A stretch of DNA of 64,000 nucleotides. Origin: Gemmatimonadaceae bacterium (GTDB taxonomy: Bacteria > Gemmatimonadota > Gemmatimonadetes > Gemmatimonadales > Gemmatimonadaceae). The stretch covers positions 1-64,000 of the forward strand of contig JAICWO010000019.1 of assembly GCA_025934775.1 (NCBI GenBank), written 5' to 3'. The notes beneath the pieces were generated by a model. That model had not been told where the DNA came from. It searched no databases and worked only from the letters and a program-made list of their open reading frames with translations. A program made the translations under genes and the position numbers. Of this stretch, positions 1 through 64,000 are shown in pieces; the stretch's first letter is position 1, and every line of letters begins with the position of its first letter.

Positions 1-124
1 CGAGGTAGGTTGCTCACGTGTTACGCACCCGTTCGCCGGTTGATGATTGCTCACCCCCCGTGACTTGCATGTGTTAAGCACGCCGCCAGCGTTCGTCCTG
101 AGCCAGGATCAAACTCTCCAATGA
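1..124 (-). rRNA. 16S rRNA, 5' end (partial)
   Basis: The reverse strand reads the near-universal 16S 5' sequence, including the 27F primer site (forward 98-117), then the GAACGCTGGCGGC and AACACATGCAAGTC blocks. Aligning the primer site to E. coli position 8 places the mature 5' end near 124. The gene runs off the left edge, so only about 8 % is present. A phylum assignment from this piece was not possible by eye. Confidence 0.97.
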
Positions 125-344
125 GTGTTTGACAAAAGCTCGTTCAGACCTCGCTGTCTCACGCTGTTGCTTTCGCATCCCGCGAAGACAGCGTGTCCGA
201 ATCACAGAATTGTTCGGTTCAAACTCTCCCCGGTACTCCGAACGAGCACCGGATCGACGAGTTCGCCTCGCACATCCGTTATTCCCAAATTCAATTATCA
301 AACAGCGTTAGAAACTTTCTGCGTCGCGTCAGCGACAGCCTTTA

Positions 345-373
345 ATACTACCAAGCTCTGACCGCATCGTCAA
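345..373 (-). promoter_or_regulatory. rRNA operon promoter P2
   Basis: On the minus strand a TTGACG -35 (368-373) and a TAGTAT -10 (345-350) are separated by exactly 17 nt. Transcription would begin near 338, giving a leader of about 215 nt before the 16S 5' end. No gene is supportable between 125 and 677; the stretch is rRNA leader and promoter region, AT-richer than its surroundings. Confidence 0.8.
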
Positions 374-514
374 GCGATTCCGCGAACTTCGTTGCGTGAT
401 TTTTTCACGCCGCTCGCGCCAACTTGCACTCGCTCGACCACGCTCCAGACCACCGCGATTTCACCCATCGCGAAATCATGAATGCGCGAGACCGCGCATT
501 CGCGGCGGGTCCGA

Positions 515-543
515 ATAATAACCAACCACCGATCGACATTCAA
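515..543 (-). promoter_or_regulatory. rRNA operon promoter P1
   Basis: A second sigma70-type promoter lies 170 bp upstream of P2: TTGAAT (538-543), 17-nt spacer, TATTAT (515-520), minus strand. Tandem promoters are typical of rRNA operons. Confidence 0.7.
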
Positions 544-677
544 CCCGGGAGCACACAACATCATGCCCGGCGAGCGCCCTTTTTTGGATCGGGCTGAGCC
601 GAGCGCCTACTCACGCGAACTGTGCGGAAGGGACGCGAGCTCGGGCCACGCTGTGCAACGTTGAGCCACCGACGGCC

Positions 678-710
678 GATGGGGGACCCGCTGCGTCCGG
701 ATCCCCCATC
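678..710 (-). terminator. Hairpin after tRNA cluster (candidate terminator)
   Basis: A perfect 9-bp inverted repeat (GATGGGGGA / TCCCCCATC) with a 15-nt loop starts 14 nt beyond the 3' end of tRNA-Lys on the minus strand. No U tract follows, so it may be a factor-assisted terminator or a processing signal. It separates the tRNA transcript from the rRNA promoters. Confidence 0.45.
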
Positions 711-723
711 GAGCACGGCAGTA

Positions 724-796
724 TGGGCCGTGTAGGAATCGAACCTACAACCTAGCGATTAAGAGTCGCTTGCTCTGCCAATTGAGCTAACGGCCC
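724..796 (-). tRNA. tRNA-Lys (anticodon CUU)
   Basis: A complete 73-nt cloverleaf: 7-bp acceptor GGGCCGT/ACGGCCC, anticodon loop CTCTTAA giving CUU, and T loop TTCGATT. The 3' CCA is not encoded, so it must be added after transcription. Last member of the Pro-Arg-Lys cluster. Confidence 0.96.
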
Positions 797-842
797 AGAG
801 CAAACTCAACGCGGTACAAACGCCGTCCAGCTCCCTCAAAAA

Positions 843-919
843 TGGCGCGCCAGGAGGGAATCGAACCCCCGACCCACAGCTTAGAAGGCTGTTGCTCTAT
901 CCAACTGAGCTACTGGCGC
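843..919 (-). tRNA. tRNA-Arg (anticodon UCU)
   Basis: A 77-nt cloverleaf with acceptor GCGCCAG/CTGGCGC, anticodon loop CTTCTAA (UCU), and an encoded CCA (843-845) after discriminator G. It decodes AGA/AGG, rare codons in such a GC-rich genome. Confidence 0.96.
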
Positions 920-941
920 TTCATGACCAAGGTGCCGCAGG

Positions 942-1015
942 TCGGGGCGCCCGGATTTGAACCGGGGACCTCCTGCTCCCAAAGCAGGCGCGATACCAGG
1001 CTACGCTACGCCCCG
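942..1015 (-). tRNA. tRNA-Pro (anticodon UGG)
   Basis: The acceptor is CGGGGCG/CGCCCCG and the anticodon loop TTTGGGA gives UGG. The CCA end is not fully encoded (ACCT follows the acceptor). First gene of the cluster, starting a few nucleotides after the predicted transcription start of the promoter at 1028-1056. Confidence 0.96.
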
Positions 1016-1027
1016 CGTGAGCCTCCG

Positions 1028-1056
1028 AATGTACCAAGTCCTTGTGTCAGAATCAA
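1028..1056 (-). promoter_or_regulatory. tRNA cluster promoter
   Basis: TTGATT (1051-1056), 17-nt spacer and TACATT (1028-1033) on the minus strand. The -35 overlaps the rdgB stop codon. The predicted start near 1021 is about 6 nt upstream of mature tRNA-Pro. Confidence 0.6.
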
Positions 1057-1670
1057 CTGGCTCGAGCGAGCTCCGCGATGGCGCGAATGAGCGCTCGGAA
1101 CGCACGCGCACGGTGACTCACGATCGCCTTCTCCTCGCGCGATACCTCGGCGAACGTTCTCCCGAGCTCGGCGGAAAGAAAGTAGGGATCATAGCCGAAC
1201 CCGCCCGAGCCTCGAGGCGCTTCGGTCATTGAGCCATGCACTTCGCCGCGACAGACGAGCTCGCGGTCTCGGTCCACGTACGCCGCCGCACACACGTACG
1301 ACGCATGTCGGTCCCGCTCGTTCGCGAGCGAGGCGAGCAGCAGTCGATTGTTCTCGTCGTCCAGGGCCTGACCGGTGAGGTCGGGACGGCCGCTCCACCG
1401 CTTGCTCCGCACCCCCGGCCGTCCGCCGAGCGCATCGACGCAGAGGCCGGAATCATCGGCCACGGTCGCACGGGCGGTGAGGCGATGAAAATAGCGAGCC
1501 TTGGCGAGCGCGTTCTCCTCGAAGGTCTCGTAGACCTCGAGCGCGTCCTCGTTTGAGGATTCATGAATACCAACATCGTCAAGGTCGAGGACGTCCAAGC
1601 CACACTCGCCGAACAGCGGGCGCAGCTCGCGCAGCTTTCCCGCGCTCCGCGTCGCGAGCACCACGATCAT
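1053..1670 (-). CDS. rdgB: RdgB/HAM1 non-canonical purine NTP pyrophosphatase
   Basis: Hydrolyses dITP, XTP and ITP to the monophosphate and pyrophosphate, clearing deaminated purines from the nucleotide pool (family knowledge). The 205-residue product has the HAM1 signatures: the N-terminal nucleotide-binding run [16 protein letters not shown] (5-20), [13 protein letters not shown] (71-83), [10 protein letters not shown] (155-164) and the C-terminal SHRARAF. The ATG at 1670 overlaps the rph stop by 4 bases (ATGA), the classic rph-rdgB pairing. A much longer open frame continues upstream, but it lies inside rph and is a high-GC shadow. Confidence 0.95.
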
Positions 1671-2395
1671 CCTCCGAGCACGCGCTGCTGGGCCGAATCC
1701 AGTTCGCCGAGGCCCTTCACGGCGAGCGCGAGCAACGCATCGAGCTCGCCGCGGCTGAAGGTGCCGTGCTCCCCCGTGCCCTGCACCTCCACGAATCCGC
1801 CCTCGCTGCTCATCACGACATTCATATCGACGGCCGCGCGGACGTCCTCCTCGTACTCGAGGTCGAGCCGCGGCGTGGTGCCGACGATCCCCACGCTCAC
1901 GGCCGCGACGCGGCGCTTCACGGGCGATGCCGCGATGCGTCCGCTGGCCGCGAGCCAGTTGAATGCGTCCACGGCGGCGACGCACGCACCCGTGATCGAC
2001 GCGGTGCGCGTTCCGCCATCGGCGACGAGCACGTCGCAGTCGAGCTTGACGGTGTACTCGCCGAATCGGAAGTCGTCGAGCATGGCACGAATGCTTCGTC
2101 CGATGAGCCGCTGAATTTCCTGCGTGCGGCCGCCGATCTGGGACCGCTCTCGCGACGTGCGCGTCTTCGTGGCGCGCGGGAGCATCGCGTACTCGGCGGT
2201 GAGCCACCCTTCACCGCGCCCGCGCCGCCAGCTGGGCACGCCGTCCTCGACGGAGGCGGTGCACAGCACGCGCGTCACGCCGAAGCTCACGAGACATGAG
2301 CCTTCGGCGTATGGAGCGACGCCGCGCTCGAGTACCACCGGCCGCATGTCGTCGTCGCGGCGGGAGGCGCGCGACGGAAGCTGATCAACGTCCAC
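1667..2395 (-). CDS. rph: Ribonuclease PH
   Basis: Phosphorolytic 3'-5' exoribonuclease that trims tRNA 3' extensions. The 242-residue product matches the family's usual length. It has the N-terminal MRPVVLERG motif, [16 protein letters not shown], the [20 protein letters not shown] region that binds phosphate and RNA, and [19 protein letters not shown]. The GTG start at 2395 lies 11 nt inside rfaE2. No clear Shine-Dalgarno is visible, so translation is probably coupled to rfaE2. Confidence 0.96.
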
Positions 2396-2867
2396 GGAGT
2401 CGTTCGATGGTCGAGGTGGTGGAATGCCCGGGAGTCAGCGGGATGACGATCACGTCGCCGCCGCGCGCTCGCACATCATGCGCACCGACGATCGACGCTT
2501 CAGTATAGTCGCCTCCCTTCACGAGCACGTCGGGCTCGAGAAAGCGAATGAGGTCGAGCGGCGTGTCCTCCTCGAACAGCACGACGGCATCGACCATCTG
2601 CAGCGCGGCGAGCACGTACGCGCGCTCCGCCTCGCTTCGCACGGGCCGCTCGGGCCCCTTGAGCCGGCGCACGGAGGCATCGCTGTTCAGGCCGACGACG
2701 AGCGCGTCACCATGCGATCGCGCGCCGAGGAGCACATCGATGTGCCCCGGATGGACGAGGTCGAATACACCGTTCGTGAACACGACGCGGCCAGACACGC
2801 GCGAACGCCAGAGGCGCGCGCGATCCCAACTCAAGATTTTTTCGAGCGGAGTGGAGGCCACGCTCAA
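2385..2867 (-). CDS. rfaE2: RfaE2-type ADP-heptose synthase nucleotidyltransferase
   Basis: Transfers a nucleotide to D-glycero-beta-D-manno-heptose 1-phosphate for lipopolysaccharide inner core synthesis. At 160 residues it corresponds to the stand-alone C-terminal domain of HldE. The cytidylyltransferase core is clear: [14 protein letters not shown] near residues 30-43 with the HxGH motif, then [13 protein letters not shown] and VLVKGGDYT. The start is TTG at 2867, or GTG two codons later; the TTG overlaps the previous stop as TTGA. The kinase half (rfaE1/hldA) is not in the window. Confidence 0.88.
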
Positions 2868-3214
2868 AGCGGACCTTCGGCGTGCGGGTGGAAGTGCAGC
2901 TCGGCGACGTACATCGGGAGCTCGACGCGCTCGTAGTACTCGGACTCGAGCGAGATCGATTTGGCGGTGCGACGGATCGAGATGTTCCCCGCCGCATCGG
3001 GCAAGCCGAGCGAGTCAGCCGTCGCGCGCAGGTGCTCGAGGATCTGATCGTTGGGGCTGCGAGCGGCGAAGCGGACCGTCTGGTGCATCTCGTCGTTGTA
3101 CTGGTAATACCGCCAGTACACCTCGGCGACGTTGGCGCCGAAATACAAAATCGCGGCAACGATCAAGAGGCTGAACAAGCAGCCCGTGGAGCTGGTGCCG
3201 CGGCGCGCGCTCAC
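2864..3214 (-). CDS. Small membrane-anchored protein, DUF4845-like
   Basis: About 116 residues with one N-terminal transmembrane segment ([20 protein letters not shown]) and a small soluble domain expected outside the membrane. The size and layout resemble DUF4845-type proteins, but I cannot confirm the family by eye. I chose the GTG at 3214 because it overlaps the lptE stop as GTGA; a TTG one codon earlier is also possible. It lies between lptE and rfaE2, which suggests an envelope role (inference). Confidence 0.75.
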
Positions 3215-3708
3215 CAATTCGACTGCACCCCTTCGACGATCGTGTTGACGATCTTCTCGATGGCCTGCTGTCGGCCCTGCGCTTCCGCGCGCTCATCGTA
3301 ATCGGCTTCCTGCCGCAACGACTTGTTCGAGTAGAGGACGTGGCCATTGGACTGATCCACGATCTCGACGTCGACAGTGATCTGGAGCCGTCGACGCGCG
3401 CTCACGGCCTGCTGGGGGTTCGCGCTGAATCCGATCGGCACGTCAGCGTCGTAGGCCATGATCGTCCCGTGCACGAGTGCGTCGGCCTTGTCGGGCGACG
3501 CATCGCGCACGCCGAGTCGCCGTTGAAGCTCCTTGTGCATCTGATCGTAGAGCTCCTTCGACACGTCCGGCGATGCGGTCTGATTGTCGAAGCTGGAGAT
3601 CGCCATCGTGTGGATGTTGGCTGGCAATCCGCCGCCAGCGAAGCTGTAGAAGCAACCCGTGACGAGCAGCAGCGCGGCGCTAATGCACGAAACGCCAAGT
3701 CGACGCAT
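3211..3708 (-). CDS. LptE-like LPS-assembly lipoprotein
   Basis: A 165-residue lipoprotein: MRRLGVSCISAALLLVTGC ends in a lipobox with Cys19. The mature part begins YSFAGGGLPANIHTMAI, the usual opening of LptE-like proteins, followed by an alternating alpha/beta layout (SKELYDQMHKELQRRLGV). LptE plugs the LptD outer-membrane barrel that inserts LPS (family knowledge). The frame is open further upstream, but the ATG at 3708 gives the textbook signal peptide. Co-transcription with rfaE2 supports an LPS role. The assignment is at fold level, so I leave the symbol blank. Confidence 0.78.
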   Translation of the reverse strand: MRRLGVSCISAALLLVTGCFYSFAGGGLPANIHTMAISSFDNQTASPDVSKELYDQMHKELQRRLGVRDASPDKADALVHGTIMAYDADVPIGFSANPQQAVSARRRLQITVDVEIVDQSNGHVLYSNKSLRQEADYDERAEAQGRQQAIEKIVNTIVEGVQSNW

Positions 3709-4324
3709 CGAACTCCGGTACCTCTTCCGTACGAGTAATCGTGAGCTGCAGCGAGCGGCGGGCGCGCTCGTTCCGATATTGGATGTGCGTGGCGTCCGAC
3801 CGCTCGACCCACTCCTCGACTTTGCCGTCACTCACGCGATCCACGCGGCGCAGCGTGTCTCCTTGAAAGGTAAGCCGCCACGCGACCGGGCGGCCGATAT
3901 CGGCGCGGCGGACGTCACCCTCCACCCGAATGACTGTGTCGGGCAGATTTGGCAACGCGACGCGACCCAAGGCCGCCCACAGAAGCGTGGGCGGCGGGAT
4001 GAGGCGGCGAATCATGTCGCTGCCAGGCGCTTGCACGGAATCGCCGATCAGGATCGCCGCGCCGTTTCCGAATCCGCCGGCCAGAAAAAAGTCGAGACGC
4101 GCGCTGTCCGGCGTCGCGATGCGCGCCACACCGTCGCCTTTGGCGGACATCTCGCGATCGTCCAGCGTCCAGTTGAACACGAGCTGGTGATGACCGGGAG
4201 CGATGACGGTGCGCGGCAGCGTCGCGGGCGCGGCGGGTGCGCCGGCGATCGGCGCGAGCCGCGGCACGCACGCCGAGACGACGAGCGAGACGGCGAGTGT
4301 CGCGCTGACGAGCCGGCGACTCAT
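3680..4324 (-). CDS. Putative outer-membrane lipoprotein, unknown function
   Basis: A 214-residue protein with a lipoprotein signal (MSRRLVSATLAVSLVVSAC, lipobox VSAC). The mature domain looks beta-rich, with phrases such as HHQLVFNWTLDDREMSAKGDG and GRPVAWRLTFQGDTLRRV that recall LolA/LolB-style lipid-binding half-barrels. I cannot name a family. The start overlaps the ybgC stop (ATGA), and its 3' end overlaps lptE by 29 nt. It may help carry lipoprotein or LPS to the outer membrane; that is context-based inference only. Confidence 0.8.
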   Translation of the reverse strand: MSRRLVSATLAVSLVVSACVPRLAPIAGAPAAPATLPRTVIAPGHHQLVFNWTLDDREMSAKGDGVARIATPDSARLDFFLAGGFGNGAAILIGDSVQAPGSDMIRRLIPPPTLLWAALGRVALPNLPDTVIRVEGDVRRADIGRPVAWRLTFQGDTLRRVDRVSDGKVEEWVERSDATHIQYRNERARRSLQLTITRTEEVPEFDASTWRFVH

Positions 4325-4746
4325 GGATCGAACAGCGAGCGGACCACCGGCGGGAGCGCCGTTGGCCGGCCGGAGCGGTCGATCGAGACGAGCGCCGTGC
4401 GCGCGGTCACGAGCCGCTCCCCGCTTTCGACTTTGGTGATCACGTAGTCGAACGTGATGCCGCGCGAGCGCACGTCGGCGAGCGTCGTACGAACGCGGAT
4501 CAGATCATCGTATCGCGCGGCGGAATGAAAGCGCGCGGAAAGCTCCGACACCGCGAGCCCGATTCCGGCGCGCTCGATGTCGGCGTAGCTCATGCCGCGC
4601 ATGCGGATGTAATCGGTTCGTCCCACTTCGCACCAGATGAGATAGTTGGTGTGGTACACCACGCCCATCTGGTCGGTTTCCGCGTAGCGCACACGGAACT
4701 CGACGTCGTGATGCGGTGACTCGGCACCGCTGCTCGAATTGGTCAC
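4321..4746 (-). CDS. ybgC: Acyl-CoA thioesterase, YbgC/4-hydroxybenzoyl-CoA thioesterase family
   Basis: A hotdog-fold thioesterase of 141 residues. The family signature is intact: VRYAETDQMGVVYHTNYLIW with the catalytic Asp of the Tyr-x-x-Thr-Asp motif, then EVGRTDYIRMRGMSY. In proteobacteria ybgC sits with tol-pal; here it leads the lptE-rfaE2 group, which again points to the envelope. The start is GTG at 4746, 64 bp from the divergent lpxH-like gene. Confidence 0.88.
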   Translation of the reverse strand: MTNSSSGAESPHHDVEFRVRYAETDQMGVVYHTNYLIWCEVGRTDYIRMRGMSYADIERAGIGLAVSELSARFHSAARYDDLIRVRTTLADVRSRGITFDYVITKVESGERLVTARTALVSIDRSGRPTALPPVVRSLFDP

Positions 4747-4775
4747 GACGGCGAAGATCGTCGAGCCATGTCCGT

Positions 4776-4804
4776 TTGTAAAGCGAACGCGAGATCGGTA
4801 ACAT
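4776..4804 (+). promoter_or_regulatory. Promoter of lpxH-like gene, predicts a leaderless mRNA
   Basis: TTGTAA (4776-4781), 17-nt spacer and TAACAT (4799-4804). Only six bases separate the -10 from the GTG start at 4811, so the transcript would begin at or next to the start codon. No Shine-Dalgarno is present. Confidence 0.6.
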
Positions 4805-4810
4805 TCGCGC

Positions 4811-5596
4811 GTGCTGACCTCGCCCTGCTACGTCATGTCGGATGCGCACCTCGGATTCGCCTCGCGCGAGGTCGAGCGATCCGTGATCGGCTTCTTTCGG
4901 CATGTCGCGACGACCGGCGGGTCGCTCATCGTCAACGGCGATCTGTTCGAGTTCTGGTTCGAGTGGCGCACGGTCGTGCCGCGCAGCGGCTTTCGCGCGG
5001 CAGCCGCCCTCGCCGACGTCGTCGACGCCGGCGTTCCAGTGCTGATGATCGCCGGGAATCACGATTGCTGGGGCGGCGACATTCTCCGGCGTGACCTCGG
5101 CGTGGACTACCGCTTCGGCCCGTTGGACGAAGAGATCGCCGGATGGCGCGCGCACATCGAGCACGGCGACGGCTTGCGTCCGATCGAAGATCGCAAATAC
5201 CGGATGATCCGACCGGTCCTGCGCAGCACGCTCGCGATGCGCGCCTATCGTTGGCTTCACCCTGATCTTGCGACGCCGCTCGCGACGCACAGCTCCGGCG
5301 CGAGCCGCACGTACGCGGCGCGCGACGGCGGCCGCGGACTCCGCGACGCGGCCATCAGAGCAGCGAACGCGGATCCGAGTCGCGATCTCATCGTGTTCGG
5401 GCACTCGCACGTAGCCACACTCGAGCGGCTGCCGACCGGAGCCATCTACGGTAATCCAGGCTCGTGGCTCGATCAGCCGTCGTACCTTCGCGTGACCGGC
5501 GATCGTGTCGCGCTGCGCGAATGGACCGGCTCAGCCGAGAGTGCGGATCTCCACGCCTTCGATCGCGCCGCCGAGAAAGCGCTGCCCAAGCTGTAG
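4811..5596 (+). CDS. LpxH-like metallophosphoesterase (UDP-2,3-diacylglucosamine hydrolase family)
   Basis: A calcineurin-type phosphoesterase of 261 residues carrying the metal-ligand blocks in order: SDAHLGF (10-16), NGDLFEFWFEW, GNHDCWG, EHGDG and FGHSHVATLE. The pattern GDLFEFW...GNHD...GHSH is that of LpxH, which hydrolyses UDP-2,3-diacylglucosamine to lipid X in lipid A synthesis. Identity to true LpxH cannot be judged here, so a related phosphodiesterase is possible. The start is GTG at 4811. The 3' end overlaps convergent murI by 66 nt. Confidence 0.8.
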   Translation: MLTSPCYVMSDAHLGFASREVERSVIGFFRHVATTGGSLIVNGDLFEFWFEWRTVVPRSGFRAAAALADVVDAGVPVLMIAGNHDCWGGDILRRDLGVDYRFGPLDEEIAGWRAHIEHGDGLRPIEDRKYRMIRPVLRSTLAMRAYRWLHPDLATPLATHSSGASRTYAARDGGRGLRDAAIRAANADPSRDLIVFGHSHVATLERLPTGAIYGNPGSWLDQPSYLRVTGDRVALREWTGSAESADLHAFDRAAEKALPKL

Positions 5597-6352
5597 AAAC
5601 TGGAGCGGATCGTCCGAGGCGATGAACCGATAATTCGGCTCGGCGTCCGCGGCGGCGGCGAGCGATTCGTCGTGCAGCGCGCGCGCCGTCTCCGCCGCGG
5701 TCTCCTCCGCACTGTCGATCAGCCGCACGTCGGGCCCGAGCACTTCACCGAGCAGCGGCTTGAGCAGCGGATAGTGCGTGCAGCCGAGCACCAATGTATC
5801 GATGTCGGCCTCGAGCATCGGCGCCAGATATTCTTTCGCCACCAGGCGCGTGGCCGGGTGGTCGGTCCATCCTTCCTCGACCAGCGGCACGAACAGTGGA
5901 CACGCGCGCGCGGTGATCATGACGTCGGGGTTGAGCGCGCGTATTGCGCGCTCGTACGCGCCAGACTTGATCGTGCCGACCGTCCCGATGACGCCGATGT
6001 GCCCGCGGCGCGTCGCCGCTACGGCGGCGCGCGCGCCAGGCTCCACGACACCGACGATCGGCATGTCGAACTCCTCGCGCAGCGTGCCGAGCGCGTGCGC
6101 GGTCGCCGTGTTGCACGCGATGACGATGTTCTTCACCCCCTGCTCGCGGAGGAAGCTCGCGATCTCGCGGCTGTAGCGCCGCACGGTGTCCGGGCTCTTT
6201 GGACCGTACGGCACGCGCGCGGTGTCGCCGAAGTAGATCACGCTTTCGTGCGGAAGCTGGCGGATGATCTCGTGCGCGACCGTGAGTCCGCCGATGCCGG
6301 AATCGAAGACGCCGATCGGCGCGGGGGCGCCCCGCGCGACGCGTGCGCTCAC
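5531..6352 (-). CDS. murI: Glutamate racemase
   Basis: Converts L- to D-glutamate for peptidoglycan. The 273-residue product shows the two catalytic-cysteine motifs IVIACNTATAHA and LVLGCTHYPLL, plus N-terminal GVFDSGIGGLTVAHEI and YFGDTARVPYG. Of two adjacent GTG codons, that at 6352 overlaps the upstream stop (GTGA) and is preferred. The last 66 nt are antisense to the lpxH-like gene. Confidence 0.95.
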   Translation of the reverse strand: MSARVARGAPAPIGVFDSGIGGLTVAHEIIRQLPHESVIYFGDTARVPYGPKSPDTVRRYSREIASFLREQGVKNIVIACNTATAHALGTLREEFDMPIVGVVEPGARAAVAATRRGHIGVIGTVGTIKSGAYERAIRALNPDVMITARACPLFVPLVEEGWTDHPATRLVAKEYLAPMLEADIDTLVLGCTHYPLLKPLLGEVLGPDVRLIDSAEETAAETARALHDESLAAAADAEPNYRFIASDDPLQFLQLGQRFLGGAIEGVEIRTLG

Positions 6353-6927
6353 CACCGGAACGATGCGCTCACGACGGCGCCGTGATCCGGGAGGAGGCGA
6401 AAACCGAGGCGCGCGGGAATGTCCCAGAGATGCGCCGCGACGTACGCGTCGGCGCCCGCGAAGAGATGATTCGCGACGAGCAGTGCGACCCAGTCCTCTA
6501 CGTGCGCGCGTCGCGTGCGGACCTCCGTGCCGGTGAAGCGCGGGCGGACCGTGTCCGGCACCGCGAGCGCGTTGCCCTGCGCGTCGACGTAGGACAGGGT
6601 CAACGTGTCGTTCACCGTGCGGCGCGCCTCGTGGACGTCGGCGCCGGACTCGCGGATCATGCCGATGGAGATCGCTTCGACGAGCATGAAGCTCGCGGCC
6701 GCCTTGTCGCGACCGAGGACCGTCTGGGAGTAGCCGGGCAGCAGAAAGGAATAGAGGAACGCACGGCGCGGCGTGAGCGGCGGCTGGATGGAATCGTCGA
6801 ACGCGACCGGAGCTGCGATCGCAAGCGGGGCGCGTGGAATCGAATCGGGACGCTGTGCGGCCGCCAGCGACGGCGCAACGGCGGCCACGCCGCCCGCAAC
6901 GACAAATGCTAATATACGGATCGTCAT
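6349..6927 (-). CDS. Exported/membrane protein, DUF5683-like, unknown function
   Basis: A 192-residue protein with a cleavable signal (MTIRILAFVVAGGVAAVAPSLA, then AQRPDS) and an internal hydrophobic segment RAFLYSFLLPGYSQTVLGRD that resembles the PG-Y/GQ motif of DUF5683 proteins. A second hydrophobic run is AAASFMLVEAISIGM. The function is unknown. It follows tRNA-Sec on the same strand and overlaps murI. A TAGAAT hexamer lies six bases before the ATG. Confidence 0.8.
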   Translation of the reverse strand: MTIRILAFVVAGGVAAVAPSLAAAQRPDSIPRAPLAIAAPVAFDDSIQPPLTPRRAFLYSFLLPGYSQTVLGRDKAAASFMLVEAISIGMIRESGADVHEARRTVNDTLTLSYVDAQGNALAVPDTVRPRFTGTEVRTRRAHVEDWVALLVANHLFAGADAYVAAHLWDIPARLGFRLLPDHGAVVSASFRW

Positions 6928-6933
6928 ATTTCG

Positions 6934-6939
6934 ATTCTA
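6934..6939 (-). promoter_or_regulatory. Candidate -10 element (TAGAAT) before the 6349-6927 gene
   Basis: TAGAAT on the minus strand ends six bases before the ATG at 6927, the same geometry as the lpxH-like promoter. No good -35 is visible, and read-through from tRNA-Sec is the alternative. Confidence 0.35.
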
Positions 6940-6951
6940 ATCGTGCCGTGA

Positions 6952-7049
6952 TGGCGGGAGTGCATGGGAATCGAACCCACCCAACCCGACGTCGTCAGGT
7001 CGCGAACGGTTTTGAAGACCGTGAGAGCCACCAGGCTCCATCCACTCCC
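6952..7049 (-). tRNA. selC: tRNA-Sec (selenocysteine, anticodon UCA)
   Basis: A 98-nt tRNA including encoded CCA (6952-6954). It has the hallmarks of tRNA-Sec: anticodon loop CTTCAAA (UCA), a 6-bp D stem with a 4-nt loop (GGAGCC TGGT GGCTCT), a long variable arm with an 8-bp stem, and an extended acceptor/T stack. The acceptor pairs over seven positions (GGGAGTG/CACTCCC) with a G-G opposition at position 8. Its 5' end is only 7 nt after the selD stop, so the two are probably co-transcribed. Confidence 0.96.
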
Positions 7050-7056
7050 GTGCGAA

Positions 7057-8115
7057 TCACGCAAGCACGAGGCCGAACGGCGCGCGAGCGACCACCTCGC
7101 CGATCTCCACCGCGCCGGGCACGCGCGAAAGATACTCCGCCGTCCGGTCGGCCGGCACGGCGACGAGCAGTCCGCCCGAAGTCTGCGGATCGATGAGCAA
7201 CGCCTGGAGCGCCTCCGGCGTTCCGGTCCACTCGACGAGCGGGCGCAGATAACTCTCATTGCGCTCGGCGCCGCCGGTGCGCATGCCGTGCTCCCACGCG
7301 TCACGCGCGCCGGGCAGCAGCGGCACACGCTCCGCCTCGATCCGCAGCGTCACGCCGCTCGCCGCGGCGATGTGCGATGCGTGACCGAGCAGCCCGAAGC
7401 CCGTGATGTCCGTGGCGCATCGTGCGCCGACGGCGAGCGCCGCCCGGCTGGCTTCCGCGTTGAGCTTGCACATGGACGCATACAGCGCATCGCGCTCGGC
7501 GGTTCCAATGGCGCCATTTTTCTCGGCGGTCGCGAGCAGCCCGGTGCCGATCGGCTTCGTGAGGACGAGACGATCGCCAGCCACGGCGTTCGCGTTGCTC
7601 AGAATGCGCGACGGATGCGCGCGGCCAGTCACCGAGAGGCCGTACTTCAGCTCCTCATCGATGATGCTGTGACCACCCACCACGAAGGCACCGGATTCGT
7701 GCACCTTGTCCTGACCGCCGCGCAGAATCTCGGTGAGCACCTCGATGGGCAGTTTGCCTGAGGGAAAGCCTACGATGTTCATCGCCGTGAGCGGCTCGCC
7801 ACCCATGGCGTAGACGTCGGACAGCGCGTTGGCCGCCGCGATCTGGCCGAAGGCGTAGGGATCGTCGACGATGGGCGCGAAGAAGTCGACGGTCTGCACG
7901 AGCGCGAGATCGTCGGACATGACGAAGACCCCTGCGTCATCGAACGTCTCGCGCCCAACGATGAGGCGCGGATCCGATCGCGACGGCAGGTCCTTCAAGG
8001 CACGCGTGAGGTCACCCGGACCCAGCTTGGCGGCTCAACCCGCGCAGCGGGCGAATGCCGTGAGCCGGAAGAGCTCCGCGCGCGTGTTGGAGGTACCGCC
8101 CGAATCAGTGCTCAT
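7057..8115 (-). CDS. selD: Selenophosphate synthetase SelD, a selenoprotein (in-frame UGA at codon 27)
   Basis: Makes selenophosphate from selenide and ATP, the selenium donor for Sec-tRNA. Read from ATG at 8115, the frame is MSTDSGGTSNTRAELFRLTAF, then ARCAGU with UGA at 8035-8037, then AAKLGPGDLTRALKDLPS, and open to 7057: 352 residues with Sec27. E. coli SelD has RLTQYSHGAGCGCK, so Sec27 aligns with catalytic Cys17 and Lys30 with the essential Lys. Downstream motifs are intact: DDAGVFV, TVDFFAPIVDDPY, AMGGEP, GGHSI, DITGFGLLGH and DPQTSGGLL. Starting after the UGA (TTG at 7998) would remove the catalytic residue and the glycine-rich N-terminus. No convincing Shine-Dalgarno precedes the ATG. 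Confidence 0.93.
8009..8037 (-). promoter_or_regulatory. Candidate bacterial SECIS hairpin with its UGA codon
   Basis: The UGA (8035-8037) is followed on the minus strand by a 5-bp hairpin GGGTC-CGGGT-GACCT (8023 to 8009, one G-U pair). The loop begins 17 nt past the UGA, inside the 16-37 nt window known for SelB-bound SECIS loops, and contains the G-rich feature expected of them. The hairpin lies wholly within the selD coding sequence. Confidence 0.6.
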
Positions 8116-8131
8116 GAGACGAATGAAGAAA

Positions 8132-8156
8132 CGCCCCGCGAACGATTCGCGGGGCG
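8132..8156 (-). terminator. Intrinsic terminator after ridA, just upstream of selD
   Basis: An 11-bp perfect stem CGCCCCGCGAA/TTCGCGGGGCG with a 3-nt loop, followed on the minus strand by TTTCTTC. It lies 10 nt beyond the ridA stop and only 16 nt before the selD ATG, so selD expression may depend on read-through. Confidence 0.75.
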
Positions 8157-8166
8157 GACAGCAGCA

Positions 8167-8550
8167 TCAGGGAATCGCGACGATCGCTTCGACCTCGACG
8201 AGAACGCCGCGCGGGAGCGCCGCAACTTGCACGGTCGAACGCGCCGGACGCGCGTCGCCGAGCGTGCGCCCGTATACGTCGTTGAAGGCGGGAAAGTCGT
8301 TCATGTCGTGAAGGAACACCGTCGTCTTCACGACATCCTTCCAGCCGGCGTTCACCGTGGACAGCACCGCGCCGAGGTTCGTCATCACCCGCTCGGTTTG
8401 CGCCTTCACGTCGCCCGGCACCACCTGCCCCGTCGCCGGGTCGAGCGCGATCTGTCCCGCAGTGAACAAGAAACCGTTCGCGACCACGCCCTGCGAGTAT
8501 GGCCCGATGGCCGCCGGCGCGTTGTCGGAATGCACGATCTTGGTGCTCAC
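8167..8550 (-). CDS. ridA: RidA family enamine/imine deaminase
   Basis: Hydrolyses reactive 2-aminoacrylate and related imines released by PLP enzymes. The 127-residue product is the normal length. It has the N-terminal AIGPYSQGVVANGFLFTAGQ, the DVVKTTVFLHDMNDF strand and the active-site Arg in ARSTVQVAALPRG, with the terminal VEVEAIVAI. The GTG at 8550 has a good Shine-Dalgarno (GAGGAG, about 7 nt upstream) and overlaps the tatD stop (GTGA). Confidence 0.94.
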   Translation of the reverse strand: MSTKIVHSDNAPAAIGPYSQGVVANGFLFTAGQIALDPATGQVVPGDVKAQTERVMTNLGAVLSTVNAGWKDVVKTTVFLHDMNDFPAFNDVYGRTLGDARPARSTVQVAALPRGVLVEVEAIVAIP

Positions 8551-9341
8551 GAATCACTCCTCGATGTCAAGGCTAGTCCGAACAGCTTGACCGCGTTGTT
8601 GGCCGTCTGCGTTCCAAGCCCAATGGCGTCGACGCCGCGCGCGGCGGCCACGCGCGCGACGGTGAAACTAACCCAGGCCGGCTCGTTTCGCTTTCCGCGA
8701 TTCGGCACCGGCGCCAGATATGGCGCGTCCGATTCGACGAGCAGCCGATCGTCCGGCACCAGGCGGATCAGCGCGTCGTCATCCCACTTCTTGAAGGTGA
8801 CGATGCCGCTGAACGAAACGTACCACCCGACGCCAAGCGCGATCTCGGCGAGGCGATGCGAGCCGGTGTAACAGTGCAGCACGCCGCGGACGCCGGCCGC
8901 CCCCGCCTCGGCGATCATCGCGGCGGTGTCGTCTTCGGCGTCGCGCGTATGCACCACGACGGGACGATCGAGCTCGCGCGCGAGCGCGAGCTGCGCGGCG
9001 AACGCACGGCGTTGGTGATCACGCGGCGAGTGGTCGTAACGCGCATCCAGCCCGCACTCGCCGATCGCGACCGCGCCGCACGCGACCATCTCACGGATGG
9101 CCTCGGGATCGCCGATTGGATCGAAGCTCGCGGCGTCGTCTGGATGCACGCCCGCGGTGAAGAAGACGAAGCCCGGATGCGCGCCGGCGATGGCCGACGC
9201 GCTCCGGGCGGCACCGAGCGACTCGCCGATCGCGACGAGGGCGAGCGCGCCAGTGAGGCGCGCTCGCCCGATCACCGCGTCGCGGTCGTTGTCGAACGCG
9301 GGGTCCGCGAGATGAGTGTGGCTATCGACGAACGCGGTCAG
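8547..9341 (-). CDS. tatD: TatD family metal-dependent hydrolase/DNase, inferred CTG start
   Basis: TIM-barrel metallohydrolase with 3'-5' exonuclease activity in characterised members. The metal-binding N-terminus FVDSHTHLADPAF is encoded only upstream of the first ordinary start (GTG at 9275). No ATG, GTG or TTG lies in frame before it, but a CTG at 9339-9341 overlaps the secF stop as CTGA. That start gives 264 residues, normal for the family, with His8 and His10 as metal ligands, then GECGLD, VVHTRDAEDD, LHCYTGS and VESDAPYL. A nearby sequencing error is the alternative. Confidence 0.88.
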   Translation of the reverse strand: MTAFVDSHTHLADPAFDNDRDAVIGRARLTGALALVAIGESLGAARSASAIAGAHPGFVFFTAGVHPDDAASFDPIGDPEAIREMVACGAVAIGECGLDARYDHSPRDHQRRAFAAQLALARELDRPVVVHTRDAEDDTAAMIAEAGAAGVRGVLHCYTGSHRLAEIALGVGWYVSFSGIVTFKKWDDDALIRLVPDDRLLVESDAPYLAPVPNRGKRNEPAWVSFTVARVAAARGVDAIGLGTQTANNAVKLFGLALTSRSDS

Positions 9342-10345
9342 CGCGCGCCGACCGGCGACGGCCGCTCGCGACGCGGCTCAGTGGCCGGCGTGCTGCTGCC
9401 TTTCGGCGCGCCGGCGGTCTCACGCGGCCACTTGCGCTCGATCCAGAGGAGGATCGGGCCGGCGATGTAGATGGAGCTGAACGTACCGGTGAACACACCG
9501 AACGCCATGATCCACGAGAACGGACGGATCACTTCGCCGGCGAAGAGGAGCAGCGCCATCGTCGCCGCGAACACGGTCGTGTGCGTCAGCACGGAGCGTG
9601 GCAGCGTCTCGTTGATCGAGCGATTGAGCACGTCGTACAGCGGCTCCTTGCGCTGCTTCTTCAAATTCTCGCGCACACGATCGAAGATGATGATCGTGTC
9701 ATTCAAAGAGTAGCCGATCACCGTCAGAATGGCCGCAACGACCGTGAGCGAAATCTCGAGATGCATCATCGCGAGGAACGCCATCGTCGTCAGGATGTCG
9801 TGCATCGTGGCGACGGTGGCCGCGACGCCGAAGCGCCACTCGAACCGGAACGCGAGGTAGATCAGCGTGACGACGAACGAGATCAGGATGGCGGTAATGG
9901 CTTTGGTGCGCAGCTCCGAGCCAACGCGCGGGCCGATCGACTGCGCCTGCGCCACGTGCACCGGGTTATCGGCGAGCGTGGTCTTGAGCACTTTGATGAT
10001 CGACGCGCCCGCGCTGTCGGCGTTCTGGGCCGCCGCGAGGCCTTCCTTGGGGGGCACCTTGACCATGTAGTCGCGCGTCGTACCGAACGTGGTCACCTCG
10101 GCGCCCTTGTAGCCCGCCGCGTCGACGGCGGAACGGACCACGTCGCCCGGCGCGTCCTTGGCAAACGCGAGCTGCACCACCGAGCCGCCGAGGAACTCGA
10201 CGCTGTAGTTGAGCGCGTGCCCGGTCCGGATGCGGTGATAGCCGAGAAGCACCATGCCGAGCGCGATGAACGCGATCGTCGCGATGACCGCGGTCTTCCA
10301 GTGCTTGATGAAATCGAGCTTGGTGTCGTGAAGAATGCGCAGCAT
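9338..10345 (-). CDS. secF: Protein translocase subunit SecF
   Basis: Inner-membrane partner of SecD that uses the proton gradient to help complete protein export. The 335 residues include an N-terminal transmembrane helix (about 20-37), a periplasmic domain containing NYSVEFLGGSVVQLAF, and five C-terminal helices with the SecF signatures FRFEWRFGVAA, SLNDTIIIFDRVREN and NRSINETLPRSVLTH. A Shine-Dalgarno (AAGGA) precedes the ATG. It lies 9 nt after secD and overlaps tatD. Confidence 0.97.
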   Translation of the reverse strand: MLRILHDTKLDFIKHWKTAVIATIAFIALGMVLLGYHRIRTGHALNYSVEFLGGSVVQLAFAKDAPGDVVRSAVDAAGYKGAEVTTFGTTRDYMVKVPPKEGLAAAQNADSAGASIIKVLKTTLADNPVHVAQAQSIGPRVGSELRTKAITAILISFVVTLIYLAFRFEWRFGVAATVATMHDILTTMAFLAMMHLEISLTVVAAILTVIGYSLNDTIIIFDRVRENLKKQRKEPLYDVLNRSINETLPRSVLTHTTVFAATMALLLFAGEVIRPFSWIMAFGVFTGTFSSIYIAGPILLWIERKWPRETAGAPKGSSTPATEPRRERPSPVGAR

Positions 10346-10354
10346 GATGAATCC

Positions 10355-12067
10355 TTAGATGCTCAGCGTCTGGGCGCCGCGCGAGCGGTTGAGCCACAGC
10401 ATGTAGAACGTTCGCACCACGAAGACCGAGGTGACGAGCGAAGCGACGATACCAGCGATCAGCGTGACGGCGAAGCCCTTCACCGGCCCGGTGCCGTACT
10501 GGTACAGCACGGCGGCCGTGAGGATGGTCGACACGTTCGAATCGACGATCGCGGGCATCGCGTGGCGGAAGCCCTCGTCGATCGAGGTGCGTACGGTTTT
10601 TCCACGCGCGAGCTCTTCTCGAATTCGCTCGAAGATCAGCACGTTCGCGTCCACGGCCATGCCGATGGACAGGATGAAGCCCGCGAGACCAGGCAGCGTG
10701 AGCGTCGCGTCAAAGCCCGCGAGGGCGGCCAACGTGTAGAGCACGTAGAGAATCAGACCGCCGACCGCGAGCATCCCCGAGAAGCGGTAGTAGCCGAGCA
10801 TGATGAGCACGACGAGCGCGACGGACAGGATTCCCGCACGGATGCCCTTGTTGATCGAGTCCTGGCCGAGGCTGGGTCCGATGACGTTGGACTGCGCGAC
10901 GCGGAGCGGCACCGGAAGCGCGCCGGCACGGAGCACGAGCGCGAGATCCTGCGCGGCCGAGAGGCCCTTGCCGCCCATCGTGATCTGGCCGCGCGTGCCG
11001 ATGGCGCTCTGAATCACCGGGGGGCGACCCATGACGCGACCATCGAGGATGATGGCCATGTAGTCGCCGACGTGCTTACCGGTTTCGTTCCGGAAGCGCC
11101 GGCCGCCTTCGTTGTCGAGCGAGAACTCGACGACGGTGCCGTCGATCTGGCTCTGGTTGGGCTGCGCATCGTTGAGATGGTCGCCCGTCATGATGTCTTT
11201 CGCGTCCGTCAGGTACCACGCACGGTAGGTCTTTCCACCGAGCACCGTCGTGTCGGTGCTGGGATAGAACGACTTTCCGGGAGGCATCGCCGCGGCGACG
11301 GTGGAATCCGCGAGGTATTTCTTGAGCGAACTCTCATTGTCGAGCGCGACGTAAAATTCGCCCGGCATCCCGCCCTGCTGGAGCAGGCTCGAGAACGCGC
11401 CGCCCGGCTGCGGCTTGGAGGAATCGGCCGCGGCAGCAGCGGCGGCCGCGCCGGTGTCCGTGTTCGCCTTCGCCAGCGCGATGGACTTCTTGGCGGTGTC
11501 GGCCTTCTTGGTCGTGTCCGCCGTCTTGAGCAATCCCTGAATGCCCTTCTCCGCGGGCGCCGGCGCGGCAGCGCCGTTGGTTCCCGATGGCGTCAAGCCG
11601 CGCTGCCTGACCACCTGATCGAGATGCGCGAGATCGCGCTCGAGCGCCTGCGACTTGTCCGTGATCTTGAACTCGAGGAACGCCTGCTCCTCGACGAGCT
11701 CGCGCGCGCGCTCCTCGTCCTGAATGCCGGGGATCTGCACGACGATGCGATCGTTCCCCTCCTTCTGCACCTGCGGATCAGAGACGCCGAAGCCCTCGAT
11801 GCGCGTGCGCACCGTCTTGAGGGCGCGCTCGATGGCGTCAGCCTTCTTGTCGGCTGGGATCGCCTGCTTCGAGTCGTCGACCTCGAGCGCCAGGTAGGTG
11901 CCGCCCTTGAGGTCGAGACCCTTCTGGAGCGGGACGTGTCGCGACGTCTGCTCATGGAGCAGCCCATCCGAGCCACGAACCTGCGTCGTGACGTTTCGCG
12001 GGAACAGCGCCCAGATCGAGAGCACGCACAGGGCGACGATGGTCAGTACGCGATACTTCAGGGGCAT
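10355..12067 (-). CDS. secD: Protein translocase subunit SecD
   Basis: Large partner of SecF in the Sec translocon. The 570 residues hold one N-terminal transmembrane helix (about 7-22), a P1 head domain opening with GLDLKGGTYLALEVD, and a C-terminal five-helix block with GFILSIGMAVDANVLIFERI and REELARGKTVRTSIDEGF. A low-complexity KKADTAKK/AAAAAAADSS insertion (about 185-220) lies in the periplasmic part and is not typical. A promoter candidate lies 43-71 bp upstream. Confidence 0.97.
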   Translation of the reverse strand: MPLKYRVLTIVALCVLSIWALFPRNVTTQVRGSDGLLHEQTSRHVPLQKGLDLKGGTYLALEVDDSKQAIPADKKADAIERALKTVRTRIEGFGVSDPQVQKEGNDRIVVQIPGIQDEERARELVEEQAFLEFKITDKSQALERDLAHLDQVVRQRGLTPSGTNGAAAPAPAEKGIQGLLKTADTTKKADTAKKSIALAKANTDTGAAAAAAAADSSKPQPGGAFSSLLQQGGMPGEFYVALDNESSLKKYLADSTVAAAMPPGKSFYPSTDTTVLGGKTYRAWYLTDAKDIMTGDHLNDAQPNQSQIDGTVVEFSLDNEGGRRFRNETGKHVGDYMAIILDGRVMGRPPVIQSAIGTRGQITMGGKGLSAAQDLALVLRAGALPVPLRVAQSNVIGPSLGQDSINKGIRAGILSVALVVLIMLGYYRFSGMLAVGGLILYVLYTLAALAGFDATLTLPGLAGFILSIGMAVDANVLIFERIREELARGKTVRTSIDEGFRHAMPAIVDSNVSTILTAAVLYQYGTGPVKGFAVTLIAGIVASLVTSVFVVRTFYMLWLNRSRGAQTLSI

Positions 12068-12109
12068 ACGACTGCGGGAAGGAGGTAGGAGTCTTGCGGA
12101 GAACCTATA

Positions 12110-12138
12110 ACGTTAAATGGCTCTTACGCTTGGGTCAA
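12110..12138 (-). promoter_or_regulatory. Candidate secDF promoter
   Basis: TTGACC (12133-12138), 17-nt spacer, TAACGT (12110-12115), minus strand. The -35 lies in the ribF 3' end. It would start secD-secF-tatD-ridA transcription about 35 nt before the secD ATG. Confidence 0.45.
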
Positions 12139-13050
12139 CGCGAGCCGAGCGTCTTCCGCGTCCCGGCCAAGCTGAGCCACGAGCGCATCGACGCCATCGA
12201 AGCGCATGACGTCTCGTAGACGACGTATGAACTCCACCGAAACGGATTCGCCGTACCAATCGCCGGCGGTGTCGAACAAGTGGATTTCGAGCTCACGGCC
12301 GAACTCGCCGAACGTGGGCCGGCCGCCGAGGTTCATCATGCCGCCGAACGTTCCACGCGTCGTCTGCGCACGAACCGCGTATACCCCATCGGGCGGGAGA
12401 AGTTTGCGCGCCGACGCGAGCTGCGCGTTGAGCGTCGGATAGCCGAGCTCGCGGCCGCGCTGCACGCCGTGCCCAACGACGCCGCGGAAACCATAGCGCC
12501 TTCCGAGCGCGCGCTGCGCCCGTTCGAGATCGCCGTGCGCGACCGCGCTCCGCACCGCGCTCGACGATACCGGCGAGCCACTCCCATCGAGCGTCGGGGG
12601 GACCACGTGCACGCGGAAATCGAGTCGATTGCCGAGCGCCGTGAGGAGCTGCGCATCACCCTGCCGCCCGCGGCCGAGACCGTGATCGAACCCGATCACC
12701 AGCTCGCGCACGCGATAGCGCTCGAGCAGCAGCTCCGTCACGAACGACTCGGCGCTATAGCGCGAGAGCGCGCGCGTGAACGGCAGCACGACAACGGAGA
12801 GCGCGCCGCAGTCGACGAGCGCATCGAGCTGTTCTTCACCAGGCGAGAGCAGCATCGGCGCGGCTGGCGGATTGACGACCTCGAGCGGATGCGGCCGGAA
12901 CGTCACCAGCACCGGTGCGCATCCCGTCGCGGCGGCGCGCTCCTGAAGCACGCGCAGAATGTCACGGTGGCCAAGGTGCACGCCGTCGAACGTGCCGACG
13001 GTGAGCACGGATCCGCTCGAGAGCTGCGGAAGTCCGGGCGAGTCAGCCAT
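12124..13050 (-). CDS. ribF: Bifunctional riboflavin kinase/FAD synthetase RibF
   Basis: Phosphorylates riboflavin to FMN and adenylylates it to FAD. The 308-residue product has the N-terminal nucleotidyltransferase motif GTFDGVHLGHRDIL (about 18-31), VIGFDHGLGRGRQGD, and a C-terminal flavokinase domain with GRELGYPTLNAQ, DGVYAVR and GGMMNLGGRPTFGE. The ATG at 13050 overlaps the truB stop by 8 nt. The truB-ribF pairing is common. Confidence 0.96.
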   Translation of the reverse strand: MADSPGLPQLSSGSVLTVGTFDGVHLGHRDILRVLQERAAATGCAPVLVTFRPHPLEVVNPPAAPMLLSPGEEQLDALVDCGALSVVVLPFTRALSRYSAESFVTELLLERYRVRELVIGFDHGLGRGRQGDAQLLTALGNRLDFRVHVVPPTLDGSGSPVSSSAVRSAVAHGDLERAQRALGRRYGFRGVVGHGVQRGRELGYPTLNAQLASARKLLPPDGVYAVRAQTTRGTFGGMMNLGGRPTFGEFGRELEIHLFDTAGDWYGESVSVEFIRRLRDVMRFDGVDALVAQLGRDAEDARLALTQA

Positions 13051-13909
13051 CGCGCAGCACCAGGCGCGGACGCAGCTCGTCGCCTTGCCGGTCGGCGATG
13101 GCGACGAGCGACTCCGCGGCGTCGACGAGCGCGAAACGCGGCGCATCGGTCTCGGCGGCGATTGCGTTGCCGTGAATGACGCGCGTGAGCTCCGTATCGG
13201 CGAGCGCGCGAACGGGCATGGACGGAATCGCGCGTCGCAGCGGAAGCGGGTCGAATGCCCCGGCGGTGATCTGGTCCATCGTCACCGCGTCGTCGACGCT
13301 GAACGCTCCGCTTCGGATCCGGCGGAGCGCGGTGAGATGCGCCGCGCTCTCGAGGAGCCGCCCGAGGTCGCGCGCGAGCGCGCGGATGTACGTTCCCGCA
13401 CTGCAGGTGATTCGCACGTCGAGCGTATCACCGTCCCACGCGCACGACTCCCATCGGTGTACCGTCACGCGCGACGGCGCAAGCACGAGCGGCTCTCCGC
13501 GCCGCGCGGCGTCGTACGCGCGCGAGCCCGCGACTTTCTTCGCGGAATACGCCGGCGGCACCTGCTCGATCTCGCCCGTGAGTCGCGCGATCGCGGCTGG
13601 CACGCGGTCGTGCTCGGGCGGCTCCGCTTCCCGCGTGACCGCACCCGTGGCGTCGTCCGTGTCAGTCTCGGCGCCGAAGCGGATCGTTGCGTCGTACACC
13701 TTGGGCTCGCCTTCGACGTACGGAATTAGTCTCGTTCCGCGACCAATTAGGAGGACGAGCAGACCGGTGGCAAAGGGATCGAGCGTGCCGGTGTGTCCGA
13801 CGCGCCGCGAGCGCACGGCCCGGCGAACGATCGCGACGACGTCGTGCGACGTGATGCCGGCCGGCTTGTCGACGAGCAACAGGCCGTCGTCAGTCGTCGA
13901 CGTCTCCAT
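13043..13909 (-). CDS. truB: tRNA pseudouridine(55) synthase TruB
   Basis: Makes pseudouridine 55 in the T loop of tRNAs. The 288-residue product carries the motif HTGTLDPFATGLL with catalytic Asp44, the N-terminal LLLVDKPAGITSHD, PPAYSAKKVAGSRAYDAARRG and the CSAGTYIRALARDLG motif. It starts at ATG 13909, 20 nt inside rbfA. Confidence 0.97.
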   Translation of the reverse strand: METSTTDDGLLLVDKPAGITSHDVVAIVRRAVRSRRVGHTGTLDPFATGLLVLLIGRGTRLIPYVEGEPKVYDATIRFGAETDTDDATGAVTREAEPPEHDRVPAAIARLTGEIEQVPPAYSAKKVAGSRAYDAARRGEPLVLAPSRVTVHRWESCAWDGDTLDVRITCSAGTYIRALARDLGRLLESAAHLTALRRIRSGAFSVDDAVTMDQITAGAFDPLPLRRAIPSMPVRALADTELTRVIHGNAIAAETDAPRFALVDAAESLVAIADRQGDELRPRLVLRDG

Positions 13910-14270
13910 CGCTCGGCCGGCCGTCCTTGATCTGCGAGAGCAGCGTTTCGATGCGCGCGGCGCGCGCGATGCTCTCGTCGGCGACGAAGGTGATCGCGGG
14001 CGCGAGCCGCAAGTGCAGCGCGCGACCGACGCGCGACCGCAGATGTCCAGCCACGCTCGCGAGGCCCTCGAAGGTCTGCGTGCGTTCGGCGTCAGAGCCC
14101 ATGACGCTCACGAAGACTTTCGCGTGGCGAAGGTCGCGCGTGACCTGGGCGCCCGTGACGGTCGTCAGGCGCGAGATCCGCGGATCCTTGGCTTCTTCCG
14201 CGAGGAACGTCGCCACTTCTTCGCGAATGGCCTCCGCCACGCGGTCCGCGCGGCGATTATCACTGCCCAT
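13890..14270 (-). CDS. rbfA: Ribosome-binding factor A
   Basis: KH-like 30S maturation factor acting on the 5' domain of 16S rRNA. The 126-residue product opens RADRVAEAIREEVATFLAEEAKDPR, followed by TTVTGAQVTRDLRHAKVFVSV and RVGRALHLRLAPAITFVAD, the family pattern. It lies between infB (9 nt gap) and truB, the conserved order. Confidence 0.95.
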   Translation of the reverse strand: MGSDNRRADRVAEAIREEVATFLAEEAKDPRISRLTTVTGAQVTRDLRHAKVFVSVMGSDAERTQTFEGLASVAGHLRSRVGRALHLRLAPAITFVADESIARAARIETLLSQIKDGRPSDGDVDD

Positions 14271-14279
14271 TGGCGGACC

Positions 14280-17069
14280 TCAGCTCGCGGAGGTCGATTC
14301 GAGCGTGCGCGCGACCTCTTCGGTGCGGTAGCACTCGATCACATCGCCGACCTTGATGTCGTTGAAATTCTCGACGCCGATGCCGCACTCGAAGCCTTCG
14401 CGAACTTCGCGAACGTCGTCCTTGAACCGCTTGAGCGAAGCAAGCGTGCCGTCGAACACTTCGACGCCGTCGCGGATCACGCGCACGCGACCCTGGCGGT
14501 TGATGATGCCGCTCCGCACCGAGCAGCCGGCGATCGTCCCGATGCGCGAGATCTTGAACACCTCGCGCACTTCGGCTTCGCCGAGCACCACCTCGCGCTC
14601 CTCGGGGCGCAGCATGCCTTCCATCGCGGCGCGTACGTCGTTGACCGCCTCGTAGATGATGCGGTACAGCTTGATGTCGACGCCCTCGCGCTCGGCCGCG
14701 GTGCGCGCGTTGTTGTCCGGGCGCACGTGGAAGCCGATGATGATCGCGCCCGACGCCTTCGCGAGCAGGATGTCGCTCTCGGTGATCGCGCCCACGCCGC
14801 GGTGAACGATCTCGACCTGCACTTCGCCGGTCGACAAGCGCCCCAGTGCGTCGGCGAGCGCTTCCGCCGGACCGCCCTGATCGGCCTTGATGAGAATGCG
14901 CAGCGTGCGGGTTTCGCCCGACGCGGCCTGCGCCATGAAGTCCTCGAGCGTGACGCCGCCGCGATTGCTGCGGCGGCTCTTCGCCTCTCGGTCGAGGCGC
15001 TCACGACGTTGTGCCACTTCGCGCGCAGCGGCCGCGTCTTCGACGACGAGCAGTTGGTCGCCGGCCATGGGAACGCCGGTGAAGCCGAGGACCTGCACGG
15101 GGATCGCGGGACCGGCCTGCTTCACGTTCTTGCCGCGCTCGTCGAGCAGCGCGCGCACGCGGCCGGAGTACATGCCGCAAATGAAATCGTCGCCGACCTT
15201 GAGCACGCCGTTCTGCACGAGGACCGTGGCCACCGGGCCCTTGCCGGGATCGAGCTGCGCTTCGACGACGGTGCCGGTCGCGCGCTTGTTCGGATTGGCT
15301 TTGAGATCGAGGATTTCCGCTTGCAGCAGCAACTGGTCGAGGAGCTGATCGACGTGCGTGCCCTTCTTCGCCGAAATCTCTGTGGCGAGGGTGGTGCCAC
15401 CGAATTCCTCGAGGACGACGTTGTGCTGCAGAAGCTCCTGCTTGACCTTGTTCGGATTCGCCTGCGGCAGATCGATCTTGTTGATCGCGACGATGAGCGG
15501 CACGCCCGCGTTCTTCGCATGCGAGATCGCTTCGATCGTCTGCGGCATCACCGAGTCGTCGGCCGCGACGACGAGCACCACGATATCCGTGACCTGGGCG
15601 CCGCGCGCACGCATCGCGGTGAACGCTTCGTGGCCCGGGGTATCGAGGAACGTGATGTTCTTGCCCGACGGCAGCGATACGTGATACGCGCCGATGTGCT
15701 GCGTGATGCCGCCAGCCTCGCCGGCGACGACGTTCGCGTGTCGGATGTAGTCGAGCAGCGACGTCTTGCCGTGATCGACGTGACCCATGATGGTCACGAT
15801 CGGAGGACGGGACTCGAGATCTTCCGGACGATCGGCTTCCGCCGCGACGCCGGCTTCCTCAGCCTGATATTCGTCTTCTCGAACAGCCTGGAAGCCGAAC
15901 TCGCCGGCGATGAGCTCGATCTGATCGAAGTCGAGGCGCTGGTTGATGGTGACCATCAACCCGAGATTCTTGAAGGCGAAGGCGACGATCTCGGTCGCGG
16001 GGACCTTTAGAATTTGCGCAAGCTCGCTGACCGTGATGAACTCGTTGACGCGAACCGTCTTCCGTTCGCGTTCGGCCTCGGCCGCGCGCGCGGCCTCGAG
16101 CTCCTCGCGCGACCCGCGGCGGAGATCGCTGGCCGTGCGGCGCGAAGGAGCGCCCCGCAACGTGGCCATGGTCTTCGAGATGTTCGCATCCACCGCTTCC
16201 TGATCGACCGCGCCGCGCTTGCCCTTCTTGCGGCGAGCGCCGCGATCCGCGACTCCGCTCGGTGCACCGCCGCCCGCGCCGCCACCACCACCAGGCGCTC
16301 CGCCACCGCCGCCACCACCTCCGCCGCGACGGTCGTCGCGACGACCACCGCCAGGACCACCGCCCGGCGCAGCCGAGGCAATCGGACGTGGCGGGAAACC
16401 GCCGCTGCTCGCGACGGGGCGCGGGCGCGGAGCACCCGGGGTCACCGGACGTGGACGCGGACGCTCTGCCGCCGCCGTTCCGCCGTGCGAGACCGGCGCG
16501 GGACGCGGTGCTTCCGCCTGCGCCGCCGCTGCGGGCGCACGCACCGGCTCGGCCTCGTGCTCGCCAGCGCGCGATTCGCGCTCCGCCTGTGCCGCGGCTT
16601 CGGCGGCAGCGGCTGCCGCCTCCTGCGCGCGCAGTGCTTCGATTCGCGCTGCCTCTTGGCGCGCGGCTTCGGCGGCGAGAGCCTCCTGTCGCGCGGTTTC
16701 CGCAGCCGCTGCTTCAGCGGCGGCCGCCGCGACGGCAGCCTGCTCCTCGGCGGCGGCTTGAACGTCGGCAGCCTTGCGGCGGCGGCGGACCGGCTCGGCG
16801 GCTGATGCCGGTGCGGCCGGCGCCGCTGGTTCCGGAGCCGCGGCGGTCGTACGACGCCGGCGTGCTGCGGGGGCGGGCGCGGCCGTCGCCTTCTCGGCTC
16901 GAACGCGCTTCTCTCGTTCCCAGCGCGCGCGAATGCGAGCGACCTGGTCGTCGGTGAGCATGCTCATGTGGCTGCGAACCGGAATGTCCATCTGCCGAAG
17001 AAGTGAGACCACTTCGTCGGTGGACACGCCGAATTCGTTCGCCATTTCATTGACTGAAAGCTTGCTCAA
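14280..17069 (-). CDS. infB: Translation initiation factor IF-2
   Basis: GTPase that delivers fMet-tRNA to the 30S subunit. The 929 residues comprise an N-terminal IF2_N module (1-50), an Ala/Glu-rich linker (60-200), a Pro/Arg and Gly-rich stretch (200-275), a second IF2_N module (about 335-390), the G domain with GHVDHGKT (429-436), DTPGHEA and NKIDLP, and beta-barrel C-terminal domains. The ATG overlaps the ylxQ-like stop (ATGA). The Gly run near 250-272 is longer than usual. Confidence 0.98.
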
Positions 17070-17407
17070 ACATCCTCCTCAGTGCCCTGTCGGGCCGACG
17101 TCACCAGATCACGAACTCCAGCCGCCAAATTCGCGTCGACGATGCCGACCACGGCGGTTTGCTCGCGACCAACAGCAGCACCCAGCTCGTCGGTCGAGGG
17201 CAATTCTATAAACCTAACGCGCCGCGCGTTGAGCAGCGGCACGATCTTCTCCAAGCTGTGCCTCGACGCATCCATCGCAACGACGGCGAGTTTCACCTTG
17301 TTCTTCTTCGCCGCTTCGCGAACCTGCTGTACTCCCACCACCGCGCCGCGAGCTCGAACGCCGAGGCCGATGAGTCGAAGCACGCGCTGCCGCACGACGG
17401 CATCCAT
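17066..17407 (-). CDS. YlxQ-like L7Ae-family RNA-binding protein
   Basis: About 113 residues of the L7Ae/L30e fold, with RLIGLGVRARGAVVGVQQVREA and KVKLAVVAMDASRHSLEKI typical of YlxQ proteins encoded between nusA and infB. An RNA target (K-turn) is expected, though it is not proven for YlxQ. The ATG at 17407 is one base after the nusA stop; an earlier in-frame ATG within nusA would add 17 basic residues and is less likely. Confidence 0.85.
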   Translation of the reverse strand: MDAVVRQRVLRLIGLGVRARGAVVGVQQVREAAKKNKVKLAVVAMDASRHSLEKIVPLLNARRVRFIELPSTDELGAAVGREQTAVVGIVDANLAAGVRDLVTSARQGTEEDV

Positions 17408-17408
17408 C

Positions 17409-18746
17409 TCAGCCCGCCGCCGGCTCTCCACCGCCACTCGTCTCGTCGCCGCCACCATCCTCCGTGGTCAGCTCGTCGATGAGCGCCATGATCCGATCCG
17501 CTTCCTCGGGCGCGATGCCGGGCAGCTTGAGAAAATCCTCACGATCGAGATCCATGATGTCGTTGAGCGTGCGGTACCCCGCCTCCTCGAGCACCGCCAC
17601 CGTGGCCGGCGGCATGCCCGCGATATCGGAGAGCCGCACATCCATCTCTTCGCCTTCTTCGGGCAGCGGCGCGAAGATCTGCCCTTCGCCACCCCGCTCG
17701 AGCCACTCGCGACTCGAATAGAGATCGATCTTCCAACCGGTGAGCTCGGAGGCAAGGCGCACGTTCTGCCCATTGCGGCCGATGGCGAGCGAGAGTTGAT
17801 CCTCGTCCACGACGGCCTGGATCGTCTTGGTCGCCGGATCACTGAAGACGCGCGCGACCTTGGCCGGCGCGAGCGCGAGCTTGGCGAACCGCTCGGGATC
17901 GGGCGACCACGGGACGATGTCGATTCGCTCGCCGTTCAGCTCATTGACCACGGCCTGCACGCGCGAGCCCTTGAGGCCGACGCACGCGCCGACCGGATCG
18001 ATCGAATCATCGCGCGAGAAGACGGCGATCTTCGTGCGGCTGCCCACCTCGCGCGCGGCGGCGCGAATCTCGACGATGTTCTGTTGGATCTCGGGGACCT
18101 CGAGCTTGAACAACGCCTTGACGAAGAGCGGGTCGCCGCGGCTCAAGATCAGACGCGGACCTTTGGGCGTTTCCTCGACGCGCTTCAAGACCGCGCGGAT
18201 CGGCTCGCCCTGGTGATAGTGCTCGCGATGATTCTGCTCGCGATACGGGATGATCGCTTCGGCTTCGCGGAACTTGTTGAGCATGACCACGAGCTTGCCG
18301 CGCTCGATCTGCTGGACTTCGCCGGACAGGAGATCGCCGACGCGCGTCGCGAACTCGTCGCGAATCCGGGTGCGCTCGCCCTCGCGGACGCGCTGGATGA
18401 TGCGCTGCTTCGCGGCCTGCACGGCCGCGCGGCCGAATACGGCGAAGTCGACCGGCTCCTCCATGACGTCGCCCAGCTCGAAGCTCTCGTCGAACGCCTT
18501 GGCGTCGTCGATCGAGATCTGGTTGCTCGCGTCCTCGATGGTCGCGACGACCGTCTTGAGGAGAACGATGCGAATGTCACCCTTGCCGTCATCGATATCG
18601 ACTTCGGCCTGGACGTTCGGACCGTATTTCTTGGCGAGGGCGGCCATGATGCCGTCCTGGAGCAAGCCGTACAGTTCCGCGCGATCGAGTTGCTTCGTGT
18701 TCGACACCTCGCGAAACGCGGCGAGAATCTCTGCAGAACTGACCAT
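17409..18746 (-). CDS. nusA: Transcription termination/antitermination factor NusA
   Basis: Binds RNA polymerase and nascent RNA, promoting pausing and intrinsic termination. The 445 residues run: N-terminal domain (1-125), S1 domain (about 135-200, with GKLVVMLNKFREAEAIIPYRE), two KH domains (about 200-340, KIAVFSRDDSIDPVGACVGL and IGRNGQNVRLASELTGWKI) and a C-terminal helix-hairpin-helix region with LPGIAPEEADRI. The Shine-Dalgarno GAGGGG precedes the ATG. Its own operon leader contains an intrinsic terminator (19286-19316). Confidence 0.98.
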   Translation of the reverse strand: MVSSAEILAAFREVSNTKQLDRAELYGLLQDGIMAALAKKYGPNVQAEVDIDDGKGDIRIVLLKTVVATIEDASNQISIDDAKAFDESFELGDVMEEPVDFAVFGRAAVQAAKQRIIQRVREGERTRIRDEFATRVGDLLSGEVQQIERGKLVVMLNKFREAEAIIPYREQNHREHYHQGEPIRAVLKRVEETPKGPRLILSRGDPLFVKALFKLEVPEIQQNIVEIRAAAREVGSRTKIAVFSRDDSIDPVGACVGLKGSRVQAVVNELNGERIDIVPWSPDPERFAKLALAPAKVARVFSDPATKTIQAVVDEDQLSLAIGRNGQNVRLASELTGWKIDLYSSREWLERGGEGQIFAPLPEEGEEMDVRLSDIAGMPPATVAVLEEAGYRTLNDIMDLDREDFLKLPGIAPEEADRIMALIDELTTEDGGGDETSGGGEPAAG

Positions 18747-18805
18747 CCAAGACCCCTCGTGTTGTGCGTCGCGCGCTCGCAGCGGCGCGATCGACCCTGT
18801 TCCGA

Positions 18806-19261
18806 TTACATGTGAAACGCCAGCCGCGCTTCCTTGACGTCAGCGAGCGGTACACGCCGCTGCTCCCCTTGCTTCGGTTCCAGCAGCACGATCTCCGAGC
18901 CCGGTTCTCCCTCCACCGCGAGGATTTTGCCCTCGAACCGGCCGCCGTGCACCGGGCTGAGGATGTTCACCCACTCACCGACGAATCGCCGCCATTCGAC
19001 CGAGGTCCGTACCGGGCGTTCGCCCGGCGACGAGACCTGCAGCACGTACTGCGGCGATACCAATTCACTGCCATCCAGCCGCGCCTCGAGCACGCGTGAC
19101 GCGCGGGCACAATCGTCGACCGTGACCGCCGACCCGTCGCGCCGATCGATGCGAACCTCGATCAACGGCCGCGTCCGCGTCCCGCCACGCCGAAGCTCAA
19201 CCAAGTCGTATCCGACCGTGTCAAGCTCTGCCACGACAACATCTTCCAGCGCGTCCTTCAC
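18806..19261 (-). CDS. rimP: Ribosome maturation factor RimP
   Basis: Needed for 30S assembly. The 151-residue product has ELDTVGYDLVELRRG, VDDCARASRVLEARLD, YVLQVSSPGERPVRT and a C-terminal SH3-like domain. I prefer the GTG at 19261, which matches the usual RimP length. An ATG at 19315 is also in frame, but its 18 extra codons lie inside a terminator hairpin and its U tract. First gene of the rimP-nusA-infB operon. Confidence 0.93.
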   Translation of the reverse strand: MKDALEDVVVAELDTVGYDLVELRRGGTRTRPLIEVRIDRRDGSAVTVDDCARASRVLEARLDGSELVSPQYVLQVSSPGERPVRTSVEWRRFVGEWVNILSPVHGGRFEGKILAVEGEPGSEIVLLEPKQGEQRRVPLADVKEARLAFHM

Positions 19262-19285
19262 ATGCAGTCGAGGAAGGCGTTCAGA

Positions 19286-19316
19286 ACAAAAAAATGTGGG
19301 GAGCATCCCCCACATT
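19286..19316 (-). terminator. Intrinsic terminator in the rimP-nusA leader (candidate attenuator)
   Basis: On the minus strand a perfect 9-bp stem AATGTGGGG/CCCCACATT with a 6-nt loop runs directly into seven T residues. It ends 25 nt before the rimP GTG. A promoter at 19351-19379 lies upstream, so this terminator sits between promoter and first gene. Confidence 0.85.
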
Positions 19317-19350
19317 CCGCTCGCGAGCCCCGGGGCCGCGCAGCATGTCT

Positions 19351-19379
19351 AACCTACGACGGGACGGCGGGAGGGGCAA
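19351..19379 (-). promoter_or_regulatory. Candidate promoter of the rimP-nusA-infB operon
   Basis: TTGCCC (19374-19379), 17-nt spacer, TAGGTT (19351-19356). The predicted start near 19344 lies about 28 nt before the terminator stem. The rest of the 233-bp gap up to pgeF (19380-19549) shows no gene or clear signal. Confidence 0.55.
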
Positions 19380-19549
19380 GTGGGGTGAAACGGCGCGGAC
19401 GGACTCGATCGCTGCTCGCAATGGTTCCGAGTGGTGGGTTGCGTCGTGTGTTGCGAGTTCTCAAACGCGAAACCCGCCACCCGCAACCGACGACCCGCGA
19501 CCATTGCGACCGCGCCGAGCAGCTCGCCGTTCTGCGCTGTTGTTGGCTG

Positions 19550-20254
19550 TTATTGAGGAGCGATGAGGACACCGATCTGCCTCCCGCTATCCCCTGCCCG
19601 GTGCGAGAAGAAGCGATCGTTGTCGCACCGGGTGCACGACGCGCTCGTCGTGATATGGCGAACACCTCTCGCGCGCGCGTGTTCGGCGATCAGTGCGCGT
19701 AGATCCACCGTCGCCGGCTTGCCCGGATCACGTCCGGTGAGCTGCGTGTAGACCTCCGCGCTCACCTCATAGCAGTCGCCACAGATGGACGGGCCCGTGT
19801 GGAGGCGCAGATCGCTCGGCGCGCAGCCGCGCGTCTCGAGGGCGTCGATCGCGCGCTCGACGATGCGGCTCGCGGTGCCGCGCCATCCCGAATGCAGGAG
19901 CGCGATCGCGCCCGACGGATGGACGATGAACACGGGCACGCAGTCGGCCACCGTCACGGCGAGCGCGGTTCCGCGTTCCATCGCGAGGTGTCCGTCGGCC
20001 TCGTTCCCGCGCAGCCAGCCCTGCCATCCGGGCTCGTGCACGAGAATGTGCGTTCCGTGGATTTGTCTCGCCGTCGCGAGGCGGCCGCCGTTCGGCGAAA
20101 GCTCCTCGCGCAGTGCATCCCAGCGGCCCATGACGTCGCGCACCGGCTCATCGCCGTTGACGCCGAACGTACCTACCGCCCGCGTCGTCGTGAATGCACG
20201 GACCCCGAACGCGGCGAGCTCGGAGACGATTTCCGATTCGCCGGCGATGCTCAT
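19550..20254 (-). CDS. pgeF: PgeF/YfiH family (polyphenol oxidase/peptidoglycan editing factor)
   Basis: A 234-residue member of the YfiH/YlmD (DUF152) family. Metal and active-site motifs are present: [49 protein letters not shown] and [15 protein letters not shown]. In E. coli PgeF removes mis-incorporated L-Ser from muropeptide precursors; family members also show copper oxidase or purine phosphorylase-like activity. It follows murA with a 4-nt overlap (ATGA), which fits the cell-wall role. Confidence 0.9.
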
Positions 20255-21552
20255 CGCGCGCGGCGGTCTTCCACGCGCTCGACCTTCGCGCCAAGCGCCC
20301 GCAGGCGCTCGTCGATGCGCTCGTAGCCGCGCTCGATCTGGCCGACGTTATTGATCGTGCTCTCCCCTTCCGCGCAGAGTGCGGCAATGAGCATCGCCAT
20401 GCCAGCGCGGATGTCGGGTGACTCCACCGAGCTGCCGCGCAGGCGCGACGGGCCGGCGACGAGGGCGCGATGCGGATCGCACAAGACGACCCGCGCGCCC
20501 ATGCCGACGAGCTTGTCGACGAAGAACAGCCGCGACTCGAACATCTTCTCGTGAATGAGAATGAGTCCGCTGCACTGCGTCGCGGTCACGAGCGCGATCG
20601 ACATCGTGTCCGCGGGAAACGCGGGCCACGGCTGATCCTCGAGCTTCGGAACGTGACCGCCCAGGTCCGACTGAATCGACTTCTCCTGCACCGCTGGAAT
20701 GACGAGATCCGGGCCCTCGATCGTACATGAGACGCCGAGGCGCGCGAAGCCCATGAGCGTCGATCGCAAATGCTCGACGCCGGCGTCGGCGATTCGAATT
20801 TCGGAGTTGGTCACCGCCGCCAGGCCGATGAACGAGCCGACCTCGATGTGGTCCGGTCCGATGCGGTGCGTCGCGCTGCCGAGCGGGCGCGCGCCATTGA
20901 TGGTGAGCTTGTTCGTTCCGATGCCGTCGATCTCGGCGCCAAGGGCGACGAGAAAATGCGAGAGGTCCTGCACGTGCGGCTCGCTCGCGGCGTTGCGGAG
21001 CACCGTGGTGCCCGATGCGGCCACCGCGGCCATCAGCGCGTTCTCGGTGCCGGTCACGCTCGGCTCGTCGAGGAACACGTCGGCGCCGCGCAGGCCGGGC
21101 GTGGAGAGCTGGAAGGCTTCGTCGACCTCGAAGCTGGCGCCCAGACGCTCGAGCGCGAGGAAATGCGTATCGACGCGGCGACGGCCGATGACGTCGCCGC
21201 CCGGCGGCGGCAGCTCGATGTGGCCGCAGCGCGCGAGCATCGGCCCGGCGAGGAGGATGGACGCGCGGATCTTCTTGCAGAGCACCGGATCGAGCTTGGC
21301 CGACTGCACCGTCTTGGCGTGGATGTGCAGCGTGTTGCGTTCCGCCCACGTGACGTCCACGCCAGCGGACGCGATGAGCTCGACGAGCGTTTCGACATCT
21401 CGAATGCGCGGCACGTTCTCCAGAATCACCGGATGCTCGGTCAACAGCGCGCCGCAGATGATCGGCAACGCCGCGTTCTTGTTGCCCGAGGGGCGAATGG
21501 TGCCCGAGAGAGTGTGCCCGCCTTCGACGACGAATTGCAGTGCGCTGCTCAT
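20251..21552 (-). CDS. murA: UDP-GlcNAc 1-carboxyvinyltransferase MurA with Asp at the catalytic Cys position
   Basis: Transfers enolpyruvate from PEP to UDP-GlcNAc, the first committed step of peptidoglycan synthesis. The 433-residue product has [35 protein letters not shown] and the family PGG-x loop, here [17 protein letters not shown]. Asp120 (codon 21193-21195) replaces the Cys115 of E. coli MurA. The frame is open far upstream, but ATG 21552 gives the usual N-terminus ([20 protein letters not shown]). A promoter candidate lies at 21592-21621. Confidence 0.97.
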
Positions 21553-21591
21553 GTTCCGGAGTGTGGGTGGACCGAACGCAGGATGGAGCGA

Positions 21592-21621
21592 AGAATGGAC
21601 GAACCGGCGAGCCGGGGTCAA
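21592..21621 (-). promoter_or_regulatory. Candidate murA-pgeF promoter
   Basis: TTGACC (21616-21621), 18-nt spacer, CATTCT (21592-21597) on the minus strand, 40 bp before the murA ATG. The -10 is poor. Confidence 0.4.
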
Positions 21622-21713
21622 TGGCACCGCGCAGAATCCGTGCGCAACCCGAGCAGCACTCGGTAATGCGCGCGGTGGACACGCGCGCGCCGTGCGCATC
21701 CGGCGTTCCCTGC

Positions 21714-21742
21714 TTGCAGCGTCGTCGCGACCCTCGTAGGAT
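21714..21742 (+). promoter_or_regulatory. Promoter of the 21805-22840 pair
   Basis: TTGCAG (21714-21719), 17-nt spacer, TAGGAT (21737-21742). Transcription would start near 21749, leaving a 55-nt leader with a strong Shine-Dalgarno. Confidence 0.6.
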
Positions 21743-21804
21743 GCGGCCACGTGTAGATGGCCTCGCCTTTGCACCCGTCAGGCGACAGGGAGAGAGATAT
21801 CTCG

Positions 21805-22485
21805 ATGACTAGCGTGTGCGCAGCCGTCGGATCGCTGCTCGTGCAGGCGGCCGCGAGCCGCGACACCGTGATCATGATGCCGGCGAGCCGCGGCGTGCTC
21901 GGCGAGATCACGGACGTCGTGTACTTGCTAATTTTGCTCGTGCTCATCGGACTGGTCGTCGTGGGCACGATCTTCATGTGGAGGCTGAGGCGGACGCAGG
22001 AGCGGTTCGATCGATTGATCGAGCGCGTCTCGAGCGACGTCGGTCCGGTCTTGAAGGCGGCGCGCGCGATCGGCGAGGACATTCATCACGTCACCGCGTC
22101 GATTCGCGAGCACGTGGACGAGGTGAACGCGACGATCTCAGCGGCGAACGATCGCGTGCGCGATGCGGTGACGATGACGGAAGATCGTCTGAACGAATTC
22201 AACGCCCTGCTCGACGTGGTGCAGCAGGAGGCAGAGGGACTGTTCGTCTCGACGGCGTCCGCGGTACGCGGCGTGCGACTCGGCGCGCGGAGCTTCGGTC
22301 GCGGCGGTGGGATGGAGTTTGCGTCAGACGAGCTCGATGCGGCCGATGCGGCCGACGAATCCGAGCTTCTGGAGGAAGCAGATGGCGACGACAGCGATGC
22401 CGAACCAGACACGGGAGCGGGGGCGAGCGCGTTCGCCGCAGCCCCGCGTCTCCGTCCGCGCCCGCGAAGCAGGCGCGGCCTCTGA
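21805..22485 (+). CDS. Membrane protein with coiled coil, DUF948-like
   Basis: A 226-residue protein: a short N-terminus, one transmembrane helix (ITDVVYLLILLVLIGLVVVG), then a long amphipathic helix with regularly spaced hydrophobics (LIERVSSDVGPVLKAARAIG onward) and an acidic tail. This layout is that of DUF948/YtxG-type general stress proteins. The ATG at 21805 has a GGGAGAG Shine-Dalgarno; an upstream in-frame ATG lacks one. Its 3' end overlaps the next gene by 104 nt in another frame. Confidence 0.8.
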   Translation: MTSVCAAVGSLLVQAAASRDTVIMMPASRGVLGEITDVVYLLILLVLIGLVVVGTIFMWRLRRTQERFDRLIERVSSDVGPVLKAARAIGEDIHHVTASIREHVDEVNATISAANDRVRDAVTMTEDRLNEFNALLDVVQQEAEGLFVSTASAVRGVRLGARSFGRGGGMEFASDELDAADAADESELLEEADGDDSDAEPDTGAGASAFAAAPRLRPRPRSRRGL

Positions 22486-22840
22486 CGGACAGTACGATCT
22501 CCTCACGGCGGCGCTGATCGGAGTGACGATCGGCGCCGGAATCACGTACATGCTGCGGCGCGGGCCGTCCGGGCGCCGGCCCGTGTCGCCCGTGATGTCG
22601 GGCGTCGGCCGCGGCGCGAGCTGGGCCGGCCGGGGCGCGGTCCGCGCGGGGGCCGCCGGGGCACGATGGATGGCGCACCGCGGCGAAGAGGCGTGGGATG
22701 CCGTTCCGCGAGCGGAGATTCGCGAGCACGTGTCCGAGTACCTCGGCCGCGCGCGCGACGCGATCGACGACGCGGTGGACGCCGAGCTGAAGGACCTTCG
22801 CCGTTCGCTGCGGCGCCAGCGGAAGCGTCTTGGGATCTGA
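22382..22840 (+). CDS. YtxH-like small membrane-associated protein
   Basis: About 152 residues with a basic, disordered start, a hydrophobic segment (LLTAALIGVTIGAGITYML) and a helical charged tail with DAIDDAVDAELKDLRRSLRRQ. The arrangement recalls YtxH-domain proteins, often encoded beside DUF948 proteins as here. A strong Shine-Dalgarno GGAGGA (about 22371) sets the ATG at 22382. The first 104 nt overlap the preceding gene. Confidence 0.7.
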   Translation: MATTAMPNQTRERGRARSPQPRVSVRAREAGAASDGQYDLLTAALIGVTIGAGITYMLRRGPSGRRPVSPVMSGVGRGASWAGRGAVRAGAAGARWMAHRGEEAWDAVPRAEIREHVSEYLGRARDAIDDAVDAELKDLRRSLRRQRKRLGI

Positions 22841-23792
22841 CGGCGCGCGTCCGCGCCGAGCACGACGCACGACACGCGGGACGCACGTCGCACTACTCGC
22901 GGCGGTGATGCTGGTCATCGCCCCCGGCGTCGCCCACGCATGGACGCCGGGGACGCACGTGTTTCTGGGCGAGGCCGTGCTGCAGTCGCTCGCCCTGCTG
23001 CCCGCCGCCGTCGCCGAGCTGTTACGAGAATTCCCATATGACTTCTTGTACGGCTCGATCGCGGCGGACACGAGCATCGCCAAGAAATACGCGCCCGTCG
23101 GGCGGCATTGCCACTCGTGGACGGTGGGATTCGAGATCCTGGACGGGGCGCGCGACGACCCGCTCCGCGCGTTCGCGCTCGGGTACCTCGCCCACCTCGC
23201 GGCCGACTCGGTGGCGCACAACTACTTCGTGCCCAAGCAGCTCGCCGTCACCTCGAGCACCTCGTCGCTCGGCCACTCGTACTGGGAGAGCCGGTTCGAG
23301 ACGCACCTCGGCCCCGAGTGCGCGCGCAGAGCCCGCGAGTTGATTCTGATCGACCACTCGCGCTCCGACGGCCTGCTCGACCGCGTGCTCAGCCCGACGA
23401 TCTTCAGCACGCCGACCAACCGCAGGATCTTTCGCGGCATGGTGATCGCGGCCGACAACGAGTCGTGGCAGCGGATCTTTCAGCTGATGACGGAAAAGAG
23501 CCGCTGGGATCTCGCCGACGCCGACGTCGGACTCTACGTCGCGCGCTCGTACGACTACGTCGTCGACCTCCTCCGCCGCATGGATGGCGCCGAGCCGTTT
23601 CAGCTCGATCCGTCGGGCGACGACGCGCTCCGTCTGGCGAAGAAGGTCCGCCGCCAGGTGCTGCGGGCGGCCGGAGAAGACGAGCTCCGCGTCGAGGCCG
23701 AGCATCACTTTGGCCTGCCCGACTCGCCGCTTCGCTACTCGGTGGACGTCGAGCGATTCCTTGCATTCCCGAGCCGCTCGGCGAGCAGCTGA
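22830..23792 (+). CDS. Exported zinc-dependent phospholipase C-like protein
   Basis: A 320-residue protein with a signal peptide (basic n-region 8-18, h-region VALLAAVMLVIA, cleavage AHA37). The mature N-terminus would be Trp38, as in Bacillus zinc phospholipase C where the mature N-terminal Trp binds zinc. Candidate ligands follow: GTHVFLGEAVL, the FPYDFLYGSIAADTSI Asp, HCHSW, and the ALGYLAHLAADSVAHNYF pair with an H-x3-D-x3-H pattern. The substrate is unknown. The only plausible start is TTG at 22830, overlapping the previous gene. The 3' end overlaps gatB by 58 nt. Confidence 0.78.
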   Translation: MGSDGARPRRARRTTRGTHVALLAAVMLVIAPGVAHAWTPGTHVFLGEAVLQSLALLPAAVAELLREFPYDFLYGSIAADTSIAKKYAPVGRHCHSWTVGFEILDGARDDPLRAFALGYLAHLAADSVAHNYFVPKQLAVTSSTSSLGHSYWESRFETHLGPECARRARELILIDHSRSDGLLDRVLSPTIFSTPTNRRIFRGMVIAADNESWQRIFQLMTEKSRWDLADADVGLYVARSYDYVVDLLRRMDGAEPFQLDPSGDDALRLAKKVRRQVLRAAGEDELRVEAEHHFGLPDSPLRYSVDVERFLAFPSRSASS

Positions 23793-25228
23793 TTCACGCG
23801 CTTCGGATCGGCGCTTCGATTCGACTTCTTCATCACATAGCCGACGAGCACACCCTGCAGACGTTGCTCGCCGCCAAGAAAGCGCGCGGCCTCACCCGGG
23901 TGCTCGGCGAGCGCGGCATCGATCCAGCCGGCGAGCGCGCCGTCGTCGCTCACTTTGGCCAACCCTTCGCGCTCGACGATCGCCGCCGGCGGATCGCCGG
24001 TCTCGACCATGCGCGCGAACACCTGCTTTCCCGCGGTGCGCGTGATCGTGCCGTCGCCAACCATGCGAATGAGCTTCGCGAGGTCGGCGGGGCGCACGGC
24101 AAAACGTTCGATGGTGTGTCCCGTCGCCTTGAGCACGGCGAGAACTTCGCCCATCATCCAGGTCGCGGCTGACTTGGGATCCTCGCTCTGCCGCGCGACC
24201 TGCTCGAAGTAGTCGCCCATCGCGGCCGTTGCCGTGAGGACCTCCACGTCATAGTCGCTGAGCCCCTCGAGCTCTCGGCGATATCGCGCGCGACGGGCGT
24301 CGGGCAGCTCGGGCAGCTCGCGTTTGATGCGATCGATGCGCTCGAGCGGGAGAATCAGCGGCGGCAGATCGGGCTCGGGGAAATATCGATAATCGTGGCT
24401 GCCTTCCTTCGAGCGCGCCGGGCGCACCTGGTTGGCGCTCGCGTCCCAGAGCATCGTCTGCTGCTCGATCGTGCCGCCGGCGTCGACGACCGCGCACTGC
24501 CGGGCGAACTCCGTGTCGAGCGCGCGTGCGACGCCCGAGAACGAGTTCATGTTCTTGATCTCGGTCTTCGTGCCGAGGTGCGTCTCGCCGCGGCGGCGCA
24601 CACTGATGTTCGCGTCGACGCGGAGACTGCCCTGCTCCATGCTCACGTCGCTCACCGCGGCGTACTCCAGGATCTGCTTCAGCGCGCGCAGATACGCGTC
24701 CGCTTCGTCGGCGCCGCGCATCTCGGGCTCGCTCACGATCTCGACCAGCGGCACGCCGGCGCGATTGAGGTCGACGGCGGTCGCGCCCGGGAATCGGTCG
24801 TGCAGCGACTTGCCCGCGTCCTCCTCCATGTGCAGCCGCGTGATGCCGATGTTGATCGGCGAACCGTCCGGGCGCGTCCCGATCCGCACGCAGCCGCGCA
24901 GCGCGATCGGCAGATCGAATTGAGAGATCTGATATCCCTTGGGCAGATCGGGATAGAAGTAGTTCTTCCGCGCGAACACCGATACCGACTGCACGTCGCA
25001 CTCGAGCGCGAGCGCGGCGCGTACCGCGAGCTCCACCGCGTGATCGTTCAACACCGGCAGCGCGCCGGGCAGCGCGAGACAGACGGGACAGGTGTTCGCG
25101 TTCGGCGGCGCGCCGAAATCGGCCGAGCACGGGCAGAAGATCTTGGTCGCGGTCTTGAGCTGCACGTGTACCTCGAGGCCGACGACCATCTCGTAGCGAT
25201 CGTGCCAGCTCGGCGCGTCCGCCGTCAT
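23735..25228 (-). CDS. gatB: Asp/Glu-tRNA amidotransferase subunit GatB
   Basis: Kinase/amidotransferase subunit that converts Asp-tRNA-Asn or Glu-tRNA-Gln to the amides. The 497-residue product has YEMVVGLEVHVQLKTATKIF, CPCSADFGAPPNANTCPVC (zinc cysteines), ARKNYFYPDLPKGYQISQ, and a C-terminal YqeY-like tail domain from about 385. The ATG overlaps the gatA stop (ATGA). An open frame continues upstream within gatA and was discarded. Confidence 0.97.
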   Translation of the reverse strand: MTADAPSWHDRYEMVVGLEVHVQLKTATKIFCPCSADFGAPPNANTCPVCLALPGALPVLNDHAVELAVRAALALECDVQSVSVFARKNYFYPDLPKGYQISQFDLPIALRGCVRIGTRPDGSPINIGITRLHMEEDAGKSLHDRFPGATAVDLNRAGVPLVEIVSEPEMRGADEADAYLRALKQILEYAAVSDVSMEQGSLRVDANISVRRRGETHLGTKTEIKNMNSFSGVARALDTEFARQCAVVDAGGTIEQQTMLWDASANQVRPARSKEGSHDYRYFPEPDLPPLILPLERIDRIKRELPELPDARRARYRRELEGLSDYDVEVLTATAAMGDYFEQVARQSEDPKSAATWMMGEVLAVLKATGHTIERFAVRPADLAKLIRMVGDGTITRTAGKQVFARMVETGDPPAAIVEREGLAKVSDDGALAGWIDAALAEHPGEAARFLGGEQRLQGVLVGYVMKKSNRSADPKRVNQLLAERLGNARNRSTSTE

Positions 25229-26673
25229 CGATGCGCCTCCGAGCCGAGCGCGCGCTCGAGGGCGTACGCGGCGGCGAACATCTGCCGCTCGTCGAAGTGG
25301 CTCGCGATGAACTGCCCGCCGATGGGGAGACCGTCGACGCGTCCGATCGGAAGCGACATCGCCGGCACGCCGGCGAGATTCGCCGTGCACGTGAAGATGT
25401 CGCTCAGGTACATGTCGTACGGATCGGACTTGGCGCCGATCGGGAACGCCGGCGTCGGCGTGGTGGGCGTGAACAGCACGTGGACGCCGCTCCTGAACGC
25501 GTCCGCGAAGTCGCGGGCGATCAGCGCGCGCGCCTGCTGGGCCTTGCGATAGTACGCGTCGTAGTAGCCCGCCGAAAGCACGTACGTGCCGAGGAGAATC
25601 CGGCGCGTGACTTCGTCGCCGAAGCCGCGCGACCGCGTGGCTTCGTACATGCCGCGAAGTCCATCGCCTTCGATCCGCAGTCCGTACCGCACGCCGTCGA
25701 AGCGTGCGAGGTTCGACGATGCCTCGGCGGGCGCAATGATGTAGTAGACCTCGATCGCGAGGCGCGTGTGCGGGAGCGAGACATCGCGCACTTCCGCGCC
25801 GAGCCGGCGCAGCGCATCGAGGGCTGCATCGCAGCGCTCGCGGATGCGCGGGTCGAGATCCTCCGGGAAATACTCCTTCGGCTTGCCGATGACGACGCCG
25901 GTCATCGCGCCCGCCGCGGCCGCGCGGTAGTCCGGCACCGGCTCGGCGGCGCTGGTCGCATCGCGCGGATCGAGACCGGCGATCGCGTGCAGTCCGAGCG
26001 CCGCGTCGTCGACCGTGCCGCCAAAGACGCCGATCTGATCGAGCGACGACGCGAACGCGACGAGCCCGTAGCGGCTCACGCGGCCGTACGTGGGTTTCAC
26101 TCCGACGACCCCGCAGAACGCGGCGGGCTGCCGCACCGAGCCGCCGGTCTCCGAGCCGAGCGCGATCGGAACGATGCCCGCGGCGACGGCGGCCGCCGAG
26201 CCGCCGGACGATCCGCCCGGCACGCGATCGGGCGCGAGCGGGTTGCGCGCGGGCCCGTACGCGCTGTGCTCCGTCGAGGAGCCCATCGCGAATTCGTCCA
26301 TGTTCGACTTGGCGACAATCACCGCGCCGGCATCGCGCAGGCGGCGGACGGCGGTCGCCTGATACGGGCTCACGTAGCCCTCGAGGATGCGCGATCCGCA
26401 CGACGTGGGCATGACCGTCGTCGCGATGTTGTCCTTGACGACGACGGGAACGCCGGCGAGCGGAACGCGGCCGCCGTCCGCGACACGGTCGGCGACGGCG
26501 TCCGCCTGCCGGCGGGTGTCATGATCATCCTGGTATAACAGAATGTTCAACTCTTCCCGGCCGGCCTTCGCGGCGCGCGCGCGATCGAGCGCGTCGGCGG
26601 CGGCCCGCGCGGGCGTGAGCTCGCCGCGCGCGATCGCGTCGCGGAGCACGGCCGCGGTCCACGGAGCGGTCAC
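25225..26673 (-). CDS. gatA: Asp/Glu-tRNA amidotransferase subunit GatA
   Basis: Amidase-signature glutaminase of the GatCAB complex, 482 residues. The Ser-cisSer-Lys triad motifs are visible: VVVKDNI (Lys), the SMDEFAMGSSTE-like segment, and GGSSGGSAAAVAAGIVPIALGSETGGSVRQPAAFCG containing both serines. GTG at 26673 overlaps the gatC stop (GTGA). Confidence 0.97.
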   Translation of the reverse strand: MTAPWTAAVLRDAIARGELTPARAAADALDRARAAKAGREELNILLYQDDHDTRRQADAVADRVADGGRVPLAGVPVVVKDNIATTVMPTSCGSRILEGYVSPYQATAVRRLRDAGAVIVAKSNMDEFAMGSSTEHSAYGPARNPLAPDRVPGGSSGGSAAAVAAGIVPIALGSETGGSVRQPAAFCGVVGVKPTYGRVSRYGLVAFASSLDQIGVFGGTVDDAALGLHAIAGLDPRDATSAAEPVPDYRAAAAGAMTGVVIGKPKEYFPEDLDPRIRERCDAALDALRRLGAEVRDVSLPHTRLAIEVYYIIAPAEASSNLARFDGVRYGLRIEGDGLRGMYEATRSRGFGDEVTRRILLGTYVLSAGYYDAYYRKAQQARALIARDFADAFRSGVHVLFTPTTPTPAFPIGAKSDPYDMYLSDIFTCTANLAGVPAMSLPIGRVDGLPIGGQFIASHFDERQMFAAAYALERALGSEAHR

Positions 26674-26978
26674 GCTTCCTCCGGATCCTCGTGTGTCGAG
26701 AGCCGCGGCACGAGGAAGAAGCCGTCGCGCATCCGCGGGGCGAACGATTCCCGGTCGCGCGCGAGCGGAATCGGCGGCCCTTCGTCCGGGCGGAGCGGCA
26801 TGCCGGCCGCGCCCACGCCGGCGACGCCCTCGAGGCCGCTCGTATCGACACTCGATAGGACGTCCATGTGCCTCAGGATCGTATTCAGCTCCGCGACGAG
26901 CGCGCGCGCGCGTTCCTCGGTGAGGCCGAGCCGCGCGAGCGCCGCGATGTGGCGCACGTCGTCGAGCGTGACGCTCAT
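26670..26978 (-). CDS. gatC: Asp/Glu-tRNA amidotransferase subunit GatC
   Basis: Small clamp subunit that wraps GatA and GatB. The 102-residue product has DVRHIAALARLGLTEERARALVAELN and a C-terminal MPLRPDEG segment, the expected length and pattern. The ATG overlaps the uvrD stop. Confidence 0.93.
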   Translation of the reverse strand: MSVTLDDVRHIAALARLGLTEERARALVAELNTILRHMDVLSSVDTSGLEGVAGVGAAGMPLRPDEGPPIPLARDRESFAPRMRDGFFLVPRLSTHEDPEEA

Positions 26979-29314
26979 TCGTCGCCGGCGCGCTCGAGGT
27001 TGGCCTGCGCGATGACGAGCGTCTTGCGGCCGATCGTCTCGTCGTCGAAGTCGACCTTCACCTTGGCGTCGCGCCCGTTGCCCGCGAGCTCGGCAATGGT
27101 CCCCGATCCGAATTTGCGATGCTTCACGCGGGCGCCGGGGACGAAGACCGGCGCGTCCTGCGATTCATCTTCCGCCGCGCGGTGCGCGCCGAATCCGACG
27201 ACGGGCGAGCCGGGCCGGCGCTCGGCCGCCGACGGCCGCGATACGATGTCGTCGAAGTCGCGCTCGACACGCGACGCGCGCCCGTACGAACGGCCATACG
27301 ACGCGAAGTCGCTGCCGGCGCGCATCACGCTGCGGCCGGAGCTTCGAACCTTGATCGTGCTGCGCTTCTCGGCGAGCGACTCCGGAACCGCGTCGAGAAA
27401 ACTCGATGGCCGGGACGCGAGCAGCTCGCCGTTGCGGCGGCGCTCTTCAGCGTACGTGAGATAGAGTTTGCGCTCCGCGCGCGTGATGCCGACGTACAAG
27501 AGCCGGCGCTCTTCCTCGAGCAGCGCCGGATCGTCATAGGCCTTCGCGAGCGGAAAGAGCCCGTCCTCGAGCCCCGTGATGAAGACGAGCGGAAACTCGA
27601 GTCCCTTGGCGTTGTGCAGCGTCATCAGCGTCACCGCGTCCGATTCGCCGTCCGCCGCCTGCCCTTCGCTCACGAGCATGGCGCGCTGCAGAAAATGGTC
27701 GAGCGGTCGAAGACCGACCTCGCCCAACTCGTCGGCCACCAGCTCCGCCGCGCCGGTAATCAGCTCGCGCACGTTGTCCAACCGCTCGGCGCTCTCCGGC
27801 CCTTCCGCCTTGAGGTAATCGCCGTAGCGAATCGACTCGACCAGCTCGCGGAGCAGCTCATCCACCGCGGCTTCGCTCGCGCGGTCGCGCAATTTCTTGA
27901 TCAGTTGGACGAATTCGCCGAGCGCCACGCGCGCGGCCGCGCGCATCGTGCTCACGATGTCCGCGATCTGCGCGCCTTCGAACATCGGCAGCGCACGAGC
28001 GCGCGAGAGCTCGGCGAGCTGCTCGACCGTCGTCTCACCCAAGCCGCGGCGCGGGACGCCGATCGCGCGGCGGAACGCCTCGTCGTCGGCCGGGTTGGCG
28101 ATCAGCTTGAGGTACGCCATGAGGTCGCGGATCTCGCGCCGGTCGTAGAAGCGCACCGCGCCAATCAACCGATATGGGACCGCGTGCCGGCGCAGCGCTT
28201 CCTCGAGGGCCCGGCTCTGCGCGTTGGTGCGATAGAGCACTGCGACGTCGTTCAGCATCACCGATGCCGACGCACTCCGCCGCGCCATCAGCTCGCCGAC
28301 GACGAAGTCGGCCTCGTCGCGCTCGTCGAGCGCGCGCACGACGGTCGGCCGCTCGCCGCCCGAGTGCGTGGCGCGGAGCGTCTTGCCCATGCGGCTCGTG
28401 TTGGCCGCGATCACGACGTTGGCGAGATCGAGAATCGGCGGCAGCGAGCGATAGTTCTCCTCGAGCCGCACGACGGCGGCGTCGGGGAAATCCTTCGTGA
28501 AATCGAGGATGTTCCGGATATCGGCGCCGCGCCAGCCGTAGATCGACTGATCGTCGTCGCCGACGACGCAGACGTTCCCGTGCTCGCCGCCCAGGAGCTT
28601 GATCAGCGCGTACTGCGCGCGATTCGTATCCTGATATTCATCAACTAGTATGTAGCGGAATCGGTCGCGGTAGCTCGCGAGCTTGTCGGCGTGCTGCTGG
28701 AGCATGCGCACGGGCAGCACGAGCAGGTCGTCGAAATCCACGGCGTTCGCGCGCTCGAGCGCCTCGGCCAGCGACCGGTAGACGGGCGCGACGGCCTTGG
28801 TGAACGGATCCATCGCGAGGCGTTCGTACTCCGCGGGCGAGACGAGGGCGTTCTTCGCGTCCGAGATCGCCGACTGCACCGCGCGCGGCGTGAACTGCTT
28901 TGGCGAGAGGCCGTGCTGCTCCATGAGCCGCTTGATCACGCTGAGCGAGTCGTCCTGATCGTAGATCGTGAACGCGGGCGTGCGCCCGACCAGATGCGCC
29001 GAGCCGCGCAGCATCCGCGCGCCGATCGCGTGAAACGTTCCGACCCACATCCCCGACGGCTCGGCGCCGAGCAGCCGGCCGATGCGATCGCGCATCTCCC
29101 CGGCGGCTTTGTTGGTGAACGTCACCGCGAGAATCCGGCGCGGATCGACGCCTTCGATGTCGATCAATCGCGCGATGCGCGTCGTCAACACGCGCGTCTT
29201 TCCCGACCCGGCGCCCGCGAGCACCAGCAGCGGCCCGTTCACGTGCAGCACGGCTTCCCGCTGCGCCGGATTGAGGCCGGCGGTCAACTTCTCTTCGAGC
29301 AGCATCGACATCAC
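26975..29314 (-). CDS. uvrD: UvrD/PcrA-type SF1 DNA helicase
   Basis: 3'-5' helicase for excision and mismatch repair and replication. The 779 residues carry SF1 motifs: LNPAQREAVLH (Q motif), LAGAGSGKT (Walker A, 32-40), VDEYQDTNRAQY, GDDDQSIYGWRGA, LEENYRS, TLHNAKGLEF and VGITRAERKLYL. The C-terminus ends in a Tudor-like segment (GARVKHRKFGSGTIAELAG), as in PcrA. The start is GTG 29314, or the ATG codons at 29311 or 29305; the GTG overlaps the kinase stop. Confidence 0.96.
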   Translation of the reverse strand: MMSMLLEEKLTAGLNPAQREAVLHVNGPLLVLAGAGSGKTRVLTTRIARLIDIEGVDPRRILAVTFTNKAAGEMRDRIGRLLGAEPSGMWVGTFHAIGARMLRGSAHLVGRTPAFTIYDQDDSLSVIKRLMEQHGLSPKQFTPRAVQSAISDAKNALVSPAEYERLAMDPFTKAVAPVYRSLAEALERANAVDFDDLLVLPVRMLQQHADKLASYRDRFRYILVDEYQDTNRAQYALIKLLGGEHGNVCVVGDDDQSIYGWRGADIRNILDFTKDFPDAAVVRLEENYRSLPPILDLANVVIAANTSRMGKTLRATHSGGERPTVVRALDERDEADFVVGELMARRSASASVMLNDVAVLYRTNAQSRALEEALRRHAVPYRLIGAVRFYDRREIRDLMAYLKLIANPADDEAFRRAIGVPRRGLGETTVEQLAELSRARALPMFEGAQIADIVSTMRAAARVALGEFVQLIKKLRDRASEAAVDELLRELVESIRYGDYLKAEGPESAERLDNVRELITGAAELVADELGEVGLRPLDHFLQRAMLVSEGQAADGESDAVTLMTLHNAKGLEFPLVFITGLEDGLFPLAKAYDDPALLEEERRLLYVGITRAERKLYLTYAEERRRNGELLASRPSSFLDAVPESLAEKRSTIKVRSSGRSVMRAGSDFASYGRSYGRASRVERDFDDIVSRPSAAERRPGSPVVGFGAHRAAEDESQDAPVFVPGARVKHRKFGSGTIAELAGNGRDAKVKVDFDDETIGRKTLVIAQANLERAGDE

Positions 29315-30468
29315 TGAAGATTAATCTCGAACGTCGCGCCTCGCTCCGTCGGCGCGAGCACGAGCTTGCCGCCGTGATTCTCTTCGACGATGCGCTTGGC
29401 GAGCGACAGGCCGATGCCCCACCCGCTCTTCTTGGTCGAGAAGCCGGGCTCGAACACGCGCGCGCGCAACTCGCGCGGAATGCCCGGACCGTCGTCGGCG
29501 ACCCGAATCACGACGCCGCGCTCGGCGCGCGACACCGCCGAGAGCCGCACGTGACCGCCGCGGCCGGCGAGGGCGTCGATCGCGTTCTTCGTCAACACCT
29601 CGATCGCCCATTCGATGAGCACCGCATCGCCGCGAACCACGGGGAGGTTGGGCTCGATCGTGGAATCAATCGCGATGGTGTTGGCGAGCGTCGGCACGCG
29701 CGCCTGGAAGTATCGCGTGACCGCCTGCACGATCGCGCCGACATCGATCTCGTCGGCTTTTGGTTCGCGGCCGATGCGCTCGAATCGATGCGCGACCCGA
29801 TCGAGGCGATCGAGGTCGCCGCGCATGTGCGCGATCGCCGCCTGCGACGACGGCTCGGTTGCGTTCTCCTCGAGCAGCTCGATCCATCCGCCGAGACTCG
29901 AGAGCGGCGTTCCAAGCTGGTGCGCGGACTCGCGGGCCATGCCGGCCCACAACCGCTCGCGCGCCGCGTTGCCGCGCGTCCGAATGATGTAGAGGCCCGC
30001 GAGCAACAGGATGATCGCGGTCACGGCCTGCAACACGGGAATGATGCGGAGACCGCGCACGACGCGCGTGTCGCCGTAGAAGATCTTGCCGATCAGCGGA
30101 TCGACGATCGGCTTGTGCTCCGCCGCCAGCACGGCGACGTAGTCGCGCACGCGCGGATCGTCGTTGGAGACCGGATGCCCGGGATCGTCGAACGGCAGAT
30201 TGGCGTGGCCCGCGGGCACGCCGTGGATGTCCGTCCAGATGAGCGGCACGCCCTGATCGGTGATGCTCTTGGAGAGCGAGAGCAGCGACTGGTCCTGCGC
30301 GCCGGGGGTGGTGTCGGCGAACGTGCGGTAGACCCGGGCGAACATCTGACTCGAGATCTGCGCATCGTGTTGCAGATCGACCACGACCCGCTGCGTGTAC
30401 CAGACGTACGAGCCGAGCAGCAGCAGAATGAGAGTGGCGACCAGCAACTCGGGCGTGCCGCGTCGCAT
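29311..30468 (-). CDS. Orphan membrane sensor histidine kinase
   Basis: A 385-residue kinase with transmembrane helices at about 8-24 and 143-163, enclosing a sensor loop of about 115 residues, then a dimerisation helix with the phospho-acceptor His183 in ESAHQLGTPLSSL, N-box LTKNAIDALAGRG, G1 box VADDGPGIPRE and G2 box GWGIGLSLAKRIVEENHGG. There is no HAMP domain. No response regulator is adjacent; it lies between serS and uvrD with tight spacing. The signal and partner are unknown. Confidence 0.92.
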   Translation of the reverse strand: MRRGTPELLVATLILLLLGSYVWYTQRVVVDLQHDAQISSQMFARVYRTFADTTPGAQDQSLLSLSKSITDQGVPLIWTDIHGVPAGHANLPFDDPGHPVSNDDPRVRDYVAVLAAEHKPIVDPLIGKIFYGDTRVVRGLRIIPVLQAVTAIILLLAGLYIIRTRGNAARERLWAGMARESAHQLGTPLSSLGGWIELLEENATEPSSQAAIAHMRGDLDRLDRVAHRFERIGREPKADEIDVGAIVQAVTRYFQARVPTLANTIAIDSTIEPNLPVVRGDAVLIEWAIEVLTKNAIDALAGRGGHVRLSAVSRAERGVVIRVADDGPGIPRELRARVFEPGFSTKKSGWGIGLSLAKRIVEENHGGKLVLAPTERGATFEINLQ

Positions 30469-30474
30469 GGTCGA

Positions 30475-31749
30475 TCAGCGCAGAACGTCGGTGCCGAGAT
30501 ACGGCCGAAGCACGTCGGGGACGTTCACCGTCCCATCAGCATTCTGGTAATGCTCGAGGAGGCACGCGATCGTGCGCGGAAAGGCGAGCGCGGAGCCGTT
30601 CAGCGTGTGCACGAACCGCGGCTTCTCGCCCTTGGCCGGCCGATAGCGAATGTTGGCGCGACGCGCCTGGTAGTCGGTGAAATTGCTGCACGACGACACC
30701 TCGAGCCACGCGCCGACGCCGGGCGCCCACGCCTCGAGATCGTACGTCTTGGCGGAGCTGAACCCCGTGTCGCCCGCCGCGAGCAGCTTGCGACGATATG
30801 GAATACCGAGACGCTCGAGCATCGTTTCCGCGTGACGCGTGAGCAGCTCGTGCTGCTCCGCCGACTGCTCCGGCGCGGCGTACCGCACGAGCTCCACCTT
30901 GTCGAATTCGTGGGTGCGCAGAATGCCGCGCGTGTCCTTGCCCGCCGACCCCGCCTCGCGCCGGAAGCACGCGCTGTAGGCCACGAACGCCATCGGCATC
31001 GCATCGGGATCGACGATCTCGTCGCGATACAGATTCGTCACCGGTACTTCAGCGGTGGGAATGAGAAAGAGGTCGTCGGTGCGCGTGGCGTACGCGTCGT
31101 CCTCGAACTTTGGGAGCTGCCCCGTGCCGGTCATCGTCGCGCGATTCACGAGCAGCGGCGGCCAGACTTCCTCGTAGCCGTGCTCGTCGCGATGGCTGTC
31201 GATGAAGAAGTTCATCAGCGCGCGCACGAGCCGCGCGCCGCCTTTGCGGTAAACGACGAAGCCCGATCCCGAGATCTTGGCCGCCCGCTCGAGATCGAAC
31301 AACCCGAGATGCGAGGCGATTTCCCAGTGCGGCTTCACGCCGTCGCTCGGCCGCGGCGTTCCCCACTCTTTCACGATGACGTTGTTTGACTCGTCCCCGG
31401 CCGGAACGTCGGGCAGCGTCACGTTGGGAATTTCGAGCAGCACGCTGTGCAGCGCGTCTTCGGTGCTCGCGAGCTCCTGCTCGAGCCGCGCGATCTCATC
31501 GCCAAGCGCGCGCCCTTCGGCGATCAGCTCGTCGGCATCTTCCTTGGCGCGTTTGCGCCTGGCGACTTCCTGCGAGTTCGCGTTGCGCTGCGCTTTGCGC
31601 TCCTCGACCGCCTGGATCAGCGCTCGGCGATCAGCCTCGAGCGACTCGCCGCGGTCGACCGTCGGAGCGAGTGTGTCGAGCACGCCGCGACGCTGCAGTC
31701 CCTCGCGCAGCCACTCGGCCTGGTCGCGAAGCACGCGAAGGTCGTGCAC
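30475..31749 (-). CDS. serS: Seryl-tRNA synthetase
   Basis: Charges tRNA-Ser, and in organisms that use selenocysteine also charges tRNA-Sec with serine, so it links to the selD/tRNA-Sec locus. The 424-residue product has the N-terminal coiled coil (about 30-105), motif 2 CFRREAGSAGKDTRGILRTHEF and motif 3 NGSALAFPRTIACLLEHYQ. The GTG start lies four bases after the preceding lipoprotein gene. Confidence 0.97.
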   Translation of the reverse strand: MHDLRVLRDQAEWLREGLQRRGVLDTLAPTVDRGESLEADRRALIQAVEERKAQRNANSQEVARRKRAKEDADELIAEGRALGDEIARLEQELASTEDALHSVLLEIPNVTLPDVPAGDESNNVIVKEWGTPRPSDGVKPHWEIASHLGLFDLERAAKISGSGFVVYRKGGARLVRALMNFFIDSHRDEHGYEEVWPPLLVNRATMTGTGQLPKFEDDAYATRTDDLFLIPTAEVPVTNLYRDEIVDPDAMPMAFVAYSACFRREAGSAGKDTRGILRTHEFDKVELVRYAAPEQSAEQHELLTRHAETMLERLGIPYRRKLLAAGDTGFSSAKTYDLEAWAPGVGAWLEVSSCSNFTDYQARRANIRYRPAKGEKPRFVHTLNGSALAFPRTIACLLEHYQNADGTVNVPDVLRPYLGTDVLR

Positions 31750-31752
31750 GGA

Positions 31753-32346
31753 TCAGTCCTTGGGAATGCCCGACGCGAACGAGCGGAACCCGCAATTCGG
31801 ATCGACCGTGTAGCGCACCTTCATCTGACGCGATGTCGGATCAATCGCGGTGACGACGATCTTGGCGTACAACGTGGAACCGGTGAGCGACACGCCGCAC
31901 GCATTCACGTCCTGGCTTCGCACGAGCACGAGGACGTTCGGCTTGGTCACGAGCGCCGTGTCCGCGCGATAGCCATTCCCCGGCGCGCGCTGGAGTTCGT
32001 CGAAGGTCGCGGTGCTGGTCTGCAATCCAACGGAGTGGGTCGACGCGAGACCGCTCGCGATCGTTGCCACGGGACGGTAGACCACGTTCCCCGCCGAGTC
32101 GATGTCGAACGCGACGTCGAAGAGGAAATTGGCATCGGCGGCGAGGAGCGATCCGCTGAAGACGTGCAGCGAGGTGGGCGCGCCGGGCGGCGCACCATTG
32201 ATCGCGTACACGACGCCGCTGTCGGACACCGTGGGGAGCGATGCAGGGACGCCGGTAAAATCGCCGCAGGCCGCCACGGCAATGGTCAGCGTCGCGGCGA
32301 GGAGCGCGATGAAACGCGGCTTCGAGCCAGTGAATTTCGTGATCAT
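31753..32346 (-). CDS. Lipoprotein of unknown function
   Basis: A 197-residue protein with a lipoprotein signal (MITKFTGSKPRFIALLAATL, then a lipobox VAAC). The mature domain is beta-rich (DANFLFDVAFDIDSAGNVVYR) with two later cysteines (NACGVS, PNCGFRS) that could form a disulfide. No family is recognised. It has its own strong promoter (32367-32395) and probably leads the serS-kinase-uvrD-gat transcript. Confidence 0.8.
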   Translation of the reverse strand: MITKFTGSKPRFIALLAATLTIAVAACGDFTGVPASLPTVSDSGVVYAINGAPPGAPTSLHVFSGSLLAADANFLFDVAFDIDSAGNVVYRPVATIASGLASTHSVGLQTSTATFDELQRAPGNGYRADTALVTKPNVLVLVRSQDVNACGVSLTGSTLYAKIVVTAIDPTSRQMKVRYTVDPNCGFRSFASGIPKD

Positions 32347-32366
32347 GTCGGGGAGCTCAAGGGCGA

Positions 32367-32395
32367 AGAATACGCCAGCGTGTGACATTCTTCAA
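32367..32395 (-). promoter_or_regulatory. Promoter of the lipoprotein-serS operon
   Basis: TTGAAG (32390-32395), 17-nt spacer, TATTCT (32367-32372), minus strand. The transcript would start about 14 nt before the ATG at 32346. Confidence 0.65.
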
Positions 32396-32412
32396 GCGAT
32401 TGCGGTCGCTTG
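32393..32412. repeat. Inverted repeat spanning the -35 elements of two divergent promoters
   Basis: CAAGCGA (32393-32399) and TCGCTTG (32406-32412) form a perfect 7-bp inverted repeat with a 6-nt centre. Its arms overlap the -35 of the leftward promoter and that of the rightward promoter. It could be an operator for one dimeric regulator. Confidence 0.55.
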
Positions 32413-32438
32413 ACTTCCATTATGTGTAGCTCTAGCTT
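32410..32438 (+). promoter_or_regulatory. Promoter of the roadblock-receiver operon
   Basis: TTGACT (32410-32415), 17-nt spacer, TAGCTT (32433-32438). The start near 32445 leaves a short leader with GGGGGAG upstream of the ATG. Confidence 0.65.
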
Positions 32439-32471
32439 CGCCACGACTTCGCGGGGGAGCTTTAGAGCTGG

Positions 32472-32825
32472 ATGCCGAGCATTCGTGATCTGGTCGCCGC
32501 CATTCGGCAGCGCGAGGGAGTTGACGCCGCCATCGTACTCGGACGCGATGGGCTGTTGATCGACAGCCAGCTCGGACCAGGCCTCGATCCGGACGACGTC
32601 GCAGCGCGCATCCCGGCGATCATCGGTCCGGCGGACGAGCTCGGAGCCGCGACGGGACGCGGCGAGCTGCTCACCGCAGTGCTCGAGCACAGGAACGGCC
32701 TCGCGATCGTCTCCGTGCTCTCGCCCGAAGCGATCCTGCTCGTGCTCGTCACGCCGCGGGCCAATATCGGCCAACTGCTGTTCGAGCTTCGCCGCAACCG
32801 CGAGCACATCGCGGCTCTCGTCTGA
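32472..32825 (+). CDS. Roadblock/LC7 domain protein
   Basis: A 117-residue single-domain protein: an N-terminal helix (MPSIRDLVAAIRQREGVDAA), strand VLGRDGLLIDS, a long helix, and strand pair GLAIVSVLSPEAILLVLVTP, the Roadblock/LC7 pattern. Such proteins (for example MglB) regulate small Ras-like GTPases or form scaffolds. No GTPase gene is nearby. It is followed after 6 nt by a receiver protein, suggesting a joint signalling role (inference). Confidence 0.82.
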   Translation: MPSIRDLVAAIRQREGVDAAIVLGRDGLLIDSQLGPGLDPDDVAARIPAIIGPADELGAATGRGELLTAVLEHRNGLAIVSVLSPEAILLVLVTPRANIGQLLFELRRNREHIAALV

Positions 32826-32831
32826 TCGCAC

Positions 32832-33248
32832 GTGCCAAATCCGAATTCGGCGTGCCACGTGCTCGTCGCCGACGACGAACCGCACATCGGGCGCATCATC
32901 AAGATGAAGCTCGAGCAGGGCCCATTCCGCGTCACGCTCGCCTATGATGGACGCGAAGCGCTCCAGGTGCTCGAGCGCGAGTCGGACATCTGCCTCGTGC
33001 TGCTCGATCTCATGATGCCGCATCTGAGCGGCCTCGACGTGCTCGCCGCGATGCGCGGCGATCCGCGCTGGCGCGAGCTGCCGTGCATCATTCTCACCGC
33101 GGCCGGTCAGGAGCAGCAACACACGAGCGCGATGGATCTCGGCGCCAACGACTTTCTCACGAAGCCGTTCAGCCCCAAGCGCCTGTACGCGCGCGCGGCC
33201 GAGCTGGTCGGCATCGCGATCGACGAACACGGCGGCGACGCCGCATGA
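32832..33248 (+). CDS. Single-domain response regulator (receiver)
   Basis: A 138-residue CheY-like receiver. The acidic pair is in LVADDEPHIGR, the phospho-acceptor Asp in LLDLMMPHLSG, Thr in ILTAAGQE, and Lys in LTKPFSPK. There is no output domain. The GTG start lies 6 nt after the roadblock gene, and the stop overlaps the next gene (ATGA). Co-translation with a nucleotide-sugar enzyme suggests control of polysaccharide or motility (inference). Confidence 0.92.
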   Translation: MPNPNSACHVLVADDEPHIGRIIKMKLEQGPFRVTLAYDGREALQVLERESDICLVLLDLMMPHLSGLDVLAAMRGDPRWRELPCIILTAAGQEQQHTSAMDLGANDFLTKPFSPKRLYARAAELVGIAIDEHGGDAA

Positions 33249-34285
33249 GCCGCTGGGCCGTGGTTCTGGCCGGCGGCGTCGGGTCTCGCTTCTGGCCTCT
33301 GAGCACACCCGTACGTCCAAAGCAGCTCCTCCCGTTGGTCACGGCCGAGCCGCTGCTCGCCGATTCGGTCGCCAGGCTCCTGCCCATGGTGCCCGCCAAC
33401 CACGTGCTGATACTCACCAACGAGACGTTGGTGCCCGCCATCGCGGCGCTCCTGCCCGACGTGCCGCGCGAGAACTTGATCGCCGAGCCGCGCGCCGGTG
33501 GAACGGCGGCGGCGTTGACGTGGGCCGCGCAGGAGATTGCGCGGCGCGACGGCCCTGACGCGACGATGGTCTGCATCCACGCCGATTGGGCAGTGGCGGA
33601 TGCCGAAGGTTTTCGCCGTTCACTCACGCGCGGCGCGGAGCTGGCCGAGCAGCACCACGTGCTGGTGACGGTCGGGGTGGTGCCGACGCGCGCCGATCCA
33701 GGGTTCGGCTACATCCAGCCCGGCGACGAGCTCGCGCCGGGTGTACGCCGCGTCGCCCGATTCGTCGAGAAGCCAGACCGAACGCGCGCCGAGCAGATGC
33801 GCGCGGACGGCTATCTGTGGAACTCGGGGATCTTCATCTGGTGCGCCGGCGACTTCCTGGACGAAGTGCGGCGCCTCACGCCGGAGATCGCGCCGGCGCT
33901 GCACGCGCACGCCGACGACATTCGTAGTTTCTTCTCGACCGTGCGACCGGTGTCCGTCGACGTCGGCGTGCTCGAACGCAGCGATCGTGTGATCGTGCTG
34001 CCCGGCGACTTCGGCTGGGACGACGTGGGAACGTGGGGCGCGCTCCGACGCGTGCGGCCGGGCGATCAGGCGGGCAACGCCGTCCAGGGACACGCGCACG
34101 CGGTCGACGCGCGCGGGAACGTCGTGCACGCGCCCACGAGCACGGTGGTGCTGTACGGCGTGTCAGACCTGGTGGTGGTCGTGGACGATGGACTCGTGCT
34201 CGTGACGACGGTGGACAAGTCCAGTGATTTGAAAACGCTCATGGACGCGCTGCCGCGCGGGGTGCGCGAGCGCGAGACGGAGTGA
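33245..34285 (+). CDS. manC: Mannose-1-phosphate guanylyltransferase
   Basis: Makes GDP-mannose from mannose-1-phosphate and GTP for polysaccharide or glycoprotein glycan. The 346-residue product has the signature WAVVLAGGVGSRFWPLSTP, ENLIAEPRAGGTAAAL, FGYIQPGDE, RFVEKPDR and YLWNSGIFIW. It lacks the C-terminal phosphomannose isomerase domain of bifunctional ManC. The ATG at 33245 overlaps the receiver stop; the frame is open further up but without homology. Confidence 0.9.
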   Translation: MSRWAVVLAGGVGSRFWPLSTPVRPKQLLPLVTAEPLLADSVARLLPMVPANHVLILTNETLVPAIAALLPDVPRENLIAEPRAGGTAAALTWAAQEIARRDGPDATMVCIHADWAVADAEGFRRSLTRGAELAEQHHVLVTVGVVPTRADPGFGYIQPGDELAPGVRRVARFVEKPDRTRAEQMRADGYLWNSGIFIWCAGDFLDEVRRLTPEIAPALHAHADDIRSFFSTVRPVSVDVGVLERSDRVIVLPGDFGWDDVGTWGALRRVRPGDQAGNAVQGHAHAVDARGNVVHAPTSTVVLYGVSDLVVVVDDGLVLVTTVDKSSDLKTLMDALPRGVRERETE

Positions 34286-34297
34286 CGGAGTGATCGA

Positions 34298-35557
34298 ATG
34301 AGCGCGCTCTACCTCTACGACGACGCGCGTGCGCGCACGTTCGAGCCGTTCGCGTCAACGCGGCCCATCTCGGAGATGGTGGCCGGGACGGCGCTGATTC
34401 GCGAGCGATGGACGACGGCGCTCCAGCCGGGAGCGGGCGACGTGTTCTCGATCGCCGGCGCACGCCAGCGCGACTTCGACGACGACGGCGCGGCGCGCCC
34501 GGCCGAGGGCAGGATCCCGTCCGGCTCGATCGTCGTGAACGCGCGCTGCGTCCCCGCGCTGCCGCGGGACGTTCGCTCGCTGCAGCAGCGTACGGCGACG
34601 TCGACGATGTGGCGCTGCGGCAACCATCTGGCCGCCGTTCGGGTAAAGGAGCCGATCGACGTCGCCGCGTTCGAGGACGGCTCGATCACACTCGACGAGC
34701 TCGCCGCCGGCACCGGCGCCCTGGCGTCGGCCGACGGCTGGTGGCTCGACGAGGTCTGGGATTTCATTCGCCTGCTCCCCGAACAACTCACGCGCGACAT
34801 CGAGGCGTACGGCGCGGTCGACGACCGGCCGGAGCACGCGCGCGCTCTCCCGGCGCACGTGATCGTGCTCGGCGAGCATCGCGTGATCGTGCACGAGGGC
34901 GTAGAGATCGAGCCACACGTCGTGCTCGACGCGAGCGACGGGCCGATCCGCCTCGCGCGCGGCGCGCACATTCGCGCGTTCACGCGAATCACCGGCCCGT
35001 GCGCGATCGGCCGATCGGTGCAGGTGATGGGCGGCGACATCACGGGCTGCTCGATCGGCGACGTGTGCAAAGTGCGCGGCGAATTGAGCAACACGATTTT
35101 CCTCGGACACGCCAACAAGGGACACGACGGGTTCGTCGGACATTCGTATCTCGGGCGCTGGGTCAACCTGGGCGCGAGCACCGTTACGAGCAATCTCAAA
35201 AACACCTACGGCACCGTCGCGCTCTGGACGCCGGCTGGGATTCGCGACAGCGGCATGCAGTTCCTCGGCACGATGTTCGGCGATCACGTGAAGACGGGCA
35301 TCGGCCTCCGGCTCACGACCGGCACCGTGCTTGGCGCCGGCGCGAACGTCTACGGCAACATGCCGCCCAAGGTCGTCGCGCCGTTTTCGTGGGGCGATGC
35401 ACCTCCCTACTCCACGTACCGCGCCGATAAATTCGTCGAGACCGCCGCGCGCATGATGTCGCGGCGCCATGTCGAGCTGACGGATCGTGCCCGTCGTCAC
35501 CTCATGTCCGTGCATGCCGGGCGCTGGACCGTGGAGCAGGACGGGGGCGATACGTGA
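34298..35557 (+). CDS. GlmU-like sugar nucleotidyltransferase/acyltransferase-type protein
   Basis: A 419-residue protein. The C-terminal 200 residues form a left-handed beta-helix with hexapeptide turns (VIVHEGVEIEPHVVLDASDG, AHIRAFTRITGPCAIGRSVQ, GASTVTSNLKNTYGTV), as in GlmU and sugar O-acyltransferases. The N-terminal half (LYLYDDARARTFEPFASTRP) matches the degenerate putative sugar nucleotidyltransferase family and lacks the GxGxR pyrophosphorylase loop. It probably handles a nucleotide sugar with the adjacent ManC; the substrate is unknown. Confidence 0.8.
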   Translation: MSALYLYDDARARTFEPFASTRPISEMVAGTALIRERWTTALQPGAGDVFSIAGARQRDFDDDGAARPAEGRIPSGSIVVNARCVPALPRDVRSLQQRTATSTMWRCGNHLAAVRVKEPIDVAAFEDGSITLDELAAGTGALASADGWWLDEVWDFIRLLPEQLTRDIEAYGAVDDRPEHARALPAHVIVLGEHRVIVHEGVEIEPHVVLDASDGPIRLARGAHIRAFTRITGPCAIGRSVQVMGGDITGCSIGDVCKVRGELSNTIFLGHANKGHDGFVGHSYLGRWVNLGASTVTSNLKNTYGTVALWTPAGIRDSGMQFLGTMFGDHVKTGIGLRLTTGTVLGAGANVYGNMPPKVVAPFSWGDAPPYSTYRADKFVETAARMMSRRHVELTDRARRHLMSVHAGRWTVEQDGGDT

Positions 35558-36363
35558 AGTTGTGGATGCTCGGCAGCGGCAGCAGCGGGAACGCGATTCT
35601 CATCGAGTGTGACGATTCGCGCATTCTGATCGACTGCGGGTTCGGGACGCGCACGCTGGCGGGCCGCCTCGAGACGATCGACGTGGCGCCGGAGTCGATC
35701 GACGCGTGCTTCGTCACGCACGAGCACACCGATCACGTGAAAGGGGCTGGCGCCGCCGCGAAGAAGTGGGGTTGGGCCGTGTACGCGACGCGCGGCACGG
35801 CCAAAGCGCGCGATCTCGCCGAGACGCGGGTCCACGAGATCGGCGCCGGAGAGACGATCGAGCTCGGACGGATGACGATCACTACGACGGCAACGCCGCA
35901 CGACGCGAACGAGTCGGTCGGGTTCGTGGTGGAGAGCCGCGCGACGGGCGCCCGGACCGGGTTGTTCTACGACATCGGCCACGTGAGCCGCGCGATCGCC
36001 GACGCCTGCCAGGGACTCGACATGCTCGTACTCGAGTCGAATCACGACGACGACATGCTGCGGAACGGGCCCTACCCTAAGTGGCTGCAGATGCGCATCG
36101 CGTGTCCCACCGGGCACTTGAGCAACGCGGACTCGAGCGCGTTCGCGCGCGACGCGGTGACGCCGGGCTTGCAGCATCTGGTGCTCGCGCACCTGAGCGA
36201 GAACTGCAACACGCCCGAGGTGGCGCTGGCAAACATGCGCGGCGCGGTGCGGCGGACGGCGTTCACGGGCACCATCACCGCGGCGAAGCAGGACGTCGTG
36301 GTGGGGCCGTTCGCGCTCGGCGGGCGGAAGGCCGAGGCGCCGATTCAATATTCTTTATTATAA
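35554..36363 (+). CDS. MBL-fold metallohydrolase, WalJ/YycJ-like
   Basis: A 269-residue metallo-beta-lactamase-fold protein. The metal motif is THEHTDHVKGA, with further ligands in ATPHDANESVG, SNHDDD and LAHLSENCNTPE. The opening LWMLGSGSSGNAILIE is characteristic of the WalJ/YycJ group, thought to act as an exonuclease linked to cell-wall signalling in Firmicutes. The GTG overlaps the preceding stop as GTGA. Confidence 0.88.
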   Translation: MKLWMLGSGSSGNAILIECDDSRILIDCGFGTRTLAGRLETIDVAPESIDACFVTHEHTDHVKGAGAAAKKWGWAVYATRGTAKARDLAETRVHEIGAGETIELGRMTITTTATPHDANESVGFVVESRATGARTGLFYDIGHVSRAIADACQGLDMLVLESNHDDDMLRNGPYPKWLQMRIACPTGHLSNADSSAFARDAVTPGLQHLVLAHLSENCNTPEVALANMRGAVRRTAFTGTITAAKQDVVVGPFALGGRKAEAPIQYSLL

Positions 36364-36639
36364 ATCGGTTACGGCTCGCGGCCGGGTCAGGCCTTCGCGC
36401 CGGATCGGGCTGGATTGTGATTGGGACGCGAACCCGGCGGGCCTGCGGCAGGCGGACGAGGGGCGAGCGACTGCATTGCGATGACGGCTCGAATCTCCGC
36501 GTCGTCCGGGCTCGTTGCGGGCGGGGGCCTGCGTGAAGCGGTGCCGGTCCGTCCCTCGTCCGCCGAGTCCGTCAAGTCCGCGTCCCCCGCTCAATCCATG
36601 CCGATTCGTTACCACGAACGGTTAACCGTAAGACGAGCC
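36364..36639. other. Intergenic region without supported gene
   Basis: About 275 bp between two converging units. No ORF here has recognisable content. A 12-bp palindrome ACGGTTAACCGT (36619-36630) is the only striking element, of unknown meaning. No clear terminator for the rightward operon is visible. Confidence 0.5.
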
Positions 36640-36675
36640 CCAAAATGAAACGGGAGCCGCTCTCGCGACTCCCGT
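36640..36675 (-). terminator. groL terminator
   Basis: A hairpin ACGGGAG/CTCCCGT (36650-36675) with an inner 3-bp stem, followed on the minus strand by TTTCATTTT. It lies 26 nt after the groL stop. Confidence 0.75.
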
Positions 36676-36701
36676 CCGTTCATTCGGTGCAGCAGTACGG
36701 C

Positions 36702-38360
<1,659 letters not shown>

Positions 38361-38384
38361 TTATTAGCGAATTAGGATTGACGA

Positions 38385-38687
38385 TCAGCCGATCACCGCG
38401 AGGACGTCGCTCTCGCGCAGGATCAGGAGCTGCTCGCCGTCGATCGTGACCTCGGTGCCGCTGTACTTGCCGTACAGCACCTTGTCGCCGACCTTCACGT
38501 CCATCGGCACGCGCTTGTCCTTCTCGAAGCGGCCCGGCCCAACCGCCACGATCTCCCCCTGCTGCGGCTTCTCTTTCGCCGTATCGGGGATGTACAGTCC
38601 GCCGCGCATCTGCTCCGTCTCTTCGAGAGCCCGGACGACGACGCGGTCGGCCAGCGGGTTGACCTTCACACTGGTCTTGGTGGCCAT
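38385..38687 (-). CDS. groS: Co-chaperonin GroES
   Basis: 100 residues, caps GroEL. Motifs are [20 protein letters not shown] with the mobile loop [16 protein letters not shown], and [12 protein letters not shown]. The ATG at 38687 has GGAGGA about 13 nt upstream; an in-frame ATG further up has no support and lies within the leader. Confidence 0.97.
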
Positions 38688-38743
38688 ACGGTGTGCTCCT
38701 CCGTGTCTATGGCTGCGGTGAACTAGGGATGTGAATGCTCGTG

Positions 38744-38770
38744 TTAGCACTCATCCAGGTGGAGTGCTAA
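38744..38770. promoter_or_regulatory. CIRCE operator (HrcA site)
   Basis: A perfect consensus TTAGCACTC-N9-GAGTGCTAA. It lies just downstream of the groESL -10, where HrcA binding would block initiation until heat shock. Confidence 0.97.
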
Positions 38771-38778
38771 CAGGGCGG

Positions 38779-38807
38779 AGTCTACTCGGTCTGGCCTCTC
38801 GCGTCAA
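38779..38807 (-). promoter_or_regulatory. groESL promoter
   Basis: TTGACG (38802-38807), 17-nt spacer, TAGACT (38779-38784), minus strand. The start near 38772 falls at the edge of the CIRCE. Confidence 0.85.
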
Positions 38808-38855
38808 GTGGCCCGCGCGCCGAGGGGAACTCGTAACTGTTTGTTGTTGTGGCGC

Positions 38856-39647
38856 TTACACCTGCACGGACGAGCCTGTGAGGATCCCGTACGCGAGCTG
38901 GAGTCCCGCCAGCGTCAAATACGGCTCCACGCGATCGAACGACGCGCAGAGCGGCGCCATTCGCTCGGCGAATCCGCCAGTCGCGATCACCGACGGCTCG
39001 CTGGGCCGCGGCCACGACGTCTTGATCCGGCGCACGATGCCGTCGATCGCTTCCGCGCTTCCGAATAACACGCCCGCGCGGATGCACTCTTCCGTGCGCC
39101 GGCCGATCACGTGCACCGGAACCACCAACTCGGTCGCCGGCAGCTTGGACGTGCGCCGCGTCAACGTCTCGGCCGAGGTCATGATGCCCGGCGCGATCAC
39201 GCCGCCGAGGAAGACGCCGTCCGACGTGATGCAGTCGTACGTGGTCGCGGTGCCCATGTCGACGACGATCGCGTCGCGCTGATAGAGACGGCTCGCCGCG
39301 AGCGTGTTGATGATCCGATCGGCGCCGACGGTGAGCGGCTCGTCCACGTCGAGCGAAATCGGAAGCCCCGAGCTCGCGTCGACGACGACCGCCTTTCCGA
39401 CCGCGAAGTACCGCTCGCACGCGTCGCTCAGCGGCTGCGTGACGCGCGGCACCACGGAGCCGATCGCCGCGCCGTCGACGCAGTCGGGCGCGAAGTCGCT
39501 CGCCGCGAGGAGCGATCGCAGGAGGACGCCGAATTCGTCGGCGGTGCGCGAAACGCCGGTCATCACGCGCCAATGGCCGCGCAGCTCCGATCCGTTATAG
39601 AGACCGATCGTCAGCTCGGTGTTGCCGACATCGAAGACGAGGATCAC
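38856..39647 (-). CDS. coaX: Type III pantothenate kinase
   Basis: Phosphorylates pantothenate, the first step of CoA synthesis. The 263-residue product has the ASKHA motifs LVFDVGNTELTIGLY, LTVGADRIINTLAA and VVDMGTATTYDCIT, then GGVIAPGIMTSAETL. The GTG at 39647 has a GGAGGG Shine-Dalgarno; the longer open frame upstream lies in birA. Confidence 0.95.
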   Translation of the reverse strand: MILVFDVGNTELTIGLYNGSELRGHWRVMTGVSRTADEFGVLLRSLLAASDFAPDCVDGAAIGSVVPRVTQPLSDACERYFAVGKAVVVDASSGLPISLDVDEPLTVGADRIINTLAASRLYQRDAIVVDMGTATTYDCITSDGVFLGGVIAPGIMTSAETLTRRTSKLPATELVVPVHVIGRRTEECIRAGVLFGSAEAIDGIVRRIKTSWPRPSEPSVIATGGFAERMAPLCASFDRVEPYLTLAGLQLAYGILTGSSVQV

Positions 39648-39669
39648 TGCACTGCCCTCCGGATGTGCG

Positions 39670-40437
39670 TCACGAGAGATCCTCGAGGACGAGCGAACCG
39701 GCGCGCACCGATGCGGCGCCGGTCGCGGCCTCCACCCGCAGCTCACCGTTCGCGTCGATGCCGAGCACGCGGCCTTTAATCGGCTCGAGACACGCGCGCC
39801 CCGCCGCCAGATCGCGCCCGGCGAACGACGCGAGCTCGCCCTCCGACAAGACGCCGCTCGCCGACGCCGCGGCTCGCAGCGGAGCGACGATCGTGTCGAG
39901 CACCTCGAGGCGCGATGCGGCGTCGCGCAGCCCGATCGCGTTCGGCTCGCCGACGGGCGTGCGCACGTTGACGCCGACGCCAATGGCGACCCACTCCGGC
40001 GTCGCATCGCGCCAGCGGGCCTCGATCAAGACGCCGGCCAATTTGTGTCCCGCCACGTACAGATCATTGGGCCATTTCAGCTGCACGCGGTCGCGCGCGA
40101 ACGCGTCGAGCGCGGGCGCAAGCGCGAGGCCCACTCGCAACGACAACACATCGAGCGCGCGCGCGTCGACGGGGCGCTCGATGATCGTGAGCCAGATCCC
40201 CGCGCCGGGCTGTGAGCGCCAGCTTCGGCCGAGCCGACCACGTCCCGCGGTCTGCGCGTCGGCGAGGACGAGCGTGCCCGCGGGCGCACCGGCCGCCGCG
40301 ATCTCGTGCGCGACGTCGAGCGTGGACCCCACGCGATCGAACACGGCCACCTTGGGGAGCGCGAGGCGCGCCTCGAGGTCGTCGCCGCGCAGTCCCTCGT
40401 AGCGGCCGTCCGCCGCGCGTTCAGCGGACGACGACAA
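39670..40437 (-). CDS. birA: Biotin--[acetyl-CoA-carboxylase] ligase
   Basis: Activates biotin and attaches it to carboxylases. The 255-residue product has GSTLDVAHEIA, the biotinyl-AMP loop TAGRGRLGRSW, KWPNDLYVAGHKLAGVLIE and GVGVNVRT. There is no N-terminal DNA-binding domain, so it is not a BirA-type repressor. TTG at 40437 is the only start that keeps the family N-terminus; it lies 17 nt inside uppP. Confidence 0.94.
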   Translation of the reverse strand: MSSSAERAADGRYEGLRGDDLEARLALPKVAVFDRVGSTLDVAHEIAAAGAPAGTLVLADAQTAGRGRLGRSWRSQPGAGIWLTIIERPVDARALDVLSLRVGLALAPALDAFARDRVQLKWPNDLYVAGHKLAGVLIEARWRDATPEWVAIGVGVNVRTPVGEPNAIGLRDAASRLEVLDTIVAPLRAAASASGVLSEGELASFAGRDLAAGRACLEPIKGRVLGIDANGELRVEAATGAASVRAGSLVLEDLS

Positions 40438-41257
40438 GGTAGAACGCGATTGCGAGCACGATGCGGTACCAGCCGAAGATCGTGAAGTCGCGCTTCTTGA
40501 GGTACGCGAGGAACGACTTGATCGCGATGATCGCCATGACGAAGCTGACGATGAATCCCACCGCCAGCGCGCTCGCGCCGGCGTTGAGCGTCGCGTGATT
40601 CTTGTACAGCTCGAGCAGACTCGCGGCGAGCATGGTCGGCACGGCGAGCATGAACGAGAACTCGACGATGGTTCGTTTGCTGATCCCGATCAGCGATCCG
40701 CCGACGATCGTCGCCGCCGAGCGCGACACGCCGGGGACGATCGCGATCGCCTGGAACACGCCGACGAGCAGCGCCTTGCGGTAGGTGATCTCGGTGAAAT
40801 CGGGGTCGACCTCGGAGTGCTTCTTGAAGCGCTCGAACACGAGCAGCGCGATGCCGCCGATGAACAGCGCCCAGAGCACGACGGCGATGTTCCCGAGCAG
40901 ATAGCCCTTCACCACCTTGTACAAGGCGAGGCCGATGATGCCGGTCGGGATGAACGCGACGACGAGCTTCTTGAACACCTCCCAATTCCAGAACCGCGTC
41001 CAGTACAACACGACGACGGAGAGGATCGCGCCGAGCTGGATGATGATCTCGAAGCTCTTGAGGAACTCCGTCTCGCGCAGATGCAGGACGTCGGCGGCGA
41101 GGATGAGATGCGCGGTGGAGGAGACCGGCAGGAACTCGGTGATGCCTTCGACCACACCGAGGATGAGCGCGTAGAGCGTGGTGAGCTCGTGGCCGACCGG
41201 TGGCGCCGGCGCGGCGGGCGGAAACTGGGTGAGCAGATGCAGCGGCGCGAAGATCAC
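40421..41257 (-). CDS. uppP: Undecaprenyl-diphosphatase UppP (BacA)
   Basis: Integral membrane phosphatase that regenerates undecaprenyl phosphate for cell-wall and O-antigen synthesis; extra copies give bacitracin resistance in other bacteria. The 278 residues have several transmembrane helices and both motifs, VEGITEFLPVSSTAHLILA and VPGVSRSAATIVGG. GTG overlaps the bshA stop (GTGA). Confidence 0.96.
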   Translation of the reverse strand: MIFAPLHLLTQFPPAAPAPPVGHELTTLYALILGVVEGITEFLPVSSTAHLILAADVLHLRETEFLKSFEIIIQLGAILSVVVLYWTRFWNWEVFKKLVVAFIPTGIIGLALYKVVKGYLLGNIAVVLWALFIGGIALLVFERFKKHSEVDPDFTEITYRKALLVGVFQAIAIVPGVSRSAATIVGGSLIGISKRTIVEFSFMLAVPTMLAASLLELYKNHATLNAGASALAVGFIVSFVMAIIAIKSFLAYLKKRDFTIFGWYRIVLAIAFYLVVVR

Positions 41258-42432
41258 GTGGCGAGGGTTGGATTGGGCTGGGCGGCACGCTCGGCGGCCG
41301 ACGGTCGCGCGAGCGTATACTCATAAAAGGCTTCGTATTCAGCGACGATCGTCTCGAGCGAGAAGCGCTCCCGCGCGTCGGAGGCGCCGCACTGGCTCAT
41401 CGCCTCCCAGCGGTCGCGGTCGGCGAGAATCTCGATCGCGGCCGCGGACATGGCGTCGACGTCGCCGACGGGGCAGAGCGCCCCCGTCTCGCCCTGGCGG
41501 ACCACTTCGGGCAGCCCGCCGGCGTTGCTGCCCACGACCGGCACGCCGGTCGCGAGCGCCTCGAGCGCGCTCAAGCCGAACGATTCGCTCCCGGACGGCA
41601 GCAGGAAGAGATCAGCGCCCGCGAGGAGCGGCGCGACGGCTTCGATCTTCCCGAGGAAAAAGACTTTGTCGGAGAGTCCGAGCGCGCGGGCCTCGGCTTC
41701 GGCGTCGACGCGATCGGGACCGTCCCCGACCATGACGAGCACCGACGGCAGCCGCTCGTTGACGCGCGCGAAGATGCGGACGACGTCCTTGACCCGCTTC
41801 ACCGGCCGGAAGTTGGAGACGTGCATCAGCACTTTGGTCCCCGAGTCCACCTGCTCGTCGAGAATCGAGGTGTAGCGCGACCGGTCGTACACCTCGGGGT
41901 CGATGAAGTTGGGGATCACCTCGATCCGGCAGGCCGTGCAGCCGAAGGTCGTGAGCGTCTCGGTCTGCAGATAGCGCGAGACGGCGGTGAGGCCATCAGA
42001 TTTTTCTATTGAGAATTTCGTGATCGGCCGGAAGGACGGGTCCTGCCCGACGATGGTGATGTCCGTCCCGTGCAAGGTCGTGACGAACCGCATGTCCGGC
42101 CGGTTGGGGCGCAGCATCTCCTTGGCGATCCAGGCGCTGGTCGCGTGCGGAATGGCGTAATGGCAGTGGAGCAGATCGAGATCGTGCGCCTGCACCACCT
42201 CGTGCATGCGAACCGCGAGCGCGAGATCGTACGGCGGATACTCGAACAGCGGGTACCGGCCGACGTCCACCTCGTGGAAGTAGATCCGTGGCAAGAACGA
42301 CGGGAGACGGAACGGCTGCTGGTAGGTGATGAAGTGGATCTCGTGGCCCCGCCGCGCCAAGGCGATGCCGAGCTCCGTCGCGACCGCGCCCGAGCCGCCG
42401 TACGTCGGATAGCACGTGATGCCGATCTTCAC
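41254..42432 (-). CDS. bshA: N-acetyl-alpha-D-glucosaminyl L-malate synthase BshA
   Basis: GT4-family glycosyltransferase joining GlcNAc to L-malate, the first step of bacillithiol synthesis. The 392-residue product opens KIGITCYPTYGGSGAVATEL and has LHCHYAIPHATSAWIAKEM, TLHGTDITIVGQDPSF, VSNFRPVKRVKD and GSESFGLSALEALATGVPV, close to BshA. GTG at 42432 overlaps the miaA stop. bshB and bshC are not in the window. Confidence 0.88.
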   Translation of the reverse strand: MKIGITCYPTYGGSGAVATELGIALARRGHEIHFITYQQPFRLPSFLPRIYFHEVDVGRYPLFEYPPYDLALAVRMHEVVQAHDLDLLHCHYAIPHATSAWIAKEMLRPNRPDMRFVTTLHGTDITIVGQDPSFRPITKFSIEKSDGLTAVSRYLQTETLTTFGCTACRIEVIPNFIDPEVYDRSRYTSILDEQVDSGTKVLMHVSNFRPVKRVKDVVRIFARVNERLPSVLVMVGDGPDRVDAEAEARALGLSDKVFFLGKIEAVAPLLAGADLFLLPSGSESFGLSALEALATGVPVVGSNAGGLPEVVRQGETGALCPVGDVDAMSAAAIEILADRDRWEAMSQCGASDARERFSLETIVAEYEAFYEYTLARPSAAERAAQPNPTLAT

Positions 42433-43364
42433 GCGGTCGCCTCGGCAGCGGCGGACCACCAGCGGGCGGCAACGTCGCGCCAGCCCGCGTCGCTCGGATC
42501 GAGCCGCGTAACGCGGTCGGCATCGAGCTGGTGTCGAAACCAGGTGCGCTGCCGCTTGGCGTATTGGCGCGTGGCGATCACGACCGCTTCGCGCGCCGCG
42601 CTCCGCGGCACGACGCCCGTGACGTACTGACGCACGACGTCGTAGCCGGTCGACTTCCACGCCGGCGCGTCGGCCGGCACCGTGTGCATCAAGCGTCTCA
42701 CCTCGTCAGGCCAGGCAGCGTCGAACATGGCATCGGTGCGCGCGGCGATCCGATCGCCCAACACCGTGCCCGGGTCCACCACAAGATAGCGCGGCCGCCA
42801 ACGGCTTTCGCGCGCGGCGACGGAGTGCAGCTCGCTCAGCCGCTGGCCGGTGAGCAGCGCGATCTCGATCGCGCGCAGGAGCTGCGTTCTGCCAAGGTGC
42901 GCGCGCGCGGGATCGAGCGCCGCCGCCCAGCGCGCCAGGTCGCGAAGACTCCACGTCGCGAGCTCCGACTCGAGCGCCGCGCGCCGCGCCGGCTCGAGCG
43001 CGGGCTCCTCGAACAGGCCATCGAACAGCGCGCGGAGATACAGTCCAGTGCCCCCGACGATGAGCGGCGTCCGTCCCTCGGCGATCGTGTCAGCGATCCA
43101 CTGATCCGCGGACTCGGCCCACGCCGCGGCGGAATACCGTCGCGCGGGATCGACCACGTCCACACCGCGGTGCGGCGCGCGCGCGCGCTCCGCCGCCGTG
43201 GGCTTCGCGGTACCGATATCGAAGCCGCGATAGACCTGCCGCGAATCGGCGCTGATGATGACGACCGGCGCGCGGTCGGCCAGCCACATGGCGACAGCGC
43301 TCTTGCCTGCCGCGGTCGGGCCACAGATGACACGAACCTCAGCGGCGGCCGAATCGGCGGTCAA
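42429..43364 (-). CDS. miaA: tRNA dimethylallyltransferase MiaA
   Basis: Adds an isopentenyl group to A37 of tRNAs reading UNN codons. The 311-residue product has the P-loop CGPTAAGKSAVA, ISADSRQVYRGFDIGTAKP, VGGTGLYLRAL and the C-terminal RQYAKRQRTWFRHQ. TTG at 43364, inside the mutL end, gives a standard length; no ATG or GTG is available there. Confidence 0.94.
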   Translation of the reverse strand: MTADSAAAEVRVICGPTAAGKSAVAMWLADRAPVVIISADSRQVYRGFDIGTAKPTAAERARAPHRGVDVVDPARRYSAAAWAESADQWIADTIAEGRTPLIVGGTGLYLRALFDGLFEEPALEPARRAALESELATWSLRDLARWAAALDPARAHLGRTQLLRAIEIALLTGQRLSELHSVAARESRWRPRYLVVDPGTVLGDRIAARTDAMFDAAWPDEVRRLMHTVPADAPAWKSTGYDVVRQYVTGVVPRSAAREAVVIATRQYAKRQRTWFRHQLDADRVTRLDPSDAGWRDVAARWWSAAAEATA

Positions 43365-45114
43365 TCTCGTCCCAGGTGAGCTGCACGATGGTCGCGCGCC
43401 CGTGCACGTCGTGCGCGGGGAGCTTGGTGTCGCGAAGCGCGATGTACAAGGCGCGCATCTCTCCGGGCGAAAGGAGGTCGCCGCCTTTGATCGCCGCCTT
43501 GCACGCGACCGTGGCGGCAAGCCGCTCGTGTCGTGCGTGCACGCCCGCGTCGCGATCACCGGTGAGCGCGGCGAGCGTCTCGCGGACGCAGCGCTCGGGA
43601 TCGAAGCGTGGATGCGGCATTGGCACCGCGCGCACGATCAGCGTGTGACCACCGAAGCCGTCGATCTCGAAGCCGAGCCGCTCGAACAACTCGCGGTCGC
43701 GCTCGAACGCCTCGCTTTCGGCGGGGCCGAGGTGCAGCGTCATGGGAAAGAGCAGCCGCTGCGCCGGTGCTTCACCGCGCTCGAGCGTTCCCATGAATCG
43801 CTCGTACAACACCCGCTCGTGCGCCGAGTGCTGGTCGATGAGCACGACACCCTGCTCGTGCTCGAACAGCATGTACGTGCGGTGCAGTTGCGTCAGGGGT
43901 GGAACGTCCGTGGTCGGAGCGGGCGGCGGGGCGGACGCCGGGGCGGCTGGCGACGGAGGTGGCTCGAGCGTGTCGTTATTAGAGATCTCGAACAAGCCCT
44001 CGAGGTCTGGCCCGTCCGGGTGAAGCGCTTCGACGTCGACCGGGGCGAGGGCCTGCGGGGGCGGCGACGGCGGCACGAACGTCCAATGCGAGCGGCCGAG
44101 TGTCGCGCCGGCGTCGAAGGTGCCCAGCGCGCGGGCGACCGCGTTCTCGATGGCGCGCTCGAGCGGCCAGCGGTCGCGAAAGCGCACCTCGGCTTTCGCC
44201 GGGTGGACGTTCACGTCCACCGCGTCGGCGGCGACGGTGACGTCGAGGAAGATCGTCGGCCGCACGCCGGCCGGGATCGTCGAGCGATATGCCGCCTCGG
44301 CGGCACGCACGATCCCCGTGTCGCGCACGGCGCGACCGTTCACGGAGAGGAACGCGCGGCGGGTCGCGGTGCCCACGTCGGACGGACGCTCCACGAGCCC
44401 AGCGACGTGCGTCGTGCCGATCACGTCATCGACGTCGAGGAGCCGGCCGGCGAACGCACCGCCATAGATCGCGGCGAGCCGTTCGCGGAGCGTGGCGCTC
44501 GCCGGCAGCGACAGCATCGGCTTGCCATCGTTGGTGACCGAGACGCGCACGTCGCGGCGCGTGAGCGCCATCGAGCCGATGACCTCGACGATGGCGCGCC
44601 ATTCCGACCGCGAACCGCGCAGGAACTTGAGGCGCGCCGGCGCGTTGTAAAACAATCGTGATATACGAACCGTGGTGCCGCGCCGCCGGGCGATCGGGCT
44701 GACGTCGAGAATCGCGCCGCCGGCGGCGCGCACGAGGGTCCCCGCGCCGTCGTCGGGCGCGGTCTCGAGCTCGAGGTGCGACACCGAGCACATCGCGGCG
44801 AGCGCCTCGCCGCGGAAGCCGAAGCTCCGCACGCCCACCAGATCCGCCGCGCTCCGGATCTTGGACGTGGCGTGCCGCTCGAGCGCGAGCACCGCGTCGT
44901 CGGGCGACATGCCGCAGCCGTCATCGCTCACCCGGATCGTCTGTCGCCCGCCGTCCTCGATCGCGACGTCGACGCTGGACGCGCCGGCGTCCAGCGCATT
45001 CTCGATCAGCTCCTTGACGACGGAGGACGGCCGCTCGACCACTTCGCCCGCCGCGATCTGATCGGCGACGGCGCTGGGGAGAACGGCGATGCGTGGAGGC
45101 GAGGCGACGGACAC
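43339..45114 (-). CDS. mutL: DNA mismatch repair protein MutL (endonuclease type)
   Basis: 591 residues. The N-terminal GHKL ATPase has ELIENALDAGASSVDVAIED, SDDGCGMSPDD and RSFGFRGEALA. A Pro/Ala-rich linker (about 345-395) leads to a C-terminal domain with IDQHSAHERVLYE, a DQHx-x2-E-x4-E metal motif diagnostic of MutL that nicks DNA itself. GTG start at 45114. It lies 32 bp after batD. Confidence 0.96.
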   Translation of the reverse strand: MSVASPPRIAVLPSAVADQIAAGEVVERPSSVVKELIENALDAGASSVDVAIEDGGRQTIRVSDDGCGMSPDDAVLALERHATSKIRSAADLVGVRSFGFRGEALAAMCSVSHLELETAPDDGAGTLVRAAGGAILDVSPIARRRGTTVRISRLFYNAPARLKFLRGSRSEWRAIVEVIGSMALTRRDVRVSVTNDGKPMLSLPASATLRERLAAIYGGAFAGRLLDVDDVIGTTHVAGLVERPSDVGTATRRAFLSVNGRAVRDTGIVRAAEAAYRSTIPAGVRPTIFLDVTVAADAVDVNVHPAKAEVRFRDRWPLERAIENAVARALGTFDAGATLGRSHWTFVPPSPPPQALAPVDVEALHPDGPDLEGLFEISNNDTLEPPPSPAAPASAPPPAPTTDVPPLTQLHRTYMLFEHEQGVVLIDQHSAHERVLYERFMGTLERGEAPAQRLLFPMTLHLGPAESEAFERDRELFERLGFEIDGFGGHTLIVRAVPMPHPRFDPERCVRETLAALTGDRDAGVHARHERLAATVACKAAIKGGDLLSPGEMRALYIALRDTKLPAHDVHGRATIVQLTWDEIDRRFGRR

Positions 45115-45146
45115 CGCGAAAAGCTACCGGTCAGTCGCGCCGAGCG

Positions 45147-47552
45147 TCAATCGGAGGAGAGCGCGACGGCGTCCTGCGCGTCGAGCGGAATCAAGGCGGC
45201 GTTGTCGAGCCATCCGTCGCGGCCGTCGTCGAGCGCGACGCGCGTCCATGCGCCTTGGCGCCCGCGCACACGCACCACCTCGCCAATGATCGCCGTGGGT
45301 CCGAGCTCGCCGCCCAACGCCGGATCTCGACTCAGGTCGGCGGTGCGGCGCACGACCGCGAGTCTGCGGCCGGCGTACCGATCGGCGAGCACGAAACCGC
45401 CAATCATGAGCGCACCTCCAATGAGCGCGATCGGAACCAGGTCGCGCATGAACGCGGCCTCACCGCGCCTCGCACGGTACGCGCCCACGCCCCATGCGCC
45501 GCACCAGAGCAGCGCCGCGAGATCGAACACCCACGCCACCGGAATGGGCGGCACGTATCCCGCCGACGACACGGGGAGCGCGTGCACCAATTCGACACGG
45601 TCGCGCAGGTCGGTGGCGAGCGGCTCCATGCGCAGGGCGCGCTGCCATCCGGTCACCGCGCGCGCGGTGTCGGCGGCAGCCCACGCGGCGGTGCCAAGGT
45701 TCGCCCACGCATCCGGCGCGCGCGGCTCAGCGGCCACCGCGGCAATGAAATCCTGGCGCGCCGTCACGAAATCATGATGCTCGTACGCGGCGACGCCGTG
45801 GTCGAACGACTGCCGCGCCATGTTGGTATCGAGCGCGTGTGCGGTGGCCACACCGATCGCGAATATCGCGATGATGCCGAGCGCAGTGGAGAGAATCTCG
45901 AGCTTCGGCAGCGCCTCGTCGTCGATCTGGCGATACAGCTTGGCCGCGTACGCCGCGGCGTCGTCGGGAAGCCGCCCGCGGGGCGAGAACGCCGCTTCGT
46001 CGAGCTGCCGCAGGAAATTCTCCGCGTCGAGCGCGATTTCGGTGGAGACGCCGCGCCGGCGCAGCACGCGCGCGAGCGCGCCGGGGCGCGTGAACGTCTC
46101 GGGCGCGACGCGAACGCGTTCCGCGATCGCCGACGTGAACGCGCGGCGTATGGCGCCCGCATCGATCGGATGAGGCGCCAGGCGCGCGAGCGTCGCAAGC
46201 TGTGATGCGCGATCGGGCTCGCGCGGAACGACGCGTCGGCGGCGATCGCGCGCGGTGGCGGTGAGCGCCGGCAGTGGAAAGAGCGCGAGGACCGCCCAGA
46301 AGATTGGATGTTGATGCAGCGGTGTGCCGAGCGGACCGCGGTAGCGCGTGCGCAAGGCGAGGAGCGTCTCCGCGCGCACGGTGTCCGCGGACGCGAGCGT
46401 GCCCGCGCCGACGTGCACGCGCGTGGGGTTCGCCGACGCAACTTCGTAGCGCCGCGAATCCGGGTCGAAGTAGCTGTAGCGAATCGGCGGCACGTCCAGC
46501 TCGCCGGCGAGCCTGGGCGTGAGCACCCAGTCGAATTCCTTCGAGCCGGCGATCTTGCGCGCCGTCGTGTCGACGGTCACGCGCTCGTCGCCATTGACGA
46601 GCGTCGCCCACGAGATCGAGACGGAGGGCCGCGGCAGCAGCTTCACATTCCCCGTGCCGGACACACGAACGGTCAGCACCATGGGATCGCCGACGCGCGC
46701 GGCGTTGGTGTCGAGGCGCGTCGCGAGGCGCAAACTGCCGACCGCGCCCGAGTAGTCCGCCGGTCGTCCGGCGAGCGGCGGCTCGATGGCGAAGATGACG
46801 GTGCTGTCCGTCTGCAGCTCGTGCGTTTCCTCACGACTGAAGAAGCTCGCCGAGAGCGGGAGCGCGTAGACGAGCTGCGCGGGCGGAATCGCGAAGCGGC
46901 CCGGCATGAGTGGAAAGAGCGCGCGTTGATAGACGAGCGCGTCGAAGCAGTGCGACGCGATCGATCGGTGCGGCGGCTCGGCGCTCGCCGGCAGATCGTA
47001 CGCGAGCATCGACTGCATGTCCGGCGGGAAGAACGTTGGGTTACGGCGCAGCCGATCGCGCACGGCCGCGTTGAGGAACACCGCGACCTCGTAGTTCGCC
47101 TGCTGGCCCACGAACACCGTCTCGGGTTGGGCGACCGGACGGAAGCTGACGTCGAGTCCCGTGTCGATCCTTGCGCGAGCGACGACGGCGGGAATGCTGC
47201 CGCGCGGACTCACCGGCCGGACCGCGATCTCGAGCGGCCGCGAACGAACCGTCGCGCCGCCCGCGATCGCCTCGAATGGAGGAATGGTCCACTGCCCCAC
47301 GCGATCGGTCGTGAGCACGAAGCGATATTCGGCGATCGACGAGCCGCCGCTGCCGGAGTCGTACGTGACGTGCGGAATCGGCGACGAGCGCAGCACGTCG
47401 AACGGCGCGAGCGACGGCACGACCAGGCGCGGCAGCCCGCGGCCGGGCATCGCGACCGCGACGCTCATCTCGATCGCCTGGCACGTGGAGGCGGTGTCCG
47501 GCGCGTGCGCGACGATCGAGAGCTGGGCGAGGATCGCGACGAGAGCGATCAC
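45147..47552 (-). CDS. BatD-like protein with TPR and SH3-type C-terminus
   Basis: 801 residues. A signal peptide (to about residue 16), beta-sandwich BatD domains (about 18-410), a transmembrane helix (417-434), a second (551-570), TPR-like helices (about 575-655), two more helices (672-692, 704-722) and an SH3-like C-terminus (728-795). The GTG at 47552 has an excellent Shine-Dalgarno (GGAGGAAAGG) and overlaps the upstream stop; a longer frame inside batB is a shadow. The TPR/SH3 tail resembles BatE, so this looks like a BatD-BatE fusion. BatD/BatE are linked to stress tolerance in Bacteroides and Leptospira. Confidence 0.88.
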   Translation of the reverse strand: MIALVAILAQLSIVAHAPDTASTCQAIEMSVAVAMPGRGLPRLVVPSLAPFDVLRSSPIPHVTYDSGSGGSSIAEYRFVLTTDRVGQWTIPPFEAIAGGATVRSRPLEIAVRPVSPRGSIPAVVARARIDTGLDVSFRPVAQPETVFVGQQANYEVAVFLNAAVRDRLRRNPTFFPPDMQSMLAYDLPASAEPPHRSIASHCFDALVYQRALFPLMPGRFAIPPAQLVYALPLSASFFSREETHELQTDSTVIFAIEPPLAGRPADYSGAVGSLRLATRLDTNAARVGDPMVLTVRVSGTGNVKLLPRPSVSISWATLVNGDERVTVDTTARKIAGSKEFDWVLTPRLAGELDVPPIRYSYFDPDSRRYEVASANPTRVHVGAGTLASADTVRAETLLALRTRYRGPLGTPLHQHPIFWAVLALFPLPALTATARDRRRRVVPREPDRASQLATLARLAPHPIDAGAIRRAFTSAIAERVRVAPETFTRPGALARVLRRRGVSTEIALDAENFLRQLDEAAFSPRGRLPDDAAAYAAKLYRQIDDEALPKLEILSTALGIIAIFAIGVATAHALDTNMARQSFDHGVAAYEHHDFVTARQDFIAAVAAEPRAPDAWANLGTAAWAAADTARAVTGWQRALRMEPLATDLRDRVELVHALPVSSAGYVPPIPVAWVFDLAALLWCGAWGVGAYRARRGEAAFMRDLVPIALIGGALMIGGFVLADRYAGRRLAVVRRTADLSRDPALGGELGPTAIIGEVVRVRGRQGAWTRVALDDGRDGWLDNAALIPLDAQDAVALSSD

Positions 47553-49246
47553 CAGTCCTTTCCTCCCGGCGGCGGCTCGATCTTGCTCTGCTTCTGCTTC
47601 TTGGCTTCGACGTCGCGCTCCTCGCGCGCGGCGCTGCCCAGCAGCTGCTCCGCCTGCTGCTGTCCGAGCCCGCCGGCGGGCTGCGGCGCCTGCGCCTGCG
47701 GCGACTGGTTGTTTCCACCGCCGCCACCACCGCCCCCGCCTCCCCCGCCGCCGCCGCCGGATTTCTTCTTGCGCAGCGCGAGCTCGTAGTTCCACTTGGC
47801 GTCGACGTCGGCGGGACGCATGAGGATGACTTGCTTGTAGACGGTGAGCGCGGAATCGAGCTCGCCGTTGTCCTGCCCCGACGGCGCGGCGAGACCGGCC
47901 CTGAGGTGGGCGAGACCGAGATTGAACAGCGCGCGATACCGCAGCTCGTCGTCCTTGCTCGCGCTCACGCGCCCGAGCGCCTCGGCGCCGCTGGCGAGCG
48001 AATCGCCGGCGACGAGCGCCGTACCGAAATTGTAAACAGTATTTTCTGATTTATCGCCGGCGGTGATCGCGTCGCGGAAGAGCGACGCCGCCTGGGCGTA
48101 ATGGCCGCCGTGATACGCGTCGAGTGCGGCCTGGTTGCGGTTGAATCCGACGCACCCGTTGAGCGAGAGGGCGAAGAGCAGCCCGGCGGCGAGCACGGCC
48201 TCCTGCGCCGCGGCGCGCCGGCGCCGCCGGCCGCGCCGCTCGATCAGCGCCGTGTCGAGCAGCAGGAGCAGCAGCGCGGGAAAGAGGAACCACTGGTAGC
48301 GCGGCGTCATGGACTCGGCGCCGAGGGTGGCGCGTGCTTTTCCGCGGAGGGACGCGAGCGCGGTCTTCACGCGTGCGGCTTTGTCGGTGGCGTCGGCGGG
48401 AATGAACGTGCCGCCGGCCGCTTGCGCGGCAGCGCTCAGGAAGTCCGGTTGGTAATGCGTCACCACGATCTGTCCGCTGTCGTCGCGTTTGAGGGTCGTC
48501 GTGCCGTCGGGCGCCTTGATGGGAATCGTCGAGCCGGCGGCGGTGCCGAAGCCCACCGTGACGAGCGCGATGCCCTGCTGCCCCGCGCGCTTCGCTTCAG
48601 CCACGACGTCGTCGACCGGCTCGAACGCTTCTCCGTCGCTCATGACGACCAGCGCGCGATCGGCGCCACTGTTGGTGAGCGAGAGCAGATCGACGCCTTG
48701 CCGGATCGTGCGGGCGAGCGAGCTCCCGGCCTGTCCGACCACCGATGGATCGAGATTGTCGAGGAAGAGATCGAGCGCGCCGTCGTCCACGGTGAGCGGC
48801 GAGAGCACGTAGCTGCGCCCGGCGAACGCGAGCACGCCCATGCGGTCGCCGGGCGAGAGCGCGCGAAGCCGGCGCACCTCCTCCTTCATGCGCTCGAGCC
48901 GGTTGGGCTTCACGTCTGGCGCGAGCATGGAGAGCGACGCGTCGAGCGCGAGCACCATGTCGATGCCGCTCGAGCGCACGACGTTGCGCTCCTCGCCCCA
49001 GCGCGGACCGGCGACGGCAACGCCGACGAGCAGACTCGCGGCGCCGAGCCGCGCCATGCGCCAGCCGGGCGGCGCGAGCGTGTTAGGCGGGATGAGCCGC
49101 GACACGACACTGATGTTGCCCAGCCGCTCGAGCCGCGCCTTGCGCGACCGGTACGCCCGGCGGAGCACCCAGACGACGAGCAGCGGGAGCGCCACCCCGA
49201 GCGCGAGCAGATATGGATAGTCGAATACCACTCCACTCATGTTCAT
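47549..49246 (-). CDS. BatB/BatC-like VWA-TPR membrane protein with polyglycine linker
   Basis: 565 residues: two transmembrane segments near the N-terminus (11-28, 66-82), a VWA domain with intact MIDAS DxSxS (VLALDASLSMLAPD), a transmembrane helix (about 318-334), then TPR-like repeats (AALDAYHGGHYAQAASLFRD onward), a run of 15 consecutive Gly and a Gln/Pro-rich tail. It combines BatB (VWA) and BatC (TPR), which are often separate genes. Start ATG 49246 overlaps the batA stop (ATGA). Confidence 0.9.
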   Translation of the reverse strand: MNMSGVVFDYPYLLALGVALPLLVVWVLRRAYRSRKARLERLGNISVVSRLIPPNTLAPPGWRMARLGAASLLVGVAVAGPRWGEERNVVRSSGIDMVLALDASLSMLAPDVKPNRLERMKEEVRRLRALSPGDRMGVLAFAGRSYVLSPLTVDDGALDLFLDNLDPSVVGQAGSSLARTIRQGVDLLSLTNSGADRALVVMSDGEAFEPVDDVVAEAKRAGQQGIALVTVGFGTAAGSTIPIKAPDGTTTLKRDDSGQIVVTHYQPDFLSAAAQAAGGTFIPADATDKAARVKTALASLRGKARATLGAESMTPRYQWFLFPALLLLLLDTALIERRGRRRRRAAAQEAVLAAGLLFALSLNGCVGFNRNQAALDAYHGGHYAQAASLFRDAITAGDKSENTVYNFGTALVAGDSLASGAEALGRVSASKDDELRYRALFNLGLAHLRAGLAAPSGQDNGELDSALTVYKQVILMRPADVDAKWNYELALRKKKSGGGGGGGGGGGGGGGNNQSPQAQAPQPAGGLGQQQAEQLLGSAAREERDVEAKKQKQSKIEPPPGGKDW

Positions 49247-50235
49247 GGGAGCGGCCCCCGGCGCGCGGCGAGCGCGAGCTCCGTCACGAAGAGGAGCGCC
49301 GCCAGATACAGCGGCCAGCGGAAGAGCTCCGTGTAGCGCACGTACGTGTGCGTGCGCACGGGCTCGCGCTCGAGCTGGTTGATCTGATCGTAGATCGACT
49401 GCAGCGCCGCCGCGTCGCGCGCGCGGAAGTACCGCCCGCCCGTCGTCTTCGCGATGTCGGAGAGGAGCGGCTCGTCGATGCGGACGATGCGATTCTCGTA
49501 GCGCAGCCCGAACAAGCCGCGCCCGACCGGCACCGGCGCCATCCCCTCGGTGCCGACACCGACCGTATAGATCTTGATCCCGAACACCGCCGCGGCCTTG
49601 GCCGCGGTGCGTGGATCGATCGAGCCGCGGTTGTTCTCACCGTCGGTGAGCAGAATCATCACGCGCGAGCGCCCCGGCGCGTCGCGCAGCCGGTTCGCCG
49701 CCGTCGCGATCGCGGTGCCAATGGCGGTGCCGTCTTCGAGCTGGCCGGCCGCGAGGTTGTCCACGGCCGCGTTCACGACCGGGTAGTCCGTCGTGAGTGG
49801 AACCTGCGTGAGCGCCTCCGCCGCGAACGCGACGATGCCGATGCGATCGCTCGTGCGAGCCGCGATGAACCGCTTCACGACGTCCTTCGCGACCTCGAGC
49901 CGGTTCTGCGGCTGGAAATCCTGCGCGAGCATGGAGCTCGACAGGTCGATCGCGAGGACGATGTTGATCCCTTCGCTGGTCGACGTCTCCTCGTGCGCCC
50001 CTGTGCGCGGCCGCGCGAGCGCGACGATCGTCGACGCGAGCAGCAGGTTGCGCAGAGTGAACAGAATGAGCGTGGTCGCCCGTCCCGCGCGCGGACCGGC
50101 GGCGAGGACGCTGACGCGCGAGAAGACGATGCCCGGCGGCCGCCGCCGGCGCCGCACGATCCACCAGACCGGCAGCGCGAGGAGAAAGAGCAGCATCCAC
50201 GGCGTAACGAACTCGAGGCGTCCGAAGGAGATCAT
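49243..50235 (-). CDS. BatA-like VWA membrane protein
   Basis: 330 residues with N-terminal helices (WMLLFLLALPVWWIV; TTLILFTLRNLLLASTIVAL), a VWA domain with MIDAS motif IVLAIDLSSSMLAQDF, VTDGEN-type LLTDGENNRGSID, and a C-terminal helix. It is the typical BatA layout, anchored in the inner membrane with the VWA domain in the periplasm. Partner of BatB and BatD in a presumed membrane complex activated by MoxR. Confidence 0.92.
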   Translation of the reverse strand: MISFGRLEFVTPWMLLFLLALPVWWIVRRRRRPPGIVFSRVSVLAAGPRAGRATTLILFTLRNLLLASTIVALARPRTGAHEETSTSEGINIVLAIDLSSSMLAQDFQPQNRLEVAKDVVKRFIAARTSDRIGIVAFAAEALTQVPLTTDYPVVNAAVDNLAAGQLEDGTAIGTAIATAANRLRDAPGRSRVMILLTDGENNRGSIDPRTAAKAAAVFGIKIYTVGVGTEGMAPVPVGRGLFGLRYENRIVRIDEPLLSDIAKTTGGRYFRARDAAALQSIYDQINQLEREPVRTHTYVRYTELFRWPLYLAALLFVTELALAARRGPLP

Positions 50236-51197
50236 GCGGCCGCCTGCGCCGGGTGTCCCGGCTGTGCGGACTGCGACGCACGGTGCTCGTCGGCGACGAT
50301 CGCCCGCGCTTCGCGGCCGAGCTCACGCGCGCGCTCGGTGCTGACGGCGCGACGCGCAAACTTGATCAGGTCGGCCTCGGTCAAGAGTCGCGTGAGCCGA
50401 TCCTGCGGCACTTGGGGCAGGCCGCGCAACGATCGTGAGAGCTCGGTGCTGGTGAGCGACAGCGCCGCGTACACGTAACGAGCCGCGAGATAGTCGCGCA
50501 GCACCTCGACCATGAGCGTGACGTGACGCGCGCGTTCGCCGGCATCGAGCAATCCCAACCCTTCGATGCGCGTGAACTCCGATTCCGCGACCGCGAACGG
50601 ATCGATGATGATGGGCGGCTTGGGGCGGCGACGGCGGCGGATCCACCACCAGAGCAGCAGCCCGACGATCGCGACCGCCGCGGCGATGAGCGCCCACACC
50701 CACCAGGGAATGAACCGTGTCTCGATGAGCGGGCGCGGCGGCTTGGGTACGCGCTGCGCGCTGTCCGCCGGCAGCACGGAGCGCACGAACACCGAATCCG
50801 CGATCGGGACGCGGCGCGTGGCGCCGGCGAGATGCACGAGCACGTCGGGCAGCCGGATGGGCTGCATGCCCACGTCCCACGCCGCCACGCGATAATCCGC
50901 GTACTGCTCGACCGCGGACGTGTCGGCGCTCGTGCGCACGACCACCTTGTCGAGCGACTGCACCGTGGCGGTCGTGTCGGTGTTCGTGGGGAACTCGATC
51001 GTCGCGCCGCGCGGCGCCCGCACGCCGATCGTGAACCGAAATGGATCGCCGATCCGCACGGTGTCGGGCGCGACGGTGACGCCGGCCTTGAGCGGAATCT
51101 GCTGCGCGGCAGCGCGAACGCCGATCGCGAGAATGCCGGCCGCGAACATGCCGGCCGCGGCCAGCGCGCGCGCGACGAGTCCCGGATGCCGGATCAT
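50232..51197 (-). CDS. Membrane protein of the Bat operon, unknown family
   Basis: 321 residues: signal peptide (cleavage near AAAQQ), a periplasmic beta-rich domain reminiscent of BatD segments (VAPDTVRIGDPFRFTIGVRA), one transmembrane helix (WWVWALIAAAVAIVGLLLWWW), an RRRRRPKPP stop-transfer run, and a cytosolic helical domain. The two-sided topology resembles DUF4381-type proteins found between DUF58 and VWA genes. It overlaps both neighbours by 4 nt. Confidence 0.82.
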   Translation of the reverse strand: MIRHPGLVARALAAAGMFAAGILAIGVRAAAQQIPLKAGVTVAPDTVRIGDPFRFTIGVRAPRGATIEFPTNTDTTATVQSLDKVVVRTSADTSAVEQYADYRVAAWDVGMQPIRLPDVLVHLAGATRRVPIADSVFVRSVLPADSAQRVPKPPRPLIETRFIPWWVWALIAAAVAIVGLLLWWWIRRRRRPKPPIIIDPFAVAESEFTRIEGLGLLDAGERARHVTLMVEVLRDYLAARYVYAALSLTSTELSRSLRGLPQVPQDRLTRLLTEADLIKFARRAVSTERARELGREARAIVADEHRASQSAQPGHPAQAAA

Positions 51198-52183
51198 TTG
51201 CGCAGCTTCCGCTCGCGCGTGCGGAAGAACCGGAGCAGTGGATCCATGATCCCCGACTCCGTCGTGACCGGCACTTCGTCGATCGCGAGCCGCCGCAGCA
51301 GGTGCCGGCGCCGCGACGCCTCTTCCGAGACCTGCGTGTCGAACTGCTTGCGCACTTCAGGATCGCTGGTGTCGACATCGAGCGTCTGCCCGGTCTCGGG
51401 ATCGACCAGGCGCACGAGGCCGATGTCCGGCAGCAGCCGCTCGCTCGGATCCTCGAGCGTGACGGCGACGACGTCGTGGCGCTGCGACAGCAGCTTTAGC
51501 GGATGCTCAACATTCTCGCCGATGAAATCGGAGACGATGAAGATGATCGCCTTGTGCGCGAGCATCTTGTTGAGATACTCGAGCGCGGCGCCGATGTCCG
51601 TGCCGCGTCCCTTGGGCTCGTACGCGAGAATGTCGCGAATGAGGCGGAGCGCGTGCCGCCGTCCTTTGCGCGGCGGCACCACGTGCTCGATGGCGTCCGT
51701 GAACATCACGGCGCCCACCCGATCGTTGTTGCGAATCGCCGACATCGCCAGCACGGCCGCGAGCTCCGACGCCACCTCACTCTTGAAACGCCGATGCGTG
51801 CCGAATCGTTCCGAGCCCGACACGTCCACGGCGAGCATCACCGTGAGCTCGCGCTCCTCGATGTAGCGCTTGACGTACGGCCGCTGCATGCGCGCGGTGA
51901 CGTTCCAGTCGATGCTGCGCACCTCATCGCCCGACTGGTACTCGCGGACTTCGGCGAACTCCATCCCCTGCCCCTTGAAGACGGAGCGGTATTCGCCGGT
52001 GAAGAGCGAGTTCACGAGACCGCGCGTGCGGAGCTCGAGCAGCTTGACCTGACGCAGAATCTCCGGCGGCACCGCGGGCGACGTGTGCGACGGCAGGCGT
52101 GGCGGCGCGGCGGCGCCCCGGCGCCCGCGCGCGGGCGCCGCTACCGCCGATGCGTTCTTGCGACGGAACAGTCCAAAGGCCAC
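51194..52183 (-). CDS. DUF58 domain protein
   Basis: 329 residues. The DUF58 core is visible: FAEVREYQSGDEVRSIDWNV and TVMLAVDVSGSERFG, a VWA-like fold with a partial metal site. The N-terminus is basic and Ala/Pro-rich. Standard second member of MoxR operons, thought to be a substrate or adaptor of the MoxR ATPase. GTG start one base after the moxR stop. Confidence 0.92.
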   Translation of the reverse strand: MAFGLFRRKNASAVAAPARGRRGAAAPPRLPSHTSPAVPPEILRQVKLLELRTRGLVNSLFTGEYRSVFKGQGMEFAEVREYQSGDEVRSIDWNVTARMQRPYVKRYIEERELTVMLAVDVSGSERFGTHRRFKSEVASELAAVLAMSAIRNNDRVGAVMFTDAIEHVVPPRKGRRHALRLIRDILAYEPKGRGTDIGAALEYLNKMLAHKAIIFIVSDFIGENVEHPLKLLSQRHDVVAVTLEDPSERLLPDIGLVRLVDPETGQTLDVDTSDPEVRKQFDTQVSEEASRRRHLLRRLAIDEVPVTTESGIMDPLLRFFRTRERKLRK

Positions 52184-52184
52184 G

Positions 52185-53159
52185 TCACGGACTCTCGATC
52201 TTCGCGAGGACCCGATCGACGATCTGGTCGCTCGTGACTTCCTCCGCCTCGGCTTCGTACGTCGTGAGCACGCGGTGCCGCAGCACGTCGGGCGCGATCG
52301 CTTTCACGTCATCGGGCGTCACGAACGCGCGGCCGCGCAGGAATGCGTGCGCGCGCGACGCCTGCGCCAGTGCGATCGTCGCGCGCGGGCTCGCGCCGAA
52401 CTCGATCAGCGGCACCAGGTCGGCGAGCCCGGCGGACTTTGGCTCGCGCGTCGCGTGAACGATGTCGACGATGTAGTCCACGATGCGATCGTCCATGTAC
52501 AGCTCGGTGATGCGGTGCCGCGCGTCGAGGATCTGCGTCGGGTGCGCGACCGCTTCGACCGCGATCGGCTCGCCGCTCGCCATGCGGCGCATGATCTCCT
52601 TCTCCTCGTCGCGCGACGGATAGCCGACGCGGAGCTTGAGCATGAACCGGTCGACCTGGGCTTCGGGCAACGGGTACGTGCCTTCCTGCTCGATCGGGTT
52701 CTGCGTCGCGAGCACGAGAAACGGCTCATCGAGCTTGAATGTCGTGCCGCCGATCGTGACCTGTTTTTCCTGCATCGCCTCGAGCAGCGCCGCTTGAACC
52801 TTGGCGGGCGCACGGTTGATCTCGTCGGCGAGAATGATGTTCGCGAAGATCGGTCCGCGCTTGACCGAGAACTGCCCGGTCGACTGATCGTAGACCTGAG
52901 TCCCCAGCACGTCCGCTGGAAGCAGATCGGGCGTGAACTGGATGCGATGGAACGTGGTATCGATCGTCTCAGCGAGCGTTCTCACCGTGAGCGTCTTGGC
53001 GAGACCGGGCACACCCTCGAGCAGCACGTGGCCGCCGGTGAGCAGGCTGATGAGCAATCGGTCGACCATGTAGTCCTGGCCGACCACGCGACGCGCGACT
53101 TGCCGCGCGACGTCCTGCACGAGTCGCGAATCCGCGGCGGTGGAGACTTGTGTAGCCAC
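52185..53159 (-). CDS. MoxR family AAA ATPase
   Basis: 324 residues: Walker A EGVPGLAKT, Walker B LADEINRAPAKVQAALLEAM, sensor 1 VLATQNPIEQEGTYPLPEAQ, and a C-terminal lid. MoxR ATPases act as chaperones for VWA-domain proteins. It leads the run to batD. GTG at 53159. No clear promoter is visible in the 140-bp gap upstream. Confidence 0.95.
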   Translation of the reverse strand: MATQVSTAADSRLVQDVARQVARRVVGQDYMVDRLLISLLTGGHVLLEGVPGLAKTLTVRTLAETIDTTFHRIQFTPDLLPADVLGTQVYDQSTGQFSVKRGPIFANIILADEINRAPAKVQAALLEAMQEKQVTIGGTTFKLDEPFLVLATQNPIEQEGTYPLPEAQVDRFMLKLRVGYPSRDEEKEIMRRMASGEPIAVEAVAHPTQILDARHRITELYMDDRIVDYIVDIVHATREPKSAGLADLVPLIEFGASPRATIALAQASRAHAFLRGRAFVTPDDVKAIAPDVLRHRVLTTYEAEAEEVTSDQIVDRVLAKIESP

Positions 53160-53186
53160 GATCGTACGAGGGTTTGAGTTGAAGAT

Positions 53187-53209
53187 CGACGGTTCAGTTG
53201 CAACCGTCG
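53187..53209. terminator. Hairpin between rluB and moxR
   Basis: An 8-bp stem CGACGGTT/AACCGTCG with a 7-nt loop. It is followed only by a weakly T-rich sequence on the minus strand, so termination of the rluB transcript is possible but unproven. The remaining 140-bp gap (53160-53299) shows nothing else. Confidence 0.3.
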
Positions 53210-53299
53210 AGCCAGCCTGTTCCCGCTGCTACACCCGCTCCCGCGACTGGTGCCGCCGTTCCGCTGTTCCGATGTTCCCGCGGCGCTCGCCTCTCCAGT

Positions 53300-54019
53300 C
53301 TACCTCGCCCGCAATCCCTGAAGCGCCGACTTCTCCCGCGGCGTGAGCTTGCGCGTCTGGCCGGTTGGCAGGTCGCCGAGCGCGATGGGGCCGAACTGGA
53401 TCCGCACCAGTCGTTCGACGCCCAAGCCGAGCGCGGCGCACAGACGGCGAATCTCGCGTTTGCGTCCTTCGTTGATCGTGACCTCGAATTCCCATCGATC
53501 GCGTCCCAGCTTGCGCGCTTCGACGCGTTTGGGATGCACCGGGCCGTCATCCAGCTCGACACCGTAACGCGCTTCGCGCGCCGCCTCGTCTCCCTTGCCG
53601 GTGACGGTTGCGACGTACGTGCGATCGATCTCACTGCTCGGATGCGACAACCGGTGCGCCAATTCGCCGTCGGTGGTGAGCAGCAGGAGTCCCTCGGTGA
53701 GAAAATCCAACCGGCCGACGTACGTGAGCCCCGGAATCTTCGCGACGAAGTCGAACACCGTCGGCCGCCCATCGGGATCGGAACGCGTCGTCATCACGCC
53801 GGCGGGCTTGTTGAGCACGAGCCACTCGGCGGCGCGCGGTGCGCCGATCGGCTCGCCGTCGACGACGATCTTGTCGCTCGCGGGATCGACGATCTGGCCA
53901 GTCTGAGCGACCGCGCCGTTCACGCGCACGCGACCCGCCGAGATCAGCTCCTCGGCCTTGCGTCGCGACGCGATCCCCGCGCGCGCGAGCGCGCGTTGAA
54001 TTCGCATCGTCTCGGACAT
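53300..54019 (-). CDS. rluB: Pseudouridine synthase, RsuA/RluB family
   Basis: 239 residues: an N-terminal S4 domain (RIQRALARAGIASRRKAEEL) and the catalytic motif VGRLDFLTEGLLLLTTDG with the Asp. GRKREIRRLCAALGL follows. The genetic link to scpA-scpB is the usual position of RluB, which modifies 23S rRNA; RsuA is less likely. The ATG shares its A with the scpB stop (TGATG). Confidence 0.93.
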   Translation of the reverse strand: MSETMRIQRALARAGIASRRKAEELISAGRVRVNGAVAQTGQIVDPASDKIVVDGEPIGAPRAAEWLVLNKPAGVMTTRSDPDGRPTVFDFVAKIPGLTYVGRLDFLTEGLLLLTTDGELAHRLSHPSSEIDRTYVATVTGKGDEAAREARYGVELDDGPVHPKRVEARKLGRDRWEFEVTINEGRKREIRRLCAALGLGVERLVRIQFGPIALGDLPTGQTRKLTPREKSALQGLRAR

Positions 54020-54606
54020 CAGGCGCCCGTCTCGTCTTGCGCGTCGTCGCTCGCCGCCGCGTCGGCCAGCACCGGCTCGGGACGGTGAAGCGCGACCGCC
54101 AACTCGTCGGAGCGCGGGAGCTCCTCGAGATGACGCAACGCGAAATGCTCGAGGAACACGGGCGTCGTGCCGTAGAGCAGCGGCCGGCCAAGCCCCTCGG
54201 CGCGTCCCACGACGTCGATCAAGCCGCGTTCATGCAGCGACTTGAGCACGCTGCCGACGGCGACGCCGCGAATTTCCTCGATCTCCGCGCGGCTGATCGG
54301 CTGCCGATACGCGATGATCGCGAGCGTTTCGAGCGCGGCGCCGGAAAGGCGCGACGGCCGAGACGCGAGCTGCGCGCGCTCGATCGCCTCGGTGTACTCG
54401 GCGCGCGTCAGCACCTGCCAGCCGCCGCCGATCTCGGCGAGCTCCACCCCGTGGCCTTCCACGTCGTAGTGCTCGCGAATCTCGTCGAGCGCGGATTGCA
54501 GCTCGGCGGGCGACGCGTCGCCATCCAGCGCGGCCAGCTCGTCGGTCGCGATTGGCCTGGCGCTGGCGAACAATGCCGCTTCAAGCAGCTTCGCTAGCGG
54601 CGTCAC
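54019..54606 (-). CDS. scpB: Segregation and condensation protein B
   Basis: 195-residue winged-helix partner of ScpA in the SMC condensin complex. Motifs are LLEAALFASARPIATDELA, LSGAALETLAIIAYRQPISRAEIEEIRGV and LLYGTTPVFLEHFALR. The GTG at 54606 matches the normal ScpB length and lies 26 nt inside scpA. Confidence 0.94.
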   Translation of the reverse strand: MTPLAKLLEAALFASARPIATDELAALDGDASPAELQSALDEIREHYDVEGHGVELAEIGGGWQVLTRAEYTEAIERAQLASRPSRLSGAALETLAIIAYRQPISRAEIEEIRGVAVGSVLKSLHERGLIDVVGRAEGLGRPLLYGTTPVFLEHFALRHLEELPRSDELAVALHRPEPVLADAAASDDAQDETGA

Positions 54607-55336
54607 GAGAGATTTCCACGTTGGCGAATGGTTTGGGCTGGGCGACGCGCAGCTCGCCGAGCTTCGCGAGCTCGAGCAGTCCCAACAACGTCGACAGGAT
54701 CTGCCACGGCTCCGCGGTGTGCTCGACGATCTCGGTCCACAAGATGCGCGCCCTGAGCGCAAGGACCGAGCGAATGATCGTGATCGCGCCCGGTACATCG
54801 AGCGTGCGCGGCACGACTTCGTGCATGCTCGGCTGCTTGGCCGCACGCAGCACACGGTCGACGGCGGAGAGCAGCTCGGCGAGGGAGAGCGCGAGCGGCG
54901 CCTGGGGTGGTTCGGGGGCGGTCGGCAGATACGCGCGAGCGAACTGATTGCGCCGCTCCTCTCCCCGGCGCTCGAGCACGTCGACGACCTCGCGCATCTG
55001 TTGATACTCGAGGAGCCGGCGCACGAGCTCCGCGCGCGGATCTTCCCACGCCTCTTCAGCGCCGCGCGGCAGGAGCATCTGCGCCTTGATGCGCAGCAGA
55101 CGCGCCGCCATCTCGAGATACTCGGCGGCTTCGTTCAACCCGAGCGTGCGAATGCGCACGACGAACTGCTCGCAGATGCGCGCGATGGGGATGTCGTAGA
55201 TGTCGACCTGCTCCTCGCGAATGAGCGACAGGAGCAAGTCGAGCGGTCCGGAGAACGCGCTCAGCTCGACGATGAACGCGCCCTCGCCGCTCGGCGCGTC
55301 GACGTACGTCCGCGAATCCAGAGAGGCGATGGTCAT
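54581..55336 (-). CDS. scpA: Segregation and condensation protein A
   Basis: 251-residue kleisin that bridges the SMC heads. The pattern is FSGPLDLLLSLIREEQVDIYDIPIARI, YLEMAARLLRIKAQMLLP and a C-terminal winged helix. The ATG at 55336 overlaps the protease stop (ATGA); a longer frame upstream is a shadow. Confidence 0.94.
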   Translation of the reverse strand: MTIASLDSRTYVDAPSGEGAFIVELSAFSGPLDLLLSLIREEQVDIYDIPIARICEQFVVRIRTLGLNEAAEYLEMAARLLRIKAQMLLPRGAEEAWEDPRAELVRRLLEYQQMREVVDVLERRGEERRNQFARAYLPTAPEPPQAPLALSLAELLSAVDRVLRAAKQPSMHEVVPRTLDVPGAITIIRSVLALRARILWTEIVEHTAEPWQILSTLLGLLELAKLGELRVAQPKPFANVEISRDAASEAA

Positions 55337-56019
55337 TGCAGCCACTGCGTCGCCGACTGGAGGATGGTCGACTGCACGAGGCCGATCATCTTGTCGGTCG
55401 CGAAGAACGCGGGGGTCAGCCAGACGGTGAGCGCCTGCGGCACGAGGTACATCAGGAGAATGAGGAGCGCCACGCCGGCGCGGCTCACCTGCATGTAGCG
55501 AAAGCTCAACTTGGCCGGCAGCAGGTACTTCATCACGTGTGATCCGTCGAGGGGTGGGATCGGGATCAGGTTGAACAGGATGAGGATCATGTTGAGCTGC
55601 ACGCCCAGGATCATCATCGCCTGCAAAATACCAAAAGTCATATCGAGCGACGGCACCCAGCGGCCGAGCAGCCCGAACACCGGAATGAGCAGCGCGCACG
55701 CGATACCGACGAGCAGGTTCGTGAACACGCCGGCGAGCGACACAATGATGTCACCGCGCTTGAAGTTTCGATACTTGCGCGGATTGACCGGCACCGGCTT
55801 CGCGCCGCCGAGAATGGGCGCGTGCACCAGGGCGAGGAGCAGCGGCAACAGGATCGTGAGAAACGGATCGATGTGCCGGATTGGATTCAGGGTGAGCCGC
55901 CCGAGCATCAGTGCCGTGTCGTCGCCCTGCTTGAGCGCGGCGTAGCCATGCGCATATTCGTGCGCGATGACCGAGAACAGAAGCACCGGCACTAACAGCA
56001 GAATGTCCTGAAGGTGCAA
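55333..56019 (-). CDS. Site-2 protease family (M50) membrane metalloprotease
   Basis: 228 residues with about five or six transmembrane helices. The zinc site is HEYAH (helix VLLFSVIAHEYAHGYAALK), with the third ligand in the IPIPPLDGSHVMKYLLP loop, and the NPRKYR segment. This compact form lacks a PDZ domain. Commonly linked with scpA; its substrate is unknown. It has its own promoter at 56065-56093. Confidence 0.93.
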   Translation of the reverse strand: MHLQDILLLVPVLLFSVIAHEYAHGYAALKQGDDTALMLGRLTLNPIRHIDPFLTILLPLLLALVHAPILGGAKPVPVNPRKYRNFKRGDIIVSLAGVFTNLLVGIACALLIPVFGLLGRWVPSLDMTFGILQAMMILGVQLNMILILFNLIPIPPLDGSHVMKYLLPAKLSFRYMQVSRAGVALLILLMYLVPQALTVWLTPAFFATDKMIGLVQSTILQSATQWLQ

Positions 56020-56064
56020 CGTTGGCGGGCGGCGATGGGTGGTGGGAGGGGTGGTTCGGCGCGA

Positions 56065-56093
56065 AAGGTAGTGGCGCGTCAGAGAGGTGTCAA
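56065..56093 (-). promoter_or_regulatory. Promoter of M50-scpA-scpB-rluB
   Basis: A consensus TTGACA (56088-56093), 17-nt spacer, TACCTT (56065-56070), minus strand. It is back-to-back with the rpsT promoter. Confidence 0.7.
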
Positions 56094-56107
56094 AGCGTTA
56101 TCATGAC

Positions 56108-56136
56108 TTGACTTTGGCGCTGTCGAACTCTAGGTT
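56108..56136 (+). promoter_or_regulatory. rpsT promoter
   Basis: TTGACT (56108-56113), 17-nt spacer, TAGGTT (56131-56136). The start near 56143 leaves a 44-nt leader before the GTG. Confidence 0.75.
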
Positions 56137-56186
56137 CCAGCCTTCGCGAATCTCGCGATTTCACGTCAATTCCGGAGACCTGTTTC

Positions 56187-56423
56187 GTGCCGAATATCGC
56201 ATCCGCCAAGAAGAACATGCGTAAGTCGCGCGCGGCGACCGTGCGCAACCGTGCGCAACGTTCCGCGCTGCGGACTGCGCTCAAGAAGGCTAAGGGCCCC
56301 GAAGCCACCGCCGAGACGCGCCTCGCGGCGACCAAGCTCCTGGATCGCGCCGCGCGCAAGGGCTTGATCCACAAGAACACCGCAGCCCGTCAGAAGAGCC
56401 ACCTCAGTAAGGCGAACGCGTAA
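56187..56423 (+). CDS. rpsT: 30S ribosomal protein S20
   Basis: 78 residues, very basic helical bundle protein of the 30S body. The opening PNIASAKKNMRKSRAATVRNR and the end KGLIHKNTAARQKSHLSKA are typical. It starts with GTG at 56187 after GGAG about 10 nt upstream. Monocistronic, between its own promoter and a bidirectional terminator. Confidence 0.96.
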   Translation: MPNIASAKKNMRKSRAATVRNRAQRSALRTALKKAKGPEATAETRLAATKLLDRAARKGLIHKNTAARQKSHLSKANA

Positions 56424-56443
56424 GCGTCCGTCGTAAGTGAAGA

Positions 56444-56474
56444 AAAGCCCGGCGAAGCTCGCCGGGCTTTTTTC
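56444..56474. terminator. Bidirectional intrinsic terminator
   Basis: A 12-bp stem AAAGCCCGGCGA/TCGCCGGGCTTT with a 3-nt loop, followed by T residues on the plus strand and TTTTCTTC on the minus strand. It ends rpsT and the leftward operon that finishes at 56494. Confidence 0.9.
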
Positions 56475-56493
56475 GCGTACATGGGATTCGCGA

Positions 56494-57399
56494 TCAGAGC
56501 GCCGCGAGCTCCGCGCCACAGCGCTCGCAGTACCACTCGGTGGGATAGTTCATTGCCCCGCACTCGCTGCATTTCAACGTCTTGGCTTGTTCGATCGCGC
56601 CGGACGTGCGGAGCTTGATCGGCGTGTTCGCGGGAACGTTCGCGGCGAGCGGCGCCTCGCTCCCAATGGGGCGCGATTCGCCGATTCCCGCCAGCAGCGA
56701 TTCGGCATCGGACACGTCGCGCTCGACCGCCGCGGCCGCGGCCGCGTCCGCCCGCTCGTCGTGCACCGGCTGAGGAGCCGACTCGGCGACCGGGTCGCCG
56801 ACCGCTTCGGCGACTGGCGGTTCAGGCGCGGGCTCCGCGGGCTTTGTTTCGTGGCCGACAACCGTGTTGAGGAACGCGAGCTCGTCGAACGACGGCGTTG
56901 CCGCCTTCGGAGCGCGGGCACTGGGCGGTTCCGCGGCCGGCGGGGCTGCGGCGGCAGGCGCCGCGCTGCTGGAGTGGTGGGCGAGCAGCCCGCTCAACTC
57001 GTCGATCCGCCGCTGAAGATCGCCCCGCTCGTTCACCAGTTGCTCGAGAGCATCGTCCACCGTGCGGAAGGCCGACGTCGCCTCGTCGCCGCCGAGCTCG
57101 CCCACGTGAGAGCGCAGCTCCAGCTCCGCGCGCTCGTCGCGGCGGAGCTGCTCTTCGGCCGCGAGCAGCGAGAGGCGGGACTGCAGGCTCGCACGTTCGG
57201 CATCGATCGCCTGCGTGTGCGAGGCGAGCTGCTCCTCCACGCGCTGCAGCCGTCCACGATAATCCGAGTGCACGCGCTCGAAGACGTGCTGCGGCGTGCT
57301 GTCCCGCCGCGCATCGAGCGCGGCGAGCCACGATTCATAGCGGCGCTTCTCCTCGAGGAGCGCCGGGACTTCGTTCAATGATCGATCGGCATCGGTCAT
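56494..57399 (-). CDS. Coiled-coil zinc-ribbon protein, unknown function
   Basis: 301 residues. A heptad-rich coiled coil (about 10-140, with RRYESWLAALDARRDS and QRVEEQLASHTQAIDAERAS), an Ala/Pro/Glu-rich linker (145-265) and a C-terminal zinc ribbon (LKCSECGAMNYPTEWYCERC) with two CxxC pairs. No enzymatic motif is seen. It could be a scaffold or adaptor. Last gene of the pyr operon, overlapping the aldolase by 4 nt. Confidence 0.85.
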   Translation of the reverse strand: MTDADRSLNEVPALLEEKRRYESWLAALDARRDSTPQHVFERVHSDYRGRLQRVEEQLASHTQAIDAERASLQSRLSLLAAEEQLRRDERAELELRSHVGELGGDEATSAFRTVDDALEQLVNERGDLQRRIDELSGLLAHHSSSAAPAAAAPPAAEPPSARAPKAATPSFDELAFLNTVVGHETKPAEPAPEPPVAEAVGDPVAESAPQPVHDERADAAAAAAVERDVSDAESLLAGIGESRPIGSEAPLAANVPANTPIKLRTSGAIEQAKTLKCSECGAMNYPTEWYCERCGAELAAL

Positions 57400-58049
57400 C
57401 GTGCATCCTTGCGTGGATCGTGCAGCGCGAGCACTTCGGCCGCGCTCAGTGTGTTCACCCGCCCCAAGAGCCGCGCCGAGAGAATGATTCGCGCCGCGTG
57501 CTCGAGGCTCTCCATCCGTTGGAGCGCCGTCTCGAGCGTGGGCCCGAGCGTCGTCGCGCCATGATTCGCCATCAGAAATCCATCATGCCGCTCGAGGAAC
57601 GGCTCGACAAGATCGGCGAGAGCGTCCGTTCCCGGTGTGGCGTACGGCACAAGCGGTACCTCGCCCATCTGCAAGATAACTTCGGGCAGCACGGGCGCCA
57701 CGAACGACTCGCCCGCGACGGCGAAGCCTGTCGCGGTGGGCGGATGCGCATGCACGATCGCGCGAACGTCGGCGCGGCGGCGGTAGATGCGAAGGTGCAT
57801 GCGAAGCTCGCTCGACGGCGCGCCCGCCGCGTCGAGCCGCGCGCCATCGCAATCGACGCGGACGAGGTCCGCCGCGCCGATCTCTCCCTTGGACGCGCCG
57901 CTCGGCGTGACGAGAATGCTGCCGTCGTCGAGCCGCGCCGAAACGTTTCCGTCGGGTCCGGCGACGAGGCCGCGATCGTACAAGCGGCGGCAAACGCGAA
58001 CGATCTCCGCCGCCGCGTGCGGCCGATCGGCCGCGGCGCCGGCGCTCAC
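57396..58049 (-). CDS. Class II aldolase/adducin family protein
   Basis: 217 residues. Zinc histidines are in VHAHPPTATGFAV and the C-terminal DGFLMANHGATTLG segment, with GNVSARLDDGSILVTPSGASKG for the substrate phosphate or carboxylate. It could be an L-fuculose-phosphate aldolase-like, ribulose-5-phosphate epimerase-like or methylthioribulose-phosphate dehydratase-like enzyme; the sequence alone does not decide. GTG at 58049 overlaps the pyrC stop. Its place after pyrC is unusual. Confidence 0.86.
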   Translation of the reverse strand: MSAGAAADRPHAAAEIVRVCRRLYDRGLVAGPDGNVSARLDDGSILVTPSGASKGEIGAADLVRVDCDGARLDAAGAPSSELRMHLRIYRRRADVRAIVHAHPPTATGFAVAGESFVAPVLPEVILQMGEVPLVPYATPGTDALADLVEPFLERHDGFLMANHGATTLGPTLETALQRMESLEHAARIILSARLLGRVNTLSAAEVLALHDPRKDAR

Positions 58050-59344
58050 ACGCCGTCGCGGTAGACCGTGCGGCCGCCGACGAGCGTCAGGCGCGCGCGG
58101 CCCTTCAATGTTTTTCCGGAATACGGTGTGTTGCGCCCCTTCGAGCGAAACGTGGCCGGATCGACGACCCACTCGAGCGCGGGATCGAACACGGTGACGT
58201 CAGCCGGTGCGCCACGGCGTAGCGTGCCACCAGGCAGCTTGAACACACGAGCCGGCGCGCACGACATGCGCTCGATCAACGTCGGCAAGTTGATGACGTC
58301 GGACGCGACGAGCCACGTGATGTTCACCGCGAGCGCCGTCTCGAGTCCGATGACGCCGTTGGGCGCATCGGCGAACTCACGCTCCTTCTCGTCGTAGTGA
58401 TGGGGCGCGTGGTCGGTCGCGATGAGATCGATCGTGCCGTCGCGCACCGCTTCCTGGAGCGCAGCGACGTCGTCCGCCGTGCGGAGCGGCGGATTCATCT
58501 TCGCGTTGGTGTCGTATCCTTCGACGGCATCTTCGGTCAACGAGATGTGGTGCGGGCACACCTCCGCCGTCACGTTGATGCCGCGGTCCTTGCCCCACCG
58601 AATCAGCTCGACGGATCCGCGCGTGCTCATGTGACAGAGGTGCACGTGGCCGCCGGTGAGGCGCGCGAGCAGAATGTCGCGGATCGCCATGATCTCTTCA
58701 GCTTCCGATGGAATCCCCTTGAGGCCGAGACGCGCGCTCACGATGCCTTCGTTCATCGCGCCGCCCTTGGCGAGCGTGGGCTCCTCGCAGTGATCGGCCA
58801 CGGGAATTCCAAACGTGCGCGCGTACTCGAGCGCCGTGCGCATCATGTGCGCGCTCGCGACCGGCTTGCCGTCGTCGCTGACCGCGACGGCGCCCGCGCC
58901 CACCATCTCGCCGAACTCGGCGAGGGCGTCGCCTCTCTGGCCGAGCGAGACCGCACCGATCGGGTAGACGCGCGACGCATTCGCGAGCGTCGCCTGACGA
59001 ATGATGAATCCCACGGCCGCCTGATTGTCGGTCACGGGATCCGTGTTCGGCATCGCGCAGACGGCAGTGAATCCGCCGGCGGCGGCCGCGCGCGCGCCGG
59101 TGGCGATCGTCTCGACCTCTTCGCGCCCCGGCTCGCGCAAATGACAATGCACGTCGACGAATCCGGGGGCGATCACGAGGCCCGCGCAATCGATCGTCTC
59201 GAGACCGTCGCGGTTCTCGGCGTGGCTTGCGACGCGCGGGCCGATCGCCTCGATCGTGCCGTTCACGATCAGCACGTCCGCCGTCGCGTCGAGCGACTGC
59301 GACGGATCGATCACGCGGCCGCCGGTGAGGAGCAGGTCGCTCAT
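58046..59344 (-). CDS. pyrC: Dihydroorotase
   Basis: Cyclises carbamoyl aspartate in pyrimidine synthesis. 432 residues, type I (amidohydrolase) form: [20 protein letters not shown] (metal ligands), [46 protein letters not shown] and [19 protein letters not shown] at 59344 overlaps the pyrB stop; a longer open frame upstream is in pyrB and spurious. Confidence 0.96.
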
Positions 59345-60306
59345 CGCTCGCCCCCGCTCTTCTTCGCCGCTTCGGCCAGCTCCGGTCTGCCGCCGGAGAG
59401 GAGATAGAGCACCGCCATGCGGACGGCGACGCCGTTGGTCACTTGGTTGAGAATCACGCTGAACGGTCCGTCGGCCACGTCGGAATCGATCTCGACGCCG
59501 CGATTCATCGGGCCGGGATGAAGAATGAGCACGTCGCGTTTGGCGCGCTCGAGCCGCTCGCGCGACACGCCGAACACGCGGTTGTATTCGCGGAGCGAGG
59601 GGATGTAGCCCGCCTGCATGCGCTCGAGCTGGAGCCGGAGGATGTTGAGCGCGTCGGCCCACTCGATTGCCGCCTCGACGCGATCGAAGACCGTGACGCC
59701 CATCTCCTCGATCGCGCTGGGGAGGAGCGACCGCGGGCCGCAGACGGCGACCTCGGCACCCATCTTCGTCAGTCCCCAGATGTTCGACCGCGCGACGCGG
59801 GAGTGCAGCACGTCGCCGACGATGCAGATCTTGAGGCCGGCGAGGCGCTTGAAATAGTCACGAAGTGTCAATAAATCGAGCAGCCCCTGCGTCGGGTGCT
59901 CGTGCGTGCCGTCGCCGGCGTTGATCACGTTCGACTCGATGCGGTCGGCGAGGAACCGCGCCGCGCCCGACGCACCGTGGCGGATCACGACCATGTCGAT
60001 CCGCATCGCCTCGAGGTTCCGCGCGGTGTCGACGAGCGTCTCGCCCTTGCTGACGCTCGATCCGGACGCAGCGACGTTCACGGTGTCCGCCGAGAGGCGC
60101 TTTTCAGCAAACTCGAATGACACGCGCGTGCGCGTGGACGCCTCGAAGAAGAGGTTGACGATCGTCGCGCCGCGGAGCGTGGGCACTTTCTTGATCGCCC
60201 GCTCGCTGATTTCCTTGAATGGCTCGGCGGTGTCGAGAATCAACCGGATCTGATCGCCGCTGAGCGGCTCGAGCCCGAGGAGATCCTTGCCGAGCGGGCG
60301 CGTCAC
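59341..60306 (-). CDS. pyrB: Aspartate carbamoyltransferase catalytic chain
   Basis: First dedicated step of pyrimidine synthesis. 321 residues with [18 protein letters not shown] (carbamoyl-phosphate site), [20 protein letters not shown] and [12 protein letters not shown]. No pyrI regulatory chain is adjacent. Its GTG start overlaps the pyrR stop. Confidence 0.97.
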
Positions 60307-60866
60307 GTACCGGCCTCCGCCTCGCGTGCGGCGATGACCGCGCCGTTCCTGCCATCGAGCTCCTGCACGAGCACGTCGACGCGCTGCGACGGGTCGGCCG
60401 TGATCGTCTTGCCGACGATGTCCGGCTGGATCGGCAGCTCGCGGCCGCCGCGATCGATCAGCACGGCCAGCGCGATTCGTCTTGGCCGTCCGAAATCGGC
60501 GAGCTCGTCGAGCGCGGCGCGGATGGTCCGCCCGGTGTAGAGCACGTCGTCCACGATGACGACGACCTGGCTGTGGACGTCGACGGGGATCTGCGTCTGT
60601 CCGACGAGCGGGCGCGGGCCCACCGTCTGGAGATCGTCGCGATAGAGCGTGATGTCGAGCGCGCCCTGCGGGACGCTCGCGTGCTCGCGCTCTTCGATGA
60701 GCGATACGATTCGCGCCGCGAGCTGGACGCCGCGGCGCTGGATGCCAACGATGACGAGATCGTCCGTGCCGTTATTCAGCTCGACGATCTCATCGGCCAT
60801 GCGCCGGAGCGTTCGATCGAACGACCGCGCATCGAGGATCGTGGATTGTTTCGGGGGCGCTGCCAT
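60303..60866 (-). CDS. pyrR: Bifunctional PyrR: pyr operon regulator/uracil phosphoribosyltransferase
   Basis: 187 residues with the PRPP motif [32 protein letters not shown] and [13 protein letters not shown]. In Firmicutes PyrR binds pyr mRNA to cause attenuation. Here only 31 nt separate it from the upstream gene and I see no anti-terminator/terminator pair, so control may act on translation or elsewhere. ATG at 60866. Confidence 0.95.
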
Positions 60867-60897
60867 GGTGCGGTCAATATATCCCGGGCCCGCCCAT

Positions 60898-61587
60898 TCA
60901 TGGTAGCGTGCTCTCGGGGGCGACGTCGAGCACGAAGCCAAGGCCGCGCCGCGCGACGATCTCGACGCTCGCGCCGGCCGCACCGAGTTTCTTGCGCAGG
61001 CGCGCGACGTTGACGTCGACGACGTTCGAGCCGGGGTCGAAGTTCATGTCCCAGACTTTGTCGAGCAGCTCGCTTCGCGTGACGACGACGCCGGAGCGGA
61101 GCAGCAGGTGCTCGAGCAAGCGGAGCTCGCGGGGCGCCAGCGTGAGCGCCGCGCCGTTGACGCGCACCGTGTGCGCGAGGCGGTTGAGCAACACGTTCCC
61201 GACCGTGACCTGCTCGGTGCGCCGCGCGCCGCCGCGCCGGACGAGGGCGCGCATGCGCGCCTTGAACTCGTCGAAGACGAACGGCTTAGTGAGGTAGTCG
61301 TCGGCGCCGGCGTCGAGCGCGCGGACCGTGGCGGATTTGTCGGCGGTGCCGGTGAGGACGACGACCGGCACGTCGCGGCCGGCGCGGCGGAGCTCCTGAA
61401 TCACGGGCACGCCGTTGCCGTCCGGGAGCATGAGATCGAGGACGATGGCGTCGTAGTCGTTGACCATCGCGAGCACGCGGCCGTTCTCGGCGGTCTCGGC
61501 CGTATCGACCGCAAAGCCCTCCTCCTCGAGCAAGCGGCGCGCGAGCAGGGACATCGTCCGATCGTCTTCGACGAGGAGCACGCGCAT
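60898..61587 (-). CDS. OmpR/PhoB-family response regulator
   Basis: 229 residues: a receiver with acidic VLLVEDDRTM, phospho-acceptor Asp in IVLDLMLPDGNGVPV, VVLTGTADKS and LTKPFVFDE, then a winged-helix domain with LLDKVWDMNFDPGSNVVDVN and VARLRKKLG. No kinase gene is adjacent. It precedes pyrR by 31 nt on the same strand, so the pyr genes may depend on its transcript. Promoter candidate at 61633-61662. Confidence 0.94.
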   Translation of the reverse strand: MRVLLVEDDRTMSLLARRLLEEEGFAVDTAETAENGRVLAMVNDYDAIVLDLMLPDGNGVPVIQELRRAGRDVPVVVLTGTADKSATVRALDAGADDYLTKPFVFDEFKARMRALVRRGGARRTEQVTVGNVLLNRLAHTVRVNGAALTLAPRELRLLEHLLLRSGVVVTRSELLDKVWDMNFDPGSNVVDVNVARLRKKLGAAGASVEIVARRGLGFVLDVAPESTLP

Positions 61588-61632
61588 CGCGGCGGGACCC
61601 GGCGGCGGAGTGAGGAGGGCAAGTCTGACAAA

Positions 61633-61662
61633 AATGTAATGATGCCGTCAGGGTCCTGTCAT
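61633..61662 (-). promoter_or_regulatory. Candidate promoter of the OmpR-type regulator
   Basis: ATGACA (61657-61662), 18-nt spacer, TACATT (61633-61638), minus strand. A 5-bp inverted repeat CTGAC/GTCAG (61625-61651) brackets the -10 and predicted start. The rest of the 155-bp divergent gap has no clear rightward promoter. Confidence 0.4.
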
Positions 61663-61742
61663 TCGGCGGGAGCGATCGTACACGCGTCGACACACACCGC
61701 GTCGGCCGCACCGACCAGCGCCTGGTCTCGCCGGTGACCTCC

Positions 61743-62165
61743 ATGGCTCGCATTCTCATCGTCGATGACGATTTCGTGACGCTCCGCCTCGCGGCGTGCG
61801 TCCTCGGCGCGCACGGCCACGACGTCCGCGTCGCGACGAGCGCGGAAGCGGCCTGGGAGCAGTTGGGCCGCGAGACGCCGGAGATCGCGCTGATCGATCG
61901 CGGGCTGCCGGGGATGGACGGCCTGGCGCTGACGCGGCGCATCAAGCGCACGCCGGCCTTGGCGCGCGTGATCGTGCTCGCGTTCAGCGCGCACGGTGCG
62001 CTCGAGGACGACGCGCGGGCGCGCGAGGCCGGCAGCGACGGCTTCGTCCCCAAACCCACCGACATGCATCACCTGCTGCGATGCGTCACCTGGCACCTCG
62101 CGGCCCTTCCCCTTCCCCAGAGCCGTTCGACGATGACGGCTCGCCCCGCCCACGCGGACGCGTGA
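61743..62165 (+). CDS. Single-domain response regulator (receiver)
   Basis: About 140 residues, CheY-like: LIVDDDFVTL acidic pocket, phospho-acceptor Asp in ALIDRGLPGMDGLAL, Ser in LAFSAHG and Lys in FVPKPTD. No output domain. The ATG at 61743 gives the family N-terminus; a GTG three codons earlier is possible. It is 38 nt upstream of a secreted-protein gene on the same strand and may control that operon (inference). Confidence 0.9.
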   Translation: MARILIVDDDFVTLRLAACVLGAHGHDVRVATSAEAAWEQLGRETPEIALIDRGLPGMDGLALTRRIKRTPALARVIVLAFSAHGALEDDARAREAGSDGFVPKPTDMHHLLRCVTWHLAALPLPQSRSTMTARPAHADA

Positions 62166-62203
62166 GCGGACACTACTCACTTCGTCATTGGAGATCTGAC
62201 ATT

Positions 62204-62689
62204 ATGAAAATGACACACACGGCCGCCCTGCTGCTCGCCCTCGGATTCACCGCGGCGCGCGGCGCGATGGCGCAGACGTCGACCCAGACGGTGACGTTCG
62301 AGGTCGATCCGATCAACCAGATCGCGGTGACGGGCACGCCCAGCCTGCTGATCAACGCGGCCAGCGCCGGCAACGCGCCGACGTCGGTCACGGCGACGGG
62401 AAGCAGCTGGGCCGTCACCACGAACCAGTCCGGAGCGAAGGTCACGGCGAGCATCGCCAGCGCGATGCCGACCGGCGTCACACTCTCGGTGCAGCTTGGC
62501 GCGCCGTCCGGGGCGACCAGCGCCGGCCTGAAGGCGCTCGGCACGACCGCTGTCGACGTCGTCACGGGGATCACGAAGCTCAATGCGTCGTCGCTCGCGC
62601 TGACGTATCAGTTGGACGCGACCGCCGCGGCGGGCGTGGTGAGCTCGAGCACGCGCGTCGTCACCTACACGGTCACGGGCGGTGTCTGA
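62204..62689 (+). CDS. Secreted beta-rich protein A, unknown family
   Basis: 161 residues with a signal peptide (MKMTHTAALLLALGFTAARG, cleavage after AMA). The mature domain is Ser/Thr/Ala/Val-rich, with alternating strands (QTVTFEVDPINQIAVTG, RVVTYTVTGGV at the C-terminus) and a central APSGATSAG. It is paralogous to the next gene, sharing MPxGVxLxVxL, xSGxTSAG, TTxxDVV and the final strand. It has the look of a pilin-like or surface-layer subunit; no family is assigned. Confidence 0.8.
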   Translation: MKMTHTAALLLALGFTAARGAMAQTSTQTVTFEVDPINQIAVTGTPSLLINAASAGNAPTSVTATGSSWAVTTNQSGAKVTASIASAMPTGVTLSVQLGAPSGATSAGLKALGTTAVDVVTGITKLNASSLALTYQLDATAAAGVVSSSTRVVTYTVTGGV

Positions 62690-63158
62690 GCAGCCGGGGT
62701 GCCTGCTCGTCGTGACGCGCCTCTGGCGCGTCGCGGCGGCGGCGCTGCTCGTCGCCGGCTCGCGGCTCGGGGCGCAAGCCACGCGGCTCGACGTCTCCGG
62801 CTCGCCCGGCAATCTCGCGGTGACCTCGGCACCGGCGGGCTTTCAACCAGCCGCGGTCATCGACGCCAGCACGCAGTACAGCGTTCGCGTGCACGGCGGG
62901 ACGAAGAAGATCACGGCGGAGCTGAGCGCGCCGATGCCGGCCGGCGTCTCGCTCACCGTCACGCTCTCCGCCGTGAGCGGCGGTACGAGCGCCGGTCCCG
63001 TGACGCTCGATACGACTCCGCGCGACGTCGTCGTGAACCTGAGCAACGGCGCGGATCTGTCGGCGACCATCACGTATCAGCTCACGACCACGACCGAGGC
63101 CGGCATCGTCGCCGCGCAATCGCGAACCGTCACGTTCTCTCTGGTCAACTATCCATGA
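62682..63158 (+). CDS. Secreted beta-rich protein B, paralogue of protein A
   Basis: 158 residues with a signal sequence (VTRLWRVAAAALLVAGSRLG, cleavage near AQA). The C-terminal half aligns by eye with protein A: MPAGVSLTVTLSAVSGGTSAG, LDTTPRDVVVNLS, ITYQL, and the last strand RTVTFSLVNYP. The GTG at 62682 overlaps the previous stop; a GTG at 62712 would give a more standard signal peptide. Probably a second subunit of the same structure. Confidence 0.8.
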   Translation: MSEQPGCLLVVTRLWRVAAAALLVAGSRLGAQATRLDVSGSPGNLAVTSAPAGFQPAAVIDASTQYSVRVHGGTKKITAELSAPMPAGVSLTVTLSAVSGGTSAGPVTLDTTPRDVVVNLSNGADLSATITYQLTTTTEAGIVAAQSRTVTFSLVNYP

Positions 63159-63964
63159 TGTTCACATTCTCATACACACGCCGCGCGCTCGCGGCACTCG
63201 TCGTCTCCGTGGCGCTCGCCGGGCCGGCGGCGGCGCAGGTCTCACTGCTGAGCAACACGGTCGAGGAGCACACCGCCAATCCCGGCGACCGCTACTCGGG
63301 CACGATCGTCGTGGCGAATCCCACGAACGCGCCGCAGGTGCTCCGCCTGTATCAGACGGATTATCGCTTCGCGGCGGACGGCACGTCCGACTTCGACGCG
63401 CCCGGCTCGCTCGCGCGCTCGAACGCGGCCTGGGTGACGCTGCAGACCACGCGGATCACCGTGCCGGCGAACGCGCAGCTCAGCGTGTCGTACGGCGTTG
63501 CGGTCCCCGCGAGCGATTCGCTGCGCGGCACGTACTGGAGCACGATCATGGTCGAGGGCGTGCCGTCGCAGGACCCGTCCGACGCCGCGCCGCACCACGT
63601 GGGCGTGAGCGCGGTGATGCGCTACGCCGTGCAGGTGGCGACGCACGTCGGCAACAGCGGATCACACGCCATCAAGTTCGAGCGCGCCGGCGCGACGCGC
63701 GAAGCCGCGGATGCGCGTTTCGATCTCGACGTCGCGAACACCGGCGAGCGCGCGTACCGTCCAGTGCTCTGGATCGAGGTCTACGACACGACGGGCAGCC
63801 TCCGCGCGAAGGCGCGGCAGACGCGCGGGCTCGTGTATCCCGGCTCGTCGTTCCATCAGCATTTCGACCTCGGCACGCTGCCTGCCGGCACGTACAAGGC
63901 CGTGGTGTTCGCCGATACCGGGGACACCGCGGTCTCGGCGTCGCAGTTCAACATCACGTACTGA
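63155..63964 (+). CDS. Exported two-domain Ig-like protein, chaperone-like
   Basis: 269 residues with a signal peptide (to about residue 28, AAAQ). Domain 1 (NPGDRYSGTIVVANPTNAPQ; LRLYQTDYRF; ITVPANAQLSVSYGVAVP) and domain 2 (FDLDVANTGERAYRPVLWIE; LPAGTYKAVVFADTG) are both Ig-like, as in PapD-type periplasmic chaperones and DUF916-like proteins. Key chaperone residues cannot be confirmed. ATG overlaps the preceding stop (ATGA). Confidence 0.8.
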   Translation: MMFTFSYTRRALAALVVSVALAGPAAAQVSLLSNTVEEHTANPGDRYSGTIVVANPTNAPQVLRLYQTDYRFAADGTSDFDAPGSLARSNAAWVTLQTTRITVPANAQLSVSYGVAVPASDSLRGTYWSTIMVEGVPSQDPSDAAPHHVGVSAVMRYAVQVATHVGNSGSHAIKFERAGATREAADARFDLDVANTGERAYRPVLWIEVYDTTGSLRAKARQTRGLVYPGSSFHQHFDLGTLPAGTYKAVVFADTGDTAVSASQFNITY

Positions 63965-63967
63965 GTG

Positions 63968-64000
63968 ATGTCGCTTCGCCGCGCTGGGTTTGCCTTGGCA
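63968..64000 (+). CDS. Start of a further gene, cut by the window end
   Basis: An ATG (or the GTG three bases before) begins MSLRRAGFALA, 3 nt after the previous stop. The basic-then-hydrophobic start looks like a signal peptide. Identity cannot be told; an usher or outer-membrane protein would fit the operon. Confidence 0.4.
   Translation, partial: MSLRRAGFALA

Follow-up and report, generated by a model that had tools for sequence, protein, structure and literature searches.

A conserved terminator ahead of the rimP-nusA-infB operon of Gemmatimonadota, a probable attenuator acting through NusA

An intrinsic terminator placed between the promoter of an operon and its first gene raises two questions: does it control the operon, and, if so, to which of the encoded products does it respond? 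We addressed these for the rimP-nusA-infB operon in a 64,000-nucleotide stretch of DNA (here called the window) from a Gemmatimonadaceae genome of 4.88 Mb in 47 contigs. NusA, encoded within this operon, stimulates intrinsic termination.

Anatomy of the leader

The genes of the locus lie on the minus strand in the order murA, pgeF, a gap of about 290 nt, rimP, nusA, an L7Ae-family gene and infB. pgeF, the upstream neighbor, occupies positions 19550 to 20254, and rimP occupies 18806 to 19261, its likely start (GTG 19261) having been placed by comparison with the sequences of relatives. nusA (17409 to 18746; TIGR01953, 379 bits), the L7Ae-family (YlxQ-like) gene (17066 to 17458; PF01248) and infB, which encodes IF-2 (14280 to 17069; TIGR00487, 811 bits), all scored above the cut-offs. 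The leader, on the same strand, consists of a promoter (19379 to 19351), a hairpin termed P1 (19344 to 19319) and a terminator termed P2 (19318 to 19288, T-run included), after which rimP-nusA-L7Ae-infB follows.

The P2 hairpin (19291 to 19318, minus strand) has a G-rich 5′ arm, AATGTGGGGG (19316 to 19307), the loop ATGC (19306 to 19303) and a C-rich 3′ arm, TCCCCACATT (19302 to 19293), which together form 10 core pairs plus two G-U pairs; a stretch of T's comes next, read as a U7 tract (19288 to 19294; minus strand) and then GTTCT, and this T-run is conserved among relatives. The segment from 19286 to 19325 folds at −18.8 kcal/mol (z = −3.6, with 0 of 200 shuffles equal to it), and the terminator score of 37.5 was equaled by 0 of 300 dinucleotide shuffles of P2's own region. 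A covariance model built from P2 (R1) matched the P2 site once in the whole genome (E = 2e-7), the sole other match listed being the antisense of P2 itself (E = 2.6). The stem begins about 26 to 28 nt past the predicted transcription start, and the U-tract ends 26 nt before GTG 19261; a sequence-only reading of the locus had placed an intrinsic terminator about 28 nt past the start and 25 nt before rimP, and the fold and the shuffles confirm that terminator.

The promoter comprises a −35 element, TTGCCC (19374 to 19379, minus strand), and a −10 element, TAGGTT (19351 to 19356, minus strand), separated by 17 nt, with transcription predicted to start at about 19344. A generic consensus promoter scan did not pick it up. 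We nevertheless accept it because comparison with relatives supports it: most have TTGAC at the equivalent place, 84% score at least 8 of 12 there (versus 7.5% of shuffles), and the spacer is exactly 17 nt in 87 of the 92 with a scored promoter. P2 in Gemmatimonadaceae usually lies 25 to 39 nt downstream of a TTGAC-N17-TAnnnT box. The anatomy first proposed, a promoter and a terminator ahead of rimP, therefore stands, but it overlooked P1, a hairpin of the form GCT-G-CGCG-GCC..GGC-T-CGCG-AGC (19319 to 19344, minus strand) that fills the space from the predicted start to the terminator and was recognized through folding z-scores.

Conservation of the terminator and its surroundings

RimP was detected in 134 of 148 genomes of the family, and our leader sample covered 110 Gemmatimonadaceae leaders from 33 genera. 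P2 stood just ahead of rimP in 110/110 (0 matches in shuffles), with a T-run of 6 to 9 in every case and a purine as the next nucleotide in 106. In an alignment of 44 leaders, the stem was 99.3% paired over 440 cells, and compensatory changes appeared at two stem pairs (A-U to G-C in eight sequences, G-C to C-G in one); slid controls gave none. Run over 298 genomes of the phylum, R1 produced one match each in 98; the matches compared within the family sit at rimP, and of four matches in another family, f2, one was followed up. An equivalent terminator, with the same layout and different stem letters, was present in 54 of 54 leaders from eight other families (f2 to f8 and f11). An automated scan, which gave nothing in shuffled sequence, detected 53 of these; the remaining one, L217, carries just four U's and was identified by eye. 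The proteobacterial loci retrieved, and that of E. coli, likewise show a GGG/CCC terminator in this position. Conservation of the hairpin in relatives, which the sequence-only reading had named as a check on itself, thus holds both within the family and beyond it.

This comparison bears on a second proposal, namely, that a ribosome starting at an ATG within the 5′ arm of P2 (19313 to 19315, minus strand) would open the hairpin and allow read-through, making the element a translation-coupled switch. In this genome, the frame from the ATG at 19315 does run open into rimP, giving MWGMLPTFFCSERLPRLHVK, as such a switch would require. However, it is not conserved as a reading frame: 29 of the 110 leaders have an in-frame, open stem start, close to the number expected by chance if one frame in three fits and a stop occasionally intervenes, and just 3 of the 33 genera have it in every member. 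The ATG is replaced by GTG, with a compensating C on the other arm, in 8 of the 44 aligned sequences, spread over several genera, a swap that amounts to a compensated base pair; the upstream region, furthermore, is taken up by P1. Because the frame occurs at chance level and the A/G change is compensated, those tblastn matches that start from the first residue of the extended RimP reflect conserved hairpin DNA and not a conserved peptide. We consider the switch very improbable.

It might also be argued that the terminator serves only to end murA-pgeF transcripts and that rimP has a promoter of its own downstream of it, a condition under which the attenuator reading would fall. Of the 107 leaders with enough upstream sequence, 97 do have pgeF ahead of them on the same strand, and a scan of 3 kb on the minus strand found no terminator-like site besides registers of P2. 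Against this, the hairpin is separated from pgeF by a conserved promoter, and the 26 nt from U-tract to rimP are too few to hold another (in some f2 genomes, the distance shrinks to between zero and a few nucleotides). Moreover, the hairpin is kept in the 10 of 107 leaders that have no detectable pgeF, and the equivalent hairpin of E. coli lies downstream of metY rather than pgeF. We therefore give this explanation hardly any credence, although P2 may end pgeF transcripts as well.

P1 is kept in most genera; its sequence varies too much for an alignment, and it is folding z-scores that support it, the segment folding better than shuffles with a mean z of −1.7 ± 0.18 over 29 genera, 21 of them below −1. 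In the window, P1 and P2 abut and do not overlap. An alternative is classical attenuation, in which P1, as a whole or through its 3′ half, captures the 5′ arm of the terminator on some signal. Two genera offer what such a model would need: in all nine leaders of g23 (CATTCCG with CGGAGTG) and both of g4 (ACACT with AGTGT), a segment lying upstream can pair with the base of the terminator 5′ arm, and partial overlaps with the arm are predicted in several further genera, e.g., g22, g16 and g18. The g23 and g4 hairpin would exclude the 5′ arm, which makes it a possible lineage-specific antiterminator, and it could add RNA-based control on top of the terminator. However, the window and its genus lack the pairing, and of the 30 genera tested, more than half are predicted to have none; P2 still forms in the full-length fold of every leader printed, and minimal leaders of f2 (see below) are too short to hold a competing structure. 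An antiterminator common to all genera was looked for and not found. As an account of the element at large, classical attenuation is thus distinctly unlikely. P1 probably helps the terminator to fold or acts beside it; across the phylum, it is, on comparative grounds, apparently dispensable.

Two sets of leaders are recorded here in their own right. The overlapping upstream hairpin was seen in L086, L103, L107, L109, L113, L115, L122, L125 and L127 (g23) and in L126 and L129 (g4). In four f5 leaders (L228, L229, L232 and L267), a T-run follows P1 as well, giving the look of tandem terminators before rimP or nusA, which is reminiscent of the double terminator of gammaproteobacteria.

Loci without rimP and the minimal f2 leaders

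Genomes that lack rimP form a natural experiment which separates rimP from nusA as the controlled gene. A phylum-wide search left 20 genomes with no RimP_N match, 16 of which have nusA; in one genome, G215, a divergent rimP separates the hairpin from nusA, and this genome was left out of the rimP-less set. In 15 genomes of eight genera and two families (g38, g45, g53, g55, g56 and g59 in f2; g74 and g78 in f5), rimP is absent from the locus and the terminator still stands directly before nusA. The hairpin lies about 106 to 250 nt ahead of the NusA_N domain, too short a gap for a rimP gene to fit, and tblastn with 18 RimP proteins gave no convincing match at these loci. Genus g38 has both arrangements, the leader preceding rimP in G175 and an alignable promoter and leader preceding nusA in G157, G165 and G238. 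Since these 15 loci keep the terminator before nusA, the element follows nusA and, judged from gene order, belongs to it rather than to rimP; for the same reason, RimP cannot be its general sensor.

The 15 genomes (G157, G165, G170, G176, G193, G198, G202, G210, G216, G217, G224, G226, G232, G238 and G242) have no RimP_N match anywhere and appear to have lost this conserved ribosome maturation factor.

In part of f2, the leader is bare: TTGACA, 16 nt, a −10 element, 10 to 13 nt and a GCGGGC-loop-GCCCGC hairpin, followed by T8 near or touching the rimP ATG. The terminated RNA predicted in some of these genomes is 32 to 35 nt long (about 33 nt). With so little RNA ahead of termination, no riboswitch, protein-binding domain or antiterminator would fit, and control would therefore have to act on the terminating polymerase itself. 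These leaders are a minimal template on which to ask whether a terminator can sense NusA unaided. In five of them (L198, L205, L209, L210 and L250), the eight T's abut or nearly abut the rimP ATG, and no obvious Shine-Dalgarno sequence is seen.

Known relatives and the controlling factor

The motif and the NusA idea are already known. The "rimP-leader" was described in 2010 by Naville and Gautheret, who considered NusA the best candidate for its sensor (PMC2965389). Like the leader studied here, it has a short G-rich/C-rich terminator and a T-run ahead of rimP-nusA-infB, a conserved stem sequence and no general antiterminator; its terminator lies 4 to 130 nt before the gene start, a range that takes in the distance found in the window. 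Its stem is GGGc/gCCC and that of the window TGTGGGG/CCCCACA; GGG/CCC is kept, the flanking letters differ, and other Gemmatimonadota, in part of f2, have GCGGGC/GCCCGC. Unlike the published motif, the element described here has an extra hairpin upstream (P1) and is kept before nusA after rimP loss. An Rfam search of the window returned chance matches only and no known RNA. RF01770, the gammaproteobacterial rimP leader, matched neither the window nor the relatives tested (the E. coli MG1655 control scored 102 bits), and membership among rimP-leaders is therefore meant in a broad sense only: locus and final terminator are shared with RF01770, whereas in gammaproteobacteria a second terminator/antiterminator may be present further upstream in the leader (PMC2965389).

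Autogenous attenuation by NusA has been proposed for E. coli and for Streptococcus agalactiae, where, as reported for gbs0413-0418, termination occurs 31 nt past the start, before rimP-nusA-infB (PMC4448216); S. agalactiae is a Firmicute and its start was mapped by RNA-seq, whereas that of the window is predicted. In Bacillus subtilis, the operon leader likewise contains an intrinsic terminator, and NusA is autoregulated through NusA-stimulated termination there (Mondal et al. 2016, as cited in PMC12288461). By that account, NusA dependence has been demonstrated in B. subtilis, whereas in Gemmatimonadota the role of NusA is inferred. The B. subtilis leader is also longer, about 180 nt (PMC2965389) versus about 58 nt to termination in the window. 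The literature searched contained no paper on such an attenuator in Gemmatimonadota; as far as it shows, what is new is the occurrence in this phylum, the persistence of the element in front of nusA where rimP has been lost, and the minimal form of 33 nt.

We think it fairly probable that the leader is the Gemmatimonadota form of the rimP-nusA attenuator, through which NusA brakes its own production by way of termination. NusA is the obvious factor because it stimulates intrinsic termination, because it is encoded in the operon and because the B. subtilis leader offers a precedent; both its part as the sensed factor and the direction of the response are drawn by analogy. Polymerase would start and, about 27 nt on, meet a strong intrinsic terminator. 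At high NusA levels, polymerase carrying NusA would pause and terminate there, yielding a transcript of about 58 nt; at low levels, more polymerases would read into (rimP-)nusA-L7Ae-infB, and NusA would be restored. The sequence-only reading, which saw a promoter-proximal attenuator with NusA as its likeliest controller, gains support from the conserved hairpin and promoter and from the rimP-less genomes. If correct, a known, essential feedback loop extends to the phylum Gemmatimonadota.

One feature counts against NusA: terminators of B. subtilis that depend on NusA or NusG frequently show a weak hairpin or a break in the distal U-tract, whereas the P2 hairpin is strong and is followed by U7. 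The purine that follows U6-7 in nearly all family leaders may, on weak grounds, be a B. subtilis-like interruption of the U-tract. Alternatively, feedback could be exerted by RimP, the L7Ae-like protein or IF-2, which the operon also encodes, or the terminator could respond generally to polymerase speed or nucleoside triphosphates; sequence cannot name the sensor, and all three of these genes are on the same transcript as nusA. However, RimP is out as a general sensor, and the published studies of other phyla favor NusA, so that we regard this explanation as unlikely. A broader proposal within the NusA reading, put forward tentatively and with rather less than even confidence, is that the rimP-leader is really a nusA element whose terminator alone would be the ancestral and sufficient NusA sensor, structured leaders being later additions; it would have survived independent losses of rimP, shrunk to about 33 nt in one lineage and acquired a competing hairpin in g23 and g4.

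The gap between pgeF and the promoter also contains an imperfect inverted repeat of about 127 nt (19391 to 19520, minus strand; DNA fold z = −3.6). Several partial copies, with 71 to 86% identity, occur elsewhere in the genome, and the repeat appears to be a dispersed palindromic element of a REP- or MITE-like kind.
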